DNA from: Niabella ginsenosidivorans
GTDB taxonomy: Bacteria; Bacteroidota; Bacteroidia; Chitinophagales; Chitinophagaceae
Direction of reading: 5' to 3'
DNA: 64,000 bases
Assembly (NCBI RefSeq): GCF_001654455.1
Contig: NZ_CP015772.1
Span: 1,922,001-1,986,000, forward strand
Shown here: piece after piece, positions 1 through 64,000 of the stretch
Layout: every line of letters begins with the position of its first letter
How positions within the stretch are numbered: the first letter of the stretch is position 1
Program-made: the position numbers and the translations under genes
Notes under the pieces: model-generated
Database searches by the model: none
Seen by the model: only the letters and a program-made list of their open reading frames with translations
Told to the model about the DNA's origin: nothing

Positions 1-923
1 TCGGTGATTTGGTTCTTTTCTTTAAACTCCGATACTTTTTTTTCCACTCCGGAAAGTTCGCCCACGAGCGTACGCAACCGGTCATCGATAAAGGCTACCG
101 TATTTCGTGAAACAATATTTTTATCATCAATGGCATCCTGGTTATACACCTCGATCAACTTGTTAATAATATCAATAGCCTTCTGTGAAACGGGATCTTT
201 GACAGTGATAATAATGGTACTGGTTTGTTGATCACTTACATCGATAGACATATTTTTAGCATAATCTGCCGCATATTCCTTAATATTATTGAAGCGGAGT
301 AGGATCTCGTCCCCAGAAAACCGGAACCGTGGATTAGGATTGATGCTAAAACTGCCAAAAAGTGTTTGTATTTTTTGCCCGAATCGGAAATATTGGGTCT
401 TATTATCGATTTCTTGCGTTAATGTAAATCCTGTATGCTCTTTATTTACAGAAATAGTATAGTTTCCAACTCCTTTTTTTAAAAGTGAATCTTCATATAA
501 TGTATCGATCTGGATTATAAAAGGCCTATTTTCTCCATAAGCCTCAGAAGTACGTATATTCCCTTGAACCAGCTGGGTAGGTTGTAAACCTGGTAATTGC
601 CGCATTGCTCTTTGCAACAGGCTTTTACTTTTTAAGACCCGTACTTCATTATCCACGCTCTTGGTAGTATTAAAAATATCCAGGTCCTGGAACATCTGCA
701 TGGCATCCGCAGCACCACCACCTCCTTTTTTATCATCTTTGACCAGCAACTCGGCACTTGTCTGGTATACCGGAGTCGTATAACGCAAATATAAAAAAGC
801 CAGGATAAGGCAAATCAGTACCCCTAGTGCAAACCAGTACCAGTTGCGGGTATAACGGGTGAGCTCTGCCCGTAAATTTAATTCCTTCGGTTGTTCATTA
901 GAGATAATCGATTCTTCGTTCAT
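1..923 (-). CDS. Wzc-like polysaccharide co-polymerase / chain-length determinant, C-terminus beyond window
   Basis: The frame is open from an ATG at 921-923 to the window edge, giving 307 residues of a longer protein. After a short polar N-terminus, residues 28-47 form a membrane helix (core ALGVLICLILAFLYLRY). A Wzz-type periplasmic region follows with the typical start (tPVYqtsAeLLVKDD), and a coiled coil begins near residue 275 (DDRLRTLVGELSGVEKKV). This is the layout of polysaccharide co-polymerases that set chain length in Wzx/Wzy capsule or exopolysaccharide export. In Bacteroidota these usually end in a cytoplasmic tyrosine kinase, but that part would lie outside the window and cannot be confirmed. 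The gene sits 91 bases downstream of the Wza-like gene on the same strand, which supports the export role. Confidence 0.88.
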   Translation of the reverse strand, partial: MNEESIISNEQPKELNLRAELTRYTRNWYWFALGVLICLILAFLYLRYTTPVYQTSAELLVKDDKKGGGGAADAMQMFQDLDIFNTTKSVDNEVRVLKSKSLLQRAMRQLPGLQPTQLVQGNIRTSEAYGENRPFIIQIDTLYEDSLLKKGVGNYTISVNKEHTGFTLTQEIDNKTQYFRFGQKIQTLFGSFSINPNPRFRFSGDEILLRFNNIKEYAADYAKNMSIDVSDQQTSTIIITVKDPVSQKAIDIINKLIEVYNQDAIDDKNIVSRNTVAFIDDRLRTLVGELSGVEKKVSEFKEKNQIT

Positions 924-1014
924 TATAAAGCTCAATTTAATGTTTATGGTTTGTTGCTCGTAATTACTTATTTATCGTTGTAACTACTTAAGTGCGATCT
1001 GAAGTTATATAAAT

Positions 1015-1878
1015 TTAATTTCGAAGCAAGGCGGCCAAAAGCACAGCAACTGCTGAAATACCGGCCGTTGCAATCGGAATCCAGCGGTAATTACTGGCGT
1101 CTGCCTGGCGGGCTTTTAGTTTGTTTTCGGGCTGTACATAGACCACATCATTCTGCTGAAGGTAGAAATACGGAGATTGAAATACGTTCTTATCCGTGAG
1201 GTTTAAACGTTCCATAGTACGGGCGCCGTTTTTTTCCCGGATGACCAGCACATTTTCCCGGATGGCATAAGGAGTCATATCGCCCGCCATGCCCAGGGCT
1301 TCCAGCACATTCACCCGGTCGTCCGGTATGGTAAAGGAGCCGGGGCGGGCTACTTCCCCGATCACGGTTACTTTATAGTTGAGGAATTTTACATTGACAA
1401 TAGGTTCTTTGGCGGTTTTGGCTACTTCCGCAGTGATCTTGTCCTGTGCTTCCTTACGGGTAAGCCCTGCCACATCCACCTTGCCCAATATGGGCAGGTT
1501 TACCTGGCCGTTCTCATCTACGGGGTAGCCATTACGGGTAGCGTCAAAATTGGCATTATTAAACGTGTTTACCGTATTAGGAGTGGTGCCCTGAACGGTG
1601 GCCAGGTTCTGGTTTACGGCGCCGGAGCTGAACAATTGATTGTATTCCGGGTTTAAGGTCGTAATGGAAATACCCAGGATATCGCCTTTTTCAATTCTGG
1701 GCGTCATTTTATTAACGATCTCGCTGGTATCGCCATCCTTTGGCAGGTTGCTGAAATAGACCAGGTTTCGCGGCGTACTACAGGAGGCCATTAATAAAAT
1801 GGCAAAAAGAAAGGGCGCAAAAACCCCTTTCTGGAAGGCCCGGATGGGGACGGACGTATGTATTTTCATAAAAATCAA
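1015..1878 (-). CDS. Wza-like outer-membrane polysaccharide export lipoprotein (Poly_export / SLBB)
   Basis: This 287-residue protein has a charged start and a hydrophobic stretch ending in a lipobox-like LLMASC, so it is probably a lipoprotein. A Poly_export domain follows (IEKGDILGISITTLN near residue 63). An SLBB domain follows (VTVIGEVARPGSFTIP near 170, then ALGMAGDMTPYA). The C-terminus is hydrophobic (WIPIATAGISAVAVLLAALL), a membrane anchor typical of Bacteroidota Wza homologues. The family forms the outer-membrane channel for capsule or exopolysaccharide and works with the Wzc-like protein encoded just downstream. A second ATG three codons in (1869) would give a better signal-peptide start, so the exact N-terminus is uncertain. 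Confidence 0.9.
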   Translation of the reverse strand: MIFMKIHTSVPIRAFQKGVFAPFLFAILLMASCSTPRNLVYFSNLPKDGDTSEIVNKMTPRIEKGDILGISITTLNPEYNQLFSSGAVNQNLATVQGTTPNTVNTFNNANFDATRNGYPVDENGQVNLPILGKVDVAGLTRKEAQDKITAEVAKTAKEPIVNVKFLNYKVTVIGEVARPGSFTIPDDRVNVLEALGMAGDMTPYAIRENVLVIREKNGARTMERLNLTDKNVFQSPYFYLQQNDVVYVQPENKLKARQADASNYRWIPIATAGISAVAVLLAALLRN

Positions 1879-2349
1879 TGGTTTCGAGAATAAATGTCTG
1901 CAAAGATACGCTGCAAGATTAAGAAAAGATTTTGAATTTATTAAAAGGCTACTATTTTATTTATCCTGATTACAACAGATCCCGGGCTAAAGGCCAATGA
2001 CAGATGTGTTATTGTTTTGAAAATCAATCTTTCTTTTGTCATGCCGTTCCGATAGTTCGGAATTGTTTCGGCATCTGTTGGAACGCATATCTGCCGCCTC
2101 ACTTTAAAACAGATCCCGGAACAGGTCCGGGATGACATTCCGTTACGGATGTCGTGCTGAACTTGTTTCAGCATCTACTTGCTTCAGCATCTACTTGTTT
2201 CAGCATCTATTGGAACTTATTTCAGCATCTATTCCCGCCCGGACAACCCGGTCAGACAGATTTTCCGCCACTACTTTTCAACGTTTTATTTCCAAACGCA
2301 CCCATCTATTTAATAAATGCTTAATTTCGACCCGTAATAAGAAAAAATT
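1879..2349. other. Repeat-rich intergenic region upstream of accA
   Basis: No gene is visible. The left part (to about 2035) is plain AT-rich DNA. From about 2038 it is built of palindromic repeat modules, described separately. The last 110 bases before accA are AT-rich and hold TTAATTTCG (2320-2328), a one-mismatch match to the Bacteroidota -7 box TAnnTTTG, 22 bases before the accA start. Small open frames here are translations of the repeats and are not supported as genes. Confidence 0.7.
2038..2236. repeat. Composite palindromic (REP-like) repeat cluster A
   Basis: Three hairpin modules lie in a row. The first is ATCCCGGA (2113-2120) pairing with TCCGGGAT (2126-2133). The second is TCCGT (2139-2143) with ACGGA (2145-2149). 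The third is GCTGAA (2156-2161) with TTCAGC (2167-2172). The right half of the third is then repeated in tandem as 16-base units (ACTTGTTTCAGCATCT at 2162, 2178 and 2194), with a looser copy ending near 2236. A diverged version with TTCGG arms lies at about 2038-2080. The segment from 2081 to 2175 has a close copy between 4540 and 4700. Confidence 0.85.
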
Positions 2350-3324
2350 ATGCCACAAGACCCGGTTAGACAGTTTTTAGATTTTGAGAAGCCCATTAAG
2401 GACCTGATCGAAGAGATTGAATTGACAAAGGAGCGCGCGGGGAAGACCCAGATCGACCTTTCCGGCCAGGTGGAGCAACTGGAACAAAAAGTTGTGGAGA
2501 CCCGGAGGGATATTACCCGGCACCTTACAGACTGGCAGCGCGTGCAGCTGAGCCGCCACCCGGACCGGCCCTATACCCATAAATACATAGAGCTGATGAC
2601 TGAGAATTACGTGGAGCTCTATGGCGACCGGAACGTGCGGGATGATAAGGCAATGGTGGGCGGTTTTGCTACATTAGGCGGACAAACCGTAATGATCATT
2701 GGCCAGCAGAAGGGCTCTAATACCAAAAAACGGCAACTGCGCAATTTTGGTATGGCCAACCCGGAGGGGTACCGGAAGGCGCTGCGCCTGATGAAGCTGG
2801 CGGAAAAATTTAACAAACCGGTTATTACCTTAATTGATACCCCGGGGGCTTACCCCGGCCTGGAAGCGGAGGAGAGAGGACAGGGAGAGGCCATTGCACG
2901 GAATATTTATGAAATGATCCGCCTGAAGGTGCCGGTGATCTGCGTGATCATTGGGGAAGGCGCCAGTGGCGGCGCTCTGGGAATAGGCGTGGGCGACCGG
3001 GTATTTATGATGGAAAATACCTGGTATACCGTTATTTCGCCGGAGAACTGTTCTACGATCCTGTGGAGAAGCTGGGATTATAAGATGAAGGCGGCCGAGC
3101 AGCTAAAGCTGACTTCCGCTAAAATGAAGGAATTCGGCCTGATCGATGGCATTATACCGGAGCCGGACGGTGGCGCGCACTGGGATTATAAAGTTGCCGC
3201 GGAAAACCTGAAGCGGCAATTGATCGCCACCCTGAACGAACTGAAACCCCTGGACCCTCAAAAACGCATTAACGACCGTATTGAGAAATTTTCCAAAATG
3301 GGGTTCTGGCAGGAATATAAATAG
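2350..3324 (+). CDS. accA: Acetyl-CoA carboxylase carboxyltransferase subunit alpha
   Basis: The 324-residue product matches the usual AccA length and plan. An N-terminal helical part ([19 protein letters not shown]) is followed by the crotonase-like carboxyltransferase core, with [15 protein letters not shown] near residue 63, the substrate region [15 protein letters not shown] near 213, and [12 protein letters not shown] near 237. With AccD it transfers the carboxyl group from carboxybiotin to acetyl-CoA, making malonyl-CoA for fatty-acid synthesis in the cytoplasm. AccD is not in this window. The gene stands alone between repeat-rich spacers. Confidence 0.97.
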
Positions 3325-3513
3325 GGAGCAGGGAGTAGCAAGCAGGGAATAGGGGGATACAACCCATACGTCTGCGGCCAATGTTGGTCAATAGTGAAAA
3401 ATGAATAGGAAATAAACGCTGGTGCCCTCTGATTTTGACTGATCAACTGATTCCTGACCACTCAATACTGATAGCTGAAAACTGATATCTCAACTCTGAA
3501 ATCTCAAACATAA
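3325..3513. repeat. Word-like low-complexity spacer between accA and dapA
   Basis: The spacer is made of short recurring words. It opens with GGGAGCAGGGAGTAGCAAGC and ends in permuted units such as AATACTGATAGCTGAAAACTG and ATCTCAACTCTGAAATCTC. Close relatives of the same words occur at 61361-61608 downstream of galK. No gene, clear terminator or promoter is visible. The nature of such spacers is unknown to me; I only see that the wording recurs. Confidence 0.6.
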
Positions 3514-4398
3514 ATGTCACTTCAACAAAAATTTACAGGAACGGGGATTGCGATTGTAACGCCGTTTCATGAGGACCGTTCTATTGACTGGGCCAGCTTT
3601 GAAAATTTAATTAATTTCTGGATTGAAAATAAGGTGGAATACCTGGTGGCTGTGGGCACTACCGGCGAAAGCGCCACGCAAACGCGTGAGGAAGAGCAGG
3701 AGGTGTTTGATTTTGTAAAGAAGGCCACTGCGGGCCGGGTGCCCCTGGTGGCAGGGGTTGGTGGAAACGATACCGCCGAGGTGCTGGAAGCTTTTAAAAA
3801 GATGCGGCTGGATGGCTTTGATGCGCTCCTATCCGTGTCGCCGTATTATAATAAGCCCCGGCAGGAGGGCATTTACCAGCATTATAAGGCGCTGAATGAC
3901 GCCGCACCGCTTCCCATTATTATGTATAATGTACCGGGGCGTACCGGCATGAGCGTTTCTGTGGAAACGACCCTGCGCATTGCGCACGACTGTAAAAATA
4001 TTTTTGCCACCAAAGAAGCTTCCGGCAGTTTTGAGCAGATCAACCGGATCATGAAAAACAAACCGGATGATTTTATGCTGATCAGTGGTGATGATGCCAT
4101 TACCCTGCCCATGATTGCCTGCGGGGCAAAAGGCCTGATCTCCGTAATTGCGAACGCTTACCCGAAAGACTATTCGGATATGGTGCGTCTTTGCCTGGCC
4201 GGAAAATTTGAAGAGGCATTGCCCATTCATTTAAAATACCTGGATATGGTGGATGCGCTGTTTAAGGAAGGCAGCCCTTCCGGTGTAAAATACGTGCTGA
4301 GCAAAATGGGCTATTGCAAAAATACCATGCGGTTGCCTGTAGTGCCGGTAAGCCCGGCGCACGAAGCGCGGCTTGATGAGCTGATGGCGGGGCTCTGA
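3514..4398 (+). CDS. dapA: 4-hydroxy-tetrahydrodipicolinate synthase
   Basis: This 294-residue TIM-barrel aldolase condenses pyruvate with aspartate semialdehyde, the first committed step of lysine and diaminopimelate synthesis. Visible family marks are the pyruvate-binding VGTTGESAT near residue 47, the proton-relay tyrosine Y138 in MYNVPGRTG, and the Schiff-base lysine K167 in ATKEASGSF. Length and start (MSLQQKFTGTGIAIVTPF) are normal. No other lysine-pathway gene is adjacent. A perfect hairpin with palindromic-repeat character follows the stop codon by 12 bases. Confidence 0.97.
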   Translation: MSLQQKFTGTGIAIVTPFHEDRSIDWASFENLINFWIENKVEYLVAVGTTGESATQTREEEQEVFDFVKKATAGRVPLVAGVGGNDTAEVLEAFKKMRLDGFDALLSVSPYYNKPRQEGIYQHYKALNDAAPLPIIMYNVPGRTGMSVSVETTLRIAHDCKNIFATKEASGSFEQINRIMKNKPDDFMLISGDDAITLPMIACGAKGLISVIANAYPKDYSDMVRLCLAGKFEEALPIHLKYLDMVDALFKEGSPSGVKYVLSKMGYCKNTMRLPVVPVSPAHEARLDELMAGL

Positions 4399-4410
4399 CC
4401 CTGAAGCAGA

Positions 4411-4436
4411 CCCTGCCCCGAACATTCGGGGCAGGG
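4411..4436. terminator. Perfect GC-rich hairpin after dapA, repeat-derived
   Basis: CCCTGCCCCGAA (4411-4422) is the exact reverse complement of TTCGGGGCAGGG (4425-4436), with only CA between. It lies 12 bases after the dapA stop. It has no T-run, so it is not a classical intrinsic terminator. Its right flank (TGACATTCCGTTACGGATGTC) is the same as in the palindromic repeats, so it is probably a variant repeat module that may also stabilise or end the dapA transcript. Confidence 0.5.
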
Positions 4437-4757
4437 TGACATTCCGTTACGGATGTCCTGCTGAACTTGTTTCAGCATCTACTTGTTTCAGCATCTGTTG
4501 GAGCTTGTTTCAGCATCTGCCTGTTTCAGCATCTATTGGAACGCATATCTGCCGCCTCATTTTAAAACAGATCCCGGAACAAGTCCGGGATGACACGGAA
4601 CAAGTCCGGGATGACACGGAACAAGCCCGGGATGACACGGAACAGGTCCGGGGTGACATTCCGTTACGGATGTCGTGCTGAACTTGTTTCAGCATCTACT
4701 TGTTTCAGCATCTGTTGGAACTTGTTTCAGCACTGCCTGTTTCAGCAGATGAATTCG
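4437..4757. repeat. Composite palindromic repeat cluster B with 21-base tandem array
   Basis: The cluster has central TTCCGTTACGGATGTC modules at about 4442 and 4660. Each is followed by runs of CTTGTTTCAGCATCT-type units. Between them lies a tandem array of four 21-base units (4575-4595, 4596-4616, 4617-4637, 4638-4658), each starting CGGAACAAGTCCGGGATG or a near variant. The period equals two helical turns. The cluster ends next to the GIY-YIG promoter and contributes the DNA just upstream of its -7 box. Confidence 0.88.
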
Positions 4758-4765
4758 TACATTTG
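4758..4765 (+). promoter_or_regulatory. Putative Bacteroidota -7 box for the GIY-YIG gene
   Basis: TACATTTG fits TAnnTTTG exactly and lies 21 bases before the ATG at 4787. The -33 position would fall around 4735-4741 (CCTGTTTC), inside the last palindromic-repeat unit. The repeat may therefore supply part of the promoter. Confidence 0.45.
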
Positions 4766-4786
4766 CAGTGCCTGTTAATAAACCAT

Positions 4787-5083
4787 ATGAATGAACACCA
4801 TTATACTGTTTACATCGTTTCCAATTACTTAAGAACCGTTTTGTACACCGGTGTTACTAACGATATTGTACGCAGGATGAGCGAGCACAAAAGTGGAGAG
4901 CAGAAGGGATTTACTTCCCGCTACCGATGTTATTACCTGGTATATTTTGAAGAATTTTCTGATATCAGAAATGCGATAGCACGTGAAAAACAACTAAAAA
5001 GATGGCACAGGGAGTGGAAGCTAAACCTGATCAAAACGCAGAATCCTGATATGAAGGACCTTTCTGACGAATGGTTTGTGTGA
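4787..5083 (+). CDS. Small GIY-YIG nuclease domain protein
   Basis: The 98-residue protein is a single GIY-YIG domain. It has TVYIV (residues 7-11) for the GIY part and LYTGVTND (19-26) for the YIG part. The arginine region is DIVRRMSEHKSG, and the family's conserved IAREKQLKRWHREWK segment supplies the metal-binding glutamate. I chose the ATG at 4787 because the domain begins six residues later. The frame stays open upstream only because it reads through repeat DNA. Similar short proteins are common in bacteria; their substrates are mostly unknown. The gene is bracketed by tandem palindromic arrays of the same family on both sides (4437-4757 and 5091-5290), suggesting that it targets or travels with these repeats. 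Confidence 0.93.
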   Translation: MNEHHYTVYIVSNYLRTVLYTGVTNDIVRRMSEHKSGEQKGFTSRYRCYYLVYFEEFSDIRNAIAREKQLKRWHREWKLNLIKTQNPDMKDLSDEWFV

Positions 5084-5090
5084 TCCCGAG

Positions 5091-5290
5091 ACGAGTCCGG
5101 GATGACATTCCGTTACGGATGTCGTGCTGAACTTGTTTCAGCATCTACTTGTTTCAGCATCTATGGGAATGAATACAGCTAACAGATCCCGGAACACGTC
5201 CGGGATGACACGGAACAGGCCCGGGATGACACGGAACAGGTCCGGGATGACGTCCAGAGTGAGCTCTGAGAACAGACCCGGGGTGACGTC
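5091..5290. repeat. Composite palindromic repeat cluster C, downstream of GIY-YIG gene
   Basis: It starts 8 bases after the GIY-YIG stop with GAGACGAGTCCGGGATGACA, then TTCCGTTACGGATGTCG and GCTGAACTTGTTTCAGCATCT units. Three tandem 21-base units follow (5190-5210, 5211-5231, 5232-5252), and a degenerate copy (ACCCGGGGTGACG) lies near 5276. Module order and orientation match cluster B, so the nuclease gene sits between two like-oriented copies. Confidence 0.87.
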
Positions 5291-5307
5291 TTCAGTGAGA
5301 TATAGGC

Positions 5308-6171
5308 TCAGGATACCAGCGCCACCTTATACCACCAGTCGATCTTACCGCCGGCGTCTTCATGGCTGTAATTGCCTTCTCCGTTACCGGCTCCGCCGCC
5401 TCTCATTCCTCCTCCATGCATGCCGCCACCCCGCATGCCATGCATTCCTCCTCCCATGCCACCACCCCGCATGCCACCGCCTCCTGCGCTGACGCGGGTA
5501 TGCGCTGTTCCATGCACGGCGGATTCCCCGCCGGGTCTTTTCAGCTCGGCAATGCTGATGCCGATAACCGTATTGTTCTTATTAACGGCCAGCAGGCTTC
5601 TGGGAATAGTGACCACGTACCTGAAGAAGCCACTGGCATCGCTGGTGGCCGAAAAATGAAGGGAGCCGGGAGCCGTGCTGTTTACATCCAGCAACTGTGC
5701 TTTTCCATTGTCAGTAAGCGCTGCCTGTTTGTAGAACGAAGTATAATTGCGCTCGTCATCCGGCTGTTGCTGATAGAACGGGCGCCTGCCGCCTGTGGTT
5801 GTATCGCCGGGATGCCCCGGCAGGCTGCCACGGTCCCGATGGCTGTCGGAACGATCAGGATTGTTATACGGGTACTGAACATACCTTGTGGCATCTTTTG
5901 AGCCCGAAGGGCTGAAATAGACTTTCACCCCTTCCCGCAATATCCGCATCTTTGCAGCGGCATTATCCGTTTCCAGTATCACGTAAAGGTTTTTATCATC
6001 ATTCCGGAAATCGTACCGGATATGCGTTTTGTCGTCATAAAACCGGGAGGGATAAGCCTGTGTGGTGGCTGCATCCATATGCAGCGCTTCCGCGGGCATT
6101 ATCTTTTTACTGCCGGAACATGCGGCAAGCATTATAGCCAGTACTACTGCGGGAATCCATTGTTGGGCCAT
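5308..6171 (-). CDS. Glycine/methionine/histidine-rich lipoprotein of unknown function
   Basis: The 287-residue protein has a clear lipobox (MLAAC, cysteine 18), so it should be membrane-anchored outside the cytoplasm. Residues 40-210 look like a beta-rich domain (THIRYDFRNDDKNLYVILET and GVKVYFSPSGSKDATRY), resembling carbohydrate-binding or DOMON-like sandwich proteins, but I cannot assign a family. Residues about 230-262 are a low-complexity run of GGGM, GGMHG and MRGGG units rich in methionine and histidine, which could bind soft metals. The C-terminus (GGKIDWWYKVALVS) is ordinary. No operon partner is close; the next gene on this strand is 380 bases upstream. Function is unknown. Confidence 0.8.
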   Translation of the reverse strand: MAQQWIPAVVLAIMLAACSGSKKIMPAEALHMDAATTQAYPSRFYDDKTHIRYDFRNDDKNLYVILETDNAAAKMRILREGVKVYFSPSGSKDATRYVQYPYNNPDRSDSHRDRGSLPGHPGDTTTGGRRPFYQQQPDDERNYTSFYKQAALTDNGKAQLLDVNSTAPGSLHFSATSDASGFFRYVVTIPRSLLAVNKNNTVIGISIAELKRPGGESAVHGTAHTRVSAGGGGMRGGGMGGGMHGMRGGGMHGGGMRGGGAGNGEGNYSHEDAGGKIDWWYKVALVS

Positions 6172-6551
6172 ATATATAAACCTGTTTTACAGTATGACTC
6201 TTTTTGTAAAAAATAATTGCAGGCAGCAACAGTTAATTAGTTTTAACAGGCATATAATTGTGCAGCACTGTAACCAGTGCTCAGCCCGATGGCCATCAGT
6301 ACAGGGCAGCATTTTTGACAGGGGGCTCACAGGAGCCAAGAGCCGTGCTGTTTAAAAGCAGCCATGCTGCACAGGATTTTTTCCCGGTAGCTGAAGTTCG
6401 GAAAGCCCCGTTTGATGGTTTCTTAAGCACCGGGGCAGGCGGTATGCACTATTTTCCTGAAATGGGCCAATACAGGCGGAACAAAGGTTGCGCGGCGGCT
6501 ATGCAGGTATCAACTCCCGGGTTGCTGGTAATCATCCATAAAGCGGGTATT
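6172..6551. other. Intergenic stretch without a recognisable gene
   Basis: It lies between the stop of the transglutaminase operon and the start of the lipoprotein gene (both minus strand). A perfect hairpin AGCACTG-TAAC-CAGTGCT is present near 6266-6283, without a T-run. Open frames on the plus strand continue antisense into the transglutaminase gene and look like shadows. Nothing else is supported. Confidence 0.5.
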
Positions 6552-7460
6552 TTATTGCTGCTGCTGTATATGAAACTGTTCGGGAATAAAGGCGGGCGTC
6601 TGCACTTTCTGCTGGTGCATTTCCACTTCGTTATTGTCTTCAATGGTATGACCGTCTTCATACCCTACGCTAACATACACGTTCATGCTTTGATTGGCAA
6701 TGCCCTTAAAGGACCCTTTTACTGGAGAGCAATCATTAAAATGCCTTCCTACGGCCAGCTTTACATGTGCATCCGCCACCCACATATTATTGGTAGGGTC
6801 AATGCCATGCCAGCCATATTCATCCACCCAGGCTTCCACCCAGGCATGGGTGGCGCCCTGGCCGCGCATGCCGTTCCGGTTGGGGCAAATATAGCCGCTT
6901 ACATACCGGCAGGTAATGCCCAGCGTTCTTAAAAGGTGCAGCAGCAGGTGCGCAAAGTCCTGGCATACCCCGCGCTGGTGCTGCAGGATTTCATCAATGG
7001 TGGTTTCTATAGTGGTAACCCCTTTTTCGTATTTAAAATGATGATAGACATACTGGCTGCACCATTCTACCAGGGTACGCTTGTGCGCATTTACCGGTGC
7101 GCGGGACAGGATATCGTTAATGATATCATTGGAGCCGATCAGGAAGGGTTGGGTATAATCCAGCCGCATTATTTCCGGCAGCGGCTTCATCAGCCGCAGC
7201 GATGGCAATTCTGTATGCACCACTATTTTACTGTCTATTTTTACGGTATAATGCGGCTCTGTTATAGTAAATACAGCTACCCGGTTGCCCCAGTAATCAA
7301 TGAATAAATTCAGCGGAGGATCGCCTGTAATGGCAACTTCCTGCTGAATAACGTTCTGATCGTTCCCGTGAAAGGGATAAATTTTTACCTGGGTTACACT
7401 GTCAATAACAGGTGCGTCATACAGGTACTGGGTAATATGTCTTATATTATATGTAGGCAT
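6552..7460 (-). CDS. Transglutaminase-like cysteine peptidase-fold protein
   Basis: The 302-residue protein begins with the bacterial transglutaminase N-terminal beta domain (YNIRHITQYLYDAPVIDSV). It continues into a transglutaminase core with the full triad: C166 in QRGVCQDFAH, H205 in ATHAWVEAW and D221 in HGIDPTNN. Such proteins are predicted to act as peptidases or amide-exchange enzymes. It is the last gene of a tight operon after the ATP-grasp and alpha-E genes (18-base gap). This trio is widely conserved and has been proposed from comparative genomics to make or process a peptide-like product. No product has been established that I know of. Confidence 0.92.
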   Translation of the reverse strand: MPTYNIRHITQYLYDAPVIDSVTQVKIYPFHGNDQNVIQQEVAITGDPPLNLFIDYWGNRVAVFTITEPHYTVKIDSKIVVHTELPSLRLMKPLPEIMRLDYTQPFLIGSNDIINDILSRAPVNAHKRTLVEWCSQYVYHHFKYEKGVTTIETTIDEILQHQRGVCQDFAHLLLHLLRTLGITCRYVSGYICPNRNGMRGQGATHAWVEAWVDEYGWHGIDPTNNMWVADAHVKLAVGRHFNDCSPVKGSFKGIANQSMNVYVSVGYEDGHTIEDNNEVEMHQQKVQTPAFIPEQFHIQQQQ

Positions 7461-7478
7461 TTACAACGTGTTCTGGAT

Positions 7479-8417
7479 TTAATAATAAGAAAAGAAACTT
7501 TGCCCTATGAGCTGGCTTAACTGGTAAAGATCGGATTTCAGTTCTTCAATAAAGGCGAGTACTCCTTTTTCCCGGATGCCCTGCAGATCTGTATAGGCAA
7601 TTTTTGAAAACAGCGCACCGGTCTTCCGCTCTATTAAGGGGTTATTAGGATGGTTATTCTCTTTTAAGATATTCCTTATATACAGCTGTATTTTACCAAA
7701 GCTATAGGTAATGCTTCTTGGAAAAATATTCTTCAGGAAAATCATGTCTGTAATGTTCTGCATGTGGTTTTCACCGCGATAGCTTTTCAGGTAAAGCTCA
7801 TACCCGCTCAGGTTCAGCAGCAGGTTTTTCCAGTAAAGGATGCTCAGGCATTCCGGGTCGTTGTTGTTGAAGGCGGCAAACTTTGCTTCCGCAAAATTCA
7901 GCGTCTGCATACTGCGCTCCACAAATCTGCCGAGGTTCATAAAATTCCATCCCTGCCCGCGGGGCATCGTGTTTTCAAAAACACCGTAATAGATCAGGCT
8001 TTCATCAATTTTATGTAAAATAAGGTTCATCTGGTCGCCATCGGCAATCACTTTTTCAATGTTGATGTGCACTGTTGAATGATAGGTTTCATTAATGGAC
8101 TCCCACACTTCCTTGGTGAGGTGCTCCTGTGCGCCTCTTGCATTTTCCCTTGCTTTTAAAACCAGTTCCTTTAATGAATTGTTCTTATCACGGATCAGCA
8201 GTTCCCGCAGCACGTTGTCTGAGCTGGCTGCAATGGCTTCAATTTCCTCATCCGTGCGGTAACAAAAGATCTTTACCAGGGCACTCCAGTTAAAGACCTG
8301 GCGGCTGCTTATATCATAGCTGGCGTAAAATCCATTGGCCAGCGTTCTTGAAACAATATCAGCGCGTTCCATATAACGGCTCATCCAGTACAAACTATCG
8401 GCGGTCCTTGCTAACAT
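7479..8417 (-). CDS. Alpha-E domain protein (DUF403)
   Basis: The 312-residue all-helical protein starts with the family signature MLARTADSLYWMSRYMERAD and carries the later RGQGWNFMNLGRFVERSMQT segment. It is cytoplasmic and has no signal peptide. Alpha-E proteins nearly always accompany the circularly permuted ATP-grasp enzyme and a transglutaminase-like protein, as here. Gaps are 23 bases upstream and 18 bases downstream, so co-transcription and a shared complex are likely. The biochemical role is unknown. Confidence 0.93.
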   Translation of the reverse strand: MLARTADSLYWMSRYMERADIVSRTLANGFYASYDISSRQVFNWSALVKIFCYRTDEEIEAIAASSDNVLRELLIRDKNNSLKELVLKARENARGAQEHLTKEVWESINETYHSTVHINIEKVIADGDQMNLILHKIDESLIYYGVFENTMPRGQGWNFMNLGRFVERSMQTLNFAEAKFAAFNNNDPECLSILYWKNLLLNLSGYELYLKSYRGENHMQNITDMIFLKNIFPRSITYSFGKIQLYIRNILKENNHPNNPLIERKTGALFSKIAYTDLQGIREKGVLAFIEELKSDLYQLSQLIGQSFFSYY

Positions 8418-8440
8418 ATCCTCTAAAAAATTATGATCAG

Positions 8441-9889
8441 TTATTCTTCACTTAAAACCCAGGTATCCTTACTGCCACCTCCCTGGGAGGAGTTGACTAC
8501 TTTGCTGCCGGCTCTTAGTGCCACGCGGGTAAGGCCGCCGGGCACTATTTCTATGCCTTGCGGCCCGCAAAGGGCATAGGGCCGGAGGTCTACATGACGT
8601 GCCTGCAATTGCCCGTCTATAAAGCAGGGCGCCGTGCTCAGGGAAATGATCGGCTGGGCGATGAAGTTTCTCGGGCTTTCGGTAACGGCGGCTGTAATAT
8701 CCGCAATTTCCGCATCGGTGGCCTTATCGCCCATCATCAGCCCGTACCCGCCGCTTTCATTGGTTTTCTTGATCACCATACGGGTGATATTGGAAAGGGT
8801 ATATGCCCTTTCTTCTTCATTTTCCATGCTGTACGTAGGCACATTTTGTAAGACCGGTTCTTCATTCAGGTAATACCGGATCATTTGGGGAACATAATTG
8901 TAAACGGCCTTGTCGTCTGCCACCCCGTTTCCTATGGCATTGGCAATGCTTACATTGCCTTTCCTGTAAACGCTCGTCAGACCGGCTACGCCAAGGGTGC
9001 TGTCCGGCCGGAAGATCAGCGGGTCCAGGAAATCATCGTCCACCCTGCGGTAAATCACATCCACCTGTTTTAAACCGCTTGTGGATTTCATGTACACATG
9101 GTCATTTTTTACCACAAGGTCCCTTCCTTCCACCAGCTCTATTCCCATATACTTGGCAAGGAAGGTATGCTCATAGTAAGCGCTGTTGTAAATGCCCGGG
9201 GTCAGCAGCACAATGGTGGGATTACTGATATTGTGCGGAGCAACATCCGCCAGTACCTTATGCAGCAGGATCGGGTAGTCTGAAATGCTTTTTACTTTAT
9301 TTCCGGAAAGCAGGTCCGGGAAGATGCGTTTGGTGATCTCCCGGTTTTCCAGCATATAACTGACACCGCTGGGGGTGCGCAGGTTATCTTCCAGTACATA
9401 AAATGTTCCATTGGTATCGCGGATGAGGTCGATACCGGAAATGTGCACATAAATGTCGTGCGGCACATGGATACCGTAAATATCCCTGTTATAATGCGGG
9501 CAACTGGCAATGAGGGTGGCCGGAATGATGCCATCGTTCAGTATCTGCTGATCATGATATATATCTTTCAGGAAACAATTCAGTGCTTTTAACCGCTGGC
9601 GGATGCCCTGTTCAATAATGGCCCATTCGGAAGAAGTGATGATCCTTGGAATGATGTCAAAAGGGAATATCCGCTCAATGCCCTCTTTTTCGCTGTATAC
9701 CGTAAAAGTAATGCCACGGTTCAGGAACAGGTCTCCTGCTATTTTTTCTTTTTCCCGGAAGGCGCCGGCATTGAATTTTTTGATATAATCGTTCACTTTT
9801 TCATAGGGCACCCTTACAGAGCCGTCTTCGAGGTGCATTTCATCGTAAGAACGGGAAGCAGAAAGATAATGGTCACTCCAGTGCGGCAT
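8441..9889 (-). CDS. Circularly permuted ATP-grasp ligase (DUF404/DUF407 type)
   Basis: The 482-residue protein starts at the ATG at 9887-9889 (MPHWSDHYLSASRSYDEM). The open frame continues 32 codons upstream, but that extension is hydrophobic and unlike the family. Marks of the type 2 circularly permuted ATP-grasp family are FPFDIIPRIITSSEW, the nucleotide-binding YVLEDNLRTPSGVSY, GLTSVYRKGNVSIANA, and GGYGLMMGDKA. Family members are predicted amide-bond-forming ligases. First gene of the operon with alpha-E and transglutaminase genes; the two ATP-grasp and alpha-E proteins are almost always paired. Confidence 0.93.
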   Translation of the reverse strand: MPHWSDHYLSASRSYDEMHLEDGSVRVPYEKVNDYIKKFNAGAFREKEKIAGDLFLNRGITFTVYSEKEGIERIFPFDIIPRIITSSEWAIIEQGIRQRLKALNCFLKDIYHDQQILNDGIIPATLIASCPHYNRDIYGIHVPHDIYVHISGIDLIRDTNGTFYVLEDNLRTPSGVSYMLENREITKRIFPDLLSGNKVKSISDYPILLHKVLADVAPHNISNPTIVLLTPGIYNSAYYEHTFLAKYMGIELVEGRDLVVKNDHVYMKSTSGLKQVDVIYRRVDDDFLDPLIFRPDSTLGVAGLTSVYRKGNVSIANAIGNGVADDKAVYNYVPQMIRYYLNEEPVLQNVPTYSMENEEERAYTLSNITRMVIKKTNESGGYGLMMGDKATDAEIADITAAVTESPRNFIAQPIISLSTAPCFIDGQLQARHVDLRPYALCGPQGIEIVPGGLTRVALRAGSKVVNSSQGGGSKDTWVLSEE

Positions 9890-9940
9890 AATATTAATCT
9901 TTATGGGAAGATATAGAAAAAGAATAATATTATGAAAAAT

Positions 9941-9980
9941 AAAAGAACAGGTTCGGAAAACCTGTTCTTGTTTAAAAAAA
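9941..9980 (-). terminator. Intrinsic terminator downstream of the 48-residue gene
   Basis: Read on the minus strand, AAGAACAGGTT and AACCTGTTCTT form an 11-base stem with a five-base loop, followed by TTTTATTTTT. It lies just after the stop of the small gene at 9993-10139. It should separate the ClpX side from the ATP-grasp operon. The plus-strand side also has TTGTTT, so it may work weakly in both directions. Confidence 0.8.
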
Positions 9981-9992
9981 TACAATTATTTT

Positions 9993-10139
9993 TTATGATT
10001 GGCCAAATAAGTTGGCAACTGCTCCTTCCAGCATCGGAAATTTTTCTACAATATATTTTTTTACAGTTTCCAGTGCTTTCTGTGCCTGCTCATCGCTAAG
10101 GCCTGCTTCATTTTTCAGCTGATCAATCAATTCCTGCAT
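9993..10139 (-). CDS. Small 48-residue helical protein
   Basis: A short frame starts at the ATG at 10137-10139 and ends with TAA at 9993-9995. The product starts MQELIDQLKNEAGLSDEQAQ, continues ALETVKKYIVEKFP and ends AVANLFGQS. The LSDEQAQKALETV segment followed by a P-x-L-E-G helix resembles small Bacteroidota proteins of the DUF2780/DUF2267 type, but I cannot fix the family. It has codon use like its neighbours, its own downstream terminator and a plausible start 34 bases after the clpX stop, so it may be the last gene of the clp operon. Confidence 0.72.
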   Translation of the reverse strand: MQELIDQLKNEAGLSDEQAQKALETVKKYIVEKFPMLEGAVANLFGQS

Positions 10140-10172
10140 ACGGTTTCAAATTTAATATATAATGGCTTTTTC

Positions 10173-11420
10173 TTATGCTGCTTTGACCAGCCCCATTTTG
10201 CTTTTTTCAAATTTCCGGCGGGCATAATCTTTTGTAAGCACAAATCTTGTTTCAGGGGAGGAGGGCAGCTCATACATAGCATCTGTAAGGATGCTTTCAC
10301 AAATACTGCGCAGGCCCCGGGCGCCTAATTTATATTCCACTGCTTTTTCCACCATAAAATCGAGCACCTCCGGCTCTACCACCAGGTCGATGCCTTCCAG
10401 TTCAAACAGTTTTTTATATTGCTTCATCAGGGCATTCTTGGGCTCGGTAAGGATGGCGCGCAATGTGGGCGCATCCAAAGGATCCAGGTGGGTAACTACC
10501 GGCAAACGGCCCAATAACTCCGGTATCAATCCGAATGTTTTCAGATCCTGCGCATTTACAAAACGCAGCAGGTTTTTCTTCATGTCTTCCTGTTCTTCTT
10601 TGTCTACATTAAACCCGATGGTATTGGTTTGCACCCTGCGGGCAATGATCTTATCCACCCCGTCAAAGGCACCGCCGCAAATGAACAGGATGTTCTGCGT
10701 ATTTACTTTAATCAGCTTCTGATCGGGGTGCTTCCGCCCGCCCTGCGGGGGTACCAGCACATCAGTTCCTTCCAGCAGTTTCAGCAATCCCTGCTGTACG
10801 CCTTCGCCGCTTACATCGCGGGTAATGCTGGGATTATCACTTTTGCGGGCTATTTTATCCAGCTCATCAATATAAACTATACCGCGTTCTGCTGCTTCCA
10901 CATCATAGTTGCATACCTGCAGGAGCCGGGTAAGAATGCTTTCCACATCTTCACCCACATAACCTGCTTCTGTAAAAACGGTGGCATCTACAATTGCAAA
11001 CGGAACATTCAGCATTTTGGCAATGCTTCTTGCCAGCAGGGTTTTTCCGGTACCGGTTTCACCCACCATAATAATGTTGCTCTTTTCAATTTCAACCTCA
11101 TTATGATTGTCAATTTCCCTGCTTCTTTGCTGCAGCCTTTTATAATGATTATAAACGGCTACCGCCAGCACTTTTTTGGCATCTTTCTGTCCGATCACAT
11201 ATTCGTCCAGGAAAGATTTGATTTCCATAGGCTTTTTTACGGCCTGGTTAAAGCCGCCGGAAACCCGGGCATCTTCCTTATAATGGAGCTCCTGGTTAAT
11301 GATCTCCTGTGCATGCTCTACACAGTTTTCACAGATATGCCCATCCTGACCGGCGATCAGTATTTCAACCTCGTCCCGGCTTCTGCCACAAAATGAACAT
11401 TTTAATACGTTATCTGGCAT
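10173..11420 (-). CDS. clpX: ATP-dependent Clp protease ATP-binding subunit ClpX
   Basis: The 415-residue protein has every ClpX mark. The zinc-binding domain uses C8, C11, C30 and C33. Walker A is [11 protein letters not shown], Walker B is [10 protein letters not shown], and the ClpP-docking loop is TIGFN. The sensor region [19 protein letters not shown] and the arginine-finger region [13 protein letters not shown] follow. ClpX unfolds tagged substrates and feeds them to ClpP in the cytoplasm. It lies downstream of two clpP genes on the same strand, with a hairpin terminator between clpP and clpX that may lower or separately set clpX expression. Confidence 0.98.
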
Positions 11421-11452
11421 AGTAATTTCTTAAAAATTTAAGATACAAATAT

Positions 11453-11482
11453 AAAAAATCGCTGCCAAAACAGCGATTTTTG
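11453..11482 (-). terminator. Intrinsic terminator between second clpP and clpX
   Basis: AAAAATCGCTG and CAGCGATTTTT form a strong hairpin with a six-base loop. On the minus strand it is followed by TTTTTTATATTTG. It lies 42 bases after the clpP stop and 33 bases before the clpX start. Read-through or a separate clpX promoter would be needed for clpX expression. Confidence 0.82.
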
Positions 11483-11523
11483 AAGTTTAAAGAATATTAA
11501 AATTATGATGATGATCTGCGGCC

Positions 11524-12186
11524 TTACAACTTATCAACAATCTTATCTGCAATGCCATAGGCTACCGCTTCTTTGGCATCCATCCAGTAATCGCGGTCAA
11601 AATCGCGCATGATCTCTTCTGTTGTTTTTCCACAATTTGCTGCAAGTATCTGGGCGCCAATCTGTTTTACCCGCTGGGTTTGTTTGGCCTGTATTTCCAG
11701 GTCGGTGCTTACCCCGCGTATAAAACCACCCAGGGAGGGCTGGTGGATCATTACCTCGCCGTGTGGAAAAATACAGCGGCTGCCTTTTTTACCACCGCTC
11801 AGTAAAATACTGCCCATAGAGGCTGCAAGACCCATACAAATAGTGCTTACCGGGCTTTTGATCATTTTCATGGTATCATAGATCACCATCCCGCTGGTAA
11901 CCACACCTCCCGGGCTGTTGATGTAGAACTTGATGGTTTCTCCCGGCTTGTCCGCATCCAGCAATAACAGTTTGGTGGTTACTTCACGCGCGCTTTTATC
12001 ATCCACAACGCCCCACAGGTACACTGCCCGCTGATCAAAAAACATCTTTTCCAGGCGCTTATTCAGCATCATCAGGTCATCTCTTTTATCCGGGGTTTCC
12101 TGGGGCTCCTCTTCTTCACCCTCCCCATCGAAACGGAGGGGATTCAGCCATTTATCTGAATTTAAATTAGCTATCATAGTATTCAT
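11524..12186 (-). CDS. clpP: ClpP-family serine protease, second paralogue
   Basis: The 220-residue protein has an intact triad: S123 in GLAASMGSI, H148 in MIHQPSLGG and D199 in DRDYWMDA. The N-terminus differs from ordinary ClpP: it carries an acidic stretch (FDGEGEEEEPQETPDKRDD) in place of the usual short propeptide and axial loop. It is 18 bases downstream of another clpP gene, so both are probably expressed together and could form mixed rings. Normal ClpP rings of fourteen subunits dock ClpX, encoded next. Confidence 0.95.
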   Translation of the reverse strand: MNTMIANLNSDKWLNPLRFDGEGEEEEPQETPDKRDDLMMLNKRLEKMFFDQRAVYLWGVVDDKSAREVTTKLLLLDADKPGETIKFYINSPGGVVTSGMVIYDTMKMIKSPVSTICMGLAASMGSILLSGGKKGSRCIFPHGEVMIHQPSLGGFIRGVSTDLEIQAKQTQRVKQIGAQILAANCGKTTEEIMRDFDRDYWMDAKEAVAYGIADKIVDKL

Positions 12187-12204
12187 TTAGTTTGTAATTA
12201 ACAA

Positions 12205-12897
12205 TTACGCTTTTTTCTGTTTTTTGTTGTTCACCAGCAATACCTCATCTACAAAACCATATTCCTTTGCTTCGCTTGCGGTCATCCATTTATCGCGGTC
12301 AAAGTCTTTTTCGATCTGGTCAATGGGCCTGTCTGTATGTATATTTACAATTTCATACAATTCCTTTTTCAGCTTGCGGATCTCATTCACCGTAATTTCA
12401 ATATCGCTGGCCTGACCGCCGATACCGCCGCTGGGCTGGTGCATCATAATGCGCGCATGTTTCAGCGCAGCCCGCTTGCCGTGAGTGCCGGCACCTAGGA
12501 GCACGCAGGACATTGAGGCGGCCATACCAATACAAATAGTGGCCACATCCGGGGTTACATATTGCATCGTATCATAAACGCCCAATCCGGCATACACGCT
12601 GCCGCCGGGGCTGTTAATATACATATTGATGTCTCTTGTGCGGTCTGTACTGTCCAGGAACAGCAGCTGGGCGGTAACAATATTGGCTACTTCATCATTA
12701 ATAGGGTAGCCCAAAAAAATGATGCGATCCATCATTAACCGGCTGTACACATCCATTACAGCAACATTCATAGGTCTTTCTTCTATGATGTTGGGCGTTA
12801 AAGCCGTTACCAGGTGGTTGCCATAGCTGTGCAGCGTATTGCTGGAAATACCTTTATGCTTTACCGCGTACTTTTCAAATTCTGAGTTATATGTCAT
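12205..12897 (-). CDS. clpP: ATP-dependent Clp protease proteolytic subunit ClpP, first paralogue
   Basis: I chose the ATG at 12895-12897 (MTYNSEFEKYAVKHKGISS), which matches the usual Bacteroidota ClpP start; the frame also has an ATG 17 codons upstream. The 230-residue protein has S128 in GMAASMSCV, H153 in MMHQPSGG and D202 in DRDKWMTA, equivalent to the E. coli triad at a constant offset of 31. It is first in the order clpP, clpP, clpX. The trigger-factor gene often found upstream in other bacteria is missing; the next gene upstream is divergent. Confidence 0.96.
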   Translation of the reverse strand: MTYNSEFEKYAVKHKGISSNTLHSYGNHLVTALTPNIIEERPMNVAVMDVYSRLMMDRIIFLGYPINDEVANIVTAQLLFLDSTDRTRDINMYINSPGGSVYAGLGVYDTMQYVTPDVATICIGMAASMSCVLLGAGTHGKRAALKHARIMMHQPSGGIGGQASDIEITVNEIRKLKKELYEIVNIHTDRPIDQIEKDFDRDKWMTASEAKEYGFVDEVLLVNNKKQKKA

Positions 12898-13092
12898 AAT
12901 CAATGAATTAATAATTATCGGATTAAAAGTAATCAAATATTTATCCATTTACAAAATAGGAGGCTTTAATGCCAAGTTGACTGTTTTTGTCCGGCAAAAT
13001 CGTCATCCGGGCATTTTTTCTTAACGATTTCATGATCTGCAGGCGGTTTTTCTTTCAGGAGATGTTATAATTTTAGCTGAAATACTGTTTTT

Positions 13093-13908
13093 ATGAACCG
13101 GAAAGATTTTCTGAAGGGCGCGGTTCCCGCATTTTTATTACTGGCAAACGGCAGGCTCCTGCAGGCGCAGGAGCATCTGGGCCCTGTCTGCAACAGGAAA
13201 AGACGGCTGCGCTTTGCGATAGCTTCAGATATTCATTACGGACAGGAAAAAACGGAGTTTGACCGTTTTTTGAGCACAGCGATCCATAAAATAAACGGGG
13301 CGCATGCTGAAGAAGCGTTTGATTTTTGTGTACTGAACGGGGATATTGTGCATAATGATCCGGCGCACTATCCTGCTGCAAAGGCATTGATTGAACAGCT
13401 GAACATGAAATGGTACGTAACACCGGGAAACCATGACAGGGTTACGGCAGCGCAATGGGAGGCGATCTGGAACAGCCCGGTGAACTATGATTTTGTGGTA
13501 AACGGAACCGTGTTCCTTGCTGCTGCCACTTCTGATGAAAAAGGCGGATATATTTGTCCGGACCTGGCGTGGATGGAACAGCAACTGCAGCAATACAGGG
13601 CTTCAGAGAACGTGTTCATTATTATTCATATCAACCCGGCAAAGCTTACAAAGTTTGGTATTGACTGCCCTGATTTTATCAGCCTGCTGAAACGCTACAG
13701 GAATGTAAGGGCGGTTTTTAACGGGCACGACCATGATGAGGATGGCATTAAAAAGCGGGACGGGATCCCTTTTATTTTTGATGCGCATGTTGGCGGCGAC
13801 TGGGGCACAGATTATAAAGGCTTCCGGGTGGTGGAACTGCTGGACGATAACAGCCTGCTTACCTATATCATGAACCCGGATGTGAAAATGAATAGCGCTG
13901 TTTTATAG
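13093..13908 (+). CDS. Secreted metallophosphoesterase
   Basis: The 271-residue protein starts NRKDFLKGAVPAFLLLANG, a Tat-like signal in which the second arginine of the twin pair is lysine, so export by Tat is uncertain. The calcineurin-type metal ligands are all present: SDIHYG, LNGDIVHND, TPGNHD, IIHINP and FNGHDHDEDG. The family hydrolyses phosphomonoesters or diesters with a two-metal centre; the substrate here cannot be told. It is transcribed away from the clp operon and stands alone. Confidence 0.88.
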   Translation: MNRKDFLKGAVPAFLLLANGRLLQAQEHLGPVCNRKRRLRFAIASDIHYGQEKTEFDRFLSTAIHKINGAHAEEAFDFCVLNGDIVHNDPAHYPAAKALIEQLNMKWYVTPGNHDRVTAAQWEAIWNSPVNYDFVVNGTVFLAAATSDEKGGYICPDLAWMEQQLQQYRASENVFIIIHINPAKLTKFGIDCPDFISLLKRYRNVRAVFNGHDHDEDGIKKRDGIPFIFDAHVGGDWGTDYKGFRVVELLDDNSLLTYIMNPDVKMNSAVL

Positions 13909-14501
13909 GGGCTGTTTGTTGAATGCCCGCAGATTCTCGGAACGCCGCTGATGATGAAAGATGTCTGCGCATTTAGCGTATTCAGCGGGGAAAACCCCGT
14001 TCTGGATGGGGTTTCCGCAAAGTTTTTGCCGGAGGTATTTATTTTGTAATTTATCCGGATCTGAATTCCGGAAAGCAGCTATATATTCACAGCAATACTG
14101 TTCTGCAAAGAACAATGATACCCAGGCTGTATCAAAAGTCATTATTGTCATACCGGGCTTGATCCGGTATCTAAAAATCACATATAATTATCAATAGATT
14201 CTGAAACAACTTCAGAACGACATTCCGCTGTTAAAGCAACTTTTGATACAGCCCCTGTTTGCTGCAACATCTAAACATGGTTACAATAATAAAATGAATT
14301 ATGGCGGTATTATTGAAGAAATGATTTGATGAAAAAAGAAAAGGGGGAATGCGCTTTCATTTTTAAAATCACAGAAATACAACCCCCCATTTTAGTATGG
14401 ATAAAGAATTCGTCTGAAGCATTCAGCAGCATGCTGTTTCTTACAGAAAATTGTTTTACTTTTAGTAATCAACCAAAGGTAAATAAAGGACGGCTTTTAT
14501 T
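13909..14501. other. Intergenic region with a TIR element upstream of rmuC
   Basis: No gene is supported. At 13914-13990 lies palindrome-rich DNA (CTCGGAACGCCGCTGATGA and GCATTTAGCGTATTCAGCG) that resembles material at 24490-24650. At 14125-14253 is a terminal-inverted-repeat element. The rest, 14254-14501, is AT-rich leader DNA before rmuC. An 83-residue frame overlaps the rmuC start and looks like chance. Confidence 0.55.
14125..14253. mobile_element. MITE-like element, copy 1 (15-base terminal inverted repeats)
   Basis: GGCTGTATCAAAAGT (14125-14139) is the exact reverse complement of ACTTTTGATACAGCC (14239-14253). The interior has a GTCATACCGGGCTTGATCC palindrome module and a TTCTGAAACAACTTCAGAACG module related to the REP-like repeats. 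The element has no coding capacity. A second copy with identical ends lies at 19438-19558. Confidence 0.75.
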
Positions 14502-16049
14502 ATGGATGGGATTTATATTTTATCAGGGATCGGCATTGGTATCATTACCGGCTATTTCATTGCCCGGTGGAAACTGATGAGCGGGTTTGTTACCTGCGAA
14601 GAGGCAGAGCAATTGCGAAAACAGGTAAGCAGCTTAATGCAACAGAATGCTTCCAAACTTTCAAAAGAAGAGGTGCAGGATGCTTATGTGCCCAGGGAAC
14701 TGGCAGCGCACTACCTGGGTACTATTGAAAAGCTGCAGGAACGCCTGAGGGAGCAGGAGCAGGCAAGCCACCGGCAACAGGAGGAACTGCTGCAGCTAAC
14801 AAGGGAAGCGGAACAGAAGATTCCCAAAACAGTGGTCGATGCCAAAGACGCGCTGATCCTGGAATTAAAAACAGCGCTTACGGCAGGTGCGGAAAAAGAG
14901 CGGGCAATGGCCGAAAAGATGGAATGGTTCCGGAGCGAAGTAGAGCAGTTGCACCGGTTTGCTCAGGAACAGTTCAAAACGCTGGCGGGTGAAGTGCTGG
15001 AAGAAAAGAAAAAGCTGTTTGTAACTGAAAATAAGAAGGAAATGACCACGCTTCTTGACCCTCTGAAAACAGATCTGAACCAGTTCAGGGAAAAGGTGGA
15101 AGCTACCAGGAAGGAGGATATACGGGAAGTTACATCTTTAAAAAAAGAGATCGAATCCCTGCAAAAGCTGAATGCACAGCTGAGTGATGACGCCAGGAAC
15201 CTGGCAACAGCGCTGAAGGCCGAAGTAAAAATGCAGGGCAATTGGGGCGAAGACCGTCTGAACCTGATCCTGGAAACAGAAGGGCTGCAAAAATACATTG
15301 ATTATACCCGGGAAGAGGTATTCCGGGACCAGGAGGCAGACAGGAGCCTGCGCCCTGATTTTATCTTAAGGCTGCCGAACGGTAAACATATTATCATTGA
15401 CAGTAAGGTTTCTCTCACAGCCTATGTGGGCTATTTTAATACAGATAGCCCGGAACAAAAGCAGGCTTTTTTAAAACAGCATGTAAAAAGCATTGCAGAT
15501 CATATTGAAAAGCTGGCCGACAAAAACTACCAGTCGCTGGCCGGGCTGAACGCTCCGGATTATGTTTTCCTTTTTGCACCGGTGGAAGGAGCACTTACGC
15601 TGGCGCTGAACCAGCGCCCCGATCTGTTTAACCAGGCCTTAAAAAGAAAAATTGTGTTAATAACCCCTACCACCCTGGTGGCTACGCTGAAAATTGTAAA
15701 GCTGCTCTGGCAAAAAGAGAACCAGGTCAAAAACGTGGAAGAGATATTCAGGCAATGCGGGGAGCTGTATGATAAATTTGTGCGGTTTATTAGTGAAATG
15801 GACCGGGTGGAAGAAGCATTGCAGCAGGCTGCAGGGGCGCATCGCGATGCCATGAATCATTTAAAAGACGGGACCCGGAAAGGCAACACGATCATCGGCC
15901 GTTTTGAACGGATCAGGAGCCTGGAAGCCAAAGTGAATAAAAGCATCCCGGAAAAATACCTAGCCGAACTGGAACTGCTGCCTGATGACAATGAAAAAGA
16001 GCGGGAAGCTGATACTTCCGGAATGTACAACCTGCAGGACAATGAATGA
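14502..16049 (+). CDS. rmuC: DNA recombination protein RmuC
   Basis: The 515-residue protein has an N-terminal membrane anchor (GIYILSGIGIGIITGYFIA), a long coiled coil (residues about 80-220, rich in Q, E and K), and the RmuC domain. The domain carries GNWGEDRLNLILE near 246, RPDFILRLPNGKHIIIDSKVSL and YVFLFAPVEGAL, the expected nuclease-like core. RmuC limits chromosome inversions at short inverted repeats, as known from E. coli. That is an interesting fit to a genome rich in such repeats, though no direct link is shown. The stop overlaps the start of the decayed gene at 16042 (ATGAATGA), so the two were once coupled. Confidence 0.95.
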   Translation: MDGIYILSGIGIGIITGYFIARWKLMSGFVTCEEAEQLRKQVSSLMQQNASKLSKEEVQDAYVPRELAAHYLGTIEKLQERLREQEQASHRQQEELLQLTREAEQKIPKTVVDAKDALILELKTALTAGAEKERAMAEKMEWFRSEVEQLHRFAQEQFKTLAGEVLEEKKKLFVTENKKEMTTLLDPLKTDLNQFREKVEATRKEDIREVTSLKKEIESLQKLNAQLSDDARNLATALKAEVKMQGNWGEDRLNLILETEGLQKYIDYTREEVFRDQEADRSLRPDFILRLPNGKHIIIDSKVSLTAYVGYFNTDSPEQKQAFLKQHVKSIADHIEKLADKNYQSLAGLNAPDYVFLFAPVEGALTLALNQRPDLFNQALKRKIVLITPTTLVATLKIVKLLWQKENQVKNVEEIFRQCGELYDKFVRFISEMDRVEEALQQAAGAHRDAMNHLKDGTRKGNTIIGRFERIRSLEAKVNKSIPEKYLAELELLPDDNEKEREADTSGMYNLQDNE

Positions 16050-16583
16050 ATTGTTTGAGTTTAGGGCAAAGATCTGTAAACCGGGCATTAACGGGCGTAT
16101 TGATGTGCCGGACCGGGTTGTAAAAAAATAAAAAAAGAAAAAGGATATATCCGTATAAAAGGAACCAGTAATGGCTTTGCATTCTTTAAAAGCCTGATAC
16201 CTGTAAAAGGTGGCGCCTGCAGGTTGTTTGTAAACGGAATAATGATGAAAGGAGCCCATACAACTGCTGGTAAGGGGCTGTTTTCCATATCCGGCCTGAT
16301 GAAACAAAAGTAGAAAAGCAGTTCCCGCTCCCTTCAAAGCTGAAAAGCATTTTGACGGAAACGGAGCTGATGTTCGCATTTAAAATGCTCAGCGTGTCAA
16401 AGGCAAAAGGACATTTTAAAGTACCTGAGCTATATAAAGACGGAAGAAACATTTATAAAGAATATGCAAAAGCTGGCCGCACAGCTCCGGTCTGACAAAA
16501 AGATGTACGGATCCCCTGATTTTACAGGGTATTTTGTTTGCCCGGATTCTTATAGTTTTCTTATTTTTGTAAGAAGCCAGTGA
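16042..16583 (+). pseudogene. Decayed DUF1905 / YdeI-type (OmdA-like) gene
   Basis: The ATG at 16042 overlaps the rmuC stop. Frame 1 reads MNELFEFRAKICKPGINGRI and stops at 16129, after an A-run that lacks one base. The next frame continues KKEKGYIRIKGTSNGFAFF and SLIPVKGG, a DUF1905 match, and stops at 16311. A third segment reads DETKVEKQFPLPSKLKSIL. The last shifts again to ILKYLSYIKTEETFIKNMQK and ends KKMYG near 16510. The order agrees with YdeI/OmdA-like proteins (DUF1905 followed by a helical tail). Three or more frame changes make sequencing error unlikely. The true 3' end is uncertain; the last frame stops at 16581-16583. Confidence 0.75.
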
Positions 16584-16872
16584 GCGTTGAAGAACTGGAT
16601 GACAGAGCCCTTTAAATTTTTATCAGTATGGCTATCAGCTTATGACTGTCCGGGACAGGTTGCCGGTATTGCCTTATGTTGGTTGATGGTAAGAGGCCGT
16701 CAGCCTTTATTTTTACAATGGATTGGCAGGGCGCACAGAAAAGCAATGGCTCCTGATGATGTAAGTATTTATCAAAAAAAATAATATGAAATGACTGTAG
16801 CAACGACCGCTTAAAAAAAACAGGTGATTTGTTCTGCCCGTTGCCCGGAACCGGCGGAATTTTTATTTTGAA
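16584..16872. other. Spacer upstream of the histidine kinase
   Basis: This is AT-rich DNA with no supported gene; a 65-residue frame here has no recognisable features. TTTATTTTGAAATG directly before the kinase start resembles a -7 box but lies too close to the start to be a standard promoter. Confidence 0.45.
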
Positions 16873-18912
16873 ATGGCTAATATTGCAGCCGCAACTAAAA
16901 TCTTTAGATCAGAAAAATTGGGCCGGCAGTTTTATTGCCTGCCGGATAAAACAAGGGGTGTTCATTTGGAAACTGCAAACATATATAAGGCAATATTTGA
17001 AAATGACAGGGACGGTTTTGCAGTGGTAGATAATATTACCGGCTTTTTTGTAGACGTTAATAAAACATTTTGCAGCATTACAGGTAAGGAAAAGGCATTT
17101 CTTTTGTCGCAGAAAGGCATGGCAGAAGTGGTGCCCTCCCGTATTCTTAAATCGGATAACAATAAATACCAGCAGGTGCTTAAAGGAGCAAGCAATGGCT
17201 TTGAGAAGATTTACTGGTACCGGAAAAAAGAGGGAGAGCCGGGCTGTATTAAGGTGCGTGTTGCCCCGCTTAAACCCGAATGGGGAAGCTATTCGCTCAT
17301 TGTGATCGAAGACATCACCGAAATTCAGTTTTCAAAGAGAAAATGGAAAGAGTCAGAAATGCATTTCCGGCATTTGTTTGATTCTTCTCCCGTGGGCTTG
17401 TGGGAAGAAGACTTTTCTGATGTGGTTGACTTCCTGGAAAGCCGGCACCTGATCGGGCAGCAGCGCAGCCAGGTAAAGCAGTACCTGGACGCGCATCCGG
17501 ATGTTGTTCATAAATGCCTTTCACTTGTAAAAATCATTGATGTGAACCAGGCGGTACTGGACCAGTATAAGATCGCTGATAAAGTTTATTTTCTCAAAAA
17601 CATCAATACCATCCTGGCATCACAAAAGGGATTTGCAGCCGCCCAGAGCTTTTTAACCGCCATCTGTGTCAACGCAGATTCTGATATGCACGAGTCTGAA
17701 GGGGTTACAGCTACAGGTGAAAAGATTGATTTTCAGCTTAAATGGCATGTAACTCCCGGCATAGGCCGGCGTAGGTACCAGCGTGTAATTTTAGCCAGCA
17801 TTGACATAACCGGGATGAAAAAAGTGAACAGGGCGCTGGAAGACGCTTCATCACGTATTGCTACAATTATTAACACTATCGACGGGATCGTCTGGACCGC
17901 AGATCCGCTAACCTGCCGGGTGAATTTCATGAGCGAAAAGATCCAGGAAATAACCGGCTATCCCAAAGAAGCTTTTGTTGGCCGGGAACTGTTTACCACC
18001 ACCCCGGGGTTTTATGTGAACCCGGAATTAATGAGCGTTTTCCGGCAGAAGGTATCCATGGGCATGCCCGACATACTGGAATACCAGATCATTAATAAGA
18101 ACGGGCAGGTCTGCTGGCTGCGCAACAGCATCAGCTTTATAAAGGAAGGAGAAAAGGTTCAGCTTATACTGGGAATTGCTATAGATATTACCGCAATTAA
18201 AAAATCAAGAATGGAGCTGAGCCGGTCTATGGAAGTGCTCCGTAAGCAGAATAAACGGCTGATGAATTTTTCTTACATTGTTTCCCATAACCTGCGGGCG
18301 CATTCCAGTAATATCCTTTCCCTTTGCGAGCTGATCCTGCATACCAAAGATGAAACAGAACGGCAAGAGCTGATCAGTCTTCTGGAAGAAGTGGCCCAGC
18401 AACTGCACAATACCATGCAGGGCCTGAACGAGGTAACCAATATTCATACTGCTGAACGTATTCCACTGGAAAAGCTGAATCTGTACGACTATATTAATAA
18501 CTGTTTTGATGTACTGGAAGATCGTGCGGCGGAAAAAGAGATCATTTTTTTAAATAAGGTTGATCCGTCTGTAACCGTAGAATATAATAAAGCATATCTG
18601 GAGAGTGTATTGCTGAACATCCTCTCTAATGCAATCAAATACAGCCATACAGACCGTGTGCTGCAAATAAATATTGAATTTTCCTGTGCCCCGGATGAAC
18701 GGGTGCTGACAATAGCTGATAACGGGGTGGGAATGGACCTGGAACGGGAAGGAAGCAGGCTGTTTGGTTTATTTAAAACGTTTTCAGCGAACCGGAAATC
18801 AAGAGGCATCGGCCTGTATATTACCAGGAACCAGGTAGAGGCCATGGGGGGGCGTATTGAAGTGGAGAGTGAGCCGGGTAAAGGAAGTATTTTTAAAATT
18901 TATTTTAAATAA
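16873..18912 (+). CDS. PAS-domain sensor histidine kinase
   Basis: The 679-residue protein has no signal peptide or clear membrane helix and so is probably cytoplasmic. PAS domains start near residue 37 (IYKAIFENDRDGFAVVDNIT), near 160 (FRHLFDSSPVGLWEE, less typical) and near 325 (ATIINTIDGIVWTADP). The kinase core has H472 in SHNLRAHSSNIL, the N-box LLNILSNAIKYSH, and the G-boxes IADNGVGMD and RGIGLYITRNQVEAMGG. The receiver-only protein encoded 8 bases downstream is the obvious partner. The ligand or signal cannot be told. Confidence 0.93.
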   Translation: MANIAAATKIFRSEKLGRQFYCLPDKTRGVHLETANIYKAIFENDRDGFAVVDNITGFFVDVNKTFCSITGKEKAFLLSQKGMAEVVPSRILKSDNNKYQQVLKGASNGFEKIYWYRKKEGEPGCIKVRVAPLKPEWGSYSLIVIEDITEIQFSKRKWKESEMHFRHLFDSSPVGLWEEDFSDVVDFLESRHLIGQQRSQVKQYLDAHPDVVHKCLSLVKIIDVNQAVLDQYKIADKVYFLKNINTILASQKGFAAAQSFLTAICVNADSDMHESEGVTATGEKIDFQLKWHVTPGIGRRRYQRVILASIDITGMKKVNRALEDASSRIATIINTIDGIVWTADPLTCRVNFMSEKIQEITGYPKEAFVGRELFTTTPGFYVNPELMSVFRQKVSMGMPDILEYQIINKNGQVCWLRNSISFIKEGEKVQLILGIAIDITAIKKSRMELSRSMEVLRKQNKRLMNFSYIVSHNLRAHSSNILSLCELILHTKDETERQELISLLEEVAQQLHNTMQGLNEVTNIHTAERIPLEKLNLYDYINNCFDVLEDRAAEKEIIFLNKVDPSVTVEYNKAYLESVLLNILSNAIKYSHTDRVLQINIEFSCAPDERVLTIADNGVGMDLEREGSRLFGLFKTFSANRKSRGIGLYITRNQVEAMGGRIEVESEPGKGSIFKIYFK

Positions 18913-18920
18913 GTTGACCG

Positions 18921-19304
18921 ATGCGTGTGTTTGTAGTGGATGACGATCCGGTATATAAAATGATTGTACAGCGGATGCTGGCAGAACATGAATCCAATCC
19001 CGGGGTCTCCCTTTTTGAAAACGGCCGGGATGCATTCAATAATTTACGCGATGCGCCGGGAACGGCATTGCCGGACATTATCCTGCTGGATATAGAAATG
19101 CCGGTGCTGGACGGCTGGGGATTTATGGATGCGTTCCGCAGGCTGTCGGAAGAAAAAAGAAAAGGCATTAAAATTTACATTGTAACATCGTCCGTAGCCA
19201 ATGAGGATGTATACAAGGCAAGGGCATACCCGGAAATCACCGCTTATATTTCCAAACCCGTTACACGATCAAAAATAAACAGTATTCTTACCGGAACTGT
19301 TTAG
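18921..19304 (+). CDS. Single-domain response regulator (receiver only)
   Basis: This 127-residue receiver domain has the acidic pair in VVDDDP (residues 7-9), phospho-acceptor D57 in LLDIEMP, the switch region IVTSS and lysine in YISKPVTR. No output domain follows. It lies 8 bases after the histidine kinase and is certainly co-transcribed with it. It may pass phosphate on or bind a target protein, as other lone receivers do; the target is unknown. Confidence 0.94.
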   Translation: MRVFVVDDDPVYKMIVQRMLAEHESNPGVSLFENGRDAFNNLRDAPGTALPDIILLDIEMPVLDGWGFMDAFRRLSEEKRKGIKIYIVTSSVANEDVYKARAYPEITAYISKPVTRSKINSILTGTV

Positions 19305-19437
19305 TAAAGCAGTTTACACAAGGGTAGCTGAAATGTGCGGGTGAGTGAAATTGCATATTCCGCAAACAACTGAGTATCCGGTGCCGTTTTAATTTTCCGT
19401 TTCATTCAGCTACAAAACAGTGTGGATTTTTGCACGA

Positions 19438-19558
19438 GGCTGTATCAAAAGTCATTTCAGAACGTAATGTCGTTCTGGACTGGTTCAGAATCTATTGAGA
19501 ATCATATTTAGATGCTGAAATAAATTCAGCAAGACAATAGCGGACTTTTGATACAGCC
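19438..19558. mobile_element. MITE-like element, copy 2
   Basis: It has the same 15-base ends as copy 1 (GGCTGTATCAAAAGT at 19438-19452, ACTTTTGATACAGCC at 19544-19558). The interior carries TTCAGAACGTAATGTCGTTC and GATGCTGAAATAAATTCAGC palindrome modules. It lies between the convergent response-regulator and Usp genes, where the long hairpin could also end transcription from both sides. Confidence 0.75.
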
Positions 19559-19565
19559 CCACTCC

Positions 19566-20414
19566 CTACATATGCAAAACTAATAAAGGTACATCGCAGC
19601 GCCACGCCAGGCTTTTGGTAACACTTTTGTGAAACAGGCCGGCAATAAAGCCCCGCATTTTGTGTATGGATATAACGAGGGAAGGACTGTTATTGCTGGC
19701 GTATTCATTGATGGCAGCGGGCAGGTCCTTTACATCTTTTATAATCTGAAGCGGGCAGTTATAATGCTGTAACTGCAACTGTAATTCATTAGCTATTTTT
19801 GATTCCTTTTCATTGAGCGCCCCTTTTATACAACGGTGTATGGCCGTTACTTTGCCATTAAAACGATATAAGAATTTATGAAGTTTTATCTGGATCGCTC
19901 TTGTTAACGGTTCCCGGAAGGGCGCAGCCAGGATCACGTTTTGAGGAACGGCAATAGAAGCGCACCGGGGTATTAGCAGAACCGGGTAATGGATGCGGTC
20001 TACGGCTTTCCGGATATTACTCCCGAGGATCAGCGTTTCCAGGTCGTCCTGACGTTTGATTCCGATGATCACCAGGTCAATATCTTCCTCTCTGCAAACC
20101 TGGTTCACCGCATCGGGCAGGGCATCATTGATGATCAATGGAACGAGCACTGTTGTTGTATGCAACTGATGCGCAAGGTGCTGTTTGAGCAGTTGAAATG
20201 ATTCGATACGCGATTGCTCCAGCTCATCCGCTTCCTGCATGGACAGGGCCAGGGAACCCGCTTCACCGGAATCATAGATGGGAATATTTTCATAGGTGTT
20301 CAATAAGAAAAGATGCTCAATGTTTAATTTATTAGCCAGGTTGCAGGCATAATCCACGGCATGATCCGCTACATCCGAAAAGTCGGTAACAACCAGGATC
20401 TTTTTCATGTTCAA
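19566..20414 (-). CDS. Universal stress protein, two-domain
   Basis: The 282-residue protein has two Usp (alpha/beta, nucleotide-binding fold) domains. The first starts KKILVVTDFSDVADHAVDYA and carries DLVIIGIKRQ near residue 128, then LILGSNIRKAVDRIHYPVLLI. The second is more diverged and ends SVTKSLAWRCDVPLLVLHM. Such tandem Usp proteins are common in Bacteroidota, and their role in stress is poorly defined. The likely start is ATG 20414 or the second ATG two codons later. It is transcribed alone. Confidence 0.9.
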   Translation of the reverse strand: MNMKKILVVTDFSDVADHAVDYACNLANKLNIEHLFLLNTYENIPIYDSGEAGSLALSMQEADELEQSRIESFQLLKQHLAHQLHTTTVLVPLIINDALPDAVNQVCREEDIDLVIIGIKRQDDLETLILGSNIRKAVDRIHYPVLLIPRCASIAVPQNVILAAPFREPLTRAIQIKLHKFLYRFNGKVTAIHRCIKGALNEKESKIANELQLQLQHYNCPLQIIKDVKDLPAAINEYASNNSPSLVISIHKMRGFIAGLFHKSVTKSLAWRCDVPLLVLHM

Positions 20415-20580
20415 CCGTTTTTACGGCTCCTAATTTACAAAAAAAACTGGTTTCAAAAAAATAGCCCTGCTGCTGTAAGCCGTGCCGGTATTGGGCTGCC
20501 GCTACCGGTGAAGATACCGGCTGCGGCAGCCGGAATGCATCTGCAGGGGCTGCAGCCATCAGCAACTGAACGCCTTTCCG

Positions 20581-20588
20581 TACATTTG
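20581..20588 (+). promoter_or_regulatory. Putative -7 box for the dipeptide epimerase gene
   Basis: TACATTTG matches TAnnTTTG exactly and lies 35 bases before the ATG at 20624, a normal leader length. I see no clear TTG at the -33 position. Confidence 0.4.
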
Positions 20589-20623
20589 CCAAAACCTTTC
20601 GGAGGTATACCGGTTTTAAAGTT

Positions 20624-21649
20624 GTGAAATTCAGTTATTACCCGTTCAGTTTAAGATTCAGGCATCCTTTTACCATTTCAAAAGGAACAAAGACCCATCA
20701 GCCAACATTGATAGTAGAGCTGGAGCACCTGGGCATTAAAGGGTATGGTGAGGCTCCGGCCATTACCTATTATCATATTACTGTTGAAGATATGATCCGT
20801 GACCTGGAAGCAAAAAGAGTCCTGCTGGAGCGTTTTGCTTTTACAGAGCCGGAGCGCTACTGGCATTTCCTGCATCATTTATTGCCCGGGAACCCTTTCC
20901 TGGTATGTGCGCTGGATATGGCCGCCTGGGATATATGGGGCAGGTTGAACGGGCAACCGCTTTATAAAATATGGAAGGGGGACCCTTCAAAAAATCCCAC
21001 AGGCGATTTTACCATCGGGATTGACACCGTTGATAAAATGGTGGCAAAATTAAAAGAACAACCCTGGCCCATTTACAAGGTGAAGGTGGGCACTGCTGAC
21101 GATATAGCTATTGTAAAAGCCCTGAGAGCCGCTACCGACGCCCCTTTAAGGGTAGATGCCAATGCCGGCTGGGATCTGGAAACCGCTTTACAGCTTATTC
21201 CGCAATTAAAAGAGCTGGGCGTGGAGTATGTGGAGCAGCCGCTGGCAAAAGATAACTGGGAGGGCATGAAAGTGCTGTTTGAACAATCGGCCCTGCCTTT
21301 ATACGCAGACGAAGCCTGTGTGTTTGAACAGGACGTGGCCAGATGCGCCGGTCATTTCCATGGCATTAATATAAAGCTTACCAAGTGCAGCGGCATTACA
21401 CCTGCCCTGCGCATGATCGGTCATGCCCGTGAACTGGGATTAAAGATCATGGTAGGCTGTATGAATGAAAGCACAGTGGGGTCTGCCGCTATTGCGCATC
21501 TGGCGCCGTTTATTGACCACCTGGACGTAGATGGCCCGCTGCTGCTGGCAGAAGATGTGGCCACCGGACTGGGCTTTGACTACGGCAAACTAATTTACAG
21601 TAATGAACCGGGGCTGGGCATTGAATATAAAGGGTTGTTTGAAAAATAA
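20624..21649 (+). CDS. Dipeptide epimerase (enolase superfamily, L-Ala-D/L-Glu epimerase type)
   Basis: The 341-residue protein has the muconate-lactonising subgroup layout. A capping domain starts LRFRHPFTISKGTKTHQPT. The barrel has the catalytic lysine pair in YKVKVGT, metal ligands in RVDANAGWD, VEQPL and ADEACVF, and the second lysine in NIKLTKCSG. The family epimerises dipeptides, classically L-Ala-D-Glu from recycled peptidoglycan. Substrate specificity differs between members and cannot be fixed here. It is followed after 20 bases by the UbiD-family gene, probably in one transcript. Confidence 0.9.
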   Translation: MKFSYYPFSLRFRHPFTISKGTKTHQPTLIVELEHLGIKGYGEAPAITYYHITVEDMIRDLEAKRVLLERFAFTEPERYWHFLHHLLPGNPFLVCALDMAAWDIWGRLNGQPLYKIWKGDPSKNPTGDFTIGIDTVDKMVAKLKEQPWPIYKVKVGTADDIAIVKALRAATDAPLRVDANAGWDLETALQLIPQLKELGVEYVEQPLAKDNWEGMKVLFEQSALPLYADEACVFEQDVARCAGHFHGINIKLTKCSGITPALRMIGHARELGLKIMVGCMNESTVGSAAIAHLAPFIDHLDVDGPLLLAEDVATGLGFDYGKLIYSNEPGLGIEYKGLFEK

Positions 21650-21669
21650 GGAATAAGAAATAAGAATTG

Positions 21670-23604
21670 ATGGCATATAAGAATCAACAGGAATTTATCG
21701 CTGCAATTGAACAGGCAGGCGAACTGGTACGTGTAAAAGCTTATGTGAATCCAAAGCTGGAGATGGCGGAGATCACGGACCGGGTGAGCAAAGAGCCCGG
21801 TGGCGGCAGGGCCATCCTGTTTGAGAACACGGGTTATGATTTTCCCGTTTTAATGAATGCCTATGGCAGTGAAAAGCGGATGTGTCTTGCTTTAGGCGTA
21901 AACCGGCTGGATGACGTGGCAAAGGATATTGAGCAACTGTTCCGGTTACTTTCAGCGCCTAAAGAAGGAATCATTGATAAACTGAAGCTGCTTCCCCGAT
22001 TGAGCGAGTTTGCTTCCTGGATGCCAAAGGTCAGGAAGGGGAGAGGCGCCTGCCAGGAAGTGGTAATTACCGGTAATCCGGATATTACAAAACTGCCGGT
22101 AATTACCTGCTGGCCGCAGGACGGAGGGCCTTTTATTACACTGCCGGTTATTAATACAAAGGATCCCGTTACCCAGGTGCGCAATGTAGGCATGTACCGG
22201 ATGCAGGTCTTTGGCCCGCAACTGACCGCCATGCACTGGCATAAGCACAAAGTATCTGCCAAACATTTTAATGAATACAAAAAACTGAATAAACGGATGC
22301 CCGTGGCCGTAGCATTAGGAGGCGACCCGGTCTACGCTTATTCGGCAACGGCTCCGCTGCCGGAAAATGTAGATGAGTATATGCTGGCAGGTTTTCTCCG
22401 CAAAAAGAAAGTGGAGCTGGTAAAATGCATTACACAGCCGGAAATAGAAGTACCGGCTGATGCCGATTTTGTAATTGAGGGATATGTGGATCCCAATGAC
22501 GAACTGCTCTGGGAAGGACCGTTTGGCGATCATACAGGATATTATTCATTACCCGACTGGTATCCGAAATTCCACATTACGGCCATTACCCATAAAAGGA
22601 ACCCGGTATACCCGGCAACCATTGTAGGTATTCCGCCCCAGGAAGATGCCTGGCTGGGCAAGGCAACGGAGCGGATCTTTTTAGCGCCCATAAAAATGAC
22701 GCTCGTACCGGAGATTGAAGACATGGAAATGCCGGTAGAAGGTGTGTTCCACAACCTGGTCATTACAAAGATTCAAAAAGATTATGCCGGCCAGGGGCAA
22801 AAAGTAATGAATGCCATGTGGGGAGCGGGCCAGATGATGTTTAACAAGATACTGGTGCTGGCCTCCCAGTCAAAAGATGGAAAGTCCATTCCGTTGAGCA
22901 ACTATAAAGCCTGTGCCCGTGAAGTATTTAAGAACCTGAACCCTGCCACAGATATCTGTTTCAGCCAGGGACCTATGGACGTGCTGGATCACAGTTGCAG
23001 CAAGATGGGCTTTGGCGGTAAAATGTGCATTGACGGCACGCTGAAGTTTGAGGAAGAGCAACAGGACGGTTATTTATACGGGCTGACCGGGGGAAGTGAT
23101 ACCGGTTGGATCGCTGCCGTTCCAACCCGCTTTGCAGAGGTATGCCAGGTAAATGCGTCTTTATTAAAAGACCAGATCCCGGTTCTGATCCTTTCCGTTA
23201 AAAAGAACCGTAAAGGGCATATCCGGGAACTGCATGAGCAGATAGCCGGGCTGCCCGGTATGGAAACTGTAAAAATGATTTTATATGTTGAGCATACCGT
23301 TAATGCCAATGATCTGGCCCTGGCCTTATGGCGTTTTTGCAATAACCTGGACCCGGTGCGGGATCATTTCCTTTCAGCTACTTTGAAAGAAGGTGCTTAT
23401 TGCATGGGGTTGGATGGCACCATTAAAACAAAGGAATTTGATAATTTTCAGCGCGACTGGCCCAATATTATTGTGGCGGATGATGCTACCATAAAAAGCG
23501 TGGATGAAAAATGGGCATCCTTGCAGATCGGGCAATTCATTCCTTCCCCATCCCTGAAATATAAGGATCAGCTCTACGGGCAAAAAGCGGTCGCGGCTGT
23601 TTAA
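21670..23604 (+). CDS. UbiD-family decarboxylase (menaquinone-type)
   Basis: I chose the ATG at 21670; a TTG codon precedes it. The 644-residue protein is longer than E. coli UbiD (about 500), as usual for Bacteroidota members. It has the family core, with NRLDDVAKDIEQL near 77, the LPVITCWPQDGG segment, and LWEGPFGDHTGYYSLPDW near 280 that shapes the prenylated-FMN site. Family enzymes decarboxylate aromatic or unsaturated acids with prenyl-FMN made by a UbiX partner, which is not in the window. Related Bacteroidota proteins are annotated in menaquinone synthesis; that role is likely here but not proven. Confidence 0.88.
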   Translation: MAYKNQQEFIAAIEQAGELVRVKAYVNPKLEMAEITDRVSKEPGGGRAILFENTGYDFPVLMNAYGSEKRMCLALGVNRLDDVAKDIEQLFRLLSAPKEGIIDKLKLLPRLSEFASWMPKVRKGRGACQEVVITGNPDITKLPVITCWPQDGGPFITLPVINTKDPVTQVRNVGMYRMQVFGPQLTAMHWHKHKVSAKHFNEYKKLNKRMPVAVALGGDPVYAYSATAPLPENVDEYMLAGFLRKKKVELVKCITQPEIEVPADADFVIEGYVDPNDELLWEGPFGDHTGYYSLPDWYPKFHITAITHKRNPVYPATIVGIPPQEDAWLGKATERIFLAPIKMTLVPEIEDMEMPVEGVFHNLVITKIQKDYAGQGQKVMNAMWGAGQMMFNKILVLASQSKDGKSIPLSNYKACAREVFKNLNPATDICFSQGPMDVLDHSCSKMGFGGKMCIDGTLKFEEEQQDGYLYGLTGGSDTGWIAAVPTRFAEVCQVNASLLKDQIPVLILSVKKNRKGHIRELHEQIAGLPGMETVKMILYVEHTVNANDLALALWRFCNNLDPVRDHFLSATLKEGAYCMGLDGTIKTKEFDNFQRDWPNIIVADDATIKSVDEKWASLQIGQFIPSPSLKYKDQLYGQKAVAAV

Positions 23605-24680
23605 CCGGCTGTGATATGCACAAATCATTTCCTGATGCGGTAATAATTTTCAGCAGTTCCGAGGCTTTGCATAGCCGCCCGTTTAGGGGCGGAAGCACGG
23701 TTTTTGAGTATTGCTATCCGAAACACTTCCCGGTGCCAAAGAAATGCATCGTGCCGGTGGCACTCAAAGTTCTATAGGGATTTTTTGGGGCTGACCAAAA
23801 GTAAGCCTGAGCCCGCCCGTTTTCTCCGGTCGGACGGGCTTGATGAAGGCTAACCCCCTGATTGCCTGTATTTCAACAGACTGCCCATGACAGATTATAT
23901 GATATGTTGAAACCAATCCTGTTTTAGTTGGGGCTGACCAAAAAGCCCTTTTTGTCATGCTGAATTTATTTCAGCATCTAAAATGGCGTCTGATTGTAAA
24001 TAGATTCTGAAACAAGTTCAGAACGACAATCTACTATAAACAGACTTTTTGGTCAGTCTCCTGTGTATGGTACCGCTCAACAGGCCCTGAAACAAAAACC
24101 CGGAACAGGTCCGGGATGACATCTTCAGGGTAACCCCTGAGAAGGATCGACATAGCCTTATTGATTTTGTTTTTGCAAATGGAAAACTCAGGGTGACGGT
24201 AAAAAAGAGGGCCATTTTAAAGAATTTAATTCTTTTTATCTGAGACTCAATATGACAATCAGGGAGCCTTGGTAGTCATCCCCGTTCCATGAACCAGGCC
24301 GATGGCCTTTGGGCCTGGAAAGAGCTGCAGCGCATTGTTTAGGAATTGCTATAATGATGCGTACAGAGGTGCAGCCTCGACCGGATGTGTTAACAAAGAA
24401 CTTCACTTCAGCTCGTTGTTAAAGTGACGGTAATAAAAACGGAGAGCTGTAGGCTCGGGCCATAAGCTGACAGCAATATGAGGCTTTGAAACGCGGACAA
24501 TGCTAACAACAGAACCATCAGCGCATTCTGCATATTTTTAGGGAGCCTCCAAACGAAATGTTATACCAGATAAATTTCCCGCAGCTCCGAAGAAGTTTCG
24601 GAACGCAGACAACGCTGAAGACAGAACTATCAGCGGATTCCGGGGCCTCGGAACTGTACGTTACTACCCGCTGCTAAAGA
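23605..24680. other. Long repeat-rich non-coding region
   Basis: There are about 1.1 kb between convergent genes with no supported gene. It holds GC-rich hairpins soon after the ubiD stop (CCGCCC-GTTTA-GGGCGG near 23670; GTGCC-GGT-GGCAC near 23752). TTGGGGCTGACCAAAA occurs twice in the same orientation (about 23785 and 23929), and the second copy starts a TIR element. A CCCGGAACAGGTCCGGGATG palindrome lies near 24100. At 24480-24650 two related segments (GCGGACAATGCTAACAACAG and GCAGACAACGCTGAAGACAG) form a degenerate tandem pair. Confidence 0.6.
23931..24059. mobile_element. MITE-like element, variant ends
   Basis: The ends GGGCTGACCAAAAAG (23931-23945) and CTTTTTGGTCAGTC (24045-24058) are near-perfect inverted repeats. 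The interior has GTCATGCTGAATTTATTTCAGC and AGATTCTGAAACAAGTTCAG modules, in the same arrangement as the elements at 14125 and 19438. The terminal sequence differs (GACCAAAAAG in place of TATCAAAAGT), so it is a sister family. A lone left end lies near 23785. Confidence 0.65.
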
Positions 24681-25631
24681 TCACAAAAGAAGCTGTTTTC
24701 CCTGTCCGGGAAACAGAAAATGCATCTTCAGCGGGTTGTTTTTTAAAAGCTGCTCTCTTATAGCAGCCTCGTGGTTGCCTTCCGGCTTTATATGGGTAAT
24801 GATGACCGGAACCCGGCTGAGCATTCCGGGTTGGCAACGGGCATTCAGCACTGCTAATTCATTGTTCAGCAATCGGGGGGTAAGGTGGCCAAATAGTGCA
24901 TTATCCGGCTGTTCATCAGGAAAGGATGTCTCAATCAAAATGCCTTTTAACTGCTTTTTATTTACCAGTGGCGCAATATGCTGCCAAAGGTTTTTCAGGC
25001 GGTCCGTTTTTTCAACGGCATCGCTTCCTGTATCACCCAGGTATAATACATACCCGTTATTATGCCGGATGAGGAATGCAGTGCTTACATAAGGGTTTAC
25101 ATGGCTCAGCCGGAATGCCGTTACCTGCATGCCGGTATTTAACAGGGGCACTTCCCTGGCTGTATCCAGCAGGGTAAAAGTGTATTTGCTCAGATGAGGC
25201 GTTTCCCCTTCATTCGTAAAATTAGCCCAGCTTTTCCAGGAAAAATACCTGTCTGTAAGAATCTTTGCCACATCGGGCAGCGCATAGATATATTTTGAAG
25301 TGTCATCCGGGCTGTTCAGCACCATCCCCGCCAGGTGGTCCAGGTGCCCGTGGGAGATCAGGTAACCTTTTATATTCCGGCGAAGCACCTGCACGTCTGT
25401 TTGACCCGGGAACAGCTTGTTTTCAATTGCCTTCCGGATCCCTGCCCGGACGGTGCCGGCATCCAGGCAAACATAATCAGATGAATTTGCAGGAGCGATC
25501 ATGTAGCTGGAAAGATTGCTTTCTATACCACCACCAAAAACGCCCAGGGGAACAATTTTAAAAACGGGTTGCTGGCCGTAACCGGTCAGACAGCTTGTAA
25601 GCAATAACAAAAATGTGCAAAAATGACGCAT
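24681..25631 (-). CDS. Class II cyclic-nucleotide phosphodiesterase-like metallo-hydrolase, exported
   Basis: I chose the ATG at 25629-25631, which starts a clean signal peptide (MRHFCTFLLLLTSCLTGYGQ); the open frame has nine more codons upstream. The mature part has the metallo-beta-lactamase fold metal motif SHGHLDHLAG. It also has the marks of class II cAMP phosphodiesterases (CpdP/yeast PDE1 type): LDAGTVRAGI, IETSFPDEQPDNALFGHLTP and ITHIKPEGNH. It probably hydrolyses a cyclic nucleotide or related phosphodiester in the periplasm. The Cys in LLLTSC could be a lipobox, but the match is weak. Confidence 0.85.
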   Translation of the reverse strand: MRHFCTFLLLLTSCLTGYGQQPVFKIVPLGVFGGGIESNLSSYMIAPANSSDYVCLDAGTVRAGIRKAIENKLFPGQTDVQVLRRNIKGYLISHGHLDHLAGMVLNSPDDTSKYIYALPDVAKILTDRYFSWKSWANFTNEGETPHLSKYTFTLLDTAREVPLLNTGMQVTAFRLSHVNPYVSTAFLIRHNNGYVLYLGDTGSDAVEKTDRLKNLWQHIAPLVNKKQLKGILIETSFPDEQPDNALFGHLTPRLLNNELAVLNARCQPGMLSRVPVIITHIKPEGNHEAAIREQLLKNNPLKMHFLFPGQGKQLLL

Positions 25632-25681
25632 AGGCCTGTGGTAACAGATATTGAACAAAACTGCAAATTTAATGGTTTTAA

Positions 25682-25830
25682 GAATTGAGGTTTGAGTATC
25701 CAGTTATCAGTTATAAGACATACCCGCTATTGACTATTCACCATTCACTGTTCGCTGCCTCTTTTTACATTCTGTATTCCTTATTTTTTATTCCTTATTC
25801 CTTATTCCAACGCTCCCGGCAGCTATCTCA
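25682..25830. repeat. Word-like low-complexity spacer upstream of the first GH88 gene
   Basis: It is made of repeated short words: CCAGTTATCAGTTATAAG, TTGACTATTCACCATTCACTG, then several TATTCCTTATTCC units. The reverse complement of the last (AATAAGGAATAAG) occurs upstream of the UbiD gene (about 21647) and after thyA (about 56783). No gene is seen. Confidence 0.55.
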
Positions 25831-25928
25831 AACGTTATCGTTGTTTTTGTACAGCAGATGTGCGATCGCATTTTTCCTTTTCGTACCTTAGTTCCTATTC
25901 ACCTTCTATGACTGAACAATTTGCCATT

Positions 25929-27125
25929 ATGAAGCGTCTGTTTTTATTGCCCTTTTATTTATTGCCCGTTCTGCTGATCACGGGCCTGCCGGTAACAGGT
26001 ATGGCCCAGTCTGCTGATAAGATCGGGAATGAATTCACTGCTGCGATCAGCCAGTTTCAATTGCTTTCAAAGAACCTCCCGCCGGATAAACTGGCGCAGT
26101 ATTCTGACCACGGACAGGTAAAAGCCTGCGGCCCCGGCAGCTGGGTGGCCGGTTTTTATCCGGGATCCCTGTTTTATTTGTATTCAGAAACAAAAAACTC
26201 CTGGACATTGGAAGAAGGGTTGCGGCGCGTAAAGCTGATGGAGCCGGAACAGTATAACACCGGAACCCACGACCTGGGCTTTATGATGTATTGCAGCTAT
26301 GGCAACCTGTATAAAATAAAACCGGGTGAAGCCGTAAAGCAGGTGTTGGTTAACTCCGCCACGTCTCTTTCAAAACGGTTCAATCCGGCAGTGGGCTGCA
26401 TCCGCTCCTGGGGCAAAATAAGTGACACGACTGAATTCCGGGTGATCATTGACAATATGATGAACCTGGAACTGTTGTTCTGGGCAGCCAAGGCAACCGG
26501 CAACCGGCAGTTCTATGATATTGCGGTAAAGCATGCCAACACCACCATGCAGCAGCATTTCCGGCCGGATTACAGTTCTTACCACGTGGTAGTGTATAAC
26601 CCCAAAACAGGAGCTGTTATTAAAAAGCAAACGGCACAGGGGGCATCAGATGCATCTGCGTGGGCCAGGGGGCAGGCCTGGGGGCTTTATGGGTTTACGA
26701 TGTGCTACCGCGAAACAAAGGACCGGAAATACCTGCGCCAGGCGCAGCATATTGCCTCTTTTATTTTAAATAATCCCAACCTGCCCAAAGACAAGATCCC
26801 TTACTGGGATTTTAACGCTCCCGGCATTCCCAATACCGATCGTGACGCTTCGGCAGGGGCTATCATGGCTTCAGCGCTGATAGAGCTTTCTTCATATGTG
26901 GATAAAAAGCTATCAGCAACCTACTTGAACGCGGCAAAGGAAATGCTGAACAGCCTGTCCGGGCCGGCGTATAAGGCAGCGCCGGGGCAGAACGGCGGCT
27001 TTCTGCTGATGCACAGTGTGGGCAGCCATCCTGCGAATGCTGAAGTTGATGTGGCGCTTTCTTATGCCGATTATTATTACATTGAAGCACTGAAGCGGTT
27101 AAAAGATGCCGGCGGACGGCTTTAG
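25929..27125 (+). CDS. Glycoside hydrolase family 88 (unsaturated uronyl hydrolase), copy 1
   Basis: I chose the ATG at 25929, which starts a signal peptide (KRLFLLPFYLLPVLLITG ending GMAQ). The 398-residue protein has the alpha/alpha-barrel GH88 marks. The two catalytic aspartates are in THDLGFMMYCSYGN (D115) and IIDNMMNLELLFWA (D175). SAWARGQAWGLYGF and IPYWDFNAPGIPN follow. GH88 removes the 4,5-unsaturated uronate left on oligosaccharides by polysaccharide lyases. It is followed after 53 bases by a DUF2264 gene; the same pair recurs at 44947-47600. Confidence 0.93.
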   Translation: MKRLFLLPFYLLPVLLITGLPVTGMAQSADKIGNEFTAAISQFQLLSKNLPPDKLAQYSDHGQVKACGPGSWVAGFYPGSLFYLYSETKNSWTLEEGLRRVKLMEPEQYNTGTHDLGFMMYCSYGNLYKIKPGEAVKQVLVNSATSLSKRFNPAVGCIRSWGKISDTTEFRVIIDNMMNLELLFWAAKATGNRQFYDIAVKHANTTMQQHFRPDYSSYHVVVYNPKTGAVIKKQTAQGASDASAWARGQAWGLYGFTMCYRETKDRKYLRQAQHIASFILNNPNLPKDKIPYWDFNAPGIPNTDRDASAGAIMASALIELSSYVDKKLSATYLNAAKEMLNSLSGPAYKAAPGQNGGFLLMHSVGSHPANAEVDVALSYADYYYIEALKRLKDAGGRL

Positions 27126-27178
27126 GATTGAGACTCCGTCAACAAACAGAAACAGTATTGTTCAACTTAAAAGGTTCT

Positions 27179-28429
27179 ATGAAAAAAAGAAGGCTGTCAA
27201 CATATGGTGTTAAACAAATGCTTTTTTGCAGTTTGCTTTTTTATAGTGTATGCTCCGTAAAAGCCCAAAATCGTATTCAGGAGGAAGGTCAAAAAGAACG
27301 GGCTTATCTGGTGGCGGCCCTTTGTAAGATCGCAGACCCTGTATTAACCAATCTGGCTCAAAATACATTGCATAAAAATATGCCTGTTGAAAGCAACGGT
27401 AAGGACAGGGCGCAGTTCAGCCACCTGGAAGCATTTGGCCGATTGCTTGCGGGGATGGCGCCCTGGCTGGAATTAGGCCCTGATGCCACGGCTGAAGGAA
27501 AGCTGCGGGCAAAATATATTTTACTGGCAGGAAAGGCGCTGGCCAATGCGGTTAACCCTGCCGCCGCGGATTTTTTAAATTTTCATAAGGGCGCACAGGC
27601 CCTGGTAGATGCGGCATTTATGGCACAGGGGCTGATCAGGGCTCCGAAACAATTATGGGAGCCCTTACCGGCGCAAACAAAAAAGCAGGTCATTGATGCA
27701 TTAAAGTCAAGCCGGGTTATAAAGCCCGGGCAAAATAACTGGCTGTTGTTTAGTGCCATGGTGGAAGCTGCCATCCTGAAATTTGGCGGCGATCAAAAAA
27801 AGGAGCCCGTTACCGTGGCTATTCAGAAACACCTGGAATGGTATAAAGGGGATGGCACATACGGAGACGGTCCTCATTACCACTGGGATTATTATAACAG
27901 CTTTGTGATTCACCCGATGTTCCTGGAAGTGCTGGAAACAATGAAAGAGAAAACGCCTTCTTCTTATATTGATTCTGTGTATCAGCTTGAGTTGAAGCGT
28001 GCCCGGCGTTATGCGGCAGTGCAGGAACGGATGATTTCACCGGAAGGGACCTACCCGGTTACCGGAAGGTCGCTGGCGTATCGCTTCGGGGCATTCCAGG
28101 CGCTTTCCCTGATGGCATTAAAAAAAGAGCTGGATGCGTCTGTAGCGCCACAGCAGGTACGCGCGGCTTTATATACGGTTGTAAAACGGCAAATGGAAGC
28201 GCCCGGTACTTTTGACCCCAATGGCTGGCTGCAGACCGGCATCATGGGAAAGCAATCCATACTGGGCGAAGGATATATTTCTACCGGCAGTTTATACCTG
28301 TGTGCTGAAGGGCTGGTATTCCTGGGTTTGCCGCCTTCAGACCCTTTATGGAACGGAAAAGATGAAGACTGGACCGCAAAAAAAATCTGGAAGGGGATGG
28401 AAGCTCCTATTGATCATGCAGAAGATTAG
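27179..28429 (+). CDS. DUF2264 domain protein, copy 1 (putative glycosidase)
   Basis: I chose the ATG at 27179 (MKKRRLSTYGVKQMLFC), giving 416 residues with a signal peptide ending VKAQ. The DUF2264 core is clear: FSHLEAFGRLLAGMAPWLEL, NFHKGAQALVDAAFMAQ, NWLLFSAMVEAA, DGPHYHWDYYNSFVIHPM, EGTYPVTGRSLAYR and STGSLYLCAEG. It is probably an alpha-barrel enzyme. I recall that some members have been put into a glycoside hydrolase family active on glucuronides (GH154), but I am not sure of the correspondence. Pairing with GH88 suggests a step on uronic-acid oligosaccharides. Confidence 0.88.
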   Translation: MKKRRLSTYGVKQMLFCSLLFYSVCSVKAQNRIQEEGQKERAYLVAALCKIADPVLTNLAQNTLHKNMPVESNGKDRAQFSHLEAFGRLLAGMAPWLELGPDATAEGKLRAKYILLAGKALANAVNPAAADFLNFHKGAQALVDAAFMAQGLIRAPKQLWEPLPAQTKKQVIDALKSSRVIKPGQNNWLLFSAMVEAAILKFGGDQKKEPVTVAIQKHLEWYKGDGTYGDGPHYHWDYYNSFVIHPMFLEVLETMKEKTPSSYIDSVYQLELKRARRYAAVQERMISPEGTYPVTGRSLAYRFGAFQALSLMALKKELDASVAPQQVRAALYTVVKRQMEAPGTFDPNGWLQTGIMGKQSILGEGYISTGSLYLCAEGLVFLGLPPSDPLWNGKDEDWTAKKIWKGMEAPIDHAED

Positions 28430-28440
28430 TTGTATCTTTG
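28411..28440 (+). promoter_or_regulatory. Promoter of the fluoride operon
   Basis: TATCTTTG (28433-28440) matches the Bacteroidota -7 box exactly. TTG at about 28410-28412 lies 20 bases upstream at the expected -33 spacing. The start site would fall near 28447, just before the riboswitch. The promoter overlaps the 3' end of the DUF2264 gene. Confidence 0.6.
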
Positions 28441-28450
28441 CTTTATAAAC

Positions 28451-28512
28451 AGGAAATGGTGTCTTCCTGAACCAACCGTTCACGCCTTTTGCGGGATCTG
28501 ATGGCGCCTACA
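28451..28512 (+). ncRNA. Fluoride riboswitch (crcB motif)
   Basis: AGGAA (28451-28455) pairs with TTCCT (28464-28468) around the 8-base loop ATGGTGTC. Within that loop GGTGTC (28458-28463) can pair along all six bases with GGCGCC (28503-28508), giving the pseudoknot (two G-U pairs). Between them a second stem (TTC-A-CGC with GCGGGA) leads into the conserved CTGATGGCGCCTAC. This matches the known crcB motif architecture (AUGnnGnnC loop, then cUGAUGnCnnCUAC). It lies 48 bases before a CLC-F antiporter gene followed by crcB, exactly the expected regulon. Confidence 0.92.
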
Positions 28513-28559
28513 AATTTTAAACGCGGTCCTGGTGATTGCTCAAAATGAATTTGTAGAAA

Positions 28560-29942
28560 ATGACAAGACACAAGAAAAAGCGCCTCCTTAAGACTTCCTT
28601 TGAACACGTATTTATTCTTTCGTATTTATTGAAATGGACAGTACTGGCCGTACCGATGTCCATAGCGGTCGGTTCCCTGATCGCCTTCTTTTTATGGCTG
28701 CTGGATAAAGCCATTCATTTCCGGTTCGGGCATCCCTGGCTGTTATTCTTACTGCCCGCTGCCGGGGTGCTGATCTATGGGCTTTACACGTACCTGGGCA
28801 AGAACTCCGACAAAGGCAATAATTTAATTATGGATGAGATCCATGAGCCCGGTGGAGGTGTTCCTTTCCGTATGGCGCCGCTGGTGCTGATCACTACCGT
28901 AATTACGCACCTTTTTGGCGGTTCGGCCGGACGTGAAGGTACGGCTGTGCAAATAGGGGGAAGCATTGCCCAGTTCTTTGCAAAAAAATTAAAGCTCTCG
29001 CAGGAAGATGTAAAGACCTTCCTGATGACGGGTATTGCAGCAGGCTTTGGTGCTGTATTTGGCACCCCCATTACCGGGGCCATATTTGCCCTGGAAGTGC
29101 TGGCGCTTGGGCGCATCAAGCACGATGCCCTGTTACCCTGTTTTATAGCAAGTGTGGTGGCAGATATTACCTGCGCTGCCTGGGGCATACACCATACGCA
29201 TTATGCTATCCGCTTTGCTGAAGAAGGAAAAGTATTCTTTGGCATCTTTCATCTTGATATTGTTTTGTTATTAAAAGTGATCCTGGGCGGCGTGCTGTTC
29301 GGGCTGGCAGGGTATATTTTTGCAGAGCTTTCACATACCATTAAAAATTACAGCAACCGGTTCATCAGGATCAAATGGCTGATCCCTTTTATTGGAGGCT
29401 GCATCGTTATTGCGCTGACCTGTATTATAGGCACACAGGATTATTTAAGTCTCGGCGTTTCCAATCCGGATCCGGATGCAGTGTCTATCCTTTCCTGTTT
29501 CAAAGCAGGTGGCGCTACGGATTTCAGCTGGTTCTGGAAGCTGTTGTTCACGGCTGTTACATTAGGAATGGGTTTTAAAGGCGGTGAGGTAACGCCCCTG
29601 TTCTTTGTAGGCGCCGCGCTGGGCAATACCATTGCTGCGCATACCGGCGCGCCGGCAGACCTGATGGCCGGCCTGGGCTTTATTGCCGTATTTGCCAGCG
29701 CTACCAATACGCCTATTGCCTGCACGTTTATGGGGATAGAATTGTTTGGTGCAGACAATGTATTGTATTATGCGGTAGCCTGTTTTACGGCTTATTATTT
29801 CAGCGGCCATGCAGGTATTTATCATGCGCAGCGGATTGCCGTATCTAAAGTGCATCATCTGAACCATCACAATAATGCCACCCTGCACGAGGTGAGGGAA
29901 AAACGAATTAAAAGCAGAAAGAAATGGCGCATCACAAAGTAA
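28560..29942 (+). CDS. CLC-family anion transporter, fluoride/proton antiporter type
   Basis: The 460-residue protein has about ten hydrophobic segments of the CLC fold. The gating glutamate is E126 in [15 protein letters not shown]. The canonical selectivity motif GSGIP is not present; that position reads PGGGVPF. The form GREGT rather than GREGP and the changed selectivity motif are, as I recall, features of the fluoride-specific CLC-F clade. It should expel fluoride in exchange for protons at the inner membrane. The riboswitch upstream and crcB downstream agree. Its stop overlaps the DUF190 start by 19 bases. Confidence 0.9.
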
Positions 29943-30295
29943 AGAACCATGTATTAGGCAACCTGCGTATTTATATAGAACCCGCGCATAAGGTAAGGCA
30001 CGGTGAGCGTTCCTTATTCAGGAAGATTTTTCCGAGATCCGCCTACCTGCACATCCTTGAAGAAGCCAGGAAGGACGGCATCATCAATGCAACAGTGCAC
30101 AATACGCAAACCAGCTATACTGCTGATGGAAAAATCGTTACTTTTAATGCAGAAGGAAATAATTCACAACTGGCAATGGTGGTGGAACTGATCGATAAGC
30201 GGGAGCGGCTGGAAACCTTTTTCCTGAAGCACAGAGAGTTGCTTTTGGGTAAAGTAGTTATTTATAAAGAGGTGGAATTCTGGGACATTGAATAA
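29924..30295 (+). CDS. DUF190 domain protein
   Basis: The 123-residue cytoplasmic protein has a ferredoxin-like, PII-like fold in its family (seen here as [35 protein letters not shown] and [15 protein letters not shown]). DUF190 genes often lie beside crcB and are thought to regulate or assist fluoride export, but the mechanism is not known to me. The start overlaps the CLC gene, and crcB starts 6 bases after its stop. Confidence 0.88.
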
Positions 30296-30301
30296 TTAAA
30301 T

Positions 30302-30670
30302 ATGAAACCGATACTTATAATAGGACTGGGTGGCGGTTTGGGTAGCATGCTTCGTTACCTGGTACAGGTGGGTGTAAGTAAGCTGATCACTGTTACTTTC
30401 CCCGCAGGTACTTTCCTGATCAATATTACCGGTTGTTTTGTGATCGGCTTGTTATATGGCCTTTCCAATAAGTATACGGCGCTAACGCTGGAATGGAGGC
30501 TGTTCCTGATCACGGGGCTTTGTGGCGGTTATACCACCTTTTCCAGCTTTTCCTATGAAAGCATCAGCTTGTTCCGGCAGGGCAGCTATCTCTATTTTGT
30601 TTTATATATAGGGTTAAGTGTGAATATCGGATTGCTCTTAACATTCTTAGGTTTAAGCGTTACCAGGTAA
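30302..30670 (+). CDS. crcB: Fluoride channel CrcB/Fluc
   Basis: The 122-residue, four-helix membrane protein has the Fluc marks: GGGLGSMLRYLV, FPAGTFLINITGCFVIG (the conserved asparagine in NITG) and GLCGGYTTFSSFSYE. Fluc proteins form dual-topology dimers that let fluoride leave the cytoplasm. Having both CLC-F and CrcB in one operon gives two independent export routes. The gap to the following Usp gene is 13 bases. Confidence 0.96.
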   Translation: MKPILIIGLGGGLGSMLRYLVQVGVSKLITVTFPAGTFLINITGCFVIGLLYGLSNKYTALTLEWRLFLITGLCGGYTTFSSFSYESISLFRQGSYLYFVLYIGLSVNIGLLLTFLGLSVTR

Positions 30671-30683
30671 GTAAACAAAGATC

Positions 30684-31124
30684 ATGGAATATAAAAAAAT
30701 ACTGATAGCCATCGACAGCAGTTCCTATTCTATGAAGGCAGCAAAAGCCGGCTTTGCATTAGCCCACCAGCTAAATGCAGCTGTAGGGATCATCTACGTG
30801 GTGAACAGGGCAAAAGAAATTGTGAATGCGGATCTGGGCATTACAACAGGAGAGAGCGAAACCCTTTTGCTGAACGAGGCAGAAAATACAATCGGCCAGT
30901 ACCTGCGGTTATACGATGGCATCGGGCAGGTAGAAAAGTTTACACCGGAAGGGCTGCCGGAAGATGAGATCATCAACATTGCGGAACAATGGGGTGCGGA
31001 CATGATCGTTATGGGAACACATGGGCGTTCAGGGATCGGGCGCATTTTAACCGGGTCGCTGGCAGAATACATTATCCGCCATGCCACCATTCCCGTACTG
31101 GTAGCCCCTCCGAGAATGGAGTAA
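30684..31124 (+). CDS. Universal stress protein, single domain
   Basis: The 146-residue Usp domain starts YKKILIAIDSSSYSMKAAKA. It carries the ATP-binding loop GTHGRSGIGRILTGSLAEYI, so it is likely of the nucleotide-binding type (G-2x-G-9x-G-S/T). Last gene of the fluoride-riboswitch operon. It may serve the general response to fluoride stress; a direct role is not established. Confidence 0.93.
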   Translation: MEYKKILIAIDSSSYSMKAAKAGFALAHQLNAAVGIIYVVNRAKEIVNADLGITTGESETLLLNEAENTIGQYLRLYDGIGQVEKFTPEGLPEDEIINIAEQWGADMIVMGTHGRSGIGRILTGSLAEYIIRHATIPVLVAPPRME

Positions 31125-31173
31125 TTGGATCCTGCAATGCAGAGGCGCTGGTGAGGCTAATTTCATACTTGTT

Positions 31174-31199
31174 TATAAAGGAAATGTTCCTGCTTTATA
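31174..31199. terminator. Weak bidirectional hairpin between the fluoride operon and the HTCS gene
   Basis: TATAAAGGAA and TTCC-TG-CTTTATA form an imperfect hairpin between two convergent genes. The stem is AT-rich and the T-run poor, so it is only a candidate terminator. Confidence 0.35.
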
Positions 31200-31220
31200 C
31201 TAACCTGCGGTATTCTATAG

Positions 31221-34200
31221 CTATATAATTTCGTTCGTGTTCAACATTTGTTTATGTTGTTCCAGAATATGCTGGTTGAAATCGCTGGGCGCAACACCAA
31301 AATATTTTTTAAATTCTTTACTAAAGTATTTGCGGTCTTCATATCCAACAGCATAAGATATTTCATTAATGGTCAGGCCCTTTTGCAACAACAGTGCTGC
31401 GGCTTTTTTAAAGCGGCGGGTTTTTATAAATTCGTTTACAGACAGGTTTGTGAGCGCCCGGATCTTTTTATAAAGCACAGGCGGGCTCATTGCTACTTTA
31501 CGTGACAATTGTTCTACTACAAAACCCGGGTCTTCCAGGTGCTCATCAATGATTGTAGTAACTGCTGCCAGAAAATCGCTGTCCATTTTGTGTTGCGGGT
31601 CTTCTGTGCTTACGGATTGCGTGCTTGCAGCAAAAAATCTCAGCTCCCGCATATTTTTTTCCTGTAATCTTTTATGGGCCTGCAGAAGGTTATTTACATG
31701 CAGCTCCAGGATCTTTGTGCTGAAGGGTTTGGTCAGATAAATATCGGCTCCGTTTTCCAACCCTTTTACCTGATCATGCTGCGTGCTTTTTGCGGTCAAT
31801 AACAGTACGGGAATATGACAGGTGCGCTGGTCGGTCTTTAACCGGTTGCACAACATAATGCCATCCATACCCGGCATCATAATATCGCTGATGATCAGAT
31901 CCGGAAGGTGCTCTTTTGCATTTTCCCAGGCATCCGCACCATCTGCAGATTCATGCACAAGATAGTAAGGTTCTAACTGCTGTTTAATAAGCGCCCGTAA
32001 TTCAGGATTGTCTTCCGCAATTAATATTGTTTGCCGTTTGATGCGAATACCGGCCGGTGCAACCGGCGCTGGCTTTTCCCGGATAGGAATACTTTGCCGG
32101 GTAGCAGGCGGGAATGGCTTCCTGCCTGGCAGTATGGTAACATGCGCATTTCCTTCGAAGTGCTTTTTACCCGGCAGGAGTCGTACAAAGAAAGAAGTGC
32201 GCCCCTCAGTTGTGGCAGTTGCGGGGGTACTTTCCACCCGGATACTTCCATGGTGTAATTCGGTAATTTTTCTGGACAATGCCAGCCCGAGACCATAGCC
32301 CGTATTTTGCATCCCATGATCGGCTACCTGATAATAATTGGTAAATAGTTTACCCAGGTATTTGGCCGCAATTCCCCTGCCGGAGTCGGAGACGATTATT
32401 TCGGTAAAGCCGGGCTGTGTGTTCACCGTTACGCTGATATGGCCACCTTCGGGGGTAAACTTAAACGCATTGGCCAGTAAATTAAAGAAGACCTTTTCCA
32501 GTTGCTCCTCGTCAAAGTATAAAAAGACCTGGTTTGAGTTGTGTGTAAAAGCGATCCGTATATTTTTTGCCAGGGATAATTCACGGAAGCTGGTATAAAT
32601 GTCCTGTAGAAAGGAAATGAGGTCCTGTTTGCTGACGCGCAGATCCAGATGATTGGATTCTGCCTTGCGGAAGTCCATCAACTCGCTTACCAGCTTAAGC
32701 AGCCGGTTAGAATTATTCTTTATCTGCATGAGCTGCTGGGACGTAAAAGGATCCTTGTGGTTGATATCGATTAATTTTTCAACGGGGGCCATGATCAGTG
32801 AGAGATGTGTGCGCAGCTCATGGGAAACGTTGGTAAAGAAATTGAGCTTTACCTGATGCAGTTCTTCTTCTTTTTTAAACAATGCGCGTAGAAAAAAGAA
32901 GCGTATAACCAAAAAAAGAACACCTGCAAGAAGAAATGTATAAATAGCATAAGCCCACCAGGTTCGCCACACCGGGGGGAGTACTTTTATTTTTACCATG
33001 ATTGGTTCCGTCCATATACCGTCATTATTGGCGCCCTTAACAAAAAACTGATAATCGCCTGGAGGCAGATTGGTATACGTAGCCGCGGGGTTATGTACCT
33101 GCTTCCAGTCCCTGTCAAAACCCGACAACTTATAGGCATACCGGTTTTTATCGCTTTTGATAAAATTAAGCAGTGCAAAATTTATGGTAAATAGATTCTG
33201 ATTCGGCCGGAACGTGAGCTGATCAGAATGGCTGATGTTCTTTTTTAAAAGCCCGTCCGGTGCATTTATCTGAACCTGCCTGTTGCCCAGCCACAGGTTG
33301 GTAAATACCAGGGGGGCTTTGTAAGGATTCACTTCTATATCAGCCGGCAGAAAATAAGTGATCCCATGGTATCCGCCAAAATAAAAAAAACCGTTATGAT
33401 CTTTAAGATGTGAATTATAATTGAATTCCCCTCCAGCAAGCCCGTCAGATACAGAGTATGAAAGCGTGGTTTTGCTGACGGGGTTATACCGGAAAAGCCC
33501 TTCGTCAGAACTCAGCCATAGCCAGCCGTTAGGATCTTCCAGGATGCCCAGGATGTTTGCCGATGGCGCACCGGGATGATTGTACCGCGTCAATTGACTG
33601 GAAACAGGGTTCCACGATGCTATACCTCCTGTTCGCAGGCCGATCCATATCATCCCTTTACGATCTTCAAAAATGGTATTAACAGATAAGGTTGTACTGA
33701 TGGTTTTAAGGACGTAGTGCTTTATTACATGTAAACCTGAGGAGGTACCAATCCAGACCTGGCCTTTCCTGTCAGTGTATAATGTACTGGCAATAAAGCC
33801 GCTTAACTTGTTATTGATCTGTTTTAACGGAAGCTCATTCAGTTGGAGGCCTTTTCTTTGAAATACCCGTAACCCCCTGCTGGTACCTACCCAAAAAAGG
33901 CCCTCTCCTCCCTCAGTAAGAGTCAGTATTTCCAGGTTGGCATTTTCAGCATCACCCGGCAGGTATAGATAATGAAGGAACTTTCCGGTAGCTTTGTTCA
34001 GAACATTCAGTCCGCCACCGTGTGTGCCACACCATATATTACCGTCTTTATCAATATAGGCCACCTTTACCAGGTTGGATGCAATGCTGAACGGATCAGA
34101 GATCTCGTTCTTAAAAACCTGGTATTTTTGGTTCTTCCGGTTATAAAAGATCAGCCCCGCACCTTCAGTGCCCATCCACAGGTTATTATTATTGTCTTCC

Positions 34201-35321
34201 AGAATGGTGCTCACTACATTGTTAGCAAGGGTATTGCTGCTTCCATTATTGCGGATTACTTTAAAGCCGGTGGAAAAAGCATCTACACGGTTAACGCCAC
34301 CAAAATAAGTGCCTACCCACATAGAACCGTTTGAATCCTTATATAAACTGTAGATTGAGTTTTGACTAAGGCTTTTCACATTGTCGCCTTCATTCTGATA
34401 GGAAGTAAGTACACCATTATTAATATCCATAACACTAAGGCCTTCCTGGGTACCGATCCACAGCTCATTGTTATTGCGCGCCACCAGGCTGCGGATATTA
34501 TTATGGATAGGGCCCCGGTTACCGTTACCGGCCATAAATCGCCGGAAGGTTTTGTTCGCCGGACGGTAAAGATTAAGACCGGAGTTCTGGGTACCGATCC
34601 ATAAATGATTCTGCGGATCTTCATAGATGACGGAAATATTATTGCTGCTCAGGCTTTCCGGTCTGGATGGATCATAAAAGAAATTTTCAGAGAAATACTG
34701 TTGCCTTTCCTTCCACATCCGTATCAGCCCGTTGCTGGTACCAATCCACAGGTTCCCCTGGTGATCTTCGAAAATAGTCCTTACCACTCCAGTGGTCACC
34801 GGGGCACCACGCGGAGTTGTAAACTGAAGCCGTTGACGTTTGGTTCCATTGGTTAAGAAGGCAAATATTCCTTTACTGGAGCCTATCCATAACGTGCCCT
34901 GGTGGTCTTCGTAAAGGCAATTGATGGCAGCAGTTCCTATTGCAGGCAACCGGATCCGCTCAAAATTGTCCTTTTGCTCATCGTATCTGTTAAGGCCGGT
35001 GTTCGTACCAATCCATATGGCGCTCTTTGAATCGCGTAAAAGAGAAAGGATGCCTGCCGACCAGAGGCTCTGGCTGCTGTTACTATCGGGTGTATATACT
35101 TTTATTTTTGATCCGTCATACCTGTTGAGCCCAGCTGATGTTCCCAGCCAGATAAACCCCCTGCTGTCCTGTACGATGGACAGGACTGAATTGTTCGATA
35201 ACCCGTTTTCCACAGTGAGGTGATTAAACTCCGGAGGCTGTGCTGCTGCAGACACCGCCATAAATAATATAATATTACTTATAACAAACAACCTGGTAAC
35301 ATAAAAATCTCTAACAGTCAT
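31221..35321 (-). CDS. Hybrid two-component system protein (one-piece sensor/regulator of the PUL)
   Basis: I chose the ATG at 35319-35321 (MTVRDFYVTRLFVISNIIL, signal ending SAAAQ), giving 1366 residues. Domains in order are a periplasmic two-blade-set propeller of about 14 reg_prop repeats (residues 25-690, words such as GLIRMWKE and WIGTSNGL), Y_Y_Y, a membrane helix near 787-810, and HisKA near 830. HATPase, a receiver near 1098-1215 (AEDNPELR and ISDIMMPGMDG) and a C-terminal AraC HTH (residues about 1265-1360) follow. It should sense an oligosaccharide and activate the divergent susC gene. The H-box reads HELRTHLSL; the usual proline after RT is histidine. Confidence 0.95.
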   Translation of the reverse strand: MTVRDFYVTRLFVISNIILFMAVSAAAQPPEFNHLTVENGLSNNSVLSIVQDSRGFIWLGTSAGLNRYDGSKIKVYTPDSNSSQSLWSAGILSLLRDSKSAIWIGTNTGLNRYDEQKDNFERIRLPAIGTAAINCLYEDHQGTLWIGSSKGIFAFLTNGTKRQRLQFTTPRGAPVTTGVVRTIFEDHQGNLWIGTSNGLIRMWKERQQYFSENFFYDPSRPESLSSNNISVIYEDPQNHLWIGTQNSGLNLYRPANKTFRRFMAGNGNRGPIHNNIRSLVARNNNELWIGTQEGLSVMDINNGVLTSYQNEGDNVKSLSQNSIYSLYKDSNGSMWVGTYFGGVNRVDAFSTGFKVIRNNGSSNTLANNVVSTILEDNNNNLWMGTEGAGLIFYNRKNQKYQVFKNEISDPFSIASNLVKVAYIDKDGNIWCGTHGGGLNVLNKATGKFLHYLYLPGDAENANLEILTLTEGGEGLFWVGTSRGLRVFQRKGLQLNELPLKQINNKLSGFIASTLYTDRKGQVWIGTSSGLHVIKHYVLKTISTTLSVNTIFEDRKGMIWIGLRTGGIASWNPVSSQLTRYNHPGAPSANILGILEDPNGWLWLSSDEGLFRYNPVSKTTLSYSVSDGLAGGEFNYNSHLKDHNGFFYFGGYHGITYFLPADIEVNPYKAPLVFTNLWLGNRQVQINAPDGLLKKNISHSDQLTFRPNQNLFTINFALLNFIKSDKNRYAYKLSGFDRDWKQVHNPAATYTNLPPGDYQFFVKGANNDGIWTEPIMVKIKVLPPVWRTWWAYAIYTFLLAGVLFLVIRFFFLRALFKKEEELHQVKLNFFTNVSHELRTHLSLIMAPVEKLIDINHKDPFTSQQLMQIKNNSNRLLKLVSELMDFRKAESNHLDLRVSKQDLISFLQDIYTSFRELSLAKNIRIAFTHNSNQVFLYFDEEQLEKVFFNLLANAFKFTPEGGHISVTVNTQPGFTEIIVSDSGRGIAAKYLGKLFTNYYQVADHGMQNTGYGLGLALSRKITELHHGSIRVESTPATATTEGRTSFFVRLLPGKKHFEGNAHVTILPGRKPFPPATRQSIPIREKPAPVAPAGIRIKRQTILIAEDNPELRALIKQQLEPYYLVHESADGADAWENAKEHLPDLIISDIMMPGMDGIMLCNRLKTDQRTCHIPVLLLTAKSTQHDQVKGLENGADIYLTKPFSTKILELHVNNLLQAHKRLQEKNMRELRFFAASTQSVSTEDPQHKMDSDFLAAVTTIIDEHLEDPGFVVEQLSRKVAMSPPVLYKKIRALTNLSVNEFIKTRRFKKAAALLLQKGLTINEISYAVGYEDRKYFSKEFKKYFGVAPSDFNQHILEQHKQMLNTNEII

Positions 35322-35572
35322 TTTGAGATTACGCCATTTTTGAAAATAAAAAAGCAATGTAGACTGTAATGTTAAAAAAAACAAAAAAAAGTCTATTGGC
35401 AATCAAATAGTTACATAAACCTTTAAAAAAACCACCCTAATTGTTTGCAGAATTCACCCTCCCCGGGATGAAGATGATAGCATATTGCTTCCTGAAATTG
35501 TAAGGCTGCCCATTTTATAAAGCTTGCAACTCGTACCAAATTAATAATTGTACTTCAAAAAAAAAGACCGCT

Positions 35573-38500
35573 ATGCTATTTCAAAAAAAGATTCCTGTTT
35601 GGAACAGGGCAGGGTGTTGTTCCCTGTTACTATTTATTTTTTTACTTCCTGTTTTTGTATCGGCCCAAAACAACAGGGTCGAAGGCTTGGTAACTGATGA
35701 TCAGGGAAAGCCCATACCAGGGGCCTCTGTTGTTATTAAAAATACAATAACAGGAACAACAACAGATGAGAAAGGAAAATTCATTATCAATGCAAACCAG
35801 GGAACCACATTGGTGATATCTGCTGTCGGATACGAAGCTCAGGAAGCAATCATTACAGACCGGAACAGCCTTACGATTTCCCTGAAAACGGCACCCGGAT
35901 CACTGGAAGACGTGGTAGTTGTAGGATACGGCACCCAGAAAAAAGTGAATCTGACCGGTTCGGTATCAACTGTAGGTGCAGATAAGTTAACCAACCGCCC
36001 GATCATGAACCTGGCGGCTGCTTTAGGTGGTACTGCTCCCGGGGTTCGGGTAACCCAGGGAAATGGAAACCCCGGCAGTGAAAGCGTGTCTATACGAATA
36101 CGCGGTACCGGATCGTTTAACAATAGTGATCCCTTGATTTTAGTGGATGGAGTAGTAGCGGATATGGTGCCCTTAAATACGGATGATATAGAAAGCATTT
36201 CTATTTTGAAAGATGCATCTTCAGCTGCTATTTACGGGTCCAGAGCTGCTAATGGTGTTATTTTGGTAACTACCAAAAAAGGAAGAAAGAACCAGGCGCC
36301 TAAAGTAACTTTCACCAGCCTGTTTGCCCGCGAAAAGCCGGTTACCGACCTTAAATTTATGTCGAGTACTGCTGATTGGATGGAGCTGCATAATATAGCC
36401 AAGCTGAATGCAAACCCAACAGCTACTTCACCGGATTATGCCTATGCTACTATTGATGAATGGCGCGCGGCGAATGCTGATCCCAATGGCACATATACCA
36501 ATCCGATAACCGGGCAAACGATCCCTAACTGGCTGGCATTTCCAAATACAGACTGGGCACAGATCCTTTTTCAACCTGAATATTATCAGCGATACGGCGC
36601 TGCTGTTTCCGGCGGTAGCAAAAACTCAACTTATCTGATGTCGCTTGGATATCAGAACAATCCCGGTACATTAAAGAATACCGGCATGCAACGTTATAAT
36701 ATGCGTATAAATCTTGAGACAAAGATTGCCAACCTCATCAATTTTGGAACCCAAACCTATGCCACTAAAGAATTTAAACAACCCGGTAGTACATCAATGA
36801 CCTATTTGCTCCAGGCTTTCCCGGGAATGACGCCTATTTATGATGGTAAGTATGGAGCCAGTGAAGACCCAAATACCACGCAAAAAGATAATATTCTTCA
36901 GGGCGTGGCTTCTAACGGGGGAATGAACAACTTTACCCGGATCAACACGTCCTGGTATGCGAACGCAGATCTTTGGCGAGGAATTGTTGCTGAAGCGCGG
37001 TTTAATTACAGCGAATATATGCGCGAAGACGAAAATTATTCTCAAAATCTGCCGAGGTATAGTTTCCGGGAAAGCTTTGATACTCCTAAAGAAGGAATTG
37101 GTAATTTAGACCAGGCAACTACGTATCGGTATTCTTATAAATCATACAGCTATACAGCAGATCTGTTGCTGCGGTATTCACATTCCTTTGGAAAGCATGA
37201 TGTAAGCGGATTGTTGGGCTATGAACAGTATCAGTCAGAGAATAGTGGGTTCAGTGCAACTAAAAAAGGGTTACTGGATTGGAACATTACGGATATTACT
37301 TCTGGTGCCAATATGGAGTCAATAGGAGGCTCTGCAAAAGAAGAGTATGCGATGCTGTCTTATTTTGGCCGGGCAAATTATGCATACGACAGGAAATATT
37401 TGTTTGAAGCCAACTTCCGTTCCGATGCTTCCTCTAAATTTGCTCCGGGCCATCGCTCGGGTTTGTTTCCTTCATTTTCTGCCGGCTGGGTGATCAGCAA
37501 TGAACCGTTTTTTGCATCGAATGCTGTTAATTATTTAAAACTGAGGGCCTCTTATGGCACATTGGGAAATACTGTAAGCGGTAATTACGACTGGCAGACC
37601 TTATATCAGAAAGTAAATAACGTATTTAATGAGCAGGTGGCAAACGGAGTGATACAGCAAACCATTCAAAACCTGGCTTTATCCTGGGAAAAGCTAACGA
37701 CTTACAACCTGGGCCTGGAAGCCAGATTCTTAAAGCAACGGTTGAATACAGAGCTGGATTTTTATTACCGGCACACTTCAGATATTCTTACTCCGGCCAT
37801 CATTTATCTTACAATGGGCAATATCAGCGCGCCTATGTCCAATACAGCATCCCTGGGAAATAAAGGGGTAGAGCTGACTTTGGGCTGGAACGACAACGTA
37901 GGCGAGTTCAAGTACGGAATCAGCGGTAATGTGAACTATAATGATAATAAGATTACCAATTTTAAAGGCGCGTTAAGATATGAGCAGGATCCCTCCACTC
38001 CTGATACCTGGGGCAATCCTACCTGGCGTTATACCAACCTGGCTGATGTTTCTACCGGTGGAGATACCCGTCGTGTGGAAGGCCACATGATCGATGAATG
38101 GTTTTTGCGCAGGCCTTACTCAGGAAACGGAACGTATTTGAATGCTGATGGATCAGTGAATCCGAACGGCGGGCCTAAAGATGGAATGATACGCACGAAA
38201 GCAGATCTGGAATGGGTAAAATCTATGATTGCGGCAGGATATTCTTTCAATAATAACACCGTAGGACCCGGCGCTGCTAATATCTGGTACGGTCAAATGA
38301 TCATGGCCGATGTTAATGGCGATGGAAAATATGGGAATGATGATGACCGCGAGTTTACAGGGAAGTCAGCCACCCCGAAATTTACGTTTGGTTTAAATAT
38401 GACGGCAGCCTGGAGAGGCTTTGACCTTAATATACTTTGGGCCGGACGCGTAGGATCATACCATTATATTAATGAGCGGGGAGCCAACGGTTCTATTTTG

Positions 38501-38911
38501 GCAAATACAGGAGACGGAATTCCTGCTGATGCCTGGACCAAATATTACTTTTATGATGCGGTAAAAGCAAATACGGATTATGATAATTACGACCCCGCCA
38601 CCGATCCGAATGCGAATATTAATGCCAAGTTTCCCCGCTTATTATCTTCAAGTTCTATCATGACCTCCAATACCTTTTACTTATATAACTCGTCTTATTT
38701 AAAACTGAAGTCACTACAGGTTGGATATACTTTTCCTAAAAGTTGGATGAGCCGGGCAAAGATCAATGACTTGCGTGTTTTTATATCGGGAGAAAACCTG
38801 TTAACCATCAAAAACAAAAATTTTGAAGGGGTCGATCCGGAATTAGGCAGCTCTATCATCGTTTACCCGATAGCAAAACTATTTTCGGCCGGTTTATCAC
38901 TTACTTTTTAA
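35573..38911 (+). CDS. SusC-type TonB-linked outer-membrane transporter
   Basis: The 1112-residue protein has a signal peptide ending VSAQ and a CarboxypepD_reg-like domain (VEGLVTDDQGKPIPGASVV). A TonB-box-like EDVVVVGYGTQKKVNLTGSV, plug and 22-strand barrel follow, with the final aromatic residue (LTF) typical of barrel proteins. It imports oligosaccharides with its SusD partner, encoded 20 bases downstream. It is divergent from the HTCS regulator with about 250 bases between, where the regulator should bind. Confidence 0.97.
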   Translation: MLFQKKIPVWNRAGCCSLLLFIFLLPVFVSAQNNRVEGLVTDDQGKPIPGASVVIKNTITGTTTDEKGKFIINANQGTTLVISAVGYEAQEAIITDRNSLTISLKTAPGSLEDVVVVGYGTQKKVNLTGSVSTVGADKLTNRPIMNLAAALGGTAPGVRVTQGNGNPGSESVSIRIRGTGSFNNSDPLILVDGVVADMVPLNTDDIESISILKDASSAAIYGSRAANGVILVTTKKGRKNQAPKVTFTSLFAREKPVTDLKFMSSTADWMELHNIAKLNANPTATSPDYAYATIDEWRAANADPNGTYTNPITGQTIPNWLAFPNTDWAQILFQPEYYQRYGAAVSGGSKNSTYLMSLGYQNNPGTLKNTGMQRYNMRINLETKIANLINFGTQTYATKEFKQPGSTSMTYLLQAFPGMTPIYDGKYGASEDPNTTQKDNILQGVASNGGMNNFTRINTSWYANADLWRGIVAEARFNYSEYMREDENYSQNLPRYSFRESFDTPKEGIGNLDQATTYRYSYKSYSYTADLLLRYSHSFGKHDVSGLLGYEQYQSENSGFSATKKGLLDWNITDITSGANMESIGGSAKEEYAMLSYFGRANYAYDRKYLFEANFRSDASSKFAPGHRSGLFPSFSAGWVISNEPFFASNAVNYLKLRASYGTLGNTVSGNYDWQTLYQKVNNVFNEQVANGVIQQTIQNLALSWEKLTTYNLGLEARFLKQRLNTELDFYYRHTSDILTPAIIYLTMGNISAPMSNTASLGNKGVELTLGWNDNVGEFKYGISGNVNYNDNKITNFKGALRYEQDPSTPDTWGNPTWRYTNLADVSTGGDTRRVEGHMIDEWFLRRPYSGNGTYLNADGSVNPNGGPKDGMIRTKADLEWVKSMIAAGYSFNNNTVGPGAANIWYGQMIMADVNGDGKYGNDDDREFTGKSATPKFTFGLNMTAAWRGFDLNILWAGRVGSYHYINERGANGSILANTGDGIPADAWTKYYFYDAVKANTDYDNYDPATDPNANINAKFPRLLSSSSIMTSNTFYLYNSSYLKLKSLQVGYTFPKSWMSRAKINDLRVFISGENLLTIKNKNFEGVDPELGSSIIVYPIAKLFSAGLSLTF

Positions 38912-38931
38912 ATAATCTAACAAAACGTAAT

Positions 38932-40824
38932 ATGAAAAAGATAATATATCCGTTTGCAATAGCTTGTATGTTAGGTACGCTGCCTGCATGTAACAAGATA
39001 TTGGACACAGTGCCCAATGATAAGATCTCTGCAGGAACCATGTGGACCACAGAAAGCCTGGTCGATCAGGGGGTGATAGGCGTTTATTATTCACTGCAGC
39101 GCCCGGTGCAAAGTGCCGGTCTTATTGGAGCCAGCACAAATATCGGCTATTATGGCTATGAAGCTTTTGGCATGACCGGGCAGGGAGAGTATAATTTAAA
39201 TAACCTTTTTTCGAGCGCTGTAAATCCAAGTAATTCTTACTTTTCTTTTCAATGGAAATGGTTTTATGATGGCATCCACCGTGCCAATGATGCCATTGTA
39301 CACATTCCGGATGCCCCCATGAATGAAGAAAAGAAAAAACGCCTTGTAGCGGAATGTAAGGTGCTCCGTGCATTTTTCTATATGCGCCTGAATGAGCTAT
39401 ATGGAAGGGATGGGTTAGGAGTGCCCATTTATACAGAACCCATCGATCCGTCAGAAGCTAACAAAGGACAAAGCCCCGAATCGGATGTTTGGGCATTGGT
39501 TACCCAGGATCTTACAGATGCGATCAATGAACCGAATCTGCCCGATAACCAGATCCAGGGAGAAGGCCGTGCGAGCAAGGGCGCTGCTTATGCATTAAGG
39601 GGAAGGGTATATTTACTTACAAAACAATATGAGAAAGCAGCTGCAGACTTCGCCAAAGTAGGAGAGAGTGGCTACAGCTTGTATCCTGATTACAAACAAT
39701 TATTTAAAGTAGCAAACGAACGTTGCCAGGAAATGATATTGAGCGTGCAGTATATAGAAGACCCAACAGGTTATGGTACTGCAATACAAAAGTATTGCGG
39801 GGCATTTCAGCAGGGAGCACTGGACAGCCGTGGCTGCTGGACCGATTTACAGGTAACACCGGCATTGGTAAATCTTTATGAAGAGGTTGTTGATGCCAAT
39901 ACCGTAAAGCCCTTCAACTGGTCTGATTACCTCCCTCAATGGGATGCTGTCAGTACCCTGGGCACTGCCAATAGAAAAGTATTTTTCATTCGTGATCAAA
40001 AAGTAAATGGAGCTGATGTGCATGCTACAATAACAACAGCAATAAATACGGAACTGAGCAAATTGGATGCTTCAGTTAAAGCTTTGTATCTGCCTGAAGG
40101 AAACGAAGCCCGCCTTAAAACTGCCTATGAACATAGAGATCCCCGTCTGGCTTATAATGTGGTTACCCCGTATGCTAATTTTGAAGGTGTAAACAGCAAT
40201 TCTACTGCGGAAGGAATGTATACCTACCGGTTTCCTGTTACCGGAAAGTATTATGTTGACCAGTCCGGTGCAGAGCCAAATTTAAACAGCAGTTTGCCGG
40301 GCACCTATTATACATCCGGCAGTTGCAATGCCCAGGCAGAATTCAAATACATCCACCGTAAATTTATTGGAGAGGGTTTGGAATATCAACGCCGGGAGCA
40401 AAATCCGGTTGATGAGCCGATCATTCGGTACGCAGATGTGTTATTGATGTGGGCAGAGGCGCTTGTTGAAATGAATGATCTCAGCGGAGCGATGGCTAAA
40501 GTAAAACAGGTAAGAGATCGCGTAGGTATGCCTACAATGGCTGCTTCATTTGCTGATCAGAATACAGCGCGTAATTATGTTCGGGATGAACGCCGCCGGG
40601 AGCTGATGGGTGAGGGAGTAAATTTCTTTGACGAAATGCGCTGGAAAACCCTGAAGCAAACTAAGTTTGATCAGAAGGTAGCCCAGCACGCCTGGGGAGG
40701 TACAGAAAGTACAGGTGGTACTACATACGAATGGATTGGCGACCAGTGGTACACATGGCCGGTTCCAAAAGCAGAAATAGAACTAAACCATAACCTGAAG
40801 CCTACTCCGGGATGGGTGTATTAA
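38932..40824 (+). CDS. SusD/RagB-type outer-membrane glycan-binding lipoprotein
   Basis: The 630-residue protein has a lipobox with cysteine 20 (LGTLPACNK). The SusD-like N-terminal TPR region reads ILDTVPNDKISAGTMWTTES and carries the ECKVLRAFFYMRLNELYG motif. The C-terminal RagB region has EPIIRYADVLLMWAEALVE and RRRELMGEGVNFFDEMRW. It caps the SusC barrel and binds the glycan. Length is slightly above the family's usual 500-600. Confidence 0.97.
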   Translation: MKKIIYPFAIACMLGTLPACNKILDTVPNDKISAGTMWTTESLVDQGVIGVYYSLQRPVQSAGLIGASTNIGYYGYEAFGMTGQGEYNLNNLFSSAVNPSNSYFSFQWKWFYDGIHRANDAIVHIPDAPMNEEKKKRLVAECKVLRAFFYMRLNELYGRDGLGVPIYTEPIDPSEANKGQSPESDVWALVTQDLTDAINEPNLPDNQIQGEGRASKGAAYALRGRVYLLTKQYEKAAADFAKVGESGYSLYPDYKQLFKVANERCQEMILSVQYIEDPTGYGTAIQKYCGAFQQGALDSRGCWTDLQVTPALVNLYEEVVDANTVKPFNWSDYLPQWDAVSTLGTANRKVFFIRDQKVNGADVHATITTAINTELSKLDASVKALYLPEGNEARLKTAYEHRDPRLAYNVVTPYANFEGVNSNSTAEGMYTYRFPVTGKYYVDQSGAEPNLNSSLPGTYYTSGSCNAQAEFKYIHRKFIGEGLEYQRREQNPVDEPIIRYADVLLMWAEALVEMNDLSGAMAKVKQVRDRVGMPTMAASFADQNTARNYVRDERRRELMGEGVNFFDEMRWKTLKQTKFDQKVAQHAWGGTESTGGTTYEWIGDQWYTWPVPKAEIELNHNLKPTPGWVY

Positions 40825-40992
40825 AATTGTTTCGGGAAGTGACCGGCCGCATAGCTTGATATTTTTATAAGGAGGTCCGCGCAGCCGTCTCCGGCAAGGT
40901 AGAGGGCTTGTGCAGTGCCTCCTTTTATTTAAAACGCCGGCCGGGAATTAACAGTTACACCGAACTGGCGTTTCTTTACAAAATTTTTAAAC

Positions 40993-42597
40993 ATGAAAAA
41001 GATCCAGTTGCTGTTTTTTGTTGTAGGGGCTTGCTTTTCAAACTGCAATCCCTCCGGAAAGACAGCCGGCCTGAAAAAGAATCCTGCTGGCAACCATAGC
41101 TCCCTTCACCCTGTTACCTATTATGTAGATCCTGATGGAAACGACAACAACAAAGGGACCAGCGCTTCGGCCGCATGGAAAACATTGTCCAAAGTAAATT
41201 CCGTAATCTTTTTACCCGGAGACCGCATTTTGTTAAAAAGCGGAGGCGTATGGAATGAGCCCCTGTATCCCAAAGGCTCCGGCAAGGCAGGTGCGCTGAT
41301 TATTATTGATAAATACGGCGGTACTATACGGCCGGTCATCAATGGCGGAGGTAAAACAAACGGATCCAGTACATTGCTTTTAAACAAGGTTTCCTATTGG
41401 GAGGTGAACAACCTGGAAATAACCAATAAAGTGCCTGAGCGTGTTACATACGCTGCTACCGGGATCCGGGTAAACGGTGGCGATCGGCCGGATTCTTTTT
41501 TCACAAATATTACTATTAAAAACTGTTATGTACATGATGTAAATGCGGCAACTGCCAGGCAATCCAATTATGTGAAAGGAACAGGAGGAATCATTATTAA
41601 TGGCAAAGTAAAGGATGTATTGGTTCAAAACTGTCATATTGCGAACTGCTCTGTAGAGGGATTACGCACCACAGGTTTTTCCGATAGGGAAAGCAGGTTG
41701 AAAAATATTGTATTTGATAATAATTTCATCGAAAATATCTATGGAGATGGTATTGTTATGGCACAGGTAAGTAGCGGCAGCAGGGTTACCCATAATACGG
41801 TTTATAATGCTTGTATGACCAATGATATTAACTTTGCCGGTATCTGGACAGTGGGCAGCAGTAACACGATCATTTCTCATAATGAGGTATACGGAATGAA
41901 AGGGGGTGGTCCAAATGACGGTATGGCGTTTGATGCCGACGGATGGGATGAACCTTCTGCCACCGAAGGCGATATTTTTGAATATAATTATTCCCATGAT
42001 AATAACGGTGGGTTTTTCCTGTTTATGAATCACTCTAATAACATTATTGTAAGGTATAATGTTAGTGTGAATGATGTAGGCAAAACCGGTCGGAAAAAAC
42101 TTTTTCTTATTCAAAATAGTCCCAACAAAGATCGCTTTGTTTATAACAATGTGTTTTATATAAAAAACCCGGTGAATATGTTATTCTGGGAAGGTACAGG
42201 CGCGCTCTTTGCAAATAATATTTTTTATACAGAAGCTGCTATAAGCAGGCTGGCCAGTGTAACGCCGGATGCAAGAGCCCGGTTCAGTAATAATTGTTTT
42301 TATCCTGCTGCCGTTTTCTCACTGCTCAATTGGGGCACTTCTGTGCGCAGTAATAATTTTTACGATAATCCGCTATTTGTAAACCCCGGATCCGGTCCGG
42401 GTTTTGAGGCAGCCGGTGGGTATATTCTGCGTTCCGGATCACCTTGCCGTAATGCCGGTATTTTTATCAGGAACAATGGAGGAACCGATTTTTCCGGAAA
42501 TCACCTTCCCGAAGACAATCCGGATGTGGGCGCTTTTCAACATACTGTTAGATCCGGTGCTGGCAGTTCATTGGGTAAAAAACAGAAGCAGCCTTAA
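40993..42597 (+). CDS. Secreted right-handed parallel beta-helix protein (putative polysaccharide lyase)
   Basis: The 534-residue protein has a signal sequence with a possible lipobox (CFSNCN). The start of the mature part, YYVDPDGNDNNKGTSASAAW and FLPGDRILLKSGGVW, is common to secreted beta-helix enzymes. Helix coils follow from about residue 130 (words such as NNLEITNK, ITIKNCYVHDV, VLVQNCHIANCSVEGLR). Such proteins are often pectate-lyase-like or chondroitinase-B-like; the exact PL family and substrate cannot be told. It lies in the PUL directly after susD. Confidence 0.85.
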   Translation: MKKIQLLFFVVGACFSNCNPSGKTAGLKKNPAGNHSSLHPVTYYVDPDGNDNNKGTSASAAWKTLSKVNSVIFLPGDRILLKSGGVWNEPLYPKGSGKAGALIIIDKYGGTIRPVINGGGKTNGSSTLLLNKVSYWEVNNLEITNKVPERVTYAATGIRVNGGDRPDSFFTNITIKNCYVHDVNAATARQSNYVKGTGGIIINGKVKDVLVQNCHIANCSVEGLRTTGFSDRESRLKNIVFDNNFIENIYGDGIVMAQVSSGSRVTHNTVYNACMTNDINFAGIWTVGSSNTIISHNEVYGMKGGGPNDGMAFDADGWDEPSATEGDIFEYNYSHDNNGGFFLFMNHSNNIIVRYNVSVNDVGKTGRKKLFLIQNSPNKDRFVYNNVFYIKNPVNMLFWEGTGALFANNIFYTEAAISRLASVTPDARARFSNNCFYPAAVFSLLNWGTSVRSNNFYDNPLFVNPGSGPGFEAAGGYILRSGSPCRNAGIFIRNNGGTDFSGNHLPEDNPDVGAFQHTVRSGAGSSLGKKQKQP

Positions 42598-42763
42598 TCA
42601 GTCAATCTTTTGTTCACAGGCATCCGGCCTTTTGGAAAATTATAATTGAATACTTTGTTTTATTTCGGGATGAATTAGTTCCCAAAAAGCCAATGAGCAA
42701 TATCCGCTTCACAAAAACAGGAAAGAACTCATTTTTTAAATAGCGCAATTTGTATATTTAAGA

Positions 42764-44839
42764 ATGCATAAAAAGAATATTTTGACGGTAGTGCTTTTAA
42801 CAGCCGCACTGATTCCCTGCGTGGTGACAAAGGCGAATAAAAACAACCGGCCCCGTGCATCTGAAAAGGACAATTTTACAAACTCAGTACTTAATGGGCT
42901 GATAAAAAAAACAAGTAAAAAAAACGATGCCTCTTTTTTTGCTATTGATAAAAGGGAGCGTTCTGTAACACTACCCACTCCCCGTAACCTGCTGCAACAG
43001 CAGGCATCGGTTCAGCAGGTAAAAGAACGGCTATTGCCTTTAAATGAATGGGTGCCTTACCCGGCCTATCACAACAGGAATGGCTGGGCACAGATGACAG
43101 GCGCGCTTACAGATCAATTGATCCGGCAGGGCGAAAAACTGCTGGATTATCAATGGCAGGTAATAAAAGCGACAGATTACCTGGAGTATGAGCGCAGCGG
43201 TAGCCGGGTGATTATGGAACAGCCGTATAATGCAAATATAAATGCACTTGCCCGGTTAATGATTGCAGAGCTTGCCGAGGGAAAGGGCCGGTTTATGGAC
43301 CAGGTTGTAAACGGGGTATGGGCGCTCTGCGATATGCAGTCCTGGGCTTTATCCGCGCACCTGCCCGTTCAAAGATCAAAACGGAACCTGCCGGACCCGT
43401 CTGAACAGATCATAGACCTTGTATCCGGCGATGTGGGGTCGCTGCTTTCCTGGGCGGTTTATTTTTTTAAGGACGACTGGGATCAGATCAATCCCGTGAT
43501 CACCCAACGGGTGCAGCAAAATATCCGGAAGCGCATTCTGGAACCCTATATGCAGCGCAGCGACTACTGGTGGCAGGCATTGGAAAACAAACCGGGTCAG
43601 TTGGTGAACAACTGGAACCCCTGGTGCAACGCCAATGTGCTGACCTGCTTTTTATTGCTGGAAAACAAACCGGATTCCCTGGCAGCAGCCGTGTACCGGA
43701 CCATGCGCAGCGTTGACCAGTTTTTGAATTATATAAAAGAGGATGGAGCCTGCGAAGAAGGGCCCTCTTACTGGGGGCATGCCGCCGGCAAGCTATATGA
43801 TTACCTGCAGTTGTTATCTGATGCCTCCGGCGCGCGCATCAGCATTTTTGACAAGCCGATGATCAGGAACATGGGGGAATATATTGCCCGCAGCTATGTA
43901 GGCAACGGCTGGGTGGTCAATTTTGCAGATGCTTCAGCCAGAGAATCTTCCGATCCGGGCCTGATTTATCGTTATGGTAAAGCCGTAAACAGCCGGGAAA
44001 TGCAATCCTTTGCCGGCAGGTTACTGGCCGGTAAGGAGCATAAAGAAAATGTGCCTGTGGACCGGGATCTGTTCCGGGTACTTGAAGGAATAAAGGGATA
44101 TAAAGAACTGCAGCAGGCTCCGGCTGTATTAATACAGGCTCCTTATGCCTGGTATCCGCAAACGGAATTTTGCTATATGAACAATGGCAGCGGTATTTTC
44201 TTTGCAGGCAAGGCCGGCAATAATAATGAAAGTCATAATCATAATGATATAGGTTCGTTCAATTTGTACATCGATGCCATTCCTTTTATTATTGATGTGG
44301 GGGTAGGAACCTATACCCGGCAAACATTTAGCAATGAGCGGTATAGCATATGGACCATGCAAAGCAATTATCACAACCTGCCTGTAATAAACGGGCAGCC
44401 TCAGTTGTTTGGTGGTCAATACAGGGCCAGATCCGTGTTTTTTGATGCTGCGCAAAAGCGCTTCGGTTTGGATATGGCAGGTGCTTATGGTCCGCTGGCA
44501 GCGGTTAAAGAATGGAAACGCACGTACACGCTCCTTAAAAATACGCTGCACCTGGAAGATGCTTTTCAGCTGAGCACGGTAAAAGATACCACGGCTCTGC
44601 ATTATATGACCTGGGCCCGCCCGGTCATTACCAGGCCCGGCCATATAATGGTTAAGAAGGGCACGGCCGGTTTGCTGATACAATATGATCCCGCTCAGTT
44701 GGAGCCGTCTGTAGAGCCCATTGCGGTAACGGACCCGCGCCTTACAAAGGTTTGGGGCGAAACGGTATACCGGTTGGTGCTGCGGGTAAAAAAGCCTGCC
44801 TTAAACGGAAAATATGCGATCGATTTTATAAAGCAATAA
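42764..44839 (+). CDS. Heparinase II/III-family polysaccharide lyase
   Basis: The 691-residue exported protein has an N-terminal alpha/alpha toroid (NNWNPWCNANVLTCFLLLEN, DGACEEGPSYWGHAAGKLY). Then comes the heparinase II/III-like beta region with the catalytic histidine segment NNESHNHNDIGSFNLYIDA and VGTYTRQTFSNERYSIWTMQ. The fold covers PL12, PL15, PL17 and PL21; the subfamily cannot be set here. It should cleave a uronate-containing polysaccharide by elimination, giving the unsaturated ends that GH88 removes. Confidence 0.88.
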   Translation: MHKKNILTVVLLTAALIPCVVTKANKNNRPRASEKDNFTNSVLNGLIKKTSKKNDASFFAIDKRERSVTLPTPRNLLQQQASVQQVKERLLPLNEWVPYPAYHNRNGWAQMTGALTDQLIRQGEKLLDYQWQVIKATDYLEYERSGSRVIMEQPYNANINALARLMIAELAEGKGRFMDQVVNGVWALCDMQSWALSAHLPVQRSKRNLPDPSEQIIDLVSGDVGSLLSWAVYFFKDDWDQINPVITQRVQQNIRKRILEPYMQRSDYWWQALENKPGQLVNNWNPWCNANVLTCFLLLENKPDSLAAAVYRTMRSVDQFLNYIKEDGACEEGPSYWGHAAGKLYDYLQLLSDASGARISIFDKPMIRNMGEYIARSYVGNGWVVNFADASARESSDPGLIYRYGKAVNSREMQSFAGRLLAGKEHKENVPVDRDLFRVLEGIKGYKELQQAPAVLIQAPYAWYPQTEFCYMNNGSGIFFAGKAGNNNESHNHNDIGSFNLYIDAIPFIIDVGVGTYTRQTFSNERYSIWTMQSNYHNLPVINGQPQLFGGQYRARSVFFDAAQKRFGLDMAGAYGPLAAVKEWKRTYTLLKNTLHLEDAFQLSTVKDTTALHYMTWARPVITRPGHIMVKKGTAGLLIQYDPAQLEPSVEPIAVTDPRLTKVWGETVYRLVLRVKKPALNGKYAIDFIKQ

Positions 44840-44946
44840 TAAATACAGGCACCCCGGTTTCAGATGAGCCAGTGCATTAACTTAAAATAGCCGTCATACC
44901 GCAGCTATAGGTCTTTACCCTGTTTAATAACTATTAAAACAAACGT

Positions 44947-46203
44947 GTGAAAAAAAAACTTATTCTGTTTATAGCCCTGGCCGTTTCTCTGATAGGCGAT
45001 ACTGCCTGTAAGACGGATGAAAAAAAATGGGTGGATGAAAATTTTAAATATGCGGTAACCCAGTTAAAAGGAATGTTACAGGCTACGGAGCATGCCCGCG
45101 GCCAGTTTCCCCGTACAACTGATAAAACCGGGAAACCGGTAAATACGGATATGTATGACTGGACTTCCGGTTTTTTCCCGGGAAACCTGTGGTACCTGTA
45201 TGAATATTCCAGAAATGCTGCAATAGAAAAGGAAGCGGTGCGGTGGACGGAAAAGCTGGAATCATTGCAAACCTTTACCCAGCATCACGACCTGGGGTTT
45301 ATGATGTATTGCAGCTATGGGAATGCGTACCGTATAACCGGTAACGAAACCTACAAGAACGTTCTGGTACAGGCCGCCCGTTCATTGAGCACCCGGTTTA
45401 ACCCGGTTACCGGCGCCATTAAGTCCTGGAACCGTTTTGCGTCCTGGCATGGCAATAAAACGTATTCTTATCCTGTGATCATTGATAATATGATGAACCT
45501 GGAGCTGCTATATTTTGCTTCAAAAGTTACTGGTGACAGCAGCTTCAGCCATATAGCCACTGCCCATGCGCTAACAGCAATGAAAAACCAGGTGCGGGAA
45601 GACTACAGCCACTACCATGTGGTATGCTATGATTCCCTTACCGGTAAAGTGGAAGCACGGGAAACAGCACAGGGATATGCAGATAACTCTACCTGGGCAC
45701 GGGGGCAGGCCTGGGGCGTTTACGGATTTACCATGGTATACCGGGAAACACATGATCCCCGGTTCCTGAAAACAGCCACAGGCATGGCTGATTTCTTTAT
45801 CAATAATAAACGGCTTCCTGAAGATAAGATCCCTTACTGGGATTTTGATGCGCTGCAAAAAGGGTACGCACCGGGTATTAAATCCTATGCCAATAAGGTC
45901 AACACCCTTTACAGGGATGCTTCTGCTGCTGCCATTACCGCATCGGCATTACTGGAGCTGGCAATGTATGTACCTGACAGGAAAACGCAATACATCAACA
46001 CGGCAATTGCTATGCTGAATGCATTAAGCAGTCCTGCCTACCGGGCCCCAATAGGAGCAAACGGTCACTTTTTGCTGATGCACAGTGTAGGCAGTATACC
46101 CCATCATACTGAGATTGATGTACCCCTGGTGTATGCAGATTACTATTTCCTGGAAGCATTGACCCGCTATAACAGGCTGTTAACTACAGGATCTCCGTTG
46201 TAA
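44947..46203 (+). CDS. Glycoside hydrolase family 88 (unsaturated uronyl hydrolase), copy 2
   Basis: The start is a GTG at 44947; the lysine-rich n-region and the lipobox-like DTACK make this the best choice. The 418-residue lipoprotein has D115 in HDLGFMMYCSYGN and D180 in IIDNMMNLELLYFA, matching copies 1 and 3. STWARGQAWGVYGF and IPYWDFDALQ follow. Compared with copy 1 it has an insert around residue 160 (RFASWHGNKTYSYP). It lies in the PUL core and is followed by the second DUF2264 gene. Confidence 0.92.
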   Translation: MKKKLILFIALAVSLIGDTACKTDEKKWVDENFKYAVTQLKGMLQATEHARGQFPRTTDKTGKPVNTDMYDWTSGFFPGNLWYLYEYSRNAAIEKEAVRWTEKLESLQTFTQHHDLGFMMYCSYGNAYRITGNETYKNVLVQAARSLSTRFNPVTGAIKSWNRFASWHGNKTYSYPVIIDNMMNLELLYFASKVTGDSSFSHIATAHALTAMKNQVREDYSHYHVVCYDSLTGKVEARETAQGYADNSTWARGQAWGVYGFTMVYRETHDPRFLKTATGMADFFINNKRLPEDKIPYWDFDALQKGYAPGIKSYANKVNTLYRDASAAAITASALLELAMYVPDRKTQYINTAIAMLNALSSPAYRAPIGANGHFLLMHSVGSIPHHTEIDVPLVYADYYFLEALTRYNRLLTTGSPL

Positions 46204-46325
46204 TAATGGATTGTATTATTATAGCCTGCATTTGTTAAAACAAGGGACCTTTTAAAACTGCTTCAGAAACAGAATCAGGAGCGGCAATTCCCTGAACTAT
46301 TTTAATTTTTTAAAACAACTTTACA

Positions 46326-47600
46326 ATGACCGGATATAAACAGATAATCCTTGCAACAGCTTTAATAACGGGCTGTTTGCCGGGCATCAGGGCGCAAAAA
46401 AGCAACCCTGGGATTCAGGAAAAAATGAGCCCGGCCACGGGGCAGCAGGACCGGGCTTTTTGGGTAAAGACCCTGTATAAAATTGCCTATCCTGTGGTGC
46501 ACAACCTGGCGCAGGGCACATTGAAAAAAAATATGCCGCTGGAACAGGGCAGCAATTATAACTTAGTGGTAAAGGATGTAACCTATTTGGAAGCCGTTGG
46601 AAGAACTGCCGCTGGTATTGCTCCCTGGCTGGCATTGCCGGATGATCATACCGATGAAGGCAGGTTGCGGGCCAAAATGCGCACCGAATTTTTACAGGGG
46701 TTAAAAAATGCGGCAGATCCGCAGAACCCGGATTATCTGAATTTTGAAAAACAGGCGCAACCTATAGTGGACGCAGCTTACCTGGCACATGCATTTTTAA
46801 GAGCGCCCAAGGCGTTGTGGGAACCATTGGACACTGTTACCAAACAACGGTATATCCGTGCATTTAAATCGCTGCGCAACCGTAACGGGGCCTATAATAA
46901 CTGGCTGGTCTTTGCAGGCCTGACGGAAGGGTTTTTAAGACATATAGGAGAGGACTATGATCCGGCCCGTGTAGATTTTGCTTTAAACAAAATGAAGGAA
47001 TGGTATGCCGGCGACAGCTGGTATAAGGACGGCGATCTTTTTAGTATGGACTACTATAACTCCTATGTGATCCATCCTATGCTGACTGATCTTGTAAAAA
47101 CGCTGGAAGAAAAAAGACCCGGGAAAATGCATGTGTCTCCCGGAGATTATGAAACGGTTTTAAAACGGATGGTGCGTCATGCAGAATTTCTGGAACGGAT
47201 CATTGCACCGGATGGGACCTATCCTGCGTTCGGGCGTTCTGTTACCTACCGTACAGGTGCTTTCCAGGCATTGGGGCAGGTAGCCCTGCTGGAAAAACTG
47301 CCGGAGCATATTCAGCCGGCGCAGGTGCGCTGCGCGCTTACGCGGGTGTTTTATAATATGTTTGCCGGTAACCAGAATTTTGATGCCAACGGATGGCTGG
47401 TACTGGGCTTTAACGGGCATCAGCCAATGATGGCAGATGTGTATACTTCAACGGGCAGCCTTTATATGGCAACGCTCGGTTTTTTACCATTGGGTTTGCC
47501 TGCGGATAATGCCTTCTGGACAGATGAACCGGCAGACTGGACCAGTAAAAAAGCCTGGAACGGCCAGCCCGTAAAAAAGGATTATAAAGTAGAATATTAA
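46326..47600 (+). CDS. DUF2264 domain protein, copy 2 (putative glycosidase)
   Basis: The 424-residue exported protein (signal ending GIRAQ) has the same segments as copy 1: VTYLEAVGRTAAGIAPWLAL, NFEKQAQPIVDAAYLA, NNWLVFAGLTEGFL, DGDLFSMDYYNSYVIHPM, DGTYPAFGRSVTYR and STGSLYMATLG. Position after a GH88 gene repeats the arrangement of copy 1. Last gene of the PUL, followed by a bidirectional terminator. Confidence 0.88.
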   Translation: MTGYKQIILATALITGCLPGIRAQKSNPGIQEKMSPATGQQDRAFWVKTLYKIAYPVVHNLAQGTLKKNMPLEQGSNYNLVVKDVTYLEAVGRTAAGIAPWLALPDDHTDEGRLRAKMRTEFLQGLKNAADPQNPDYLNFEKQAQPIVDAAYLAHAFLRAPKALWEPLDTVTKQRYIRAFKSLRNRNGAYNNWLVFAGLTEGFLRHIGEDYDPARVDFALNKMKEWYAGDSWYKDGDLFSMDYYNSYVIHPMLTDLVKTLEEKRPGKMHVSPGDYETVLKRMVRHAEFLERIIAPDGTYPAFGRSVTYRTGAFQALGQVALLEKLPEHIQPAQVRCALTRVFYNMFAGNQNFDANGWLVLGFNGHQPMMADVYTSTGSLYMATLGFLPLGLPADNAFWTDEPADWTSKKAWNGQPVKKDYKVEY

Positions 47601-47625
47601 CCGGCAATCTGTCAATGTATCCAAT

Positions 47626-47659
47626 AAAAAATGCGCTGATCAGCCAGCGCATTTTTTTA
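47626..47659. terminator. Bidirectional intrinsic terminator between the PUL and icd
   Basis: ATGCGCTG (47631-47638) and CAGCGCAT (47645-47652) form an 8-base stem with a six-base loop, with A5 before it and T7 after it. It lies between convergent genes and should end transcription from both sides. Confidence 0.88.
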
Positions 47660-47682
47660 TCCCGTATTGTTTGCGGAACCTG

Positions 47683-48915
47683 CTAATTTAATTTCTTCTG
47701 GAGGTTCTCATCAATTGCCTCCAGGAATTCTTCGGTATATAAATAATCTTTACCATGCTCCACTTTATTACCGTGGATGCAAACCGCAAGGTCTTTGGTC
47801 ATTTTGCCCTGCTCAACGGTTTCAATACAAACCGCTTCCAGCTTATTGGCAAAATCGATCAGTTCCTGGTTGCCATCCAGCTTTCCGCGAAAAGCCAGGC
47901 CCCTGGTCCATGCAAAAATACTTGCGATAGGGTTGGTGCTGGTAGGCTTCCCTTGCTGATGGGCGCGGTAATGGCGCGTTACGGTTCCGTGCGCTGCTTC
48001 GGCTTCCAGCGTTTTACCATCAGGGGTTACCAGCACAGAAGTCATCAGGCCTAAAGAACCAAAGCCCTGGGCTACAGTATCGCTCTGCACATCGCCGTCA
48101 TAGTTTTTGCAGGCCCAAACAAAATTGCCGTTCCATTTTAAAGCGCTGGCCACCATGTCATCAATCAGCCGGTGTTCGTAGGTTATGCCCGCGTTCTCAA
48201 ATTCTGCCTTAAATTCATTTTCATAAATTTCCTGGAAAATATCTTTAAAGCGGCCGTCATATTTCTTAAGGATGGTATTTTTTGTAGAAAGGTACAATGG
48301 CCATTTTTTGCTGAGCGCCATATTGAAACAGCTTCTTGCAAAACCTTTAATGCTTTCATCCGTATTGTACATGGTCATGGCCACACCGTCGCCTTTGAAG
48401 TTGTATACATCAAAGGTCTGCGGCTCGCCTCCGTCTTCCGGGGTAAAAGTCATGGTCAGTTTGCCTTTTCCTTTGATCACCGTATCTGTAGCGCGGTACT
48501 GGTCTCCGAAGGCATGCCGGCCCACAATAATAGGAGCGGTCCAGTTGGTCACCAGCCGTGGTATGTTGCTGATCACGATCGGCTCACGGAATACAGTGCC
48601 ATCAAGGATATTGCGGATAGTGCCATTAGGGCTTTTCCACATTTGTTTTAAATTGAACTCTTTTACGCGCGCTTCATCGGGAGTGATCGTTGCGCACTTA
48701 ATGCCCACTCCATGTTCCTTAATAGCATTTGCGGCGTCAATTGTAACCTGGTCATTGGTTGCATCGCGGTGCTCGATGCCTAAATCGAAATACTTTATAT
48801 CCACATCAATATAAGGAAGGATCAATTTGTCTTTAATGAATTTCCATATAATTCTGGTCATTTCATCCCCATCCAGTTCCACAACAGGGTTGGCAACTTT
48901 AATTTTCTGAGCCAT
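47683..48915 (-). CDS. icd: NADP-dependent isocitrate dehydrogenase (eukaryote-like type)
   Basis: I chose the ATG at 48913-48915 ([19 protein letters not shown]); 21 codons of open frame upstream are not family-like. The 410-residue protein has the substrate region [19 protein letters not shown], the dinucleotide-side [13 protein letters not shown] equivalent ([18 protein letters not shown]), and the metal aspartates in [10 protein letters not shown] and NYDGDVQSD. It makes 2-oxoglutarate and NADPH in the TCA cycle. It is divergent from a Crp/Fnr regulator, with palindromic sites in the 220-base gap. Confidence 0.96.
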
Positions 48916-48951
48916 AATTTTTTTTCGTTTATTTAAAAAATGTGATGGTCG

Positions 48952-48959
48952 CAAACTTA
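48952..48959 (-). promoter_or_regulatory. Putative -7 box of icd
   Basis: On the minus strand the sequence is TAAGTTTG, an exact TAnnTTTG match, 36 bases before the icd ATG. It touches the first of two ATGAAA-type palindromes, so a regulator bound there could block or aid it. Confidence 0.45.
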
Positions 48960-48960
48960 C

Positions 48961-49052
48961 ATGAAATTTTTCATTCATAATATAACAAAGGATGGATGAA
49001 AAATTTCATAAGAAGTTCCTCCTGGCTGAAAACAATAAAAAATATCCAGGAG
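48961..49052. promoter_or_regulatory. Paired palindromes in the icd / Crp-Fnr intergenic region
   Basis: ATGAAATTTTTCAT (48961-48974) and ATGAAAAATTTCAT (48996-49009) are exact reverse complements of each other, and each is itself nearly palindromic. A further inverted pair, CTCCTGG (49019-49025) and CCAGGAG (49046-49052), lies closer to the regulator gene. These are operator-like; no binding protein is shown. Confidence 0.45.
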
Positions 49053-49135
49053 AAATCTAATGGTTTAGTGGAATATTTGTAAATACATTAGTGCTTCAGA
49101 TAGATTATGGCCATTTTTTCTCCTATTTTTGCTGT

Positions 49136-49735
49136 ATGACTCCGGACCTGAATGATATCGAAGATTTTGTTTCCTTTCTAAGACAATTTGTTTCTCTTAC
49201 ACCAGAAGAAGTAAAAACCATTGTACTGCCTGCGCTTCAGATACGGTCATTTCATAAACGGGAAGTGATCACCCGGGCCGGGGAAATAGAGGATTACATG
49301 AATTTCATTAAAAAAGGAACGCTGAGAAAATATTATGTGCAGGACAAAGAAGAGATCATTGTACAGATTTCTATTGAAGGGCACCTGATTTCCAGTCAGG
49401 AATCATTTTATACCAGAACGCCTTCTGAATATTTTATTGATGCAATAGAACCATCAGTAGTCATCAGCCTGCAGCATGATGCATTGGAAAAGGTTTTTGC
49501 ATCCAGCCACAACCTGGAGCGGTTGGGCAGAAAGGTAACGGAGCATACCATGGTATTAAAGGACAAATGGCAGTTGTCATTGATCCGCCAGACACCCAGG
49601 GAGCGTTTCCTGAACTTTATTGAAAAAAATCCGGAAATTTTACAGCGGGTACCGCAAAAATACCTGGCTTCCTATTTAAACATCAAGCCGGAAACCTTTA
49701 GCCGGTTTAAGCACCTAACACGCCAGAAACACTGA
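49136..49735 (+). CDS. Crp/Fnr-family transcriptional regulator
   Basis: I chose the ATG at 49136 (MTPDLNDIEDF). The 199-residue protein has a cyclic-nucleotide-binding-type beta roll (REVITRAGEIEDYMNFIKKG, KEEIIVQISIEGHLI) and a C-terminal winged helix (VPQKYLASYLNIKPETFSRF). It lacks the cysteines of Fnr. Bacteroidota members often act on nearby metabolic genes; the divergent icd is a candidate. TATTTTTG (49124-49131) lies only four bases before the ATG; if used as the -7 box, the mRNA would be nearly leaderless. Confidence 0.88.
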   Translation: MTPDLNDIEDFVSFLRQFVSLTPEEVKTIVLPALQIRSFHKREVITRAGEIEDYMNFIKKGTLRKYYVQDKEEIIVQISIEGHLISSQESFYTRTPSEYFIDAIEPSVVISLQHDALEKVFASSHNLERLGRKVTEHTMVLKDKWQLSLIRQTPRERFLNFIEKNPEILQRVPQKYLASYLNIKPETFSRFKHLTRQKH

Positions 49736-50144
49736 TTTACCCGTTAATTTTCTGTTGCCGTTATTTTAACATTTAAAAGAGCTTCATAATATACCTGCAT
49801 CTATTTTATTTTTAAATACAGCATACAATTGTCTTATCATAAGGGCATTAAAATAAACTATATGTTTTAAACAGGATATTTCAGCTTTCTGTTATTGTTA
49901 AAGCCGGTTGTTAAATAATACGGATTATCAACAATTGTTAGTTATTTTTTCTTGGCGGTTAGGATATTTCAGACTATCTTCGCGCTGTTCTTTGCGTTTC
50001 TGATCTAATATCAGTTCGTGTAATTCAGTAGAACAGGCCGGGAGGCTTGTTTTAAAAAAGTTCACAGTTCCGGTAAAGGAACTGCGTTCCAAACTTCCAG
50101 TGGAATACATTCCTGGAAGCTATTGTTTAACTTAAACCTGTTAC
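49736..50144. other. Intergenic region and structured leader of the RlpA-like gene
   Basis: No gene is supported. TATCTTCG near 49975 is a one-mismatch -7 box. Downstream are two hairpins: CAGTTCC (50065-50071) with GGAACTG (50078-50084), and CTTCCA (50094-50099) with TGGAAG (50114-50119), extended by GGAAT/ATTCC. They would lie in the 5' leader of the gene at 50145. No known riboswitch pattern is recognised. Confidence 0.45.
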
Positions 50145-50537
50145 ATGAAGACAATAATTCTCTTAGTAACCGCAATTGCCATCTCCACGGCAGGCTTTTC
50201 TCAAACAAGTGGAGGAACCAATGCAAAAGCAACCTTTTACAGTAAAAGTTTCAATGGCCGCAAAACGGCAACAGGTGAAACTTACTGGGATCATTTATTA
50301 ACAGCGGCATCCAATATTTACAAACTGGGCACTAAACTGCTGGTGGTAAATAAAGCAACCGGTAAAAAAGTAACGGTTACCGTAAATGATCGTATGGCCC
50401 CCAGTTTGAAAGGCCGGGTGGATCTGAGCAAATCAGCTTTTCAGAAAATAGCTTCGCTGGATAAAGGAATTGTTCCGGTTAAAGTATATGTGCTGGATGA
50501 GAACGGAGAGCCGAAAGAAACGGACGGAAGTTTATAA
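50145..50537 (+). CDS. Small secreted RlpA-like double-psi beta-barrel protein
   Basis: The 130-residue protein has a signal peptide (KTIILLVTAIAISTAGFSQ) and one RlpA-like domain: AKATFYSKSFNGRKTATGE, AASNIYKLGTKLLVVN, VTVTVNDRMAP and RVDLSKSAFQKI. RlpA in Gram-negative bacteria is a lytic transglycosylase acting on bare glycan strands or a cell-wall binder. The acidic residue and serine/aspartate of NDRMAP are kept, but no SPOR domain follows. It is exported to the periplasm and ends at a strong terminator. Confidence 0.88.
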   Translation: MKTIILLVTAIAISTAGFSQTSGGTNAKATFYSKSFNGRKTATGETYWDHLLTAASNIYKLGTKLLVVNKATGKKVTVTVNDRMAPSLKGRVDLSKSAFQKIASLDKGIVPVKVYVLDENGEPKETDGSL

Positions 50538-50555
50538 ACAGCCCCCAATCTTATT

Positions 50556-50590
50556 ATAAAGCCGCTTTTCCGAAAAAGCGGCTTTTTTAT
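50556..50590 (+). terminator. Intrinsic terminator after the RlpA-like gene
   Basis: AAGCCGCTTTT and AAAAAGCGGCTT form an 11-base stem around TCCG, followed by TTTTTT. It lies 20 bases after the stop. It may also act on the convergent gene at 50608. Confidence 0.88.
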
Positions 50591-50607
50591 GCCTGATCAG
50601 AAAGAGG

Positions 50608-52071
50608 TCATTCCTTCACTATTTTCGTCAGCAGCACATCTTTATCTTTCTGGCGCAGTACATAAATAATTCCTTTTTTAAAAGAATCTTTGAGCACCTT
50701 CCGGGGCAGGATGGCATCTATGTCCGATTGACCGGACCTGTCAATGACCCTGCTTTTTTCAACTCCGCCAGGTGTCAGTGCAGCCGCTATTACTATGGTT
50801 TCATCTGCATTGGCTCCTCTTGTATTTTTTAATTTACTGTCTGAACGTTCCAGGTTTCCGGGCAATTCATTGTAAATACAATAGGTGATATCATTATGGG
50901 TGAGCGTGGTAAAGCCCATGTATTTGACCCTTGCCGGGTTCGTAACCTGTTTTTTATGAACGAGGTTAATTGCTGTTACCAGAGAATTTGTATCAATGTC
51001 AACCGAAATAATATTTCCCAGGTTATAACTGGTTGGTGCTCCATACGTGGTTAGTAATAACCTGCTTTCAAATAAGACCCTCATCCCGCTTTTAAGGGGA
51101 ATGATATTGGTAAGGATGCAGGATTTTAAGGAAAAATCTGCGCCATCTGCATCGTCTGTTGCTTCCGTTTTAAAAGGGATCGTTACTTTTCGTATCACCC
51201 GGTGTTTTTTTAAATCTGCAGTAACAAGATAAACGCCTCTGGCCTTGCTGGCTAATAAGCTGGTTGTGTAAGGACATAGCAGGTATAAAATGCCGTTCTC
51301 ATCTGTATAAGAGCCGAATTTTCCGGTTAAATGAACCCCGCTTCCTTCAGGCGGATTGACATTGATGATTTCGGGTTTGCCGGAGGATGGTGAGTAAAAG
51401 CTTAGGAACCGGTTAGCATGATTTTCATTACGGCTGTCCTGTTCAAAGCGGCAAATAGTTTCATCATTCAGAAAAGAGGCCACCAGGTAGCGGGAATTAT
51501 CAATAATAAAATCCTGAGACTTTAATTTATTGCCCGAATAATCAAAGTGGTCAATGTTCAGGTAATATTTGTCCTTCTCTTTTTTGTACCCGTACGATAG
51601 AAATTGCTCATCCCTGGAGAGATCTGAAACAACAAAAGTGCCGGCTTTTCTTTCAGTTATGCCGGGTAGTTCATCAATAAGCTTTATAGCTCCTGTACGC
51701 GCGCCTGCCTTATCAAAGGCAATCATTTCCAGCTTGGCCGTTTGTTCAGCCTTATTAAAATAAGAATAAAATACCAGGAACCGGTCTTTAAGAATAAAAA
51801 GGTTTTCAAAATCGAATTTTATGGAATCCCTTGGCGGAAGCGGTATTGGAATATGCGCTTCGCGAAGCAGGTTGCTTTTATCAAATATGTCCAGATAATA
51901 ACCGGGCTTTGTATAATGAAATGCATAGATCTTTTCCGCATCCTGCTGAAACAGTTCAAAGTAGCTTTTTTCAAAATTCTCAATTGCAGCACCGGAATAG
52001 TAACTAAGGTTTTGTGATTTCGTATTCAAACAAGACAAAATGGTCAGCAACAATAAAAGCAGATATCTCAT
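50608..52071 (-). CDS. Secreted protein of unknown function, possible beta-propeller
   Basis: The 487-residue protein has a signal peptide (RYLLLLLLTILSCLNTKSQ). The rest is a series of beta-strand-rich segments with recurring hydrophobic-aromatic pattern (EKIYAFHYTKPGYYLDIFDK, FLVFYSYFNK, FLSYGYKKEKDKYYLNIDHF, NGILYLLCPYTTSLL). These fit a propeller, but I recognise no named family and no catalytic motif. It is convergent with the RlpA-like gene and has no operon partner. Function is unknown. Confidence 0.75.
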   Translation of the reverse strand: MRYLLLLLLTILSCLNTKSQNLSYYSGAAIENFEKSYFELFQQDAEKIYAFHYTKPGYYLDIFDKSNLLREAHIPIPLPPRDSIKFDFENLFILKDRFLVFYSYFNKAEQTAKLEMIAFDKAGARTGAIKLIDELPGITERKAGTFVVSDLSRDEQFLSYGYKKEKDKYYLNIDHFDYSGNKLKSQDFIIDNSRYLVASFLNDETICRFEQDSRNENHANRFLSFYSPSSGKPEIINVNPPEGSGVHLTGKFGSYTDENGILYLLCPYTTSLLASKARGVYLVTADLKKHRVIRKVTIPFKTEATDDADGADFSLKSCILTNIIPLKSGMRVLFESRLLLTTYGAPTSYNLGNIISVDIDTNSLVTAINLVHKKQVTNPARVKYMGFTTLTHNDITYCIYNELPGNLERSDSKLKNTRGANADETIVIAAALTPGGVEKSRVIDRSGQSDIDAILPRKVLKDSFKKGIIYVLRQKDKDVLLTKIVKE

Positions 52072-52253
52072 AATGGCAGATTTTTAGTAAAAGTTGTACT
52101 GCTAAAATAATGAAAAAACGAATGTGCCCCGCTTCAACAGGGCTACGGAATAACCAGGAGTTGCGTAGGTTCCTATTGCTACAAATGCACAAATATCCGA
52201 TGCTGTAAAACAGCGGTACTGAATAATGATTTCCGCCAGTCGGCAGGAACATA

Positions 52254-52286
52254 TAAAAAAGCCGCCTCAGTTATTTTTGAGGCGGC
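52254..52286 (-). terminator. Intrinsic terminator of fbaA
   Basis: GCCGCCTCA (52261-52269) pairs with TGAGGCGGC (52278-52286). Read on the minus strand it is followed by TTTTTTAT. It lies 30 bases after the fbaA stop. Confidence 0.9.
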
Positions 52287-52315
52287 AATAGCTTTTATAA
52301 ATAAGGAGTATCAGC

Positions 52316-53386
52316 TTATGCGTTCCGGCCAATACAGTTTAAGTCGGTAAAAGCTTCTTCCAGGCGTTTTACAAAAGACTCTTCTCCTTTACGCAGCCAT
52401 ACACGCGGGTCATAGTATTTCTTGTTGGGTTTGTCTTCCCCCTCAGGATTTCCTAACTGGCCCTGCAGGTAGGCTTCGTTCTTTTTGTAGTAATCAAATA
52501 CGCCTTCGGCAAATGCCCATTGCATATCCGTATCCAGGTTCATTTTGATAGCCCCGTAACCGATGGCTTCTGTGATCTTTGCTTTTTCAGAACCGCTGCC
52601 ACCATGGAATACAAAGTAAACCGGCTTGTCAGAAGCGGTACCAAATTTTTGCTGAATGAATTTTTGACTGTTATCCAGGATGGTTGGGGTTAACACTACG
52701 TTGCCCGGTTTGTAAACACCATGCACATTACCAAAAGCAGCAGCAATGGTAAACAGGTTGCCTACTTTACTTAAGGCTTCGTACGCCTGCGCCACATCTT
52801 CCGGCTGGGTATACAGTTTGGAGTTATCTACATCCGTATTATCAACGCCATCTTCTTCACCACCAGTAACGCCCAGTTCAATTTCAATGCTCATACCCAG
52901 CGGTGCCATGCGTTTGAAATATTCAACAGAAGTGGCAATGTTCTCATCAATCGGCTCTTCGCTCAGGTCCAGCATATGAGAGCTGTATAAAGGCTGTCCT
53001 TTTTCCTTGTGGTACTGCTCACCGGCATCAATTAAAGCACTGATCCAGGGTAACCATTTTTTAGCAGCATGATCCGTGTGTAAAACTACCGGTACCCCAT
53101 AGTATTGAGCTACTGTGTGCACATGCAGCGCGCCGCTGATGGCTCCGGAAATATTGGCCTGTAATTTGTCGTTAGGCATGCCCTTGCCGGCAAAAAATTG
53201 CGCTCCGCCGTTGCTGAACTGGATCATAACAGGGGAGTTTACTTTTGCTGCCGTTTCTAAAACAGCGTTTACGCTATCAGTTCCTACTACGTTAACAGCA
53301 GGTAATGCAAATTGATTGTCTTTTGCGTCATTGTAGAGGTCTTCCAGCTCTTTGCCAAACAAAACCCCTGCTCTGTATTTACTCAT
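52316..53386 (-). CDS. fbaA: Fructose-bisphosphate aldolase, class II
   Basis: The 356-residue zinc enzyme is of the FbaA type. The marks are VVLHTDHAAKKWLPW (catalytic aspartate and zinc histidine), IEIELGVTGGEEDGVDN, AAFGNVHGVYKPGN and VFHGGSGSEK. It cleaves fructose-1,6-bisphosphate in glycolysis and works in reverse in gluconeogenesis. The gene for the kinase-like protein lies 97 bases upstream on the same strand. TAACTTAG upstream of the start is a near match to the -7 box. Confidence 0.97.
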   Translation of the reverse strand: MSKYRAGVLFGKELEDLYNDAKDNQFALPAVNVVGTDSVNAVLETAAKVNSPVMIQFSNGGAQFFAGKGMPNDKLQANISGAISGALHVHTVAQYYGVPVVLHTDHAAKKWLPWISALIDAGEQYHKEKGQPLYSSHMLDLSEEPIDENIATSVEYFKRMAPLGMSIEIELGVTGGEEDGVDNTDVDNSKLYTQPEDVAQAYEALSKVGNLFTIAAAFGNVHGVYKPGNVVLTPTILDNSQKFIQQKFGTASDKPVYFVFHGGSGSEKAKITEAIGYGAIKMNLDTDMQWAFAEGVFDYYKKNEAYLQGQLGNPEGEDKPNKKYYDPRVWLRKGEESFVKRLEEAFTDLNCIGRNA

Positions 53387-53483
53387 TTACTAAAAGTTTT
53401 TAAAATAACTGATTTTTTGTTTTAAGAGGCGCTAAGTTAATTAATCCGGAAGAAATTATCCATTAATCTTTATAATAAGTTGA

Positions 53484-54611
53484 TTATTTTCCAATATTTC
53501 TTTGTACGGGCTGGTAAACGGGTTTTTTGAGGGATTTTGTTTTTTCCTGTATCAGTTTCAGGTTTTCGCGCAGCATATATTTTAAATGCAGTTTCAGGAT
53601 CTGTCCCATAGAAGTACAGCGGTTGAAGGCGGCTGTATGGTTATGCTGGTTCAATTGTTCTGCCAGTTGCTTTTGCTTGGCAATAGGGGCGATGGTATCG
53701 CGGGACATAATGTTCAACAGCTCCATCAGCCGGAAACGGCCGGCAGCCACCCGGAACGCCATGGCAGAGCGCTCTTCCGCCTTGTACTGTTCAATGGATT
53801 CTTTGTTCAGGTGGGTCAGTACCGTTTGCACAAAACGGTTGTTCTCCTTAAAAAACTGGGGCATATAAAGGTTTTTGCGGCCTTCATAGCTTTGCTGGTC
53901 AAAATCAATAGCCCGTATCCGGTACTGGTAGCCTTCAATATCCGGGGTGCTTACAATCACAAAATTATAGCTGCGCATATCGCCCAGTAAACGCACAAAA
54001 CAACGTTCGTTAAATTTTACGAACTCTTTTGCAAAGCGCGTTTTATTGGTCTCCGGGAGGTCTAGGTAATGCTCCAGGAACACATCGCCCGGCAGCCCGG
54101 GAATATGCTCCTCCACCAGTGTTCCCCCATCTGTATAAAAGGTAATGCGGTTGGGAGAGAGGATGTGCTCCATTTCCAGGCCGTAAATGCGTGATGCATC
54201 CGTGATCTTCATATAATAATGGTCAAAATTGGCGTTGAACTTATTAATAATGCGGATGCGGAAGGGAAGCGAATTACCAAAGTTGCAGAAATCAATACGC
54301 GCCACATCCAGCTGGTCGGCAAAGGTCATATCCCCCTCCGTTTTCAGGATGGCATAGATCTGTACAAGACCTTCCTTTAAAAAATCCCAGTCGCGCTTAT
54401 CATAGATAGCTTTTTCCCAATGCGTATAATTGCCATCGGTATCCTTGATGGGTATGGACCATGTAAAATTCAGGAGATCTTTATGAGACACGGGCAGCTT
54501 TACCTCCCGGCCCTGGTGCTTCAGGTACACGGATAATTCCTCATTTACCGGGTACAATAATTTTTTCCGGGAGGGTTTATCGTTCAGCTCATCAATCAAA
54601 GAAGTGTCCAT
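53484..54611 (-). CDS. Unknown protein with kinase-like fold signature
   Basis: The 375-residue cytoplasmic protein has no named family that I recognise. The residue order of a kinase-like or aminoglycoside-phosphotransferase-like fold is visible. A lysine is in YMKIT (K135), a glutamate eleven residues on in GLEMEHI (E146), and a hinge-like VEEHIPGLPGDVF (166-178). A catalytic-loop-like GDMRSYN has D211 and N216 five apart, and IDFD (D236/D238) could be the metal-binding part. The C-terminus is helical and basic. A perfect 9-base hairpin lies one base before the start codon. It is followed by fbaA and divergent from the TPR gene. An enzyme or a pseudokinase are both possible. Confidence 0.72.
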   Translation of the reverse strand: MDTSLIDELNDKPSRKKLLYPVNEELSVYLKHQGREVKLPVSHKDLLNFTWSIPIKDTDGNYTHWEKAIYDKRDWDFLKEGLVQIYAILKTEGDMTFADQLDVARIDFCNFGNSLPFRIRIINKFNANFDHYYMKITDASRIYGLEMEHILSPNRITFYTDGGTLVEEHIPGLPGDVFLEHYLDLPETNKTRFAKEFVKFNERCFVRLLGDMRSYNFVIVSTPDIEGYQYRIRAIDFDQQSYEGRKNLYMPQFFKENNRFVQTVLTHLNKESIEQYKAEERSAMAFRVAAGRFRLMELLNIMSRDTIAPIAKQKQLAEQLNQHNHTAAFNRCTSMGQILKLHLKYMLRENLKLIQEKTKSLKKPVYQPVQRNIGK

Positions 54612-54612
54612 A

Positions 54613-54635
54613 CCGGCAATTTAAGCAATTGCCGG
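54613..54635. promoter_or_regulatory. Perfect inverted repeat abutting the start codon of the kinase-like gene
   Basis: CCGGCAATT (54613-54621) and AATTGCCGG (54627-54635) are exact reverse complements around a five-base loop. One base separates it from the ATG (54611). It could be an operator or an mRNA hairpin controlling translation start. Confidence 0.5.
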
Positions 54636-54808
54636 GGCATTTGATGGAAGTTTTACCGGCCGGAACGTTTTGACCTTTCCTTTTGACTGCCACCGGATCT
54701 GTGCGGGCATTCCTTGCCCCGGGACACAGGCCCCACCTGCTCCAAACAATTTAGAAGGCCCCTCTTTAGAATATCCGTAATTGATCTGTAATTTTGTTAC
54801 AAATCAGA

Positions 54809-55894
54809 ATGATGAAAAAGGCGTTGCTGCTGGCAGGATTTTTTCTCGCGACCGGAGCTGTTTCCGGCCAGGACTCATCCCGGCTGCGGGAGCTGGTAAT
54901 GAAGGGGGTACAGCTGCACGACCAGGGGCAATATGAAGCTGCCATTAAAAAATATGATGAAGCGCTGGCACTTGCGCCCGATTTTGTAATAGCCCAGTAT
55001 GAAAAATCCTATTCCTTAATGGCGAGCAAAAAGTTCCGGGACGCTATAGAGCTCAGCCAGCGGATCATTAAAAATGACCGGGCAGACAGCAACATGATCG
55101 GCAATGCCTACAGTACCTGGGGAACAGCATTAGATGAAGAAGGCGATCCGAAAAAAGCGATAAAAGTGTACGAAGAAGGCATTAAGAAAGTGCCCGGGTT
55201 TAATATGCTGGATTATAACAAGGCGATCTGTTATTTAAGGATGAACGAAACGGATAAAGGCCTGGCGGCACTGAAGATGTCGCTGTTGAAAAACCCGCAG
55301 CATGCTTCTTCCCACTATACCCTGGGCAGGGTATTATTCTTTAAAAAGAACCGCATAGCAGCTTTAATGCCTTATATGGTATACCTGCTTTATGATAACG
55401 GAAGTCCCAGGGCTACGGATGTGCTGGCAACCGTTCGTTCCGTGGTAGAAGGCTCAATAAAACAGACCGACTCCAACAGCTACCGTATCAATATTGCCGC
55501 AGATGTTTTGGGAAAGAGGCACAGGAAAGCCCGGCATGCAGATGATGATTTCCAATCGCTGGAACTGCTAACAAGCCTTTCACCGGCCGCCTCTTTGTCG
55601 GAAACAAAGGATATGCTGCCGGCAGACCGGTTTGCTTTGCTGCTTTCAAGACTGATCGGTAACCTGGCGCTGGAAACAGGTCATAATGGGTTTTACGGGA
55701 AATTTTACCTGCCCTTCTTTAAGGCATTAAGCAAACAAAAATATGCTGAGGCATTTGCCCACCAGATCTTCCTGCCTTCCGGCAATGTGATGAACCAGGC
55801 CTGGATACAGGATCACCGCAGCCAGATGGATGCGTTCCTTGTATGGATGGATGCCTATAAATGGCCGGGGATCAGGGATATAGCTTCTGAATAA
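54809..55894 (+). CDS. Exported TPR protein
   Basis: I chose the first ATG at 54809 (MMKKALLLAGFFLATGAVSG); the second, three bases on, is equally good. The 361-residue protein has a signal peptide and TPR repeats in residues 25-180 (GVQLHDQGQYEAAIKKYDEA, YSTWGTALDEEGDPKKAIKV, YNKAICYLRMNETDKGLAAL). A longer C-terminal region without a family match follows. It probably mediates protein contacts in the periplasm; the partner is unknown. The thyA gene follows after 69 bases. Confidence 0.85.
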   Translation: MMKKALLLAGFFLATGAVSGQDSSRLRELVMKGVQLHDQGQYEAAIKKYDEALALAPDFVIAQYEKSYSLMASKKFRDAIELSQRIIKNDRADSNMIGNAYSTWGTALDEEGDPKKAIKVYEEGIKKVPGFNMLDYNKAICYLRMNETDKGLAALKMSLLKNPQHASSHYTLGRVLFFKKNRIAALMPYMVYLLYDNGSPRATDVLATVRSVVEGSIKQTDSNSYRINIAADVLGKRHRKARHADDDFQSLELLTSLSPAASLSETKDMLPADRFALLLSRLIGNLALETGHNGFYGKFYLPFFKALSKQKYAEAFAHQIFLPSGNVMNQAWIQDHRSQMDAFLVWMDAYKWPGIRDIASE

Positions 55895-55963
55895 ATTCAC
55901 AGGTTGCGCACAGGGGCGGCGGCCCGATTTCGGCATTGCTGCGATTATCATTATCTTGCGGGC

Positions 55964-56779
55964 ATGCAACAATACCTGGATCTACTTCAGCATATACTCC
56001 ATAACGGGGTTGAAAAAACGGACCGTACCGGTACCGGTACCATCAGCACTTTTGGCTACCAGATGCGCTTTGACCTGCAAAAGGGGTTCCCTATTGTAAC
56101 CACTAAAAAACTGCATCTGAAAAGTATTATCTATGAACTGCTCTGGTTTTTAAAAGGCGATACGAATATCCGTTACCTGAAGGAGCACGGGGTGCGTATA
56201 TGGGATGAATGGGCAGATGAAAATGGCGATCTTGGTCCCGTGTATGGTAAACAATGGCGCAGTTGGGAAGGAAAGGACGGGAAAGTGATTGACCAGATTT
56301 CCGACCTGATCCACCAGATCCGGAAAAACCCGGACAGCCGCCGGCTGATCGTGAGCGCCTGGAATGTAGGGGAGCTTTCAGAAATGGCGCTGATGCCCTG
56401 CCATGCATTGTTCCAGTTTTACATTGCTGCTCCGAAAGGGCACCCCGGAAAACCCCGCTTAAGCTGCCAGTTGTATCAGCGTTCCGCCGATGTGTTCCTG
56501 GGCGTTCCGTTCAATATAGCTTCCTATGCATTGCTGACCATGATGATTGCCCGGGTGTGCGACCTGGAGCCGGGGGAATTTATTCATAGCTTTGGCGATG
56601 TGCATATTTACAGCAACCACCTGGAACAGGTAAAGCTGCAATTGACCCGCACGCCTTTTCCTTTGCCCCAGATGAAGATCAACCCGGATGTAAAAGACAT
56701 CTTCGGATTTCAGTTTGAGGATTTTGAACTGGTCAACTACCAGTCTCACCCGGGTATTAAGGCGCCGGTAGCGGTTTAG
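55964..56779 (+). CDS. thyA: Thymidylate synthase
   Basis: I chose the ATG at 55964 ([20 protein letters not shown]). The 271-residue protein has catalytic C146 in [13 protein letters not shown]-site [13 protein letters not shown], folate/dUMP contacts [19 protein letters not shown] and [14 protein letters not shown]. Makes dTMP from dUMP with methylene-tetrahydrofolate, giving dihydrofolate for DHFR encoded downstream. A four-helix-bundle gene separates it from folA. The spacer starts with AATAAGGAATAAGGAAT words. Confidence 0.97.
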
Positions 56780-56841
56780 GATAAGGAATGAAAAATAAGG
56801 AATAAGGAATTTGAAATAATTAACCGGGAAAATAAAATACC

Positions 56842-57216
56842 ATGAGAAACACTACACAAAAATTTGATCTGGAAGACAGGCTGGTTGATTTTGCCTGTAT
56901 TTGCCTGGAAGTATGCGAATTATTGCCACCAACAAAAGCGGGACAGAATTTAGAATATCAGCTATCTAAAAGCAGCACTGCTTCTGCTTTAATATATGGG
57001 GAAGCACAGGCTGCCGAATCAAAAGCTGACTTTATCCATAAGATGAAATTAGTACTTAAAGAAACAAGAGAGTCGCGGGTCAATTTGATGATTATTAAAA
57101 GGAAACCGATTCTTACCCATGAGAAAGTAGAGTCAGCCTTTAATGAAGCTACTCAGTTAATGGCTATTTTTCTAAAAAGTATTGAAACAGCAAAGAATAA
57201 TATCCTGAAACACTAA
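56842..57216 (+). CDS. Four-helix-bundle protein (23S rRNA intervening-sequence-type)
   Basis: The 124-residue helical protein has the family pattern (LEDRLVDFACICLEVCELL, LEYQLSKSSTASALIYGEAQ, IHKMKLVLKETRESRVNLMI). Members were first met inside 23S rRNA intervening sequences but also occur as free genes in Bacteroidota; their function is not known. Here it lies between thyA and folA, which are usually adjacent. A decayed copy of its 3' end follows 142 bases later, so the gene unit seems to have been duplicated or inserted more than once. Confidence 0.85.
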   Translation: MRNTTQKFDLEDRLVDFACICLEVCELLPPTKAGQNLEYQLSKSSTASALIYGEAQAAESKADFIHKMKLVLKETRESRVNLMIIKRKPILTHEKVESAFNEATQLMAIFLKSIETAKNNILKH

Positions 57217-57307
57217 TTCTTTTTTATTTCAGGTTTAGTGGTTTCTTATTTTTTATTTTATAAAAGCAGTGCTGACCTTTAATAGAGCTGCTTAATAAAT
57301 TTTTGTT

Positions 57308-57404
57308 GTTTTTCTGAAAGGTGTGGAAATAGCAAAGAATAATATTCTGGAACATGAATTCCATTTTTTATTTCTAATTTAGTGTTTCTTATTTCTTATT
57401 TTAT
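57308..57404 (+). pseudogene. Remnant 3' end of a second four-helix-bundle gene
   Basis: This stretch aligns with 57166-57262, the 3' end and tail of the intact gene. Read in frame it gives FLKGVEIAKNNILEHEFHFL where the intact gene gives FLKSIETAKNNILKH then stop. Homology continues through the T-rich tail up to the folA start (TTCTTATTTTATGA versus TTTTATTTTATAA), so the repeat includes flanking DNA. No 5' part is left. Confidence 0.7.
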
Positions 57405-57894
57405 GATAATATCACTCGTAGCAGCAGCAGCTAATAACAATGTAATAGGGAAAGACAATAAACTGTTATGGTCTTTGCCCAATGATATGAAGCATTTTAA
57501 AAATGTAACCTGGGGAATGCCGGTGGTAATGGGGCGCAGGACCTTTGAGTCTTTTAAACAGCCACTGGCAGGAAGGAAGAATATTGTATTGAGCAATAAT
57601 AAGAACTATAAAATAAAGAACGCCATCGTGGCCAGGAGCCTGAAAGATGTGGAACTGCTGGTAAAGGAAATGGATGTGAAGGAGTTGATGGTGATTGGCG
57701 GAGGGGAGATCTATAAACTGTATCTTCCCAAAGCCAGCCGTATTTATTTAACCCGCGTGAATGTTGCTTTGGACGGCGATGCGTATTTCCCGGATTTTGA
57801 TCAGAGCGAATGGACATTAAAGAGCACTATTGAGAACAAAGCAGATGATAAACATTTGTACAACTATGACTTTGAGCTGTGGGAGCGGAATTAA
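57403..57894 (+). CDS. folA: Dihydrofolate reductase
   Basis: I chose the ATG at 57403 (MIISLVAAAANNNVIGKDN), which is the family start; seven codons upstream come from the duplicated tail. The 163-residue protein has WSLPNDMKHFKNVTWGMPVV (substrate aspartate/asparagine-leucine region), MGRRTFESFKQPL and IGGGEIYKLYLPKASRIYLT. It reduces dihydrofolate made by ThyA. Followed by a methyltransferase gene after an AT-rich spacer of TAAAAT words. Confidence 0.97.
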   Translation: MIISLVAAAANNNVIGKDNKLLWSLPNDMKHFKNVTWGMPVVMGRRTFESFKQPLAGRKNIVLSNNKNYKIKNAIVARSLKDVELLVKEMDVKELMVIGGGEIYKLYLPKASRIYLTRVNVALDGDAYFPDFDQSEWTLKSTIENKADDKHLYNYDFELWERN

Positions 57895-57972
57895 ATTTAA
57901 AATGTAAAATCTAAAATTTTCAATGTAAAAATTACTACATTTTACATTTTCCATTCTACATTTATTATCTCC

Positions 57973-58773
57973 ATGGTTTACTCACCTTTAATAGCCGCCA
58001 AAAAATACTTTAAGTATTACGTAAATGCTTCCAACAGCAAAGGGCACGGGATGCATTCCCCTTTTGTATTTGAGTTTATAACAAAAGTGATGAATGACTT
58101 TACAGAATACCCGGATTATAGCAGGATAGAGGCATTGCGCAGGCAGCTTTTAAAAGACCGCACCTCCATTACTATTGAAGACTTCGGGGCCGGATCGGCA
58201 ACCACCCGGTCCAACCGGCGCAAAATATCTTCGATTGCCCGCAGTGCGGCCAAACCGGCCAAATACGGACAGTTGCTTTACCGGATGGCCCGGTATTACA
58301 AAGCACAGTCTGTTCTGGAAATGGGCACATCGCTAGGAATTACAACGGCCTATCTTGCCTCAGCAAACCCCGATGCAAAAGTTGTTACAATGGAAGGTGC
58401 CGGTGCTGTGGCAGCTGTTGCGCAGCAGAATTTTGACATGCTCGGGCTAAAAAATATTGAAATCGTAAAAGGCAATTTTGATAATACTTTACCGGAAGTA
58501 CTCGGCAGCACGCCGGGGATCGATCTTGCCTTTATTGATGGCAACCACCGGCAGGAACCCACTGAACGGTATTTTGAGCAGCTGCTGCCGCATCTGCATA
58601 ATGATTCATTACTGGTCTTTGATGATATTCACTGGAGCGCAGGGATGGAAGCTGCCTGGAAGCATATTGTTGCCCATGAAAAGGTAACCTGCGATATTGA
58701 TCTTTTCTTTATTGGTATTGTCAGCTTCCGGAAAGAGTTTAAAGAAAAACAGGGGTTTTCAGTACGGTTTTGA
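57973..58773 (+). CDS. Class I SAM-dependent methyltransferase
   Basis: The 266-residue protein starts MVYSPLIAAKKYFKYYVNAS, followed by GHGMHSPFVFEFITKVM, typical of a Bacteroidota family near O-methyltransferases. Motif I is VLEMGTSLGITTAYLA. Acidic and catalytic-site words follow: AFIDGNHRQEPTERYFEQLL and VFDDIHWSAGM. The substrate is unknown. Possibly the last gene of the thyA-folA transcript. Confidence 0.88.
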   Translation: MVYSPLIAAKKYFKYYVNASNSKGHGMHSPFVFEFITKVMNDFTEYPDYSRIEALRRQLLKDRTSITIEDFGAGSATTRSNRRKISSIARSAAKPAKYGQLLYRMARYYKAQSVLEMGTSLGITTAYLASANPDAKVVTMEGAGAVAAVAQQNFDMLGLKNIEIVKGNFDNTLPEVLGSTPGIDLAFIDGNHRQEPTERYFEQLLPHLHNDSLLVFDDIHWSAGMEAAWKHIVAHEKVTCDIDLFFIGIVSFRKEFKEKQGFSVRF

Positions 58774-59125
58774 TACCGGCATCTATAAAAGAAGAAATTC
58801 AATTCTTTGAATTCAAACATTCGGATGATAAAAATGATTGTCATGGTGCGCCTGTCATAGTGAGGCAACCATAAAAGCGTTGCATCTAAGTTCATTCGGA
58901 TGACAAGTTTTTTTTTAATCGTCATCCCGACCAAACCCGCTTTCAGCGGGTGCGCAGAGGGATCTCATCTATTACAGAGATCTCTCCGCTCGTTCTCCGA
59001 ACTCGGTCGAGACGACGATCTTGTATATTGGTGGCTTTCAATACAATAAGATACCTGTTATTAACAGCTTGCCGAACTACGAATCATGCCTTTCGTCAGG
59101 CAGGGTGGCATTCTATTTTCCGGCA
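58774..59125. other. Intergenic region with palindromic repeat between convergent genes
   Basis: No gene is supported. AATTCAA-TTCT-TTGAATT (58796-58813) is a small palindrome soon after the methyltransferase stop. A larger palindromic element lies at 58919-59018. The remainder is unremarkable. Confidence 0.5.
58919..59018. repeat. Palindromic element with GTCATCCCGACC / GGTCGAGACGAC arms
   Basis: The outer arms CGTCATCCCGACC (58920-58932) and GGTCGAGACGACG (59005-59017) are imperfect inverted repeats. Inside are ACCCGC-TTTCA-GCGGGT and GGGATCTC...AGAGATCTCTCC. It differs from the clusters at 2-5 kb but has the same GTCATCCCG core style. It may serve as terminator between convergent genes. 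Confidence 0.7.
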
Positions 59126-60163
59126 CTATTTCTTTACCAGCTTATAAATGGTTTTTGTGGTATAGGCTTCCCCCGGTCTCAGTATCGTATCAGGAAAAGA
59201 CGGAATGGTAATAGCATTGGGGTGCACCTGCGTTTCAAAGCAAAATGCGGAAAAAGGCTGGTATTGCTGACCGCCCTTGCCTTTGATCTCCGGAGAGCCG
59301 CAACTGTTGTATAAATGCACTAATGGTGCCGTGGTGTATACTTCCAGCTTTATAGCTTCTTCATCGCAATAGGCCTCCGCCGCTATGTATTCAATGCCCT
59401 GCCTGTCTAAAGGGTAGCTGATATCAATTCCCTTTTCAGGGTGCTCAATATCCCCGGTCTGGTTATAAGTACTAAAATCATTCCGGGTACCCTTTACAGG
59501 TAGCACGTTCCCCGTGGTGCAATAATTGGGATCCTGTTCCAGGTAACTGGCAGCATGAATCCTTAAATGCTGGTTGTGAATAGTGCCTTTCCCGTTGTTC
59601 AGGTTGAAATAACTGTGATGGGTCAGGTTTACCGCAGTGGGTGCATCGGTAGTAGCTTTATATTCATAACTGAATTCATTTGCTTCGTTCAATGAAAAAA
59701 TGATCTGTACAGTAAGGTTTCCCGGAAACCCTTCCTCACCATCCGGACTTATATATTGCAGCACTACCTTACCATCGCCTGCCTCAATTTTATCCCATAC
59801 CTTTTTATCAAATCCCTCAACCCCGCCATGCAGCTGGTAACCGGGTGCAGCACTGTTCAGCCGGTATCCCTTTCCGTCAATATGAATGACCGTTCCGTTA
59901 ATACGGTTGGCATAGCGGCCGATCGCAGCACCATAATAAGGATAATTTTTCAGATACTCAGCCGACCAGTATTGCTGCGGTTCGTCAAAGCCTAAAACAA
60001 TATCGTTAAAAGTTCCATCTGATTTCCGTATTTTTATCGACATGATAATAGCGCCGTAATTGGTGACCTTTACTTCCGTTCCTGCGCTGTTTTTTAGTGT
60101 AAACACATAAACATTTTTTCCATTGGGATGCTGTGTAGCAAGCTGCTCAGTGATTTCAATCAT
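59126..60163 (-). CDS. galM: Aldose 1-epimerase (galactose mutarotase)
   Basis: The 345-residue protein has the GalM fold marks: TNYGAIIMSIKI, IGRYANRINGTVIHIDGK, QLHGGVEGFDKKVWD (first catalytic histidine), NLTHHSYFNLN (second) and the glutamate near CFETQVHPNA. It interconverts galactose anomers for galactokinase, which is divergent with only 36 bases between, so their promoters overlap. No galT or galE is seen. No signal peptide, so it is cytoplasmic. Confidence 0.95.
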   Translation of the reverse strand: MIEITEQLATQHPNGKNVYVFTLKNSAGTEVKVTNYGAIIMSIKIRKSDGTFNDIVLGFDEPQQYWSAEYLKNYPYYGAAIGRYANRINGTVIHIDGKGYRLNSAAPGYQLHGGVEGFDKKVWDKIEAGDGKVVLQYISPDGEEGFPGNLTVQIIFSLNEANEFSYEYKATTDAPTAVNLTHHSYFNLNNGKGTIHNQHLRIHAASYLEQDPNYCTTGNVLPVKGTRNDFSTYNQTGDIEHPEKGIDISYPLDRQGIEYIAAEAYCDEEAIKLEVYTTAPLVHLYNSCGSPEIKGKGGQQYQPFSAFCFETQVHPNAITIPSFPDTILRPGEAYTTKTIYKLVKK

Positions 60164-60199
60164 GAATTATCGATTTTTGATAAAAATAGTATAATTGTT

Positions 60200-61360
60200 A
60201 TGACCATTGCCGAATTACAAAAAGAATTTGAAAAAATTTACAACAAACCAACTGAACATATCTTTTTCTGTCCGGGCCGCGTAAACCTGATCGGGGAGCA
60301 TATTGACTATAACGGCGGCCAGGTAATGCCCTGTGCCATTTCATTAGGTACTACTTTACTGGTTGCAAAAAATAACGAATCTGTTTTCCGTTTTCACGCA
60401 ACCGACTTTGAGGAAACGGCAACTGTTGCCATCAATAAGAAAGGGTATACCAAATCCGGTAGCGGGTGGTTCAATTATCCCGTGGGTGTGATCCATGAAA
60501 TGCAGCAGAAAAATATAACAATAACCGGGCTCGATTTTCTTTTCTCCGGTAATTTGCCCATCGGTTCGGGGCTTTCTTCCAGTGCTTCTGTTGAAGTGCT
60601 CACTGCCCATGCATTGAACCAGTTGTTTGCCGGAGGCCTCACAAATGTAGAACTGGCCGTGCTTGGTAAAAAAGTAGAGAACGGTTTTATGGGATTGAAC
60701 AGCGGCATTATGGATCAGTTTGCGGTAGCAATGGGAAAAGCCGGGCAGGCGGTGCTGCTCAATACGGATACACTGGATTATGAGTACATACCGTTTGAGA
60801 TAGGGGATCATGTTTTGGCGATCATTAACAGCAATAAACCCAGGAAGCTCGTCGAATCGAAATACAATGAACGCTTCAGCGAATGCAGAGCGGCATTGGA
60901 AAAGCTCCGGCAGCAATTCCCGGTAAATCATCTGGTGGAGATCAGCATTGATCAGTTCAGCCAGCATAAGGGCCTGTTAAATGACCCCGTTCTTGAAAAA
61001 CGTGCCCTGCACGTCATTTCAGAAAACAACCGGGTAAAGCAGGCAAAAGATGCGTTGATCAACGGTGCCATTAAAACCTTCGGGGAGCTGATGTACGCAT
61101 CGCACGATTCCTTACAGCATTTGTATGAAGTATCCGGCCCGGAGCTGGATGCCATTGTTGATTTCTGCCGGACCTATCAGAATTGTATCGGCGCCCGGAT
61201 GACGGGGGCCGGTTTTGGCGGCTGTGCGATCGCTCTGATCAAAAAAGACAGCTTCGATGATTTTTCGGAAAAGATCACTGCAGCGTATGAAGCAAAGATC
61301 GGCTACCCGCCCGGGGTCTTTTCTTCTGTAATTGCTGAAGGGGTAAGAACTGTTGCCTGA
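60200..61360 (+). CDS. galK: Galactokinase
   Basis: I chose the ATG at 60200 (MTIAELQKEFEKIYN). The 386-residue GHMP kinase has the galactose-binding PGRVNLIGEHIDYNGGQV, the ATP loop LPIGSGLSSSASVEV, NSGIMDQFAVAMGK and GARMTGAGFGGCAI. It phosphorylates galactose at C1. It is divergent from galM. A word-like low-complexity spacer follows. Confidence 0.97.
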   Translation: MTIAELQKEFEKIYNKPTEHIFFCPGRVNLIGEHIDYNGGQVMPCAISLGTTLLVAKNNESVFRFHATDFEETATVAINKKGYTKSGSGWFNYPVGVIHEMQQKNITITGLDFLFSGNLPIGSGLSSSASVEVLTAHALNQLFAGGLTNVELAVLGKKVENGFMGLNSGIMDQFAVAMGKAGQAVLLNTDTLDYEYIPFEIGDHVLAIINSNKPRKLVESKYNERFSECRAALEKLRQQFPVNHLVEISIDQFSQHKGLLNDPVLEKRALHVISENNRVKQAKDALINGAIKTFGELMYASHDSLQHLYEVSGPELDAIVDFCRTYQNCIGARMTGAGFGGCAIALIKKDSFDDFSEKITAAYEAKIGYPPGVFSSVIAEGVRTVA

Positions 61361-61608
61361 TGCAGGGGAACAGGGAGCGGCGGGCAGGGAAATTGATGGT
61401 TGCTTTTTATCCGGTATTCTCAATACTGAAAACTGATAACTTATGACTGACCGCTCAAATGCTCATTCTTAATTGAACAGGACAGTAGGAAATGGCAAGT
61501 AGCGAGTAAGGGGATCAGCGTTTTCCTTTAATTCAGTCTTTTCAATACTGACAACTGATAATTGAGCACTTCCCCGGCTCTCATCTCTCAACCCTCAAAT
61601 CCGGAACA
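61361..61608. repeat. Word-like low-complexity spacer between galK and the third GH88 gene
   Basis: The words match those at 3325-3513: CAGGGAGCGGCGGGCAGGGA, then CAATACTGAAAACTGATAAC, CAATACTGACAACTGATAAT and ATCTCTCAACCCTCAAATC. The two ACTGATAA blocks are about 130 bases apart within the spacer. No gene or clear terminator is seen. Confidence 0.6.
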
Positions 61609-62796
61609 TTATTTTAGCACCCACTTTTTATACCGTTCCAATGCTTCCATAAAATAATAATCGGCATAGGTAAGAGATACGTTCACTTCTGAATGGGCCG
61701 GTAAATGACCCACGCTTTGTGTAAGGATAAATCCCTTGCTGCCACCGGGCTTTGACCGGTAGGTGGTGGAAAGTGACCGGAGCATGGTAGCCGCATCTGA
61801 GGTATACGATGCCTGTTGTGTTTTGTTACTGTATTGAGCCAGCTCCAGCAGGGCAGAGGCCGTAACCGCTGCCGCTGATACATCACGCGGGGCGTTCGGA
61901 ATATCAGGCGCGTTAAAATCCCAGTAGGGAATCTTATCTGCCGGCAGGTTCGGGTTCTTTAAAATAAACCGGGCAACTTTATGAGCCTGTGCCAGGTATT
62001 CCGGCTTTTTGGTAAAGCGGTACATCATGGTAAATCCATATAAGGCCCAGGCCTGTCCGCGTGCCCATGCTGATTCATCGGCATACCCCTGGTGGGTCAC
62101 CCGTTTCAGTACACGCCCGGTAGCGGTATCATAATCCACTACATGATAGCTGCTGCCGTCCGGACGAAAATGATTCTTTAAAGTAGTATTTGCATGGTTC
62201 TCTGCAATTTCGGCCAGGCGCTTGCTGCCGCCGTTTTTAGCAGCCCATTCCAGCAGTTCCAGGTTCATCATATTATCAATGATCACCGGTGCATTGAATT
62301 GCCGGCTTTTATTCCAGGACTGGATAGCGTGCATGCCCGGCCGGTACCGCTTTGTAGCTGTTTCAGCGGCAGTAAGCACTACCTGTTTGTACTGCGGATC
62401 TCCCGTAATTGCATAAGCGGTTCCAAAACTGCAGAAGATCATAAAACCGATATCATGGTTGCCGGTATAATATTTCATTGGTTCTTCAATAGCTAATTTC
62501 TCCCTTGCTGCGGCAAGGAGCTCCCTATCGCCGGTGGCTTTATAGATCAGCCACAGGGTGCCGGGGTAAAAGCCGCTTGTCCACCAGTCAACGCCGGATA
62601 CTTGCAGCTGATCCTTTGCGGGATCATAGTACCGCGGCATTTTATCTGCCGGCACATTTTTCATCAGCATTTTATATTGGGCGGCTGCAAATGCTTCATT
62701 GTTCTTAATAAGCCTGCGCATATCCTTCTGTGCCCATGTGGGTAAGGACGCCACCAGCAATCCGATTGCCATTCCAAAGAAAAAGATCCGTTTCAT
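61609..62796 (-). CDS. Glycoside hydrolase family 88 (unsaturated uronyl hydrolase), copy 3
   Basis: The 395-residue exported protein (signal ending PTWAQ) has D115 in GNHDIGFMIFCSFG and D174 in VIIDNMMNLELLEWA, with SAWARGQAWALYGF and IPYWDFNAPDIPN. It is closer to copy 1 than to copy 2 (same NAPxIPN and no insert near residue 160). It lies 15 kb away from the PUL, alone, and divergent from an AraC regulator. It may act on the same or another uronic-acid oligosaccharide. Confidence 0.93.
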   Translation of the reverse strand: MKRIFFFGMAIGLLVASLPTWAQKDMRRLIKNNEAFAAAQYKMLMKNVPADKMPRYYDPAKDQLQVSGVDWWTSGFYPGTLWLIYKATGDRELLAAAREKLAIEEPMKYYTGNHDIGFMIFCSFGTAYAITGDPQYKQVVLTAAETATKRYRPGMHAIQSWNKSRQFNAPVIIDNMMNLELLEWAAKNGGSKRLAEIAENHANTTLKNHFRPDGSSYHVVDYDTATGRVLKRVTHQGYADESAWARGQAWALYGFTMMYRFTKKPEYLAQAHKVARFILKNPNLPADKIPYWDFNAPDIPNAPRDVSAAAVTASALLELAQYSNKTQQASYTSDAATMLRSLSTTYRSKPGGSKGFILTQSVGHLPAHSEVNVSLTYADYYFMEALERYKKWVLK

Positions 62797-63049
62797 AAGA
62801 GAAATCGTTTATCATTTTAATTAAACGGCCAAAATAGGGAAAATAAAAAGGCGGAACAACAGTTACGGGTGCTTATTATTTTATGGAATGAATAATTCCG
62901 CCATGGAAACGATTGCACAGGTTTGTTTTGCAAAGGCTGATGCTAAAGTGAGCCAGGGTGCTGGTGGGGGTATAAATCCCGAACCCTGCAATGACACAAA
63001 CAGTTTTTTGCTTATATTGCTGTTTGAATTTTGCAAATAACAGCATTAC
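62797..63049. other. Divergent control region of GH88 copy 3 and the AraC gene
   Basis: On the minus strand, CTATTTTGG near 62831-62839 is a near -7 box for the GH88 gene. GGCGGAA (62850-62856) and TTCCGCC (62896-62902) are an inverted pair 39 bases apart and may form a regulator site. A frame on the minus strand here overlaps the AraC start and looks like chance. Confidence 0.4.
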
Positions 63050-63988
63050 ATGAAGCGCATTGGAACCACCTCGCTTGAACAGTTCTATGAAGAAACTGCC
63101 GCACAAACCGGAACCGAGATAAGTACGTTGTTGCCACCGGGCATCAGCAAAGAGATCGGGCATTTTAATATTTTTAACATTGCGGCCACTATAGAAGCGG
63201 TAAAGCAAAGAAAGCAAATGCCGTACAACCGGAGGGCTTATTATAAGATCAGCCTTATACGGGGCAGGAACCGGGCGGAATATGCGGATAAGGTTATAGA
63301 GATAACAGGCAACGCCTTGTTATTTGCCACGCCAAAAGTACCGTATCACTGGGTGCCGCAGGATCCGCATCAATCCGGGCATTTTTGTGTATTTACCGAT
63401 GCCTTTCTTGTAAAGAACAAGACCGGCATGGTGCCGGATGACCTGCCCCTCTTTCAGCCGGGCGGTTATCCCGTTTTTGAAATTACGGATAAACAAGCGG
63501 CGGAGCTGGGAGCGATCTTTGAGAAAATGAAAAAAGAGATCGCTTCAGATTATGCCTTTAAATACGATCTGCTGCGCAATTATGTTTTAGAGCTTATCCA
63601 TTACGGGCAAAAGCTGCAACCCGGTACAGCGCAGGTGGTTACCCCAAATGCAGCGGCCCGTGTTACGGCGCTGTTCATTGAATTGCTGGAACGGCAGTTT
63701 CCTATAGAGTCCCCGCAGCAGCGGCTTCAGTTGCGAACGGCAAAGGATTATGCCGACCGGCTGGCCATTCATGTAAATCATCTGAATAAGGTATTAAAAG
63801 AAAATACGGGCAAAACAACTACTGCTATGATCAGCAACCGGATTCTGCAGGAAGCAAAAATTTTATTAAGGCAAACCGATTGGACGATTTCCGAAATTGC
63901 CTACAGCCTCGGTTTTGAGGAAGTGGCCCATTTTTCCAATTTCTTTAAAAAGCAGACGGCGCTTACACCGGTCTTTTTCCGTTCCTGA
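63050..63988 (+). CDS. AraC-family transcriptional regulator
   Basis: The 312-residue protein has a cupin-like N-terminal ligand domain (YYKISLIRGRNRAEYADKVI, FATPKVPYHWVPQDPHQSG). The C-terminal AraC HTH pair has TAKDYADRLAIHVNHLNKVL and TDWTISEIAYSLGFEEVAHF followed by SNFFKKQTALTP. It is divergent from the third GH88 gene and may regulate it. The effector is unknown. Confidence 0.94.
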   Translation: MKRIGTTSLEQFYEETAAQTGTEISTLLPPGISKEIGHFNIFNIAATIEAVKQRKQMPYNRRAYYKISLIRGRNRAEYADKVIEITGNALLFATPKVPYHWVPQDPHQSGHFCVFTDAFLVKNKTGMVPDDLPLFQPGGYPVFEITDKQAAELGAIFEKMKKEIASDYAFKYDLLRNYVLELIHYGQKLQPGTAQVVTPNAAARVTALFIELLERQFPIESPQQRLQLRTAKDYADRLAIHVNHLNKVLKENTGKTTTAMISNRILQEAKILLRQTDWTISEIAYSLGFEEVAHFSNFFKKQTALTPVFFRS

Positions 63989-64000
63989 ACGGTTGGTTTG

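Follow-up and report, generated by a model that had tools for sequence, protein, structure and literature searches.

Small GIY-YIG nuclease genes bracketed by CGTC-tagged palindromic repeats suggest a mobile-repeat system in bacteria

Results

A GIY-YIG nuclease gene lies within an array of palindromic elements

The window analyzed here is a stretch of 64,000 nucleotides from Niabella ginsenosidivorans, whose genome is a single contig of 5.63 Mb. It encodes a 98-aa GIY-YIG nuclease (Table 1), which is flanked on one side by ORFs within 2350-4398, presumably accA and dapA, and on the other by a minus-strand ORF at 5308-6171. The protein matched PF01541 over residues 6-80 (E=7.3e-17; 61.9 bits against a cut-off of 22.6), while a search of NCBIfam gave no match at E 0.001. 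Six residues, Y9, Y20, R30, H34, E67 and N86, which correspond to the positions expected of a GIY-YIG active site, were invariant in an alignment of 40 homologues. All six were conserved at 90% or above in a 21-protein alignment, where H34, E67 and N86 fell short of invariance. The window protein thus has the hallmarks of the GIY-YIG superfamily, namely the PF01541 domain and the residues Y, Y, R and E plus H and N. Its predicted structure (pLDDT 94.3) was most similar to UPF0213 BH0048 (PDB 1zg2; E=6e-4, 24% identity) and, more weakly, to Slx1 (E=0.016), a structure-specific nuclease; UvrC N-domains followed at E=0.18 and above. By sequence, the nearest solved structures were also UPF0213 proteins (1zg2, E=0.003; 1ywl, E=0.008). 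The dN/dS ratio of the gene was 0.02-0.23 in eight of ten pairs, dS being saturated in the other two, and by this measure the gene is under purifying selection.

Four further PF01541 proteins are encoded in the window genome, and only one of them, a 105-aa protein (L002), was matched by the window nuclease itself. Arrays of another palindrome, GTCATGCTGAGCGAAGCCGAAGCATC, bracket the L002 gene as well; this palindrome had 17 genome matches at no more than three mismatches and none in the reversed control. Elsewhere in this genome, a 106-bp direct repeat (89%; L004:1282-1387 and 1674-1779) overlaps with one copy the 5' part of another small GIY-YIG gene.

The window gene sits within a tandem array of palindromic elements of the frame (C/T)GTC - stem - loop - stem' - C(T/C), in which the tag is NGTC with T or C as its most frequent first base. 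We distinguished cluster A (2111 to about 2230), cluster B (4410-4748) and cluster C (5082 to about 5290). The initial annotation had placed the gene between two like-oriented clusters of common module order, and this was borne out: clusters B and C have in common, on the same strand, CGGAACAAGTCCGGGATGAC-type units, the linker ATTCCGTTACGGAT and GTC(C/G)TGCTGAACTTGTTTCAGCATCT units. The distances it gave had to be corrected. The gap between the last cluster-B repeat and the start codon is 38 nt instead of about 30, and the first element of cluster C, said to begin 8 bases past the gene, overlaps the stop codon by 2 nt. Elements of two kinds, GTC(C/G)TGCTGAACTTGTTTCAGCATCT and GTCATCCCGGACTTGTTCCGGGATCT, follow one another on alternating strands, with the constant 14-bp linker connecting their tags. 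The window modules had 4, 8 and 11 matches, compared to 0.01, 0.00 and 0.00 expected from dinucleotide shuffles. The two gene-proximal elements face each other with their GTC tags outward, at 4672-4674 upstream and 5104-5106 downstream, which places the gene in the spacer of a single tags-outside dimer. No Rfam match at gathering scores was obtained for window positions 1-8000. In the genome as a whole the elements are dispersed and multi-copy, with 63 covariance-model matches and 82 merged elements.

In their sequence, the window elements fit the CGTC-tagged REPs defined by Di Nocera, De Gregorio and Rocco (2013, PMC3733652). In the part of that paper considered here, these REPs form one of two large REP superfamilies, include Neisseria dRS3 and Rickettsia RPE-4/6, and "apparently lack a dedicated transposase"; in 2013 their origin had yet to be explained.

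Table 1. Nuclease gene and palindromic elements in the window
Feature	Position	Strand	Basis
Cluster A: elements 2111-2136 (-) and 2151-2176 (+), linker ATTCCGTTACGGAT between; partial copies to about 2230	2111..2176	.	
Variant element, 13-bp stem, tag GAC at 4438-4440	4410..4440	-	sequence read directly
14-bp linker ATTCCGTTACGGAT joining two tags	4441..4454; also 2137-2150, 4658-4671, 5107-5120	.	pattern matches
Element GTCCTGCTGAACTTGTTTCAGCATCT, followed by incomplete tandem copies as far as about 4548	4455..4480	+	
Element GTCATCCCGGACTTGTTCCGGGATCT, followed by incomplete tandem copies as far as 4657	4569..4594	-	
Element GTCGTGCTGAACTTGTTTCAGCATCT with outward tag, bracketing the gene upstream; incomplete copies as far as 4748	4672..4697	+	
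98-aa GIY-YIG nuclease gene	4787..5083	+	PF01541, residue conservation, model pLDDT 94.3
Element GTCATCCCGGACTCGTCTCGGGATC with outward tag, bracketing the gene downstream and overlapping its stop codon	5082..5106	-	
Element GTCGTGCTGAACTTGTTTCAGCATCT; partial copy to 5162	5121..5146	+	
Element GTCATCCCGGACGTGTTCCGGGATCT, followed by incomplete tandem copies as far as 5251 and a degenerate remnant up to about 5288	5184..5209	-	
Dispersed dimer without gene, tags outside: 14147-14172 (+) and 14196-14221 (-)	14147..14221	.	
Dispersed dimer without gene, tags outside: 23954-23979 (+) and 24002-24027 (-)	23954..24027	.	
One additional unit close to dimer 23954-24027	near 24101-24120		

Nuclease genes are associated with palindromic elements across phyla

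The 21-protein alignment was used to scan a collection of species genomes, and the best 80 of 571 relatives, picked on protein similarity only, were kept with flanks of up to 10 kb. These 80 loci came from Bacteroidota, Pseudomonadota, Patescibacteria-type bacteria, Chloroflexota, Armatimonadota, Acidobacteriota, Fibrobacterota, Cloacimonadota, KSB1 and others. The density of GTCAT/ATGAC fell from 10.2/kb at 0-100 bp of the gene to 1.75/kb at 6-10 kb, whereas that of the reversed-word control went from 2.0 to 1.1 over the same distances. An unbiased k-mer scan, in which sequence within 250 bp of the gene was compared with windows at least 2 kb away at the same loci, returned TGTCAT as the top 6-mer (61 of 79 loci; 16.1 expected) and GTCATCC as the top 7-mer (41 of 79; 5.9 expected); GTCAT itself was found near the gene at 78 of 79 loci, with 46.6 expected. 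Hairpins scoring at least 8 followed about 40% of 356 GTCAT words within 300 bp of the gene, compared to 5.6% of 1692 beyond 2 kb and less than 1% in shuffles.

A first detector of complete elements, lacking GA/GT tolerance, was dropped because it missed most relatives. At the 80 loci, strict elements reached 8.94/kb within 50 bp of the gene, compared to 0.139/kb at 6-10 kb and 0.046/kb in shuffled DNA, which is the enrichment around homologues that the initial annotation had proposed as a check. At least one strict element was present within 300 bp of the gene at 65 of 80 loci and none at the other 15. Elements occurred on both sides at 45 loci; the nearest pair had outward tags at 31 of these, inward tags at 4 and tags pointing the same way at 10 (outward versus inward, p=3.5e-6). 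We also applied a test independent of the tag, asking for perfect hairpins of at least 8 bp no more than 110 bp from the gene. Of 78 nuclease genes, 29 had such hairpins on both sides, compared to 6 of the 777 other ORFs, 200 aa or longer, at these loci (p=3e-27). An alignment of 34 elements, taken for the covariance model from the detector's own matches, had 94.9% of stem cells paired and two-sided changes in six of eight pairs (slid structures, 17-47%), figures that are descriptive since the detector had already selected for pairing.

A distant GIY-YIG clade in genomes of the same family served as a control. Its 20 loci had 1.71 GTCAT/kb and no strict element, whereas 25 near-clade loci had 6.47/kb and 29 strict elements, located in 9 of the 25 loci and absent from the other 16; six family loci (L030-L035) were left out of this comparison. 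Two or more GTCAT words were found at 4 of 20 distant-clade and 18 of 25 near-clade loci (p=8e-4). As a separate observation, distant-clade small GIY-YIG genes also occur in tandem, two to four in a row with periods of about 330-520 bp and without strict palindromic elements (L169-L174, in G071, G051, G007, G055, G027 and G003).

Repeats and small ORFs do pile up between genes, and the nuclease genes and palindromes could in principle have met passively in permissive intergenic DNA. We regard this as highly improbable, because the distant clade of the same family shows no enrichment, hairpins on both sides are rare at other ORFs and the tags point so predominantly outward. By these sequence comparisons, the association of the GIY-YIG clade with palindromic elements across phyla is close to certain.

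Twenty Flavobacteriaceae and Bradyrhizobium stretches were also inspected, three of which (L195, L204 and L207) duplicated loci of the 80. Among the 17 new loci a strict element was detected in L196 only; an unblinded reading of the same 17 found palindromes around most genes, several of them tagless or with other stems. The L195 stretch (G084:C12) comes from a Flavivirga genome, in which the family alignment had 16 matches, and carries three tandem REP-gene-REP copies, two of which contain a stop codon, as if decaying. In Neisseria gonorrhoeae NZ_CP119140.1, a 2.17-Mb record filed as a plasmid yet chromosome-sized, a nuclease relative without an annotated gene (L117) lies inside a large array of dRS3-like elements. 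In the phage collection, ten records had a nuclease relative; all were Rhizobium phages, and none covered 80% of the query.

Repeat number and element class follow the nuclease

Relatives of the nuclease were found in 48 of 79 family genomes, with one to eight matches per genome where present, distant clade included. Elements were counted in all 79 with the covariance model (R1) and a second-class pattern, GTCATNNCGAGGNACGA, which had one reversed-control match across the 79 genomes. The near clade was delimited by a best E of 1e-10 or lower, a cut-off set after the family search results had been seen. Among the 27 near-clade genomes, 20, 18, 14, 14, 12 and 8 reached thresholds of 1, 2, 3, 4, 5 and 10 elements of either class; among the other 52 genomes, 14, 5, 3, 1, 1 and 0 did so (p=2e-7 at four elements). 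Repeat number therefore tracks gene presence, the second relationship that the initial annotation had pointed to. When any match was taken as gene presence, at least four elements were found in 14 of 48 versus 1 of 31 genomes. Fewer than four elements of the two searched classes were present in 13 of the 27 near-clade genomes, and G062 had elements and no gene. Moreover, dispersed copies carry the stem of their own genome's gene: GTCATCCC in 41 of 42 copies in G009, GTCATTCC in 13 of 14 in G034 and GTCATGCC in 10 of 10 in G063. Random sampling of 40 stretches of 20 kb was too sparse and failed to separate gene-bearing (G000, G055, G009 and G027) from gene-less genomes (G022, G004, G018, G067, G066 and G065), with 0-3 strict matches per genome versus 0.5-2.5 in shuffles; only the two in G055 look real.

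Many of these genomes (58 of 79) encode Y1 transposases (PF01797), and RAYTs are the enzymes of other REPs. A Y1/RAYT or other transposase might thus mobilize the CGTC-REPs, the nuclease gene being a passenger. This explanation appears very unlikely. In our search of the Y1 family, transposases were equally frequent in element-rich (11 of 15) and other genomes (47 of 64; p=1.0), and the window genome has a single Y1 match, separated by about 10 kb from the closest element listed. In addition, Di Nocera et al. (PMC3733652) found CGTC repeats flanking a tyrosine transposase gene in none of the species they list. Taking the clade control, the hairpin test, the orientation of the tags and the Y1 counts together, we judged both RAYT mobilization and passive co-location unlikely. 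The initial annotation was right in expecting a system unlike RAYT-REPIN, since the enzyme differs and element abundance is unrelated to Y1 transposases.

We then compared the elements with a tree of 85 nuclease sequences, for 65 rows of which an element class (CTTG-loop, tetraloop, GA-mismatch or other) was set by a simple rule, or by hand in five rows. Element class required 16 changes on the tree, compared to a mean of 28.9 (minimum 23) in 300 shuffles; 300 within-phylum shuffles, with rows lacking a phylum pooled, never gave fewer than 20. The tree is built on few columns and leaves 51 of 82 inner branches open. It departs from organismal phylogeny, the nearest rows to the window protein by path including Thermotogota and a Roizmanbacterium. 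In this data set, element class follows nuclease phylogeny.

REP-gene-REP units vary in presence and position between relatives

On Sphingobium megaplasmids, a REP-gene-REP unit lies between fnrL and a response regulator in four records. The same site holds a single palindrome built of the two outer arms in TomTYG64 and TomTYG74, and neither gene nor element in TomTYG72 and TomTYG65. One filled copy, TYG73, has a one-base deletion, and the solo site might have arisen by simple deletion between 8-bp repeats. In a sphingomonad syntenic block, a 402-405-bp unit ending at CGTC tags occupies one site in G080 and L056, and the same unit is found inverted in G079 at another site about 10 kb away; G079 and G080 each lack a copy at the other's site. 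Only block positions were used here, because the nucleotide alignment of the two sites is too diverged to give target ends. Within the window genus, G095 carries the gene on the other side of the neighboring ORF, and G096 has two copies at unrelated loci, whose aligned blocks of 448 bp are 96.7% identical and have REPs at their ends. The gene is absent from the stretch of about 6 kb at dapA in nine further genomes of the genus (G098 left out). Four Rhizobiaceae loci (L089, L102, L116 and L118) have only the gene and its bracket in common, over 298-379 aligned columns. The same REP-gene-REP unit is therefore seen at different sites with defined ends, and both presence/absence and relocation between relatives are evident from these genome comparisons. 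Nicking or moving of the repeats by the nuclease, as the initial annotation had put forward, would fit these data.

At L025, two inverted elements enclose the gene, and an exact 109-bp duplication of host sequence flanks the insertion, a single case among the loci. The two copies (L025:1062-1170 and 1842-1950) comprise the end of a host gene and a terminator. We identified no target-site duplication at the Sphingobium sites, the sphingomonad sites or the G009 dimers.

Elements also occur as dimers without the gene. Among the 82 merged elements of the window genome there were 25 adjacent pairs less than 150 bp apart, 21 of them with tags outside, and 12 of these 21 were spaced by 47-50 bp. Of 20 places in G009, selected from 42 matches, 18 hold a dimer with conserved ends and a variable middle (second arm matched by pattern in nine and read by eye in nine); the exceptions were L226, without a second element, and L222, the gene locus. 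Such gene-less, tags-outward dimers are dispersed like REPINs, judging from their distribution in the sequences. Several dimers in G009 (L213-L232) share longer flanks, GCTT..AAGC and about 45 bp upstream, which hint at a larger repeat around the REP dimer.

The main rival to mobilization by the nuclease is homing: the nuclease would cut resident CGTC-REPs and the REP-flanked gene would recombine into them as a selfish gene, the REPs spreading by other means. GIY-YIG is a classic homing-endonuclease fold, the gene usually lies between REPs, the copies in G096 end in REPs, and two Sphingobium records have, ambiguously, a solo palindrome where relatives carry the gene. Against homing, REP abundance tracks the gene, element class tracks the nuclease tree, and the gene-less dimers have fixed spacing and outward tags, as if they were mobile units themselves. 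We consider homing alone rather unlikely, and it may be part of the same process as mobilization.

Less likely again is a housekeeping role, in which the nuclease would resolve REP cruciforms or hairpins, guarding the replication fork, or process REP transcripts, with selection keeping it close to the repeats. The weak fold similarity to Slx1 (E=0.016), the low dN/dS and the small copy number (1 to 8 per genome) are in keeping with such a role. However, a repair enzyme does not need linkage, yet the genes are bracketed at tens of bp; they change place between relatives, and their phylogeny is not organismal.

Discussion

Of the explanations considered, we favor, as the probable one, a REPIN-RAYT-like mobile system with an unrelated GIY-YIG nuclease, in which the gene and the palindromes together form one mobile-repeat system. 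The comparisons suggest this GIY-YIG clade as the missing partner by which a large bacterial repeat family is spread or maintained; that the nuclease mobilizes the repeats is what we infer from the genomic patterns. The CGTC/TGTC-tagged REPs would serve as recognition sequences and ends, and the enzyme would be a GIY-YIG nuclease of roughly 90-100 aa. The full unit, of about 400 bp, would consist of tag-REP, gene and REP-tag with tags outward. Gene-less dimers (about 75-90 bp) and solo REPs would be its non-autonomous or degraded forms, as REPINs and REPs are for RAYTs.

By analogy with GTAG-plus-hairpin, thought to be the substrate of RAYTs, the tag plus hairpin is probably the substrate of the nuclease. 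The enzyme may recognize the hairpin and (C/T)GTC tag in single-stranded or cruciform DNA and cut at the tag or at the stem base. Indeed, Slx1-like structure specificity, together with arms capable of forming cruciforms, suggests cutting of extruded or single-stranded hairpins. GIY-YIG enzymes hydrolyze DNA, and to our knowledge none joins strands. Host repair might copy or join the freed or broken ends into new sites or other REPs, by which dimers would spread and occasionally the gene as well.

More broadly, and as a tentative proposal in which we place less confidence, mobile palindromic repeats across phyla could be moved by a stand-alone GIY-YIG nuclease acting on tag-plus-hairpin DNA together with host repair, in the absence of a transposase, integrase or HUH enzyme. 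This nuclease would then be the missing engine of CGTC-REPs, including Neisseria dRS3 and, putatively, the Rickettsia RPEs. Since the clade is bracketed by CGTC-REPs, co-varies with them and tracks their abundance, the question of their origin becomes directly testable. If the nuclease does move REPs, it would do so by a transposition-like process that relies on host repair and a GIY-YIG nuclease and is convergent with REPIN-RAYT; this would account for the repeat arrays of many bacteria. A literature search in full texts, with few subscription papers and no bioRxiv preprints among them, gave, among the papers listed, none that we recognized as linking GIY-YIG proteins to CGTC-type repeats.

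Among proteins of known structure, the small GIY-YIG proteins of UPF0213 (PDB 1zg2 and 1ywl) are the nearest relatives, yet distant ones. GIY-YIG homing endonucleases, such as I-TevI, share with the window nuclease the catalytic domain and possibly selfish spread. In contrast to them, the domain here fills nearly the whole 98-aa protein (residues 6-80), and the gene is located between REPs rather than inside an intron or intein.

REPIN-RAYT systems were reportedly the subject of a study by Nunvar et al. in 2010. As far as the part of the work considered here goes, those described by Bertels and Rainey (2011, PMC3116915) resemble the present system in their dispersed inverted REP doublets with a spacer, in an enzyme gene near its REPs and in the proposed co-evolution of REP and enzyme. 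Here, however, the enzyme is a GIY-YIG protein and not an HUH/Y1 transposase, so that it is no RAYT; the tag is (C/T)GTC and not GTAG; and the gene lies inside the inverted pair, in a place that varies between relatives.

With the CGTC-tagged REPs, as presented in the part of the study by Di Nocera et al. (PMC3733652) considered here, our elements share the terminal CGTC/TGTC tag, the 8-9-bp stem starting with AT, the short loop, the short unpaired tail (CCA), an occurrence in several phyla including Bacteroidetes, and dimers mostly with tags outside (HH), as in 21 of 25 pairs in the window genome. They differ in that stems GTC-AC and GTC-GT, GA-mismatch stems and long loops are also present among them, and in that, whereas that paper names no dedicated enzyme, a GIY-YIG clade is here tightly associated with the repeats.
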